From Sneathiella sp. (GTDB lineage: Bacteria; Pseudomonadota; Alphaproteobacteria; Sneathiellales; Sneathiellaceae): a DNA stretch of 32,788 nucleotides. The notes under the pieces are model-generated. The model was not told the origin of the DNA. It did not search any database and was given only the letters and a program-made list of their open reading frames with translations. Positions within the stretch are counted from its first letter, which is position 1, and the number at the start of each line of letters is the position of its first letter. The stretch is taken from contig JAIOYL010000016.1 of the NCBI GenBank assembly GCA_021741195.1, positions 1 to 32,788 on the forward strand, given 5' to 3'. Of the stretch, positions 1-32,788 are shown in pieces. A program made the position numbers and the translations under genes.

Positions 1-44
1 CTGCCCTGCGCGATGGAAAGCAAATAAATGGCTCCCGATCCCGC

Positions 45-1562
45 CTATCTGGCTATGATACGCCCGTCCACGACCGGACTCAAATCGCCCATGCTCTTGA
101 TATAATTCATCACCGTCGTCGCCATCAGGGTGCCGCCGGAGGCGTCGATCAGCTGTTTCTTGCCCTTCAGCACCGCATAGCCATCGCCGCCACTCGCGAT
201 ATAGTCGTTGGTGGCGACCGTATAGATCTTCACGGGATCGAGCGGCACGCCGCCGACCATCACCTCCGTCACCCGCGCGCCCGCCGGTTTGGACGCGTCA
301 TAGGAAAAGGTGAGGCCCGACACCTGTCCGAAGCGCCCCGCGCCCTCCTCGACCTTGGAAACGCCGGTTTCCAGCATTTGCCTGACGTCCCTGCCGGACA
401 GCTCCAGCAGCACTGTGACATTGCCGAAGGGCAGCTCCGAGAGGATATCCTTGCGTGTCAGCATCGTTCCCGGATCATAGACACAATCGCCGCGAATGCC
501 GCCGCCGTTGGTGAAGCCGATATCGGCCTTGGTCTCGGCGCGCATGGCGTCCGCGATCAGGTTGGCGAAGGCGGCCTCCTGCCGGCGCACCGTATCCCGC
601 CGGGTATCGAGCAGGACCGCTGTCCTGCCGATGGCGATGCCGAGTTTCTTATCCAGCGCCTCCTCGAACGACTCCGCCATCGCCTTGATTTCGGGGTCGG
701 GCGTGACGCCGCGCGTTGCCGCCATCTTCCAGCTCGGCAGGATCGAGAGGCGCTTCCTGCCGCGGCTTTCGATCCATTCCACGTCAAGGTCCAGAACCCC
801 GAGATATATTCCGTCCGATCCTGACTGCATCACCGCAACGCCGTTTCGGATGAAGGTCGCGGCGACGTGATCGTGCCCTGCGAGAATCACGTCGATGCCT
901 TTTACCTCCTCCGCGAGGTTCTCGTCCTTCGAGAGGTCAAGATGGGTGAGCGCGACGACGATCTCCGCTCCCTGCTCCTTCAGGGCCTTGACCGCCTTGT
1001 CCGCTATCTCGACCACATCGCCGAAATGAATATTCTTTCCCGGTTGCGACAAAGCCGCCGTCTCCGGCGTGAGAATACCGAAAAACCCGACCTTGAAGCC
1101 GCCGGCCTCCATGATGATCGCCGCCTGCGCGCCAACCGCCACCTTGCCGGAAGGATCGAAGACGTTCGTGCCTGTCCAGGGGAAGTTTGATTCGGCAATC
1201 CGCGCCGCCGCCACATCAGGCCCGAAATCAAACTCGTGATTACCCAGAACCGCGATATCGGTGCCGACCGCGTTCATCATCTGGATCATCTCGGTGCCCT
1301 TGCTGAGGCCTGACAGGATCGAGGGCGAAATCAGGTCGCCGCCGAAGGTCACGATGGTATTGGGAGAGCGCGCCTTTTCCGCCTTTATAAGGGTTGCGAG
1401 CTCGGCAAAGCCGCCGTTTCCCTTGATCCCGGACACCTGGTAAATGTCGTTGAAATGCAGGAAGGTGATCTTTGTCGGCTCCCCCGATGCGGCCGCGGAA
1501 AAAACCATGAAGACCGGCAGAAGAAGCCAAAGAAACCTGAAGGATACGGATCGTCTTTTCAT
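45..1562 (-). CDS. Secreted bifunctional metallophosphatase / 5'-nucleotidase (UshA-like)
   Basis: The 505-aa product begins with a basic stretch and hydrophobic core (residues 1-26) that reads as a Sec signal peptide, so it should act in the periplasm or outside the cell, removing phosphate from nucleotides or related esters. The N-terminal calcineurin-like domain shows GGD (74-76), GNHEFD (107-112), a TH pair in ALTHLD and GHDH. The C-terminal 5'-nucleotidase domain shows FTNGGGIRGD and the substrate-stacking SGGDGY motif. The first metal motif is D-I-Y (39-41) where E. coli UshA has D-x-H. I chose the ATG at 1562 because GGGAG lies a few bases upstream and the signal peptide starts there; an upstream ATG at 1604 adds 14 residues without improving it. 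It is divergent from the HIT gene. The substrate is unknown. Confidence 0.88.
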   Translation of the reverse strand: MKRRSVSFRFLWLLLPVFMVFSAAASGEPTKITFLHFNDIYQVSGIKGNGGFAELATLIKAEKARSPNTIVTFGGDLISPSILSGLSKGTEMIQMMNAVGTDIAVLGNHEFDFGPDVAAARIAESNFPWTGTNVFDPSGKVAVGAQAAIIMEAGGFKVGFFGILTPETAALSQPGKNIHFGDVVEIADKAVKALKEQGAEIVVALTHLDLSKDENLAEEVKGIDVILAGHDHVAATFIRNGVAVMQSGSDGIYLGVLDLDVEWIESRGRKRLSILPSWKMAATRGVTPDPEIKAMAESFEEALDKKLGIAIGRTAVLLDTRRDTVRRQEAAFANLIADAMRAETKADIGFTNGGGIRGDCVYDPGTMLTRKDILSELPFGNVTVLLELSGRDVRQMLETGVSKVEEGAGRFGQVSGLTFSYDASKPAGARVTEVMVGGVPLDPVKIYTVATNDYIASGGDGYAVLKGKKQLIDASGGTLMATTVMNYIKSMGDLSPVVDGRIIAR

Positions 1563-1623
1563 GATTTTATCTCCCGCGCGAATGCCGCTATAATGGTCCG
1601 GCATTATTTCAGGAAAAACAGAA

Positions 1624-2031
1624 ATGTTCCAGATCCATCCGCAACTCGCCGCCGATACCCTTCCAGTGCTGACCCTGGGCGTCTCACAGGTTCTGTTGAT
1701 GAACGACTCGCGCTATCCCTGGATCATTCTGGTGCCGGAGCGAACCGATCTTCGCGAACTCCATGACCTGAACGAGATGGACTATCGCCTCGTTTGGGCC
1801 GAAATCCGCCGCACGTCGCTGCTCATGACGGACCTGTCCGGCGCCCACAAGATCAATGTGGCGGCGCTTGGCAATATGGTGCCGCAACTGCATATCCATG
1901 TGATTGCCCGGCAAATGACCGATGCCGCCTGGCCCGCACCGGTCTGGGGCAAGGGCGATGCGGTTCCTTACGCGCCTGAGAGTCTCAATAACCGGATCAG
2001 CCTTCTCCGCGAGGCATTTCAGGCATCATAG
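1624..2031 (+). CDS. HIT family protein (histidine triad nucleotide hydrolase/transferase-like)
   Basis: This 135-aa protein has the size and fold pattern of the HIT superfamily, whose members hydrolyse dinucleoside polyphosphates or nucleotide phosphoramidates in the cytoplasm. The C-terminal signature is QLHIHVIAR (88-96), preceded by NVAALGN, which matches the family's pattern before the triad. The first histidine of the HxHxH triad is glutamine here (Q88), while H90 and H92 are kept; H92 is expected to be the nucleophile. The gene starts 61 bp from the divergent nucleotidase, so the two share a promoter region. Its stop codon overlaps the convergent soxG stop by 6 bp. Family assignment is firm; substrate is not known. 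Confidence 0.85.
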   Translation: MFQIHPQLAADTLPVLTLGVSQVLLMNDSRYPWIILVPERTDLRELHDLNEMDYRLVWAEIRRTSLLMTDLSGAHKINVAALGNMVPQLHIHVIARQMTDAAWPAPVWGKGDAVPYAPESLNNRISLLREAFQAS

Positions 2032-2610
2032 CACCTCATAGCCAAACTGCGCCGCGCTTTCGTTAAGCCAGTGCCAGAGGTTGAGCGCGGTGGAGCGCAT
2101 GAACAAAAGATCATACTGCGCCTTATCCCGCCGGATCAGGAGGACGCCGAGGCCGTGAATTTCCGTGAGGGCGCTCGCGCCGACAGGAAAGGCATGGTCG
2201 CGAAGATCGAGCCGCAATCCCCGGCTGAGGAGATTCGTCACCTCTGCCCCGCCGAGACGGAGATAACAGCGGCTATGGCTTAAAGCGACGACGCTGCCCT
2301 CAGAAGGGGCAACGGCAGCCTCGAGAATTTCCGCCGGACCGGAATCGCCGAGATAGGCAATGCGGTCCGGGGCGATCCGCAGCAGGACGCCGCCTTTTAA
2401 GCGCTGCATCTTCGCAGGTCCCGGCCAGTCGGCGATGCCGAGAAGCTCCGACAGCTTGGAGCGGAGACTCGGCGATTCCGGATCCCAGAAGGCGATCTCA
2501 ATATAGGAAAAATCCTTTACTTCCTCAATCGTTACGCCCGTTTCCTTAAGCTTTCTGCCAAACTTTCCGAGAATGCGGTGGCCGCCAAGCGGGGACTTAC
2601 GTTCAAGCAT
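2026..2610 (-). CDS. soxG: Sarcosine oxidase gamma subunit
   Basis: This 194-aa protein is the last gene of the soxBDAG operon. The gamma subunit has no cofactor of its own and helps hold the alpha-beta-delta complex together; it resembles the aminomethyltransferase (GcvT-like) fold. Recognition rests on length, on position directly after soxA, and on family-like stretches such as LSHSRCYLRLGG and the C-terminal LLFMRSTALNLWHWL. The start overlaps the end of soxA by 8 bp, which suggests translational coupling. The 3' end overlaps the convergent HIT gene, with no hairpin terminator between them. Confidence 0.9.
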   Translation of the reverse strand: MLERKSPLGGHRILGKFGRKLKETGVTIEEVKDFSYIEIAFWDPESPSLRSKLSELLGIADWPGPAKMQRLKGGVLLRIAPDRIAYLGDSGPAEILEAAVAPSEGSVVALSHSRCYLRLGGAEVTNLLSRGLRLDLRDHAFPVGASALTEIHGLGVLLIRRDKAQYDLLFMRSTALNLWHWLNESAAQFGYEVL

Positions 2611-5575
2611 GGAGCCGCTCCCCTTCCGGATCGATGAAATGCGGGGAGCAGACCTTCACGTCGATCACCGTCGCGCCGCCGTTATCCACCGCGCGGATCA
2701 GCGTCCCCACCCGCTCCCGCCCCTCGGCGAGCAACGCGAGCGCAATATGCCGCTTGAGTTCCGGACTGTAGGTGACCGAGGTAACATGGCCGATGCCATG
2801 GCCTTTCGGCGTTATGCCGTCCCCCTCGAACAACAACATGCCCGCTTTCAGCGGCGTGTCCCCCTCGACCGGTTTGAGCCCGGCAAGCTGCCGCCGGTCG
2901 TTCCGGATCAACCCCTCGCGGTTCTTCAGCACGCTGCCGACATAAGCCTTTTTCGTGCTCTGCATCCCGCCGAGTCCAAGATCGTCGGCGGTCGTGCGGC
3001 CATCAAGCTCCGGTCCCGCCACATGCCCCTTCTCGATGCGGAGCGCGCCCAGCGCCTCCGAGCCATAAAGCCTGAGATCATGAGGTTTGCCGCCCTCGGT
3101 CAGCAGGTCCCAGAGATTCCCGGCGAACCCCGCACGGGTATAAACCTCGAAGGCGAGTTCGCCCGAAAAACTCAGCCGGCAGATACGGACGGGCAGTCCC
3201 TCGTGATCAAACTCCAGCACGCCCATATGCGGAATCGCCTCGGTCGAAACATCGACACCCGGAAAGCTCGACCCAAGAACGGCGCGGGACCTGGGCCCGG
3301 CGATGGCCACGCCGCCCCATTCATCGCTGACCGAGGTAAGATGCACCTTCAACTCCGGCCAGTCGATTTGCAGCAGATATTCAAGATGCCGCATCACCGC
3401 GCCCGCGCCGGTCGTGGTCGTGGTCATGAAATAGTGATGCTCCCCCAGCCGCCAGGTGGTGCCGTCATCCATCACCATGCCGTCATCGCGCAGCATCAGG
3501 CCGTAACGCGCCTTGCCCACGGGCAGCGTCTTCCAGCCGTTGACATAGACGCGATTGAGGAATTCCGCCGCATCCGGTCCCTGAATATCGATCTTGCCGA
3601 GGGTGGAGACATCGACCATGCCGACGCCGCTGCGCACCTCGCCGGCCTCACGGATATAGGCGGCGGTGACATCCTCACCGGGTCCGGGATAATACCAGGG
3701 CCGCAGCCAGTCGCCCGCCGTGATAAACTCCGCCCCGGCACGAACATGGCAGTCATGGAACGGGCTCAGCCGCGTCGGGCGAAGCTCGCCTGCGATGGAC
3801 CGTCCCGCCACCGCACCGATCGTGAGTGGCGTATAGGGCGGGCGGAAGGTGGTCGTGCCGACCCCGGATTGCTCCTTATCCTGGACTTGAGACAAGATTT
3901 TCAGTGTATTGATATTACCGGTTTTTCCCTGATCCGCCGCCATGCCCTGCGTGGTATAGCGCTTGATATGCTCGGGCGACCTGAAGCCCTCCCTCACACC
4001 CTGTTCGATATCGCTGCGGGTGACGTCATGCTGCAGATCAACGAAGCATTTAGCGCGTGTCAACGGGACCGGCGCAGGCGATGGTGGCGGCGCATCCTTC
4101 GGGGCGTAAAGACGCGGCGCTGTCTTGGCTGCGCCAATCAGGTAGCGCGCCACCTTATGACCATGAACGGCCGCATCCTCGGAGGTCGGATAGCCCGCCG
4201 CCGCCCCGGCGCAAGCGTGCTGGCCGTCGGCGCATTTACCGGGTAGATAGCTGTCGAGCGCCGCATGATAGACCGGCTTGATCCCGCGCTGGCTCTGCAG
4301 ATGCAAGACCGGCGCCCAGCCCGCAGACTGGATCAGTGTATCGCAATCGAGACGGATATCGCGGGGCTCCAAGCCATCGCCGATTTTCCGGATCACCAGC
4401 CCCTTAAGATGCAGGCCCCCCTTGGCCTCGGCAACCTCATGGGCGGGATAGAGCGGGATGCCGGCCTCGCGGGCAAAGTGGTGATGGCGGGTGGGCACGG
4501 GGCTTCTCGCATCAATAATCGCCGCAAGCCGGATGCCACGCTCCAGAAGCGAGGCGGCGACGCGGTAGCCACTCTCCTGGTTGGTATAGAGCACCATTTT
4601 CTCACCCGGCAGCACTGCATATCGATTGACATAAGCCTCCGCCGCGCTTGAGAGAAGAATGCCCGGCAAGTCATTGTTGCCAAAGACAAAGGGCCGCTCG
4701 AACGCACCGGTCGCAAGGATTACTTTCTCAGCCCGGACATGGCGAAGCCGCTGACGCGGGACATGTGGATCAGGCGTCAGGACATGATCCTGCACCCGCT
4801 CGACACAGCCGAGGATATTATTCTCGTAATAGCCGAAGGCGGTGGTCCGCGTGAGCACCCTGATCTTTGGCTCGCCGTTGATGCGGGCGATTGTTTGCCT
4901 GCGCCAGTCGGCGTTCGCCTGTCCGGCTATCTCGCCCGCCTCATACAGGAGTGTGCCGCCGAGCTCAAAATCCTGCTCGATGAGAAGGACGTCCTTTCCC
5001 GCCTCCGCCGCCGTCAGCGCGGCGCTGAGTCCCGCCGGTCCGCTGCCGACGACAGCAATATCCGCATGGTCATGGACATGCTCGTATGTATCGGGGTCCG
5101 GCAGATGCGTGCCCTTGCCCATCCCGGCGGCGCGGCGGATGAATTTCTCATAAAACTCCCAAGCCCCGGCCGGCCACATGAAGGTCTTGTAGTAGAACCC
5201 GGCGGTGAGAAAGCGCGAGAAGAGGTTATTGACCGCCATCAGGTCAAACCGGAGCGACGGCCAGCGGTTCTGGCTTTTGGCCTGCAATCCCTCATATAGC
5301 TCCTGCGCCGTCGCCTGCACGTTGGGGGTGAGACGATCCTCCGCCCCAAGTTCAACGAGTGCGTTCGGCTCCTCGACGCCTGCTGCGAAAATCCCGCGCG
5401 GACGATGATACTTGAAGCTGCGGCCGACCAGATGCCGGCCGTTTGCAAGCAAGGCCGAGGCGAGCGTGTCGCCCGCAAATCCCTTCAGCACGCGACCGTC
5501 AAAACGAAAGGTAACCGGCTTGCCGCGATCGACGAGACCGCCGCCAATCCTTAACTTCTGCCTGTCCGTGCTCAT
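2603..5575 (-). CDS. soxA: Sarcosine oxidase alpha subunit
   Basis: The 990-aa product is the large subunit of heterotetrameric sarcosine oxidase, which converts sarcosine, oxygen and tetrahydrofolate to glycine, hydrogen peroxide and 5,10-methylene-tetrahydrofolate. Domains in order: an N-terminal ferredoxin-like (2Fe-2S-fold) segment at about 1-90 that lacks the iron-binding cysteines; a dinucleotide-binding fold starting at VVGSGPAG (175-182) for NAD+; a second Rossmann part; and a C-terminal GcvT-like folate-binding half from about residue 600, ending with an aminomethyltransferase barrel region (VTYSPELKRHIALALL). Length matches the family (about 960-1000 aa). The ATG overlaps the soxD stop as ATGA, so the two are probably translationally coupled. 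Confidence 0.96.
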   Translation of the reverse strand: MSTDRQKLRIGGGLVDRGKPVTFRFDGRVLKGFAGDTLASALLANGRHLVGRSFKYHRPRGIFAAGVEEPNALVELGAEDRLTPNVQATAQELYEGLQAKSQNRWPSLRFDLMAVNNLFSRFLTAGFYYKTFMWPAGAWEFYEKFIRRAAGMGKGTHLPDPDTYEHVHDHADIAVVGSGPAGLSAALTAAEAGKDVLLIEQDFELGGTLLYEAGEIAGQANADWRRQTIARINGEPKIRVLTRTTAFGYYENNILGCVERVQDHVLTPDPHVPRQRLRHVRAEKVILATGAFERPFVFGNNDLPGILLSSAAEAYVNRYAVLPGEKMVLYTNQESGYRVAASLLERGIRLAAIIDARSPVPTRHHHFAREAGIPLYPAHEVAEAKGGLHLKGLVIRKIGDGLEPRDIRLDCDTLIQSAGWAPVLHLQSQRGIKPVYHAALDSYLPGKCADGQHACAGAAAGYPTSEDAAVHGHKVARYLIGAAKTAPRLYAPKDAPPPSPAPVPLTRAKCFVDLQHDVTRSDIEQGVREGFRSPEHIKRYTTQGMAADQGKTGNINTLKILSQVQDKEQSGVGTTTFRPPYTPLTIGAVAGRSIAGELRPTRLSPFHDCHVRAGAEFITAGDWLRPWYYPGPGEDVTAAYIREAGEVRSGVGMVDVSTLGKIDIQGPDAAEFLNRVYVNGWKTLPVGKARYGLMLRDDGMVMDDGTTWRLGEHHYFMTTTTTGAGAVMRHLEYLLQIDWPELKVHLTSVSDEWGGVAIAGPRSRAVLGSSFPGVDVSTEAIPHMGVLEFDHEGLPVRICRLSFSGELAFEVYTRAGFAGNLWDLLTEGGKPHDLRLYGSEALGALRIEKGHVAGPELDGRTTADDLGLGGMQSTKKAYVGSVLKNREGLIRNDRRQLAGLKPVEGDTPLKAGMLLFEGDGITPKGHGIGHVTSVTYSPELKRHIALALLAEGRERVGTLIRAVDNGGATVIDVKVCSPHFIDPEGERLHA

Positions 5576-5838
5576 TCCCCGGTATCCTTTGCATAAGCAA
5601 CGGCCGTGATCTCATGGCTCACCATATCGCGCGTGATCTTCAGCCAGCTGCGGCAGCCATGCTGGTGGAACCAGTATTCTGAGTGCAGGCCCTTGGGATT
5701 GGGACGCTGATACACATAGTCGTTCCAGACCTCCGCGCGCGTCTCGTCAAGCGGCGGCCGGGTGCGGCTGGCGTCGCCGCCATAGGTAAATTCCGTCTCG
5801 TCCCGGAGCCCGCAGAAGGGGCAGTCAATCCTGAGCAT
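5572..5838 (-). CDS. soxD: Sarcosine oxidase delta subunit (zinc-binding)
   Basis: This 88-aa protein is the small delta subunit of heterotetrameric sarcosine oxidase. It shows the expected metal ligands: CPFCG near the N-terminus (C6, C9) and HQHGC (H59, H61, C63), which together bind a structural zinc ion. WNDYVYQRPNPKG and HSEYWFH are typical of the family. It lies 26 bp after soxB and overlaps soxA by 4 bp (ATGA), the usual order in alphaproteobacteria. Confidence 0.95.
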   Translation of the reverse strand: MLRIDCPFCGLRDETEFTYGGDASRTRPPLDETRAEVWNDYVYQRPNPKGLHSEYWFHQHGCRSWLKITRDMVSHEITAVAYAKDTGE

Positions 5839-5864
5839 GGCGCGCCTTCCCTATTCTGTTCCGG

Positions 5865-7121
5865 TTAATGGGCATTGGGCGTCGGTCCCGCACCGCGTTC
5901 GTCGATGACCAGCCCGCGGGAGAAGCGGTCGAGGGTGAATTTGGCGCTCGCCTCATGGGGCGTATCGGTCGCGATGGTATGGGCGAAGCACCAGCCTGAG
6001 GCGGGCGTCGCCTTGAAGCCGCCATAGCACCAGCCGCCGTTGATATAGAACCCGTCGATGGGCGATTTGCAGATGATCGGGCTGCCGTCCATGGTCATGT
6101 CCATCACCCCGCCCCACTGGCGCAGGATCTTGAGCCGCGAGAGATAGGGCAAAAAGGAAACCCCGGCGGCAAACACATGTTCCATGGTCGGCAGGCCGCC
6201 TTTTTGCGCGTAACTATTATAGCCGTCGATATCGCCGCCCATGACGAGGCCGCCCTTGTCCGACTGGCTGATATAGAAATGCGCCGCGCCGAAGGAAATG
6301 ACGGTATCGAAAATCGGTTTCAGCGGTTCGGAGACGAAGGCCTGCAGCACATGGGTCTCGATAGGCAACGTTAACCCCGCCATCGCCGCCACATGCGACG
6401 AATTCCCGGCAACCGCCATGCCGACCTTGCCCGCGCCGATCTCGCCGCGCGTGGTGCGCACACCGGTGATCGCGCCCTTCTCGCGGATAAAGCCCGTCAC
6501 CTCGCAGTTCTGGATGATGTCAACGCCATACCCATCGGCGCCGCGCGCATAGCCCCAGGCGACCGCGTCATGGCGGGCGGTCCCGGCCCGCTTCTGGTGG
6601 ATCGCGCCGAGGATGGGAAAGCGGGCGCTTTCTGAATAATCAAGCCCCGGCACCTCCGCCGCCATGCGTTTGGCGTCAATCAGCTCGGCCTCGATCCCGT
6701 TGAGGTTCAGCGTATTCACCCTCCGCCGCGCGGTATCGCGCTGTGCCGGGGTATGGAAGGTGTTATACTGGCCGCGCTGCGAGAACATGACGTTGTAGTT
6801 GAGCTCCTGCGACAGCCCCTCCCAGAGCTTCAGCGAATGCTCATAGAATTCCGTATTGCCCTCTATCATGTAGTTGGAGCGGACGATGGTTGTATTCCGC
6901 CCGGTATTGCCCCCGCCGAGCCAGCCCTTTTCCAGCACCGCAACATTCGTAATCCCGTGATTTTTCGCGAGGTAATAGGCTGTCGCGAGGCCATGGCCAC
7001 CGCCGCCGATGATCACCACGTCATAGGCGGGCTTGGGTTCGGGATCACGCCATTGCGCGGGCCAGTTCTTGTGCCCGGTGAGCCCTTTTTTAAAAAGTTC
7101 AAACGCCGAAAAGCGCGCCAT
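5865..7121 (-). CDS. soxB: Sarcosine oxidase beta subunit (FAD/FMN)
   Basis: The 418-aa beta subunit carries the sarcosine-oxidising FAD site and the covalent FMN of the complex. A GxGxxG dinucleotide fold starts at DVVIIGGGGHG (34-44). H184 in TARHDAVAWG is the likely FMN attachment histidine, by analogy with His173 of the shorter corynebacterial enzyme. The C-terminus keeps the FAD-oxidoreductase glycine run NGGWCYGGFK. A longer open frame continues to 7595, but the real start is the ATG at 7121: it has AAGGGGG upstream, begins the family's usual MARFSAF N-terminus, and gives the usual length. It is the first gene of the soxBDAG operon; its promoter must lie in 7122-7299, a region shared with the divergent SDR gene. 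Confidence 0.95.
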   Translation of the reverse strand: MARFSAFELFKKGLTGHKNWPAQWRDPEPKPAYDVVIIGGGGHGLATAYYLAKNHGITNVAVLEKGWLGGGNTGRNTTIVRSNYMIEGNTEFYEHSLKLWEGLSQELNYNVMFSQRGQYNTFHTPAQRDTARRRVNTLNLNGIEAELIDAKRMAAEVPGLDYSESARFPILGAIHQKRAGTARHDAVAWGYARGADGYGVDIIQNCEVTGFIREKGAITGVRTTRGEIGAGKVGMAVAGNSSHVAAMAGLTLPIETHVLQAFVSEPLKPIFDTVISFGAAHFYISQSDKGGLVMGGDIDGYNSYAQKGGLPTMEHVFAAGVSFLPYLSRLKILRQWGGVMDMTMDGSPIICKSPIDGFYINGGWCYGGFKATPASGWCFAHTIATDTPHEASAKFTLDRFSRGLVIDERGAGPTPNAH

Positions 7122-7218
7122 CGAATTAGCCCCCTTGAACCGATCCCCCGTTTTAGCAGAAGCAGCAACCCCATAGCTACACAGGATTATGTTTCTTTTT
7201 TGTCTGGGTGCGGCATGA

Positions 7219-7247
7219 TTGACTTTGAACCCGCCTGAGCCTAGCTT
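7219..7247 (+). promoter_or_regulatory. Candidate sigma70-type promoter of the SDR gene
   Basis: TTGACT (7219-7224) and TAGCTT (7242-7247) are separated by 17 bp. This would start transcription near 7254 and leave a leader of about 46 nt before the ATG at 7300. It was read by eye only, and the -10 box is weak. Confidence 0.45.
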
Positions 7248-7299
7248 TTTTACGCGCAGCAAACAGAGGGTCCTGACCCCCAGATCAAGGATAAGAAAA

Positions 7300-8034
7300 A
7301 TGAGCAAACAATCCTGCCTTGTTATCGGCGCCGGAGATGCGACAGGCGGCGCCATTGCCAAGAGATTTGCGAGAGAAGGCTTCGAGACCTGCATCGTCCG
7401 CCGCGAACGGCATCTGGACGACCTCAAGGCGCTCGCGGCAGAAATCGGCGAAGACGGCGGCTCGGCCCATGCCTTCGGTGCCGATGCCCGCGAGGAAGAC
7501 CAGATGGTCGAGCTGTTCGCGAAGATCGAAAAGGACGTCGCCCCGCTCGGCGTTGCCGTCTTCAATATCGGCGGCAATGTCAATTTCCCGATCACCGAGA
7601 TGACGTCCCGCGTCTACCGCAAGGTCTGGGAGATGAGCTGCTTTGCCGGTTTTCTCACGGGTCGCGAGGCGGCGAAGGTGATGATCCCGAGGGGCAAGGG
7701 CACGATCCTCTTTACCGGCGCAACCGCCTCGATCCGCGGCGGGGCGGGCTATTCGGCCTTCGCCGGGGCCAAGCACGGGCTTCGCGCCCTCGCCCAGAGC
7801 CTCGCAAGAGAGCTCGGGCCGCAAGGCATCCATGTCGCCCATACCATCATCGACGGCGCCATCGATACGCAGTTTATTGCCGAACGCTTTCCCGAACGCT
7901 ATGCGCTCCGCGAGCAGGACGGTCTTTTGCATCCCTCCGAAATCGCCGAGAATTACTGGCATCTGCATTGCCAGGAGCGGAACGCCTGGACCTTCGAGAT
8001 GGATCTCCGCCCCTGGATGGAGAAGATGGCTTAA
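7300..8034 (+). CDS. SDR family oxidoreductase with altered catalytic motif
   Basis: This 244-aa protein has the Rossmann fold of short-chain dehydrogenases: a glycine-rich GAGDATGG (10-17), NIGGN (89-93) in place of NAGG/NNAG, and the helix region AKHGLRALAQSLAREL. The catalytic YxxxK reads F154-A-G-A-K158, so the usual tyrosine is phenylalanine. A tyrosine (Y151) sits three residues earlier, and the usual serine position falls on A141/T142. It may therefore act by a changed mechanism or not reduce carbonyls at all. The ATG at 7300 is chosen because AAGG lies 9 bp upstream; a frame from 7219 adds a non-family extension. It is divergent from soxB. Its stop overlaps that of the convergent DUF2332 gene within TTAA. 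The substrate is unknown. Confidence 0.85.
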   Translation: MSKQSCLVIGAGDATGGAIAKRFAREGFETCIVRRERHLDDLKALAAEIGEDGGSAHAFGADAREEDQMVELFAKIEKDVAPLGVAVFNIGGNVNFPITEMTSRVYRKVWEMSCFAGFLTGREAAKVMIPRGKGTILFTGATASIRGGAGYSAFAGAKHGLRALAQSLARELGPQGIHVAHTIIDGAIDTQFIAERFPERYALREQDGLLHPSEIAENYWHLHCQERNAWTFEMDLRPWMEKMA

Positions 8035-9086
8035 GAAGGCCAGCCGAACCAGTCGATCCAGCGGCCGTGGAAGTCGACGCGCCCGACAGTATACTGCTCG
8101 CCGATGGGCCAGAGGGTCATTGTGAGGCCCGCGCCCGGGGAACTGCCATCAACTTCCATGCGCGCCCAGAGGAGCGGCGCGGCGCGCGTCGCGCGGGAGC
8201 CGGCGGCCGAGATGATATTCTCCCCCTGCTTGCGCGCGTCCTCCGGCAGGTACTGCCAGGCAATGGTGCTGTAGATGACATGGGCGGCCCCCTCCTCCGG
8301 CTCTGCCGTCCGCGCCCTGAGCCAGTCCAGCGCATCCGCCTTCTCGACGCGGATCGGGCTCTTCGCCGCAATATCCATCGCTGCCCGGGTGCGTTCCAGC
8401 CGCTCCACCTGATCCGGCCAGATAAAGGACAGCATCCGCTCCCTGTCTTCCGCCGATCCGGGATCGACCGGAATGAGGTCGCATCCGGCGCGGCTCCGGA
8501 TATCGAGCTTGACTGTGGGTGCCGCCTTTCCGTGCCATTCCGGCGAAATCTTGACCGGGGACGCACTGTCCCCCCAGTGCCGGTCCTTGAGCCGGATATC
8601 ATACTGGTCGAGGAAGAGATTAAGCCCGGCGCTTGCCCCTACTTCGGAAAGGACCAGTGGCAGGCCGGTCAGGCGGGCCGCTTCCAGAAACATCGGCAAG
8701 GTCGCGCCCGCACGGCGGACCTCATTGGTTTGCGGCGGCCCCTTGAGCCGGTCCAGGATAAAAGTTTTCTCGGTTTTGAGAGCTTCATTGACAGCGCCCC
8801 ACAGTGCATCATCGGAAGTCTCAACGTCTTCTGGCGGATAGACAGTGATAAGAGCCGGGCTTCTGTTTTGCAAGACCAGCGCATGCAGCGCCCCCATCAG
8901 CCGGAGCGGGACGGAATCGCCCGTCGCGCTCGCATCGCCTTGCCATGTCAGTATTTTTTTGGCGACGCCGCCGCTTTTCAGTCTTTCACCCGCGAGGCGG
9001 CAAAGCCGGGCGGTGAAGGGAGAGCCAAGTTTCTCACAGGCTGCCGCCTGGGCCGTAAATGCGTCGCGGACCGCCTCTTCCGTCAT
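8031..9086 (-). CDS. DUF2332 family protein
   Basis: This 351-aa cytoplasmic protein is recognised as DUF2332 from its length and conserved stretches: the central LSEVGASAGLNLFLDQY, the GCDLIPVDP region, and the C-terminal WARMEVDG and WPIGEQYTVGRVDFHG. The family has no established function. The GASAGLNL segment and the later VIYSTIAWQYLP recall a methyltransferase-like nucleotide-binding fold, but that is only inference. The start at 9086 has GAGGAGG directly upstream, which overlaps the stop of the MFS gene 11 bp away. It is the third gene of a lactonase/MFS/DUF2332 set. Confidence 0.85.
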   Translation of the reverse strand: MTEEAVRDAFTAQAAACEKLGSPFTARLCRLAGERLKSGGVAKKILTWQGDASATGDSVPLRLMGALHALVLQNRSPALITVYPPEDVETSDDALWGAVNEALKTEKTFILDRLKGPPQTNEVRRAGATLPMFLEAARLTGLPLVLSEVGASAGLNLFLDQYDIRLKDRHWGDSASPVKISPEWHGKAAPTVKLDIRSRAGCDLIPVDPGSAEDRERMLSFIWPDQVERLERTRAAMDIAAKSPIRVEKADALDWLRARTAEPEEGAAHVIYSTIAWQYLPEDARKQGENIISAAGSRATRAAPLLWARMEVDGSSPGAGLTMTLWPIGEQYTVGRVDFHGRWIDWFGWPS

Positions 9087-9097
9087 CCTTGTCCTCC

Positions 9098-10288
9098 TCA
9101 GCCTGATTTCCGGCCAGCATAGAGGGCAACGGCGAAAAACGCGATACATAATGCCAGAACGACGAGTGAGACCAGCGGCAGGACTTCATAGCCGAGCCGC
9201 ACCGAGACGAAATTCGAGATCCAGGAGCCAATGGAAATCCCGAGATAGAGCGCCGCCGCATTGAGCGCCAGCATCAGGCTCCGCCGCTCAGGGTCGATAT
9301 TGGCGATGCGCTGCTGCTGCGGCGAATGGAACATCATCCCGAATATCGCCCAGACCGCGACCCCAATAAAGGCGAGCCACAAGTTCGGCCCAATCGCCCA
9401 GATAATGACCAGCCCCGCGCAAAGACCAAAGAGGGAAATAAGAATAATCCTGTCCGCGCCGAACCGGTCACTTAGGCGGCCCGCAAGGATATTGCCGATC
9501 ACGCCGTTGACCCCGTAGGCGAGCAGGACAAAGGCAATCATGTTCTCCGCCAATTCGAATTTATGCGACATATAGGGGGCGATCAGCGCGTAGGTGCAGA
9601 AGATCGAGGTCATCTGCAGGAAGGTCATCAGGATGGCGAAGGAGGAGCGCATCCTTGTTAGCGCCTCGAAGATATGGCGGTACGAGATTGGCGCTCCAGC
9701 CTGCCGGTCCTTCACCAGAAGCAAGATCGCTGTCATGGAGAGCAGCGCGACGGCGGCCAGCAACAGCAATACCGGCCGCCAGCCGATGATCGTCCCGAGA
9801 TAGGCGGAGATCGGGGTGCCGAGGACAGACGCGAAAGTAAGGCCCGCAAAGACAATGCCCATGGCCCGCCCCTGCTGCTCCGGCGGTGCGAGCCCTGCGC
9901 CGATGGCCGAGCACATGGGACTGATCGACGCCGCCCCAAGCCCCATCAGCCCGCGCGAAATGAACAGCATCTCATAGCTGGTCGAGAGCGCGCCCATGAC
10001 CAGCGCCGCGGCCAGAATGCCGAGCCCGATACAGAGAATTCTGATACGGGCGAAGCGGCTGAAAATCACCTGCACGAGCGGGGCGGCAATGGCAAAGGTG
10101 AGCGCGAAAACGGTCACGAGAAAGGCAATATCGGCGGGCGATACGTTCAGGCCTGCGGAAATCTGCCAGGTCAGCCCGATGACCGACAGGCTCGACGTCC
10201 CGACCATGAAATAGGCGGAGCTGAGCGACATAAGGGCCCAGCGCGGAAAGGGTTTTTTTATTATTGCTTTTTCCATTTGCCGGACCAT
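9098..10288 (-). CDS. MFS transporter (drug/metabolite efflux type)
   Basis: This is a roughly 396-aa inner-membrane protein with about 12 hydrophobic helices, typical of the major facilitator superfamily. Between helices 2 and 3 it has a basic FSRFARIR loop, and the equivalent loop of the second half reads GRLSDRFGADR, the classic MFS pattern. The middle loop (VKDRQAGAPISYRHIFEALTR) separates the two six-helix halves. The start is uncertain: ATG 10288 has a weak GGA 8 bp upstream, ATG 10276 gives the more usual MEKAIIKKPFPRW N-terminus, and a GTG at 10309 abuts the preceding stop. It is probably co-transcribed with the lactonase-like gene upstream and DUF2332 downstream. The cargo cannot be told. 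Confidence 0.88.
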   Translation of the reverse strand: MVRQMEKAIIKKPFPRWALMSLSSAYFMVGTSSLSVIGLTWQISAGLNVSPADIAFLVTVFALTFAIAAPLVQVIFSRFARIRILCIGLGILAAALVMGALSTSYEMLFISRGLMGLGAASISPMCSAIGAGLAPPEQQGRAMGIVFAGLTFASVLGTPISAYLGTIIGWRPVLLLLAAVALLSMTAILLLVKDRQAGAPISYRHIFEALTRMRSSFAILMTFLQMTSIFCTYALIAPYMSHKFELAENMIAFVLLAYGVNGVIGNILAGRLSDRFGADRIILISLFGLCAGLVIIWAIGPNLWLAFIGVAVWAIFGMMFHSPQQQRIANIDPERRSLMLALNAAALYLGISIGSWISNFVSVRLGYEVLPLVSLVVLALCIAFFAVALYAGRKSG

Positions 10289-10309
10289 AGCAAAAGTCCG
10301 GCCCGCCAC

Positions 10310-11110
10310 CTAGCCCGAAATAACCGGTTCCGCATGCAGCAGAACGATATTCTCCGAGCCACCGTCGATCTTCGGATACCAGGCCCTAGTCAGGGGATCA
10401 TGCCCCGGAATGATGTGATCGTCGCTGTCGGCGAGGGCGCGGAGTTTATCGTAGCCCTTGAGCGTCTCTTCCATATCGACGACGATGGGAAAGGGCATCC
10501 CGCGCCGGTAGTTCTCATAGAAATGACTGCTGTCGGAGGCGAGCACCACCCAGCCCCGCCGGGTGCGGACGCGGACGCATTGCTGCCCGCGCGTATGGCC
10601 GCCGATCAGATGGACTTCCACCCCCGGCGCGATTTCCCTTGATCCCTCACAGAACTCGACATTGCCAAGATAGAGCGAGCGCACCATCTCGACCACATGC
10701 TCGCCGGAGAAGGGATGACGGAGCGCAGCGTGGCACATGCAAGGGCCGGTGACATATTCCAGCTCCGCCGGTTGCACATAGAGCCTGGCGTGGCGGAATT
10801 CATTGAGCGAGCCTGCGTGATCATAATGCATATGGGTAACGATGACGCTGTCGATGCTGGCGGCGGGAATGCCGAAATCGCTGAGCATCTCCACCGGGGT
10901 CTGCAGGATCGGACGGTCGCGGCGCTTCCCCTCCTCCGCATCGAAGCCGGTATCGACAAGGATCGTGCGCGCGCCGTTTTTCAGCACCCAGACGTAAAAA
11001 TCAATCGGATGCGGGCTCGCGTGGTCATCGGCGAAGAGGAAGGATTCCCGCCTCGTCCGGTTTTCCTTCGCCGCGTAGCGCAGCGCATAAATTTCCCAGA
11101 TATCACTCAT
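10310..11110 (-). CDS. Metallo-beta-lactamase-fold hydrolase, N-acyl homoserine lactonase-like
   Basis: The 266-aa protein has the full metal-binding set of the metallo-beta-lactamase fold: H93-M-H95-Y-D97-H98, a later GGHTRGQQ histidine, the bridging aspartate in ASDSSHF, and the last ligand in IIPGHDP. The general layout (short N-terminal strand, TILVDTG, HMHYDHAG) matches the AHL-lactonase-like branch, which opens lactone rings. Sequence alone does not prove quorum-quenching activity. There are two adjacent ATGs (11113, 11110); the second has GGAGG at a better distance. It is first in a set with an MFS transporter and DUF2332. No signal peptide is seen, so it should be cytoplasmic. Confidence 0.85.
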   Translation of the reverse strand: MSDIWEIYALRYAAKENRTRRESFLFADDHASPHPIDFYVWVLKNGARTILVDTGFDAEEGKRRDRPILQTPVEMLSDFGIPAASIDSVIVTHMHYDHAGSLNEFRHARLYVQPAELEYVTGPCMCHAALRHPFSGEHVVEMVRSLYLGNVEFCEGSREIAPGVEVHLIGGHTRGQQCVRVRTRRGWVVLASDSSHFYENYRRGMPFPIVVDMEETLKGYDKLRALADSDDHIIPGHDPLTRAWYPKIDGGSENIVLLHAEPVISG

Positions 11111-11207
11111 CATCCCTCCCTCACCGGCCTTCGCGCCGTTCTTGTTTGTTATGGCTTGAGGATACGGAGATTGCGGCAAGATGCAAACGGCTTTTCACGA
11201 GGTCCGC

Positions 11208-11236
11208 TTGCGCTGGAATGATTTCAATATTATGAT
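11208..11236 (+). promoter_or_regulatory. Candidate promoter of the secreted cyclase-family gene
   Basis: TTGCGC (11208-11213), a 17-bp spacer and TATGAT (11231-11236) precede the gene by about 37 bp. The -10 box is good and the -35 box matches only in TTG. A strong GGGAGGA ribosome site follows just before the ATG at 11273. Confidence 0.4.
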
Positions 11237-11272
11237 TTTCTTCTAAAGAAAAACATAATAGGGAGGAATACC

Positions 11273-12217
11273 ATGTCCATATTAAAGACCCTCACCGCGA
11301 CGGCGGTGGGAATGACATTTCTTGCAGGCGCCGCCGTTGCGCAGGAATGCCAGCCTTCGAAATGGGGCGCGGATGACGAACTCGGCTCCGCCAACCTGGT
11401 CACGCCCGAACGCACCCTCGCCGCATCCAAGCTGATCAAGCAGGGCAAGAGTGTCCCGCTCGGCATCGTGATCGACGCCAAGACACCGGCCTTCCCGCCG
11501 CGCGGGCTCAGCCTGCAGGTGGTGCAGCCAAGCCAGCAGGGCGGGCAGAAGCTGTTCGCCTTTAACGGCAACTATAACGACGACCTGGTGCAGCTCTGGC
11601 TCGGCATCGGCTCGCAGATCGACGGCCTCGGCCATCTCGGATCGAACGGCCTCTATTACAACTGCAATGACGAGAAGGAAATCTCGCAGATCACCGGCCT
11701 GACGAAGCTCGGCACCCATAATATTCCGCCGCTCGTCGGCCGGGGCGTCGTCATCGACATGACCAAGCATTTCGGCGTCACCGCGCTGGAAGCCGGACAG
11801 TTCTTCACCGCCGCCGATATCCAGGCCGCGGCCAAGGCGCAGGGCGTTGAAATCCGCGAAGGCGACGTGGTCCTCTTCTACACCGGCTGGACCGATGCGA
11901 AGCTGGAAAGCGATCCCACCGCCTGGGCGAGTGGCGAACCCGGCACCTCGGAAGATGCGGCGGAATGGCTCGCCGCGCAGAATGTGATGGCCGTCGGCGC
12001 CGATACCTGGGGCGTTGACGTGGTGCCGCCGGAAAAGGAGGGGCGGCCCTTCTACGGCCATGTGATCCTGCTCAAGGATAACGGCATCTACATTCTCGAG
12101 ACCATGAACACCGGCCCGCTGGTGCGCGAGGGCATCAAGGAGTTCATGTTCGTCCTCGGCCAGGCCCGCGTGCGCGGCACCGTGCAGATGATCATCAACC
12201 CGGTCGCCCTCTACTAG
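11273..12217 (+). CDS. Secreted cyclase family protein (kynurenine formamidase-like fold)
   Basis: This 314-aa protein has a clear signal peptide (1-23, cleavage after AVA) and belongs to the cyclase family that includes bacterial kynurenine formamidase and isatin hydrolase, metal-dependent amide/lactam hydrolases. The metal motif, usually HxGTHxDxxxH, reads G111-I-G-S-Q115-I-D117-G-L-G-H121, so the threonine-histidine pair is serine-glutamine, while D117 and H121 remain. Other family marks are GVVIDM, EGDVVLFYTGW and GADTWGVDVVP. The gene stands alone with its own candidate promoter, a strong ribosome site and a terminator, and is probably monocistronic. Periplasmic action is inferred; the substrate is unknown. 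Confidence 0.85.
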   Translation: MSILKTLTATAVGMTFLAGAAVAQECQPSKWGADDELGSANLVTPERTLAASKLIKQGKSVPLGIVIDAKTPAFPPRGLSLQVVQPSQQGGQKLFAFNGNYNDDLVQLWLGIGSQIDGLGHLGSNGLYYNCNDEKEISQITGLTKLGTHNIPPLVGRGVVIDMTKHFGVTALEAGQFFTAADIQAAAKAQGVEIREGDVVLFYTGWTDAKLESDPTAWASGEPGTSEDAAEWLAAQNVMAVGADTWGVDVVPPEKEGRPFYGHVILLKDNGIYILETMNTGPLVREGIKEFMFVLGQARVRGTVQMIINPVALY

Positions 12218-12240
12218 CCAGCGACCGGCACCAAACGACG

Positions 12241-12270
12241 GGGACCGGGGAAATCCGGTCCCTTTTTTTA
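12241..12270 (+). terminator. Intrinsic terminator of the cyclase-family gene
   Basis: GGGACCGG (12241-12248) pairs perfectly with CCGGTCCC (12255-12262) across a 6-nt loop and is followed by seven T. It lies 23 bp after the stop codon. Confidence 0.9.
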
Positions 12271-12365
12271 TGTGTCTAATCTTCTAGTGATCTTCGATAC
12301 TGGTGAACTGCAATATTGTCGACGGGGTACGGGGCCGTATTCTCACCAATTTGACTGCAAAGCAG

Positions 12366-12731
12366 CTATTTTTTGCACGGAAATGCTAGTATCAAAGACT
12401 TATATGCGAGGATAAGTGAACGCTTGTGTAAATCTTCCGGATGGTCTTTTAGGTGTTTGACTACAACGCGAACACTTTGGTCCACAGATATACCTTGCTT
12501 TGGCACACAGAACATTCGTGCTTCTGGTTTAAGGTCAAACGTCAATGTTGCTCCATCAACTATTCCCTTAACATAGGAAAAGCACCTGACTAGGTTTGCA
12601 AAGCCTTCCAGAGAACTTTCCGGGTCACTTTCACAAGCTCTTAACAAGCTGTCGCCTGTCTGCAAGTCTTCTGTTTCAAATGCTTGTGCTGATACTGAAA
12701 TAAAGCATAGCACAAGACATATTTTCCACAT
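12366..12731 (-). CDS. Rap1a/Tai family immunity-like small secreted protein
   Basis: The 121-aa protein starts with a signal peptide (MWKICLVLCFISVSAQA). Its mature part has the Rap1a/Tai pattern: a first cysteine in LLRAC, C-x-SYVKGIVDG, FCVP, a QSVRVVVKHLKDHPEDLH helix and a terminal AFPC. In Serratia, proteins of this fold are immunity factors against type VI secretion effectors; many other members have no such partner and no known role. No effector or T6SS gene lies nearby. The ATG at 12731 is preceded by GAGGGG; the longer open frame to 12944 runs back through panE and is not used. The gene and its flanks are visibly AT-richer than their neighbours, which suggests acquisition by transfer. 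Confidence 0.75.
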   Translation of the reverse strand: MWKICLVLCFISVSAQAFETEDLQTGDSLLRACESDPESSLEGFANLVRCFSYVKGIVDGATLTFDLKPEARMFCVPKQGISVDQSVRVVVKHLKDHPEDLHKRSLILAYKSLILAFPCKK

Positions 12732-12883
12732 ATCAACCCCTCGATAAATATCGCGTGTATCACTTTTTAGGCGGTAGCCGCCGAAAGAGCAATTTTTCCG
12801 AGTATCATCTTCGACTATTATCCCAATCTGCGTCAAGTTTGTCGACATCGCAGAGTATGTTTGGCATTTCGCTAACGAAGCTA

Positions 12884-13798
12884 TTACTCCCCCCGCCCCT
12901 GCACCACGGCCATATGGGTGTAGGCGATTTTGAGGAGGGGGCAATCGATGTCTTTGGGCATGCCTTTCTTGATCAGGTCGCCGAGGATATGCTCATGCTC
13001 GGTCTGGAGGCCGCCCACAAGATCGCGCATCATCGAGGCGGTGAAGATCGAACCTTCCTTGGTCAGCATGGAACGCTGTCCCGCGCTGACCTTCTCCGCG
13101 ACCGGATGGCCGTTGGCAGCGGCGATGGCGCAGGCCTCGGCATGCATGCGGGCGCTCATCTCGGCGCCGTAGGGGGTCGCGACAATCTCGCCGATGGAGC
13201 CGAGGCAGAGCGTCGTCATCCCCGCAAGCGTCGCCAGCATCACCCATTTGTCCCACAGCGCCTGCTCGATATCCGTGCTTTTCACATAGTTGAAATCCGC
13301 CTTGTTGCAATAGTCGGAGAATTCCCGCGCCTCCGCCTCCTGCGCCGGAGCGCGGGCGCCCGCGATCAGGCCCGCAAGATCACCCATGCGCCTGACCGCG
13401 CCGGTTTCCGTAATCGTCGCGGCGATCTGGGCGACGCCGCCCATTACCCGGTCCCGGCCATATCTTTTGTCGAGAAATTCAAGGTGATTATAGCCGTTCA
13501 GAAATGGCAGAAAAACACCTTTCGCGGCGGCTTTTTCGAGGGAGTTCAGCGAATCCGCGAGATCATAGGACTTTGGCGCGAGGATGATCAGGTCATAGTC
13601 CGGCGTCAACTGACCGGCGGTAACGGTTTTCGACCGGACCGTGAAACTGCCGTCCGGCGTCTCGACGGTGAGGCCCTCCGCCTCGATCAGCGCGCGGCGT
13701 TTGTCGCGCAGCAGGAAGGTGATATCCGCCCCCGCCTCGATCAGCTTCGCGCCGAAATAGCCGCCGACACCGCCGGCCCCTACGATCAGAATTTTCAT
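12884..13798 (-). CDS. Ketopantoate reductase family protein (PanE/ApbA-like)
   Basis: The 304-aa product has the N-terminal NADPH-binding fold MKILIVGAGGVGGYFG with GxGxxG at 8-13, and the C-terminal helical domain with the family's catalytic-lysine region (ALWDKWVMLATLAGMT) and the later S-M-x-D segment seen here as TASMMRD. The best-known reaction is NADPH-dependent reduction of 2-dehydropantoate to pantoate for coenzyme A. Paralogues act on other 2-oxo acids, so I do not give a symbol. The start has GAGGG at 8 bp. It lies in the same direction as DUF2254 but 164 bp apart, with no sign of coupling. Confidence 0.88.
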   Translation of the reverse strand: MKILIVGAGGVGGYFGAKLIEAGADITFLLRDKRRALIEAEGLTVETPDGSFTVRSKTVTAGQLTPDYDLIILAPKSYDLADSLNSLEKAAAKGVFLPFLNGYNHLEFLDKRYGRDRVMGGVAQIAATITETGAVRRMGDLAGLIAGARAPAQEAEAREFSDYCNKADFNYVKSTDIEQALWDKWVMLATLAGMTTLCLGSIGEIVATPYGAEMSARMHAEACAIAAANGHPVAEKVSAGQRSMLTKEGSIFTASMMRDLVGGLQTEHEHILGDLIKKGMPKDIDCPLLKIAYTHMAVVQGRGE

Positions 13799-13962
13799 GA
13801 ATTTTCACCCTCAATAAAACCGCGCCGAAAGGCCCGGTCCGGCAAATTGCGCCCGTCGTTCTTTTTACTACGGCGTTCTCAAAAATACAGCCCTAAAGAA
13901 GAAGTAATGTCAACCCGGCCCGCAGGCACCATGCCGGTCGCCTTTGGGTTCAGGGCAATTCT

Positions 13963-15261
13963 TCACTTTTTATGATCCGAAAGCCGTTCCCGGTTGGCCT
14001 TGCGAATGGCGGGCGGCAGGATTTCGACGACACTCGCGATGTCCTCGTCCAGATGCTTGCGCATTTCAAGCTCGCGGATCAGCATCAGCCCATGCTCTTT
14101 CAGCAGCGCCTGAGCGCCTTTACCGCAGGTGGCCCACAGCCGCGCATAGGCCCGCGCCAGACAGAATGCCATCATGACGTTCGCGCCCGAGGCCTGTCGC
14201 AGCGGATGGAATGCCTGATTGATCAGGTTTTCAAGGGACGGCACTGGCACCACCAGCCGGATTTTCCCGTCCTCATCCTTCCTGATTGACGACGATGTAT
14301 CCTCCTGCGTGGCGGCCTGGGATAGCGCGTCGGACAGGCTGTCGACGGTCGCGATGGCGGTGAAGGTATCGTTGATGCCCGGCGAAAGGGCGCGCAGGGC
14401 AATCTCCAGCAGAAGATTGATGGAGAATTCCACCGGGCTGTCCTCCGAGCGGGAAGGCCGGATCGAAATCTGATTTTGAATGGATTTGACCGTCTCCTCC
14501 TCCAGCGTCCCGGTCGCCTTGATCAGGACCTCTTCCCCAAGCGTATAGGCCCCCCTCGCCTTTTGCAGCTGCAAGGTCACGTCCTTTTCCGTTGCAATAT
14601 CCGTCAATTCATCCTCATCCAGATATCCGAGATATCCCGGCGTTCCGGCAGTGATGTCAAAAATGAACTCGCCGAGCTTCCCGGTGTCTGCCTCCTCCCC
14701 TTCGGTCCGCTTACCTTGTTTCTCCGTGCGGTTACTCAGCGCCGACTTCAATTTCCGCGTTATCGCCGCGATTTCATCGTCAATGGAAACACTTTCCGAG
14801 ACGTTGCGCACGAAATATATCAATTGCATCACGCAGAGGGCCGCCAGTAACTCGGCGCCCAGAATGGCAATATTGGGGACAAAGTAGGTATCGACGAACG
14901 ACACTGTGAGCAGGGCATAGAGAAACGTTCCGCCGAAAATACCCGCTGTCAGCTGGTTGACGAAATCGGTGGTGAAGCGCTTGAGCATGCGCGGCGCGAG
15001 GTTCCCGGCGGCAAGGGCGAACACCACAAGGACAATGGAATATGTGAGCGTGAGGGCCGACATGGCGCCGGCCGCGATCAGCGAGAGAACCGTTCGCGCC
15101 GTATCGGACGAAAGCTGCTGTATGAATGGATTAATCGAGCCCAGCGGCAGATACTTTTCAAGATAGACAATAACCAGCGACGCCGCGCCGACCGACAAGG
15201 CAATGCCCGCAGGCACGGTCTGCAGCATAATGACGGAATGGCGTATAAAATTAAGGTTCAT
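13963..15261 (-). CDS. DUF2254 membrane protein
   Basis: The 432-aa protein has four hydrophobic segments within the first 150 residues (about 15-33, 57-82, 107-127 and 131-150), followed by a soluble region of about 280 residues. The stretch TYSIVLVVFALAAGNLAPR and the cytosolic LEIALRALSPGINDTFTA are the hallmarks of DUF2254, a family of predicted inner-membrane proteins of unknown function. An acidic, low-complexity linker (about 175-195) separates the parts. The start has a modest AGG 5 bp upstream. It is divergent from the 144-aa gene at 15485 across 223 bp. Confidence 0.82.
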   Translation of the reverse strand: MNLNFIRHSVIMLQTVPAGIALSVGAASLVIVYLEKYLPLGSINPFIQQLSSDTARTVLSLIAAGAMSALTLTYSIVLVVFALAAGNLAPRMLKRFTTDFVNQLTAGIFGGTFLYALLTVSFVDTYFVPNIAILGAELLAALCVMQLIYFVRNVSESVSIDDEIAAITRKLKSALSNRTEKQGKRTEGEEADTGKLGEFIFDITAGTPGYLGYLDEDELTDIATEKDVTLQLQKARGAYTLGEEVLIKATGTLEEETVKSIQNQISIRPSRSEDSPVEFSINLLLEIALRALSPGINDTFTAIATVDSLSDALSQAATQEDTSSSIRKDEDGKIRLVVPVPSLENLINQAFHPLRQASGANVMMAFCLARAYARLWATCGKGAQALLKEHGLMLIRELEMRKHLDEDIASVVEILPPAIRKANRERLSDHKK

Positions 15262-15484
15262 GTTACCTGCTCATTTTGGCCGCAATTGCCGGACGACTCC
15301 GGACCGGGCGACCTTTCTCTTTGTTTTACAATGCCGGGCCCGGGAATACATCCATAAAACGCGCGGAGGGAGCCGCCCGGCAATAAAAATTACACAAACC
15401 AGCGAACACCGATTGCCATGACGCGTATTTAGAGTCATTATTTCAACCGAATATAAAGCGCCCGGCAAGCGGGCGGGGTTGGGA

Positions 15485-15919
15485 ATGACATATCGGATAA
15501 CTCTGGACCGCTCATTCATACATTGCGACGTTATAACGCGGGACTACGGTGGGGAATTGCTTCACTTGACTGTAACGACGGGTTTGTTTGCCCGCGAACA
15601 GCGCATACTGGTCTTCGAGGAAACGTTGAAGATCAATTCATCCGACAATTATTTCTATATTCTCGATAACAGGGCCGGCCATGAAATCCTGCTTTCGCCG
15701 GAAGATATGTCCTATATGAACGGCATGCTTTTTGACGCAGGAATACGGTATATCCGCGGCGCGGTCGTGACGAATGACGACGGCTATGGCGCCCTCGTCG
15801 CGATGGCCCAGGCGAAAGCAAAGGCCGCCAATTTCGAAGTGGACCTGATCGCAACGGCCGATTACGTGAAAGCGCAAGAGTTCATACTGTCGAATCTCCG
15901 CAAAAAGCTGAAATCGTAG
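15485..15919 (+). CDS. Hypothetical protein, 144 aa, small alpha/beta fold
   Basis: I do not recognise a family with confidence. The 144-aa protein has no signal peptide or membrane segment. Its likely layout is alternating strands and helices: strands around VITRDYGGELLHLTV, FYILDNRAG and RYIRGAVVTND, then a long alanine-rich helix GALVAMAQAKAKAANF and a basic C-terminal helix (FILSNLRKKLKS). The pattern loosely recalls SpoIIAA/STAS-like proteins, but no decisive motif is visible. The ATG at 15485 is preceded by a G-rich run that can serve as ribosome site; a TTG at 15479 is the alternative. Codon use is like the host chromosome, so it looks like a real resident gene. Confidence 0.6.
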   Translation: MTYRITLDRSFIHCDVITRDYGGELLHLTVTTGLFAREQRILVFEETLKINSSDNYFYILDNRAGHEILLSPEDMSYMNGMLFDAGIRYIRGAVVTNDDGYGALVAMAQAKAKAANFEVDLIATADYVKAQEFILSNLRKKLKS

Positions 15920-15960
15920 CGGCCGGAACAGGCACCCGTCGAAAGCCGGATCAACGCGGG

Positions 15961-15979
15961 GAAATGGTTGGTGGGCACT
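15961..15979. repeat. Distal copy of the tRNA-Lys 3' end (candidate attachment-site remnant)
   Basis: The 19 bp match 17091-17109 at 17 positions, in the same orientation. In tRNA sense they hold the last part of the acceptor strand, CCA and the next 8 bases. The copy lies 1130 bp from the true tRNA end and marks the far side of the AT-rich segment with the alpha/beta hydrolase. Confidence 0.6.
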
Positions 15980-16124
15980 TTAAGCAATTGTAAACTTGGA
16001 TTATTTATGATTGGGTCATCATTGTTGCGGTTATCAAGATTTGGTGCGATACCGTGAAATCATAAGATTCCGTCATTCGTGACAGAAGCCCCTCTTTCCC
16101 AACATCGTTGAGAGTACAGTGTAG

Positions 16125-16967
16125 ATGACAATTAAAAACGGATTGATTTTAATTGGAGCTACTGTCGGGTTGGCGATTGTTACCGGATATTTTGCATTGC
16201 AGTTTTTGTTCGGGCACGCGAACTATTTTAGTAATATTGAAGGCAGCCCGGAAAAGTTTGGCCTGACGGGTATCGAAGTTGTAAAATTGACATCTGAAGA
16301 CGGCGCTGAAATCACAGCCTGGATAAAACCGCCATCAGGTGATGCGCCAGTCATTTTTGGATTCATGGGAAATGGTTCCTCCGTTGGTCCTGCTGCACGC
16401 TCTTTCAACCCATACCTTGATAAAGGGTTCGGGCTTGCGGCATTGGCGTACAGAGGGTCCAGTGGGGTTGGTGGTGAGCCGACAGAGAAGGCAATTGCGG
16501 CGGATGCTCGAGCGCTCTATGACCAGCTTGACTCGTTGATGGGTCAATCGATACCCGCAAAGCGGCGCGTCACATACGGCTACAGCTTCGGTACCGGCGT
16601 TGCTGTCACACTTGCCGCTGAAAGAAAATTTGCCGGTGTCGCATTAGTCGCGGCATATAGCAGGCTTTGTGATGTTTTCACGGCAGAATATCGAGGTATT
16701 CCCATGTGCCTGATTATGTATCGGGAACGCTATGACTCAATAAAGCGCATTGCAAAGATTGATGCACCTCTCCTTATGCTGCATGGAGAGCAGGACAAAA
16801 CGGTCGATATTGGTTTAGGAAAGCAATTGTTCGAAGCGGCTCTTCAGCCGAAAAAATTCATTTCCTATAGAAATGGGACGCATCTCAATTTGCAATCCAT
16901 GGGAATTGAAGACGACATAATGCCTTTTTTCAATTCCGTCGCCAGGGCAGATAATTCAAATCAATAA
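16125..16967 (+). CDS. Membrane-anchored alpha/beta hydrolase (BEM46/ABHD13-like)
   Basis: This 280-aa protein has one N-terminal membrane segment (about 6-29) and then an alpha/beta hydrolase domain. The catalytic triad is visible: nucleophile S154 in GYSFG, acid D224 in HGEQDKTV and H253 in NGTHLNL. AYRGSSGVGGEPTE is typical of the BEM46/ABHD12-13 group of serine hydrolases, which act on lipids or esters. The substrate here is not known. The gene is clearly AT-richer than its neighbours and lies alone between a tRNA-Lys gene and a copy of that tRNA's 3' end, which points to acquisition. No strong ribosome site precedes the ATG (only GAG-rich sequence 10-15 bp upstream). Confidence 0.85.
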   Translation: MTIKNGLILIGATVGLAIVTGYFALQFLFGHANYFSNIEGSPEKFGLTGIEVVKLTSEDGAEITAWIKPPSGDAPVIFGFMGNGSSVGPAARSFNPYLDKGFGLAALAYRGSSGVGGEPTEKAIAADARALYDQLDSLMGQSIPAKRRVTYGYSFGTGVAVTLAAERKFAGVALVAAYSRLCDVFTAEYRGIPMCLIMYRERYDSIKRIAKIDAPLLMLHGEQDKTVDIGLGKQLFEAALQPKKFISYRNGTHLNLQSMGIEDDIMPFFNSVARADNSNQ

Positions 16968-17098
16968 TCATTGGTTCGTTCCGGGATGTCAGACAAATGT
17001 GATCATGTCTCGGCAGGGTGTAAAATGGGACAAACGTGACTGTGCTTTGCCACTAAAACAAATAGCTCACCGAACTAACGGCAAGCCATTGAAATGAT

Positions 17099-17174
<76 letters not shown>

Positions 17175-17400
17175 ACAATATTGATTTTATTGTGGTTTTG
17201 GCGCGAAAATTAAACTTCGCACCCCATTCTGCCGACCGTCGCTCCTAGGCGAACAACGTTCTGCGGGGGGATACCTAGCACAGGGAGCAAGCATCGACAA
17301 GAGTTCTCGGCATAACGGCGAAATTTCTTGCAGTACCTGCGCGCCTGTTATTTGAGCCACAGGTCGTGGAAAAGCCCCTTGCCGCTCCCGCCGCCCACCT

Positions 17401-17431
17401 GCCGGGTATTCACTACTTGAAAAAACCCGGC
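17401..17431. promoter_or_regulatory. Inverted repeat upstream of the globin-cyclase promoter
   Basis: GCCGGGT (17401-17407) and ACCCGGC (17425-17431) form a perfect 7-bp inverted repeat with a 17-bp loop, ending 14 bp before the candidate -35 box. It may be an operator, or the stem of a hairpin that ends transcription from further upstream. No long T-run follows it on the plus strand. Confidence 0.35.
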
Positions 17432-17445
17432 AATTCACTAAAAAC

Positions 17446-17474
17446 TCGACAACCGAAATCATCAATATTATCAT
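17446..17474 (+). promoter_or_regulatory. Candidate promoter of the globin-cyclase operon
   Basis: TCGACA (17446-17451) and TATCAT (17469-17474) each differ from consensus at one base and have the ideal 17-bp spacing. Transcription would begin near 17481, giving a leader of about 45 nt with AAGGA 10 bp before the ATG. Confidence 0.5.
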
Positions 17475-17525
17475 TTATTCTATCGATAGTTGGCGAACGC
17501 CGCGCCTGATAAGGATCAAGAAAAT

Positions 17526-17897
17526 ATGGCAGCACAGACCTTATTTGAAAAATATGGTGGATTCTCTGCTGTCAGCAAAATCGTCTTAAGCTTCTACGAT
17601 GTACTTCTGGACAGCGATGATGTGGGACCCTTCTTTGACGATGTCGACATGGCCCGCCTGATCGATCACCAGACAAAATTCATAGCCTCGCTTCTGGGCG
17701 GCCCCGCCTCTTACACCGACGAACAGCTTTATCGTCTGCATGAACGGCTGGATCTTGAGGACAGGCATTTCGATGAAGTCGTCGCAACACTGGCGGGCAC
17801 CCTCGCAAAACATGGTTTCAGCGCGGAAGACGTTGCTACGGTGGAAGCGAGGCTGGAGATCAGGAGATCCGTGATTGTCAGACAAAATGTCGATTGA
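17526..17897 (+). CDS. Group 1 truncated haemoglobin
   Basis: The 123-aa protein is a compact globin of the truncated-haemoglobin type. Family marks are FYDVLLDSDDVGPFF (helix B and CD region), the MARLIDHQTKFIASLLGGP run and the proximal haem ligand H72 in LYRLHERLDLEDRHF. Such proteins bind oxygen or nitric oxide and serve in detoxification or sensing in the cytoplasm. The ATG at 17526 follows AAGGA by 10 bp; a TTG at 17490 is less likely. The end overlaps the start of the adenylate cyclase gene, so the two are probably made together. That overlap suggests, but does not show, that the globin reports gas status to the cyclase. Confidence 0.88.
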   Translation: MAAQTLFEKYGGFSAVSKIVLSFYDVLLDSDDVGPFFDDVDMARLIDHQTKFIASLLGGPASYTDEQLYRLHERLDLEDRHFDEVVATLAGTLAKHGFSAEDVATVEARLEIRRSVIVRQNVD

Positions 17898-18930
17898 AGC
17901 CATCAACGAGCAGCTCCTGCGCGCGATCGGTGTAGGGGTTGCCCTTCTCGATGCGGCAGATCACAGCTTTATTTACCAGAACGATACCTTCGTCGAATGG
18001 TTCGCCACCGAAGCGGAGCACAAACGGCTGGACGACCTCCTCCCCGATTTCGATATCGGTGCATTGGAAGCGGAACTCGACGGGAACAAACGCTTCACCG
18101 CCGAGATTAAGCACAGGAAAAAACGGCGGGAGCGGATTTTCGCCATCGAGTTTACGCGGGCCGCCGATAACGGCAATGGCATGATCATCCTGGTCTGCCA
18201 GAATATCAGCCGCATCCGCGAGCTTGAATCGATGATCGACAGCTATTCGCAGATGGTCGAGCGTAACACGCGCGAGATCAAGCGCGAGAAGGAGCAGGTC
18301 GAGAAACTCCTGCTCAACATGATGCCGCGCTCGGTTTACGATGAATTCAAGACTTTCGGCGTTGTCATCCCCAAGCTTTATGACCCGGTCTCGGTTCTGA
18401 TGCTGGACTTTGTCGGCTTCACGCAGATGGCCGCCTCCGCCGATCCGGCCGTGACGGTGAGTGAGCTTAACGACATCTACAGCGCCTTCGACCGCATCGG
18501 CGAGCAATACGGCTGCGAACGGATCAAGACCATGGGGGATGCCTATATCACCGTGTCCGGCCTGCCCGACCCGACGCCGGATCATGCGCGGGCCGTCGCC
18601 AACGTAGCGATCCGCTTCATCCGCTATCTCGAGCGGCGCAACGAGGGACATCCCAACCAGTGGCGCTGCCGCATCGGGATTACGAGCGGCCCGGTGGTCG
18701 GTTCCGTTATCGGCATCCAGAAATATGTCTACGACATCTTCGGGCCCGCCGTGAACCTCGCCTCGCGCCTGCAGGACTGCTCGGAGGCGATGGAAATCAC
18801 GACCAACGAGCCCATCTATGAGATGCTGAAGGATCAGTTCCGCTTCGAGCATATCGGCAAGCAGGATATCCGTGGCTTCAATGAACAGGACCTTTATCGT
18901 CTCAGGGACAGCCGCCAGCCGATCCGCTAG
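17887..18930 (+). CDS. Class III adenylate cyclase with PAS-like N-terminal domain
   Basis: The 347-aa protein has a PAS-like sensor domain (about 1-107), a charged coiled coil (about 110-145) and a class III cyclase domain (about 165-345). All key residues are present: metal-binding D174 (MLDFVGFT) and D218 (MGDAY), adenine-selecting K214 and D283 (YDIFG), and transition-state N290 and R294. The lysine/aspartate pair favours ATP over GTP, so the product should be cAMP. No membrane segment is seen. The start may instead be the TTG at 17875, which has AGGAG 8 bp upstream, whereas the ATG at 17887 has it about 20 bp away. It overlaps the globin gene by 11 or 23 bp. The stop shares CTAG with convergent rodA. 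Confidence 0.9.
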   Translation: MSIEAINEQLLRAIGVGVALLDAADHSFIYQNDTFVEWFATEAEHKRLDDLLPDFDIGALEAELDGNKRFTAEIKHRKKRRERIFAIEFTRAADNGNGMIILVCQNISRIRELESMIDSYSQMVERNTREIKREKEQVEKLLLNMMPRSVYDEFKTFGVVIPKLYDPVSVLMLDFVGFTQMAASADPAVTVSELNDIYSAFDRIGEQYGCERIKTMGDAYITVSGLPDPTPDHARAVANVAIRFIRYLERRNEGHPNQWRCRIGITSGPVVGSVIGIQKYVYDIFGPAVNLASRLQDCSEAMEITTNEPIYEMLKDQFRFEHIGKQDIRGFNEQDLYRLRDSRQPIR

Positions 18931-20063
18931 CGCTTGCCGGGAATGTCGAGATCGCGGTGGATATAGACGCTCATGATCAGGCCAAAGCCGATCAGGAGGG
19001 TCAGCATCGCGGTGCCGCCGTAGGAGATCAGCGGCAGCGGCACGCCGACCACCGGCACCATCCCCATGACCATGGCGACATTGATGAAGATATAGAGGAA
19101 GAAGATGCCCGTCATGCCGATGGCGAGCAGCTTGCCGAAATGATTGCGCGAGCGGTAGGCGATGGCGTAGCCATAGGCGATCAACAGGATATAGAGCGAG
19201 AACAGCAGGAGGCCGCCGACCATGCCGAATTCCTCGGCCAGCATGCTGAAGATGAAGTCGGTGCGCATTTCGGGCAGGTAATTGAGATGGCTCTGGGTGC
19301 CGAGCAGCAGGCCCTTGCCGAACACGCCGCCCGACCCCAGTGCGATTTTCGACTGCAGGATATGATAGCCCGCGCCCAAGGGATCGCTTTCCGGGTTGAG
19401 GAAGGTGAGTACGCGGTTTTTCTGGTAGTCATGCAGGAACTGGAAGGCGAAGAAGCCGGCCGGAATGGCCGTTCCGATTACAAGGGCGAACTTCCAGAGC
19501 CGAACCCCGGCGACAAAGAAGACAATGCCCGCCCCCGCCATCAACATCAGCGCCGTGCCGAGATCCGGCTGGCGCAGCACCAGCGCGGCTGGCGCCAGCA
19601 CCATCAGGATCGGCGCAATCAGCCAGCGGATCTTTCGCACATCCTCGAGGCCGATATTGTGAAAATAGCGGGCGAGTGCCAGGATCAGGGCGATCTTCAT
19701 GATTTCCGAGGGCTGCAGCTGGAACGGGCCTAAATCAACCCAGCGCCGCGCACCCATGCCGATGACCCCCATCACCTCGACCGCGCCCAGCAACACGATG
19801 GCGACGGCATAGAGCGGATAGGCGAGATTGAGCCAGATTCGGATATCGGTGAGCGCAACCACGAACATCAGGATCAGACCGGCGCCGAAGCGCATCATCT
19901 GCCGCGACGCCCAGGGCTCCAGATGGCCGTTCGCCGCTGAATAGAGCATCAGAAAACCGATCGAGGCGGTCGCGCAGATCAGAAGCACGAAGCCCCAGTT
20001 CATGTCCCAGATCTTCCGCGTGAGCGGCATCTGCACATTTTTTTCGCCGAGCTCCCTAAGCAT
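18927..20063 (-). CDS. rodA: Rod shape-determining protein RodA (SEDS peptidoglycan glycosyltransferase)
   Basis: This 378-aa polytopic membrane protein (about 10 helices) polymerises lipid II glycan strands together with PBP2 in the elongasome. Diagnostic SEDS stretches are ALVLRQPDLGTALML with the catalytic aspartate, FLNPESDPLGAGYH, and the C-terminal VVGVPLPLISYGGTAM. I chose the ATG at 20063, which overlaps the mrdA stop (ATGCTTAG) and has a GGGGGCCAGGG stretch upstream; a longer frame to 20099 lies inside mrdA. It is the last gene of the mre operon. Confidence 0.95.
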   Translation of the reverse strand: MLRELGEKNVQMPLTRKIWDMNWGFVLLICATASIGFLMLYSAANGHLEPWASRQMMRFGAGLILMFVVALTDIRIWLNLAYPLYAVAIVLLGAVEVMGVIGMGARRWVDLGPFQLQPSEIMKIALILALARYFHNIGLEDVRKIRWLIAPILMVLAPAALVLRQPDLGTALMLMAGAGIVFFVAGVRLWKFALVIGTAIPAGFFAFQFLHDYQKNRVLTFLNPESDPLGAGYHILQSKIALGSGGVFGKGLLLGTQSHLNYLPEMRTDFIFSMLAEEFGMVGGLLLFSLYILLIAYGYAIAYRSRNHFGKLLAIGMTGIFFLYIFINVAMVMGMVPVVGVPLPLISYGGTAMLTLLIGFGLIMSVYIHRDLDIPGKR

Positions 20064-21969
20064 CCCTGGCCCCCGGCGCGCCATGTTTGGCAATGTCATA
20101 GCTCGGACGGCGCAAGGGGTCGAGCCTCAGGGTCTCCTGCAGCAGATCACGGGCAATCGGCGCCGCCGTATGGGACCCGCTGCCGCCATGCTCGACAATC
20201 ACCGCAACCGCATAGCGCGGATCATCGAAGGGCGCAAAACCGACGAAGAGCGCGTGATCACGTTCCTCCCAGGGTTTTTCATCGGATTTGAGCACGCCGT
20301 CGATGCGTTCCTTCCTTGAAATCCGGCGTACTTGTGCGGTGCCGGTCTTGCCCGCCATCTCCCATCCCTCGACGGTGATTTTGGCGCTTCTGGCCGTGCC
20401 TCTTTTGCCGTTTACAACCTCATACATTCCTTTAAGAACAACCTTGAGGTTTTTGGGATTTATACCGATTTCCTCTGTTTCAGCCGCCACAGTGTTGAGC
20501 GGCGCGACGGCACCCTCGAGCGGTGTTCCCGTGACGGAGCGAACCAGTCGCGGCCGCACCGCCTTGCCGCCATTGGCGAGCCGCGCGGTCATCACCGCAA
20601 GCTGCAACGGCGTCGCCAGAACATAGCCCTGACCGATCCCGACGTTATAGGTTTCCCCAAGCTGCCAGGGCACACCCTGAACCGCCAGTTTCCAGTCCTT
20701 GGTCGGGATAAGCCCGCCGCGCTCGCCGAGGATGTCGATATTCAGTTTCTCGCCAAGGCCAAAGCGGTTCGCCATGGCGGCGATCCGGTCGACGCCGGCT
20801 TTGCGCGCAATGTCATAGAAATAAATATCGCAGGAATGCGTAATGCCGCCGACGAGATCGAGGGTGCCATGCCCGCCCCGCTTCCAGCAATGAAACCGGT
20901 GATTGCCAAGCTGCGTATAACCGGCGCAGAAGACCTGATGGTCCGGCGTGATCACGCCCGCCTCCAGCGCCGCGAGCGCCACAATCATCTTGAAGGTGGA
21001 TCCGGGCGGATATTGCCCGCCTATCGCCTTGTTTCCGAGGGGGTGCTTCTCGTCCTCCACCAGCGCCTTCCATTGCTTGCTGCTGATCCCGTTCGCAAAG
21101 GCGTTCGGATCAAAGGACGGAACGGAGGCCATGGCGAGGATATCGCCTGAATGGATATCAATGACGACCGCCGCGGCGCTTTCCCCATCGAGGCGTTTCG
21201 CCGAGAATTGCTGCAGTTCCTTGTCGATGGTGAGGACGGCGTCGTTGCCCGGGATCCCCTCCTGGCGGTTGAGCTCGCGGATGGTGCGGCCATAGGCGTT
21301 GGCCTCGACGCGGCTTAAACCTGCCTTGCCGCGGAGCGTGCGGTCGTAATATTTCTCGATCCCGCTCTTGCCGATACGGAATTCCGGAAGCTCGAGCAGC
21401 GGATCAAACTCCAGCGTCTGCAGGTCGCGCTCCGATACCGCGCCGACATAGCCGACGATATGGGCGAAGAGATCGCCGTAGGGATAGGTCCGCGTCGAGC
21501 CAACATCCATCTGGATGCCGGGAAGGCTCGGGCTGTTGACGTTGATCCGCGCGAACTGCTCCCAGCTCAGGTTATCGACCACAGGGATGGGAACAAAGCC
21601 GCGCTTGCGCTTGGTATCCTTGAAAATACGCTCGCGATCGATCTCTTGTGCATCGACATACTGGGCCAGCGCATCCAGCGTCTCCTCGACGCTCTTGGTC
21701 TGTTCGGGGATCAGGACAACCCGGTAATTCTGCCGGTTGCTGGCGATCTCGGCGCCGAAGCGGTCAACGATACGGCCCCGGAGCGGCGTCAGCAATTGCA
21801 GGTTCATCCGGTTCTCGTCGGCCATCATCGTATATTCGTCGGAATGAATGACCTGCAGGTAATAGAGACGTCCGGCAAGCGCCGACATCAGGACGGCCTG
21901 CCCGCCCGCCATCATCAGCGACCGGCGGGTGAAAATTCTCCCCTTCTCCTTATGCTGGTCGCCCGCCAT
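20056..21969 (-). CDS. mrdA: Penicillin-binding protein 2 (elongasome transpeptidase)
   Basis: The 637-aa protein has one N-terminal membrane helix (about 18-38), a dimerisation/pedestal region and a transpeptidase domain. It cross-links side-wall peptidoglycan in the periplasm as the partner of RodA. Active-site motifs are S324-T-F-K327, the SxN equivalent S379-C-D381 (normal for PBP2) and K541-T-G543. The family mark RGRIVDRFG is at 64-72. Its start lies 1 bp after the mreD stop, with GAGG upstream inside mreD, and its end overlaps rodA by 8 bp. Confidence 0.96.
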   Translation of the reverse strand: MAGDQHKEKGRIFTRRSLMMAGGQAVLMSALAGRLYYLQVIHSDEYTMMADENRMNLQLLTPLRGRIVDRFGAEIASNRQNYRVVLIPEQTKSVEETLDALAQYVDAQEIDRERIFKDTKRKRGFVPIPVVDNLSWEQFARINVNSPSLPGIQMDVGSTRTYPYGDLFAHIVGYVGAVSERDLQTLEFDPLLELPEFRIGKSGIEKYYDRTLRGKAGLSRVEANAYGRTIRELNRQEGIPGNDAVLTIDKELQQFSAKRLDGESAAAVVIDIHSGDILAMASVPSFDPNAFANGISSKQWKALVEDEKHPLGNKAIGGQYPPGSTFKMIVALAALEAGVITPDHQVFCAGYTQLGNHRFHCWKRGGHGTLDLVGGITHSCDIYFYDIARKAGVDRIAAMANRFGLGEKLNIDILGERGGLIPTKDWKLAVQGVPWQLGETYNVGIGQGYVLATPLQLAVMTARLANGGKAVRPRLVRSVTGTPLEGAVAPLNTVAAETEEIGINPKNLKVVLKGMYEVVNGKRGTARSAKITVEGWEMAGKTGTAQVRRISRKERIDGVLKSDEKPWEERDHALFVGFAPFDDPRYAVAVIVEHGGSGSHTAAPIARDLLQETLRLDPLRRPSYDIAKHGAPGARDA

Positions 21970-21970
21970 G

Positions 21971-22486
21971 TCAGGTATGCCTCAAAAGATTGTTTTGCAG
22001 CATGCCAAATACCCAGGCGAGCAGCGGAAAGACGGTCAGGGACAAGATAAACTGCATCATGACCGGCGCCAGCGGGATAAGGGTCAGGGAATAGAGGCAG
22101 GCGATGAGCCAGTTGAGCAGAGCGATCCCGAAGGCGACCAGCAGATAACCGAACCAGGTCAGGAGGAACGTCTTGCCGACGAACACGCGGCGCTGCGACA
22201 GTGCAACGCCATGCACCAGCAACAGCATCAGCGACGAGAGGCCGAGTGGCGCACCGGTCAGGAAATCCGAGAGAATGCCGAGGATAAAGACAAGCGGCGC
22301 GTTCATCAGATAGGGCCGATGAATACTCCAGTAAAAGACTGACATAGCCACGAAGGACGGCGTGACAGCGGCAAAGCCGCCGATTCCGGTCGGGACGACG
22401 CTGAGAAGGGCAAGCAGGAAAGTGACGGCGAAGGGAACGCTGCCGCGCAGGAAACGATTAAACTGATAGGCAATCGTCGGTGTCAC
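21971..22486 (-). CDS. mreD: Rod shape-determining protein MreD
   Basis: This 171-aa, highly hydrophobic protein with five or six membrane helices is the MreD subunit of the cell-elongation complex. LVFILGILSDFLTGAPLGLSS is the recognisable conserved core. It overlaps mreC by 4 bp (ATGA) and is followed directly by mrdA, the usual order. Confidence 0.92.
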   Translation of the reverse strand: MTPTIAYQFNRFLRGSVPFAVTFLLALLSVVPTGIGGFAAVTPSFVAMSVFYWSIHRPYLMNAPLVFILGILSDFLTGAPLGLSSLMLLLVHGVALSQRRVFVGKTFLLTWFGYLLVAFGIALLNWLIACLYSLTLIPLAPVMMQFILSLTVFPLLAWVFGMLQNNLLRHT

Positions 22487-23376
22487 TTCGCATCCAATCT
22501 GCTTTCGCCAAGATCTCCCGGGTTTTCATCCGGGTTGCTCATTCCCGGCAGATCATAGCGCAGCACACTTACATATTCCAGACGGTTCCAGTCAGCAAAG
22601 GTCTGCACCCTGATTCGCCGCTCATCAACTGAGGAGACGATCCCGACGGGCCGGCCAGCCGGCAACATGCCGCCATCGCCAGAAGTGACAACGCGGTCAC
22701 CCGGGACAACGGTGGCGTTCGTTGGCAGGAATTCCAGACGCGGCGAGGTCGAGTTATCCCCCACCAGTATCCCCTTATAGCGCGATCGCTCGAGCACGAC
22801 GGGTATGCGGGAGTTAAGGTCGGTCAGCAGCAGAACCCGCGCCGAGCGCTCGCCGACTTCGGCGATGCGGCCCACAAGGCCGAGCGGCGCGACAACCGCC
22901 TGACCGACACGCACCCCATCGCGGCTGCCCGCGTTGAGCAGCAGGGTCCGCACGAACGGCCCGCCGCTATCGCCCACCACCCGGGCGGTGATCGGCAGGA
23001 CAAGCGGATCGGAAAGCGCGTTCAGGAGCTGCCGGTAATTCTCGTTTTCCTGCGCCAGAGAACGGCCAACAGCCTGCCATTTCAGGAGACGGGCGTTTTC
23101 TTCGCGCAGGCGTTCGTTCTCGTCAATCAGGCTCGTCAGCTTATGGACCCGGGCGACCGCCTTGTGAAAGGCGTCCACAGGCTGGGCAATGGTCGTGAGC
23201 ACCGGGCTCAGGATGTCCGTCGTGGTGGTGCGCAGGCTCTCGATCACGCCGATATTCGCCTTGCCGAGAAATAGCAGTGCGACCGAGAGGGAAATAAGCG
23301 CAAGAAAGGCGAAGCGCTGAAGTATGGTCTTCAGCGGCCACGCCAGTCTAAATACCGTGCCTTGTCGAGGCGCCAT
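22483..23376 (-). CDS. mreC: Rod shape-determining protein MreC
   Basis: The 297-aa protein has a single N-terminal membrane helix (about 21-38), a coiled coil (about 70-110, ENERLREENARLLKWQ), and a periplasmic beta-rich domain with DGVRVGQAVVAPLGLVGRI and VVPGDRVVTSGDGG, the standard MreC pattern. It links the cytoplasmic MreB filament to periplasmic PBP2. AAGG lies close before the ATG. The gene begins 31 bp after mreB. Confidence 0.95.
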   Translation of the reverse strand: MAPRQGTVFRLAWPLKTILQRFAFLALISLSVALLFLGKANIGVIESLRTTTTDILSPVLTTIAQPVDAFHKAVARVHKLTSLIDENERLREENARLLKWQAVGRSLAQENENYRQLLNALSDPLVLPITARVVGDSGGPFVRTLLLNAGSRDGVRVGQAVVAPLGLVGRIAEVGERSARVLLLTDLNSRIPVVLERSRYKGILVGDNSTSPRLEFLPTNATVVPGDRVVTSGDGGMLPAGRPVGIVSSVDERRIRVQTFADWNRLEYVSVLRYDLPGMSNPDENPGDLGESRLDAK

Positions 23377-23407
23377 TCACCTTCACTCCGGAACTAACTC
23401 ATACTCC

Positions 23408-24814
<1,407 letters not shown>

Positions 24815-24845
24815 AAAAAAGCCGGCGCGTACAGCACCGGCTTTT
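24815..24845 (-). terminator. Intrinsic terminator after the displaced ilvC end
   Basis: On the minus strand an 8-bp GC-rich stem (GCCGGTGC / GCGCCGGC, one wobble pair, 5-nt loop) is followed by six T. It begins right at the stop codon of the ilvC-end remnant and shares 13 bases with the terminator behind the intact ilvC. Confidence 0.85.
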
Positions 24846-24899
24846 CAGTTTGTCTGGAGGAATTTCTTCCAGTTCTTGGACTTGTCGACCAGGCGGCCG
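24845..24899 (-). pseudogene. Displaced 3' end of ilvC (remnant)
   Basis: Read on the minus strand, this fragment encodes GRLVDKSKN, the same nine residues that end the intact IlvC, and then stays open for WKKFLQTN before TGA. The first 27 bp (24899-24873) match the intact ilvC end at 26 positions. It has no start codon and no body, so it is not a gene; it is best read as the former 3' end of ilvC, cut off by insertion of the 1.39-kb segment between the two copies. Confidence 0.7.
24873..24899. repeat. 27-bp direct repeat, copy 2 (distal ilvC end)
   Basis: It is identical to 26262-26288 except for one C/T change (position 24881), in the same orientation, 1389 bp apart. The perfect part is 18 bp. 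Confidence 0.85.
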
Positions 24900-24902
24900 T
24901 AA

Positions 24903-25355
24903 TTAAACCAAATGATCAAGGCTGACATCCAGGACCTTGGCAATTTTTTTCATCACATCCGTCGTCCCTGCCCGCCTATCCGTTTCAAGCTGACTGATAT
25001 AGGCCTGTGAAACGCCTACTTTTTCCGCGAGCTGCTGTCCAGTAAGATGGCGATGCTCACGATAAACACGGAGAGGATTTTCGCCGTTCACGATTTTTTT
25101 TAAGATTTCCGGCGGGAAATTTTCCTTCTTGTCCGAAAAAACAGCGGCCATCATCTTCGGGGCTTCTTTCGCTTTTTTTTCAAATTCAAGAAGTCTTTGA
25201 TATTCTCTTTTTGAAATTGTCACTTTTTCATCATCTGGAGTATCAACAGCCGAACTCTCGACTGGCGTTCCACGACGCTTGGCCAGCCATGCCGATCTTG
25301 GCAAAACAACCCCGCCTCTCGCGGTCCTACCCGTTTGTACCGTGCTTTCAGCCAT
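24903..25355 (-). CDS. Xre-family HTH transcriptional regulator (antitoxin-like)
   Basis: The 150-aa protein carries a C-terminal helix-turn-helix of the Xre/Cro type (about 95-148): LTGQQLAEKVGVSQAYISQLE then TDVMKKIAKVLDVSLDHLV. The N-terminal part has a short basic VVLPRSAWLAKRR segment and the helix KVTISKREYQRLLEFEKKAKEA, as in solitary regulators related to type II antitoxins. The ATG at 25355 has AAGGGA 8 bp upstream. Two palindromes upstream are likely its own operators. No toxin frame adjoins it; the next gene upstream is a two-helix membrane protein. The stop lies 3 bp from the ilvC-end repeat, so the gene fills the edge of the AT-rich islet. Confidence 0.85.
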   Translation of the reverse strand: MAESTVQTGRTARGGVVLPRSAWLAKRRGTPVESSAVDTPDDEKVTISKREYQRLLEFEKKAKEAPKMMAAVFSDKKENFPPEILKKIVNGENPLRVYREHRHLTGQQLAEKVGVSQAYISQLETDRRAGTTDVMKKIAKVLDVSLDHLV

Positions 25356-25390
25356 ATCATTTTCCCTTGTAAAGGTGCTATTCAAACAGG

Positions 25391-25409
25391 ATATAGCATT
25401 CTGTTATAT
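25391..25409. promoter_or_regulatory. Candidate Xre operator 1
   Basis: ATATAGC-N5-GTTATAT is a 19-bp near-palindrome 35 bp before the xre ATG. It has exactly the same arms as operator 2. Confidence 0.6.
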
Positions 25410-25423
25410 AATTTTCAAACAAA

Positions 25424-25442
25424 ATATAGCGAATTGTTATAT
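25424..25442. promoter_or_regulatory. Candidate Xre operator 2
   Basis: This is a second ATATAGC-N5-GTTATAT, 33 bp from operator 1 (about three helical turns), between xre and the end of the membrane-protein gene. The arms are identical and only the 5-bp centre differs. Confidence 0.6.
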
Positions 25443-25475
25443 CCAAAAGGCGGAAATTTAAAACACGCTGTTAAA

Positions 25476-26099
25476 TTACGGCATATAGTCAGGGTTACTT
25501 TCAAGCAAATTGATCGCCTTGTTATAAAGTTGCGCGCATTTTAGCGCATCATCGAATAGCTGCCTGTATTGCTCCTCTTTATCAACTTGTTCAAAAAGCA
25601 GAACGTTATTGATATTTTCCAAAAAAGTCGCATAACGCAGGCAAACTTCAATTGTTTCCCCGTCGAGCCCGCGTAAAAATTCGGAATTACCCATATAGCC
25701 AGGGGTCTTGAGGGCATTATTTTGCACAACGTTTGAACTTAGCCAATTCAACCTATTTTCAATTTCAACCGACTCATTATCTGACGGAAATGGTTGCATT
25801 AAAATACCGTGGATTTGGTCGAATTGCTGTCTGGCTTCATTCAAGAAGCCTTTAACAATATCGACATTTTCAACAATCCGCCTTTTGCGTAACCGCTCCG
25901 TGCTTTGAGAAGTGAATTGATTCTGGAGAAAAACACTGCCAAAACCTAAAAGGCCTGTTATTGCAATAACATAATTCTGGATGACTACAGGATTAACATG
26001 GCCGATTTCGACAAGAAGTACGGACAAAAACAACAGCGTCGCCAGTAAAAAACTCACAGCGGCAATTAGAAAATTTGTCCACAACGGCTTCAGTTTCAT
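25476..26099 (-). CDS. Hypothetical two-helix membrane protein
   Basis: I do not recognise a family. The 207-aa protein has two hydrophobic helices (about 8-32 and 41-61) followed by a cytosolic helical tail of about 145 residues rich in charged residues and Asn/Gln (from STERLRKRRIVENVD to the C-terminus). The plan, a membrane hairpin plus helical tail, recalls SLATT-type proteins of bacterial conflict systems, but no signature is visible and this is only a hint. A longer frame to 26165 begins with GTG. The ATG at 26099 is preferred because a good promoter ends just before it, giving an almost leaderless message, and no ribosome site is seen. Codon use is AT-rich, unlike the flanking ilvC and mre genes. 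It lies in the islet with xre. Confidence 0.6.
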   Translation of the reverse strand: MKLKPLWTNFLIAAVSFLLATLLFLSVLLVEIGHVNPVVIQNYVIAITGLLGFGSVFLQNQFTSQSTERLRKRRIVENVDIVKGFLNEARQQFDQIHGILMQPFPSDNESVEIENRLNWLSSNVVQNNALKTPGYMGNSEFLRGLDGETIEVCLRYATFLENINNVLLFEQVDKEEQYRQLFDDALKCAQLYNKAINLLESNPDYMP

Positions 26100-26109
26100 A
26101 GTAGCGGGA

Positions 26110-26138
26110 AGTATACTTAAACCAGACAAATTATACAA
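26110..26138 (-). promoter_or_regulatory. Promoter of the islet membrane-protein gene
   Basis: On the minus strand TTGTAT (26138-26133), 17 bp and TATACT (26115-26110) form a strong sigma70-like promoter. The expected start near 26103 is only about 4 nt before the ATG at 26099. Confidence 0.6.
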
Positions 26139-26210
26139 TATGAAGTTGAATGAATACCGAGACACTAACCGTAAACTCGGAAAATAACGCCAAGAGTTTA
26201 AGGTATTAAT

Positions 26211-26237
26211 AAAAAAGCCGGCGTTGCGGCCGGCTTT
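26211..26237 (-). terminator. Intrinsic terminator of ilvC
   Basis: On the minus strand AAAGCCGGC and GCCGGC arms (AAAGCCGGCCGCAACGCCGG) form a GC-rich stem followed by six T, 21 bp after the ilvC stop. Confidence 0.88.
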
Positions 26238-26257
26238 CCTATTGGAGGCCTGTAAGC

Positions 26258-27307
<1,050 letters not shown>

Positions 27308-27337
27308 TCATCAATTCAAATTACGTTTGAGGCCGTC

Positions 27338-27850
27338 TCAGATGATATCCCTGCCCCGGTGAACCGCGACGACACCCGTGCGGCAGACTTCCGCCTTGCC
27401 GAGCGGCTCCATCAGTCCGATAAAGGCCTTCACCTTGTCGGGAACTCCCGTCACCTCGAAAACAAAGGAGTCTTCGGTGGTATCGACGGCGCGGGCGCGG
27501 AAAATATCCGCCATGCGCAGCGCCTCAACCCGTTTCTCACCCTTGCTGACCACTTTCACCAGCGCCATTTCACGCTCGACACTCGGTCCGTCGATGGTAA
27601 GGTCCGCAATCTTGTGCACCGGGACCAGACGGCCCAGCTGCGCCTTGATCTGCTCGATCACCATCAGCGTGCCCGTGGTGACAATGGTGATGCGCGACAG
27701 GTTCTCCGCCTCATCGACCTTCGCCACGGTCAGGCTCTCAATATTATATCCGCGCCCTGAAAACAGGCCGACCACGCGCGCCAGCACCCCGAACTCATTA
27801 TCGACGAGTACAGAGATGGTGTGACGGAGAATTTCGGTGTCCTGTATCAT
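27338..27850 (-). CDS. ilvN: Acetolactate synthase small (regulatory) subunit
   Basis: This 170-aa protein is the regulatory subunit that confers valine feedback on acetolactate synthase. An N-terminal ACT domain is clear (HTISVLVDNEFGVLARVVGLF, then GRGYNIESLTVA), followed by a second ACT-like half from about residue 85. Length fits the IlvN/IlvH long form. It sits 89 bp after ilvB and 60 bp before ilvC; the three are likely one transcription unit. The ribosome site before ATG 27850 is poor (AAAGGA 13 bp away). The symbol ilvH is also used for this family. Confidence 0.95.
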   Translation of the reverse strand: MIQDTEILRHTISVLVDNEFGVLARVVGLFSGRGYNIESLTVAKVDEAENLSRITIVTTGTLMVIEQIKAQLGRLVPVHKIADLTIDGPSVEREMALVKVVSKGEKRVEALRMADIFRARAVDTTEDSFVFEVTGVPDKVKAFIGLMEPLGKAEVCRTGVVAVHRGRDII

Positions 27851-27939
27851 TGTCCATGCAATCCTTTTGCGCGTTGCGGGTCTCTTTTAAACCAGCAGAA
27901 AGGTTAAATCCATAGGTTTTAGCGGGAAATCAACTGACC

Positions 27940-29703
27940 CTAGACCAGGGATAGTCCATCCGATGTGACCTTGGGCCCGTCCTTGTCCGTCTCGTCGCCG
28001 AGCAGCATTTCATTATGCGCCGCGCCCGAGGGAACCATGGGGAAGACATTCTCCGCCTTGTCGACGATCATATCGACAAGCACCGGCCCCTTGATGGCCA
28101 GCATTTCCTTGATGCAGTCATCGACCTTGGCCGGGTCGCTGCAGCGCAGACCCGTGGAGCCGAAGGCTTCCGCCAGCTTCACGAAATCGGGAAGGCTCTC
28201 CATATAGCTTTCCGAATAGCGCCCGCCATGCAGCAGCTCCTGCCACTGGCGCACCATGCCCATATATTCGTTGTTGAGGATGAAAATCTTCACCGGCAGG
28301 CGGTACTGCAGGATCGTCGACATTTCCTGGATATTCATCATCGTCGAGGCTTCCCCCGCGACATCTATAACCAGCGAATCCGGATGCGCGATCTGCACGC
28401 CCATGGCCGCCGGCAGACCGTAGCCCATGGTCCCGAGACCGCCCGAGGTCATCCAGCGGTTCGGCTCCTCGAACTGCAGATACTGCGCGGCCCACATCTG
28501 GTGCTGGCCGACTTCCGTGGTAAAATAGCGGTCCATGCCCTTCGTCAGCTCGTTGAGACGGGCCAGGGCATATTGCGGTTTGATGAACTTGCCCTTCTGC
28601 TCAAATTTCAGGCAGTCCCGCTCCCGCCATTCCTCGATCTGCGCCCACCATTTCTTGATGGCCCCCGTGTCGGGCTTGTGAACTTCGGACTTCCAGACCT
28701 TGACCAAATCCTCAAGCACATGGGCGACATCGCCAACGATCGGGATATCAACCGGGATATTCTTGTTGATCGAGGACGGGTCGATGTCGATATGTATCTT
28801 TTTCGACTTCGGCGAGAAAGCGTCCAGCCGGCCGGTGATCCGGTCATCGAAGCGCGCGCCGATACAGACCATGACGTCGCAGTCATGCATGGCATGGTTG
28901 GCCTCATAGGTCCCATGCATGCCGAGCATGCCGAGAAACTGCTTGTCGGAGGCCGGATAGGCGCCGAGGCCCATCAGCGTATTGGTGATCGGATGTCCGG
29001 TCATGCGGACGAACTGGGTCAAGAGCTTCGAGGCCTTGGGACCGGAATTAATGACGCCGCCGCCGGTGTAGAAGATTGGCCGTTTCGCGTTCGAGATCAG
29101 CTTCACCGCCGCCTTGATCGCCTTGAGATCGCCTTTAAGCTGCGGCTTGTAGCTCTTGTGCTTGACCAGCGAGGGCGGGACATAGGTTCCGGTCGCGAGC
29201 TGGACATCCTTCGGCAGGTCAACGACGATCGGGCCCGGACGGCCGTTGGTGGCAACATAAAAGGCCTCATGCATCACCCGCGCAAGGTCATTCACGTCCT
29301 TTACAAGATAGTTATGCTTGGTGACGGGGCGCGTGATGCCCACGGTATCGGCCTCCTGAAAGGCGTCGTTGCCGATCATATGCGTCGCCACCTGCCCGGT
29401 CAGGCAGATAATCGGGATGCTGTCCATCAGCGCGTCCGCAAGGCCGGTGACCGCGTTGGTCGCGCCGGGACCGGAGGTAACCAGCACAACGCCCGGCTTG
29501 CCGGTGGAGCGCGCATAGCCCTCCGCCGCATGAACCGCGCCGCCTTCCTGGCGGACGAGGATATGACGGATGCTGTTCTGCTTGAAGATCTCGTCATAGA
29601 GCGGAAGCACGGCACCCCCAGGATACCCGAAAATCACCTCAACGCCCTGATCCTTCAGCGCCTTGATTACAATTCCTGCTCCTGTCAATTCCTGGTCCGC
29701 CAT
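27940..29703 (-). CDS. ilvB: Acetolactate synthase large (catalytic) subunit
   Basis: The 587-aa thiamine-diphosphate enzyme condenses pyruvate with pyruvate or 2-oxobutyrate, the first step of valine, leucine and isoleucine synthesis. The catalytic glutamate is E53 in [15 protein letters not shown]. The FAD/pyruvate region [16 protein letters not shown] and the cofactor motif ending in FILNN are present. The metal/TPP motif reads GEAS where many enzymes have GDGS, a form I know from alphaproteobacterial homologues. AGGA lies 8 bp before the ATG. It is the first gene of ilvB-ilvN-ilvC. The symbol ilvI would also be acceptable. Confidence 0.96.
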
Positions 29704-29753
29704 CGCTTTGTCCTAATCTCTGTGTTTGGCACGTCGGTTTAAAATACAAATAG

Positions 29754-29782
29754 AAAAAAAGCGCCCGGCGCAATACCGGGCG
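29754..29782 (-). terminator. Intrinsic terminator between miaA and ilvB
   Basis: On the minus strand CGCCCGG and CCGGGCG pair perfectly over a 7-nt loop and are followed by C and seven T. It lies about 57 bp after the miaA stop and 51 bp before ilvB. It most likely ends miaA; a role as an ilv attenuator is possible but no leader peptide rich in Leu/Val/Ile codons is seen. Confidence 0.85.
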
Positions 29783-29838
29783 GTCAAAAAACGGGCATTT
29801 CCCTAGAGAAAGCCCCCTATTTTGCAGAAACTAGACCT

Positions 29839-30813
29839 TCATTCTCCCGCCGTCAACAAAAATCGACGAATAAATGGAAAGAAATCATCCTTCAAACTTT
29901 CCAAATCTTGCGCAAAAGAGAGATTTGCTTTGCACATCTTGTTCCGGATCCAGGTCATTTGCCGTTTCGCATAACGCCGGGTGAGCATTTTGATGCGCTC
30001 AAGCGCCGCGTCCCTGTCGAGCTTTCCCTCAACCACCAGCATCAACTCCGGCACACCGAGCGCCTTCATGGCGGGAAGCGCCGGGTCGAGTTGGCGGGCC
30101 ATCAGGTTCCTCACCTCCTCGAGCGCACCGCCTTCGTCCAGCATCCAGTCGAGACGCGCATCGCAGCGGGCATAGACCCATGGGCGGTCGGGGGTAAGCG
30201 CGAGCCAGAGCCGGGGGCCTTCCAGGACCGGTCCCTGCGCCGTCCTCTCCTGCCAGGTTTTCAGCGACGTGCCCGTCTCCTCGACTACTTCCAGCGCCCG
30301 CAGCAGCCGCTGTGTATCGCCCTCGTTCAGCCGCGACGCCATGGCGGGATCCTTTTCCTTGAGGCGGGCGTAGATCGCGCTGTTGCCCTCCGTTCGCTGC
30401 AGGGCGCGAAGATGGGTGCGGACCGCCTCGGAAATCGGCGGCACTTCAGCAATTCCCTTGGTCAGGATATCGAAATAAAGCCCGGTGCCGCCGGTCACGA
30501 TGGGAATTTTGCCCGCCGCCCTCGCCGCCTCGATCTCGAGGAGCGCCAGATCACGCCAGCGCGCCGCGGTGCAGAAATCCGACGGATCAAGAACCCCGTA
30601 CAGCCGGTGCGGCACACGGGCCTCGTCCTCCGCGCCCGGGCGGGCCGTCAGGACACGCAGGCCGTCATATACCTGCATGCTGTCCGCATTGATGATGACA
30701 CCGTCAAATTCCTCTGCTATGGCAATGGCGAGCGCCGATTTGCCGCTGGCGGTCGGTCCTGCCAACAGGATCGCGCCTGCTTGGTGGTGGGTTGGCGGCT
30801 GAATTTCATCCAT
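29839..30813 (-). CDS. miaA: tRNA dimethylallyltransferase MiaA
   Basis: The 324-aa enzyme adds the dimethylallyl group to A37 of tRNAs that read UNN codons. The P-loop GPTASGKS is at 19-26, followed by INADSMQVYDGL and VTGGTGLYFDIL, both diagnostic. The later QRLLRALEVVEETG and the C-terminal RRYAKRQMTWIRN, which contacts tRNA, complete the pattern. I use the ATG at 30813; the TTG just before it is the only other option. It is divergent from serB, with start codons only 22 bp apart, so regulatory signals for each must overlap the other. Confidence 0.96.
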   Translation of the reverse strand: MDEIQPPTHHQAGAILLAGPTASGKSALAIAIAEEFDGVIINADSMQVYDGLRVLTARPGAEDEARVPHRLYGVLDPSDFCTAARWRDLALLEIEAARAAGKIPIVTGGTGLYFDILTKGIAEVPPISEAVRTHLRALQRTEGNSAIYARLKEKDPAMASRLNEGDTQRLLRALEVVEETGTSLKTWQERTAQGPVLEGPRLWLALTPDRPWVYARCDARLDWMLDEGGALEEVRNLMARQLDPALPAMKALGVPELMLVVEGKLDRDAALERIKMLTRRYAKRQMTWIRNKMCKANLSFAQDLESLKDDFFPFIRRFLLTAGE

Positions 30814-30835
30814 CAAGGGATACCCGTCGGTTACA

Positions 30836-31741
30836 ATGGCACAAACAACTGTCCTTACACTCGTCGCTGATCATACAGCGCAAGCCTCAATTCGCAATAT
30901 CGCTGAGGCCGTACGCGCCGAACTTACTGCCGCAGGCGCTGACTGCGGACCCGTTGACTGGCTCGCGGACCATGCCTGCGATATCGTCTTCGGGTCTCTC
31001 GGATTGGCCCGCGCTCAAAAAATTCTGGTTGCATCCGGCCAACTGGACTGGATCGACTATTGCCTGCAACCGGCGGCGGACCGGCGCAAGAAGCTCTTCC
31101 TCGCCGACATGGACAGCACCATCATCACCATTGAATGTATTGACGAGCTTGCGGATTTCGCAGGGTTTCGCGAGGAAGTCTCGGCAATTACCGAACGGGC
31201 GATGAACGGCGAGCTCGACTTCAACGAGGCGTTCCGCGCCCGCGTGGCCATGCTGAAGGGCCTGCGCGAGGAGGTTCTGCAGCAGGTGTTCGACGAACGG
31301 GTCCGCCTCACCCCCGGCGCGGCCACGCTGGTGCAGACGATGCGTAAATATGGGGTCTATACGGCCCTTGTCTCCGGCGGGTTCACCTTTTTCACCAGCC
31401 GGGTGCGCGACGTCGCCGGTTTTCATATGGATATGAGCAACGAGCTGTTGTTCGAGAACGGCGCGCTCACCGGCGTCGCCGCCGAGCCGATCCTGAATTC
31501 AAGCGCCAAGCTCAATACGCTCGAAGCGCTTCGCCATGAAAAATCCCTCAAACGGGAGGAAACCCTGGCCATTGGCGATGGCGCCAACGATATCCCGATG
31601 ATCGAGGCCGCCGGTCTCGGCGTCGCCTATCACGCAAAGGCGAAAGCCGCCGCCGCCGCCGATGCCACCATCCGCTTCGGCGACCTGACGACGCTTCTCT
31701 ATTATCAGGGTTACCGCGAAAACGAATTTGTACGCACATAA
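30836..31741 (+). CDS. serB: Phosphoserine phosphatase SerB
   Basis: The 301-aa protein performs the last step of serine synthesis, hydrolysing phosphoserine. It has an N-terminal ACT-like region (1-75) and a HAD phosphatase domain with the nucleophile motif DMDST (91-95), the phosphate-binding serine in ALVSGGFTFF, and the metal-binding GDGANDIPM near the C-terminus. The cap domain with ECIDELADFAG matches the family. No clear ribosome site lies close before the ATG (AAGGG is about 16 bp away). Its 22-bp separation from miaA suggests a very short or leaderless message. Confidence 0.95.
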   Translation: MAQTTVLTLVADHTAQASIRNIAEAVRAELTAAGADCGPVDWLADHACDIVFGSLGLARAQKILVASGQLDWIDYCLQPAADRRKKLFLADMDSTIITIECIDELADFAGFREEVSAITERAMNGELDFNEAFRARVAMLKGLREEVLQQVFDERVRLTPGAATLVQTMRKYGVYTALVSGGFTFFTSRVRDVAGFHMDMSNELLFENGALTGVAAEPILNSSAKLNTLEALRHEKSLKREETLAIGDGANDIPMIEAAGLGVAYHAKAKAAAAADATIRFGDLTTLLYYQGYRENEFVRT

Positions 31742-31774
31742 AAAAGGCGCCGCCTCCAGAAGAAGCGGCGCCTT
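31741..31774 (-). terminator. Terminator between serB and the DegP gene
   Basis: A perfect 10-bp stem AAGGCGCCGC / GCGGCGCCTT with an 11-nt loop lies between the convergent genes. On the minus strand the stem runs into further T (six in a row counting the stem's own TT), so it ends the protease transcript well. On the plus strand only TT follows, so it may serve serB weakly. Confidence 0.8.
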
Positions 31775-31791
31775 GATTCCAGACCAGCCGG

Positions 31792-32788
31792 TTAGCTGCT
31801 TTTATTGAGCTTCAGGGCAATAAAGCGGGAGTTTTCCCCGTGCTTCACCAGAAGCAGGACAGATTTCTTGTCCGTTGCCTCGATTTCCTTGACCCGCTCC
31901 TTCACCTGTTCCGGGCTGGCGACAGGCTCCAGTTGAACCTCAATCAGGATATCGCCGGGCTGGATGCCTTTTTCAGCGGCTTCCGATGCCGGATCGACAT
32001 CGGTGACAACGACGCCCTTCACATCGGCGCCCAGGCCAAGCTGTTCACGAACGGTGTCATTGATCGCGCCGAGTTCCATACCCAGAACGCCAACAGTCGC
32101 ACCGCTGCTTTCGCTGCCGCCCTTTGATCCATTGGCCATCGCGGTTTCAGCTTTTTCAAGTTCACCCAATACGACGCTTTTCTCCATTGTCTTTCCATTC
32201 CGCCAAAGCTCGACGGTGACTTCCGTGCCAACCTTGGTTGCGGCGACAAGGCGGGACAGCTCGCGCGGTTCCGTGACCTTTTCGCCGTCGAATTTCAGGA
32301 TGACGTCGCCAGACTTGATCCCGGCCTTGGCCGCAGGCCCGTCTTCCGGCGCCCCGGCGACAAGAACGCCATCGGTGTTCTTCAGGTCAAGACCCTCGGC
32401 GATTTCGTCCGTTACCGGCTGAATGATCACGCCGAGCCAGCCGCGGCTGGTTTTTCCAAATTCGATGAGCTGCTGCGCGACCGGCATGGCAAGCTCGGAG
32501 GGGACGGCGAAGCCGATCCCGATGCTGCCGCCGGACTGCGAGAAGATCGCCGTGTTGATGCCAATGACCTTGCCGTCAATGTTAAACAGCGGTCCGCCCG
32601 AGTTGCCCTTGTTGATGGAGGCATCGGTCTGGATATAGTCATCATAGGGCCCGGAGCGGATATCGCGGCCGCGCGCCGAAATGATACCGGCGGTTACCGT
32701 GCCGCCGAGGCCATAGGGGTTACCGATGGCGAGCACCCAGTCGCCGACCCGCGACTTGTCGCTATCGCCCCATTCGACATCCACAAGC
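31792..32788 (-). CDS. DegP/HtrA-type periplasmic serine protease (5' end outside window)
   Basis: About 332 residues of the C-terminal side are present; the signal peptide and the catalytic His (and probably Asp) lie beyond the window edge. The catalytic serine is in [11 protein letters not shown]. The substrate-binding loops [10 protein letters not shown]-like ([15 protein letters not shown]) and SIGIGFAVP follow the HtrA pattern. Two PDZ domains follow: the first around [18 protein letters not shown] to VELWRNG, the second around [18 protein letters not shown] to the C-terminus. Between them is a Gly/Ser-rich linker. Such proteins degrade or refold misfolded envelope proteins. It is either DegP, DegQ or MucD; the family cannot be settled from this part. 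Confidence 0.93.

Follow-up and report, generated by a model that had tools for sequence, protein, structure and literature searches.

In soluble guanylate cyclase a haem domain acts through a PAS domain and a coiled coil, while stand-alone bacterial H-NOX proteins act in trans on a kinase or diguanylate cyclase that is their operon mate. Truncated haemoglobins occur in every domain of life, most of them with no settled function. In photo- and phytochrome-activated adenylate cyclases a light sensor, a helix and a class III cyclase lie in the same chain. In the globin-coupled sensors, among them the globin-coupled diguanylate cyclases (PMC5549716) and HemAC-Lm of Leishmania (cited in PMC12755159), a 3/3 sensor globin is fused in one chain with its partner.

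The window analysed here is a stretch of 32,788 nucleotides from Sneathiella sp. (contig JAIOYL010000016.1; genome G000, 3.38 Mb in 220 contigs), in which the gene of a truncated haemoglobin overlaps that of a PAS – signalling-helix – class III adenylate cyclase. As in soluble guanylate cyclase, the PAS domain, signalling helix and class III cyclase come in the same order, with a full-length structural alignment and an HNOBA coiled-coil match, and a putative haem gas sensor stands in front. Unlike soluble guanylate cyclase, this sensor would be a separate truncated globin and not an H-NOX domain, residues K214 and D283 are predicted to select ATP, and the system is bacterial. The stand-alone H-NOX systems likewise consist of a small haem protein and a separate signalling enzyme in one operon, but here the haem fold is different and the partner is a class III cyclase, which may decay with a kinase alongside. 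As in the globin-coupled sensors, globin sensing would be tied to a nucleotide cyclase; the globin is however of the 2/2 truncated type and a separate protein. By definition (separate chains, truncated globin) the pair is not a globin-coupled sensor, and having no H-NOX it is not an H-NOX system. The sensor – helix – class III cyclase logic is also that of the light-activated adenylate cyclases, with haem as the presumed input. In the open-access PMC literature that we searched there was no description of a globin-cyclase pair of this kind, and the RefSeq names of the two genes are generic only.

The globin, the cyclase and their overlap

The globin gene (17526..17897, + strand; ATG at 17526, TGA at 17895-17897) specifies a protein of 123 residues. 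It has a Pfam Bac_globin match [E 1.5e-13, above the family cut-off], and among proteins of solved structure its best matches are without exception group I truncated haemoglobins (TrHbN), which bears out the truncated type given in an earlier note on this DNA. Based upon alignment to Tetrahymena trHb, the haem-pocket residues are TyrB10 (Y24), LeuE7 (L45), HisE10 (H48), GlnE11 (Q49) and the proximal HisF8 (H72). H72, Y24 and two GG motifs (G11–G12 and G58–G59) are kept in 65/65 family globins; together with the Bac_globin domain and a length of about 120 residues these are the features of TrHbN, and the protein is a predicted haem binder of the group I truncated class. The Protoglobin profile scored 14.2 bits, under its cut-off of 25, and the protein is by this measure not a 3/3 sensor-type globin (Protoglobin/GCS family). 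We take the Tyr/Leu/Gln distal pocket (TyrB10/LeuE7/GlnE11) to be that of NO-dioxygenating HbN; HisE10 (H48) is presumably a possible extra haem ligand, as in GlbN of Synechocystis with its bis-His, redox-active haem.

Sequence family, TyrB10, GlnE11, HisF8 and both GG motifs are thus shared with other group I truncated haemoglobins (HbN, GlbN, Tetrahymena trHb). Unlike these, the paired family has an obligate cyclase neighbour, F13, S17 and a DHQTKF signature in helix E (residues 47–52; codons 17664..17681, + strand), which is common to paired globins and absent in stand-alone ones. Hardly any paired globin departs from D47, H48, T50, K51, F13 or S17, which are seen in 0–15% of a stand-alone set (13 further group I globins that the class scan returned); the general haem residues are common to both sets. 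The nearest unpaired globin (L025) keeps D47–H48, but has A and Q at positions 50 and 51. Such a signature fits a conserved contact patch, or some special haem chemistry.

The cyclase gene (17887..18930, + strand, 347 residues) was identified from its ORF, Pfam matches, a structural model and Foldseek. Pfam returned Guanylate_cyc [E 2.2e-44], a weak PAS match and the coiled-coil end of HNOBA; no HNOB (H-NOX) domain was found by Pfam search in either the globin or the cyclase. The AlphaFold model (52-row alignment, mean pLDDT 82) consists of a PAS domain (residues 1–106; 17887..18204, + strand), a long helix (residues 108–145), a short helix and the cyclase fold. The signalling helix, or cyclase transducer coiled coil (residues 107–160; 18205..18366, + strand), to which the HNOBA match belongs, is better conserved than any other part of the pair. 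The class III cyclase homology domain (18367..18927, + strand) carries both metal Asp (D174 and D218), the substrate Lys/Asp pair and the transition-state residues N290 and R294, that is, every residue by which class III adenylate cyclases are recognized, and the fold agrees. K214 and D283, for which ATP specificity had been claimed earlier, align with the ATP-selecting Lys and Asp of solved adenylate cyclases. We therefore predict an ATP-specific adenylate cyclase with complete catalytic residues. With the model as query, Foldseek returned solved adenylate cyclases first, followed by soluble guanylate cyclase over some 370 columns covering PAS, coiled coil and cyclase; for this reason the modelled protein looks like soluble guanylate cyclase minus H-NOX. 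That the PAS domain itself might carry the haem was considered and rejected: it has no conserved His across the family, and haem on the PAS is therefore unlikely.

The two reading frames overlap by 11 nt (17887..17897, + strand), so that the stop of the globin gene lies inside the start of the cyclase gene, as had been noted before. An alternative cyclase start, TTG at 17875, is better spaced from an AGGAGA in front of it. We prefer the ATG at 17887 because it corresponds to an M1 conserved in 59/65 family members. A promoter-like site (TCGACA(N17)TATCAT 17446..17474, + strand), identified by consensus match only, lies 52 nt before the globin ATG; the consensus scan gave no other + strand site just upstream of the pair, nor any from the globin start to that of the cyclase. 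The shared promoter proposed in the earlier note is plausible. Upstream of the globin gene there is a tRNA-Lys gene on the other strand, and rodA is convergent with the cyclase gene, the stops overlapping by 4 nt (18927–18930).

Conservation of the gene pair

When the globin alone was used as query against one genome per species, 80 loci were obtained. Of these, 79 have the same PAS-cyclase gene immediately behind the globin gene and in the same orientation, and the 80th is cut by a contig edge (79/79 testable loci). Conversely, an even draw of 385 genomes from the class contained the cyclase (E below 1e-50) in 17, each with the globin directly in front (17/17). None of the 13 other group I globins had such a cyclase adjacent, nor did we find a paired-type globin without a cyclase or pseudocyclase among the loci tested. 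The pairing is far above chance, and the conservation that the earlier note had named as a check of its proposal is amply borne out. Within the same genus the cyclase is missing from two genomes, neither of which has a strong globin match; the distribution of the pair is therefore patchy, both genes being present or absent together.

Among named loci those of Sneathiella are closest. Most of the others belong to the alphaproteobacterial Rhodobacterales and Stappiaceae, with gammaproteobacterial representatives in Marinobacterium, Granulosicoccaceae and Arenicellales, and two in Chloroflexi; many of the carriers are marine. Spacings between the two genes group around two values, –4 nt (ATGA) and –11 nt, and 59/98 loci overlap (a few loci being counted twice). 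At every locus read the two proteins have ORFs of their own, and the earlier note was right to set them apart from globin-coupled sensors, in which both parts share one chain. A possible true fusion at L023 was rejected on account of a stop codon between the two, and at L150 (genome G027) the pair is broken by in-frame stops, reflecting either a decaying copy or assembly errors. We do not use mirror-tree correlations as evidence (globin distances against PAS 0.72, coiled coil 0.67, catalytic domain 0.65), since linkage alone predicts values of this sort.

The window's genome has another arrangement (G000:C157:2835-4532, L010), where a different group I globin is followed by a GAF – coiled coil – cyclase protein. 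This pair, with its gap of about 40–130 nt, was rejected as a system; homologous globins occur in 14 other genomes without such a cyclase within 1.5 kb.

Loss of catalytic residues and a linked histidine kinase

N290 and R294 are intact at 49 loci, and at 30 one or both are lost, usually together with K214R. One of these 30 cyclases also lacks both metal Asp. In the Granulosicoccaceae, the cyclase relative at L047:4374-5390 has lost both metal Asp (D174G and D218G) and so very probably has no catalytic activity.

A specific PAS-PAS histidine kinase (called by HMM, E below 1e-80) lies near the cyclase at 29/30 decayed loci versus 0/49 intact ones [Fisher p 9e-21, relatedness not removed]. It is directly downstream on the same strand at 25 loci, and divergent upstream with an OmpR-type regulator at four. 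It is absent from a single decayed locus, L106, a draft sequence whose reading frame is disturbed; two of the 49 intact loci have an unrelated kinase that matches weakly. On the tree the association needs two changes, one not being excluded, and it may accordingly rest on one or two evolutionary events. Both the decay at 30 loci and its link to the PAS histidine kinase are new here.

Outside the 80 loci, an intact cyclase has the same kinase-regulator pair nearby at L137:2202-5171, in the nearest relative outside Sneathiella, and at L145:8778-12910. The kinase linkage may therefore be older than cyclase decay, and these two loci are possibly an intermediate stage. A search of the window's genome at E 1e-60 gave no such kinase. 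The idea that the kinase family is specific to pair loci was rejected, the response regulator having relatives in many genomes without the pair.

Certain neighbours recur at decayed loci, namely OsmC with two NAD(P)/FAD oxidoreductases, or a glutaredoxin-fused PLP cysteine-synthase-like enzyme with a PLP decarboxylase (L045, L072, L089, L092, L095-L098, L100, L101 and L104, upstream; L053, L059, L064, L079, L085 and L088; L181). They are almost never seen at intact-cyclase loci. On a plasmid of Novosphingobium pentaromativorans the order is OsmC, two flavoproteins, globin, cyclase, kinase, regulator, PLP enzyme and PLP decarboxylase. These neighbours are possibly the target pathway of the kinase.

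Within the decayed clade the globin pocket and the DHQTK residues are invariant (16/16). The mean coiled-coil distance per site is 0.068, versus 0.072 in an intact clade of similar breadth, and globin and PAS are less diverged than in that comparison clade. The catalytic domain, in contrast, is twice as divergent (0.31 versus 0.16). Conserved globin, PAS and helix beside a diverged catalytic part indicate that selection keeps the former without catalysis.

The globin as a candidate sensor subunit

We favour, with moderate confidence, the truncated haemoglobin as a separate sensor subunit of the downstream PAS – signalling-helix – cyclase. The globin would bind a diatomic ligand, or shift the redox or coordination state of its haem, and contact in trans the PAS/coiled-coil part of the dimeric cyclase. 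The change would travel along the signalling helix and set cAMP synthesis, the globin thereby altering cyclase activity; the cAMP might be read by CRP/FNR-type proteins, some of the seven cNMP-binding proteins encoded in the window's genome. By analogy the pair probably works like a soluble guanylate cyclase in two pieces that makes cAMP, the truncated globin standing for H-NOX and ATP for GTP. In relatives with a decayed catalytic site and a PAS histidine kinase the output would probably be protein contact and not cAMP. Direct binding, the ligand (O2, NO or redox) and the sign of regulation are parts of this model that we infer.

The earlier note had offered sensor and scavenger as options. 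As a scavenger or NO dioxygenase the globin would make no direct contact; both proteins would feel the same stress and co-transcription would only co-ordinate dose. One might expect as much from the Tyr-Leu-Gln distal pocket, resembling that of M. tuberculosis HbN, and a review assigns NO detoxification to the HbN-type globin group (PMC4720485). Co-conservation, too, fits a common stimulus without contact. Scavengers are however usually alone, whereas the paired globin always comes with a cyclase or pseudocyclase among the loci tested; stand-alone group I globins have no need of T50 and K51 in helix E; and the conserved coiled coil outlasts loss of the catalytic site. Selection without catalysis is hard to explain by a mere scavenger, and would be natural for a globin working by contact with a PAS-helix sensing unit. 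We consider the scavenger unlikely, and of the two options the earlier interpretation is partly supported on the sensor side, given a globin that stays unchanged even beside a decayed cyclase with a linked histidine kinase, and a soluble guanylate cyclase layout without H-NOX. The observations on which that interpretation was built are confirmed.

Less likely still is a globin that serves as a redox or ligand-delivering partner, passing electrons or NO to a PAS domain (for example to C104) which would be the true sensor. The invariant HisE10 might, as in GlbN of Synechocystis, give a bis-His redox-active haem, and C104 is kept in 58/64 cyclases; but C104 is not invariant and the PAS lacks a conserved His. 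It is very improbable that the cyclase regulates the globin, with cAMP controlling expression of the operon and the globin as effector. The shared operon and the seven cNMP-binding proteins would accommodate this, yet decay of the catalytic site has not broken up the pair, and no CRP-type box was noticed in front of the globin, as judged by eye.

The pattern of decay and kinase linkage favours the trans-acting globin sensor, with an output that may be able to pass from cAMP to a phosphorelay. With somewhat less than even confidence, we would extend this to a widespread kind of two-protein gas sensor, of which a free truncated haemoglobin is an obligate subunit and in which output has moved from cAMP to a histidine kinase, perhaps repeatedly, via a pseudocyclase adaptor. 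Because this truncated haemoglobin has a signalling partner from which it is nearly inseparable, two small soluble proteins suffice to test its function directly. If the sensor model is true, the pair would amount to a counterpart of soluble guanylate cyclase made of two bacterial proteins, through which O2, NO or redox state feeds into cAMP in abundant marine bacteria; the decayed loci would show, as a natural experiment, how a catalytic domain next to a kinase becomes an adaptor.

The globin and cyclase of L044 were also modelled as one chain by AlphaFold, the stop being read through; the domains are confident and the pTM is 0.53, the model carrying no interface information. Among the matches listed in a structure search with this model, coverage is mainly of the cyclase domain.

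In other alphaproteobacteria (L029, L034, L035, L037 and L038) CheA itself contains a group I truncated globin, inserted after the Hpt domain and before the dimerisation/ATPase part; the L038 protein carries two globin domains, of which one lies in the CheW region. This suggests that the globin-bearing CheA proteins are haem-sensing chemotaxis kinases.
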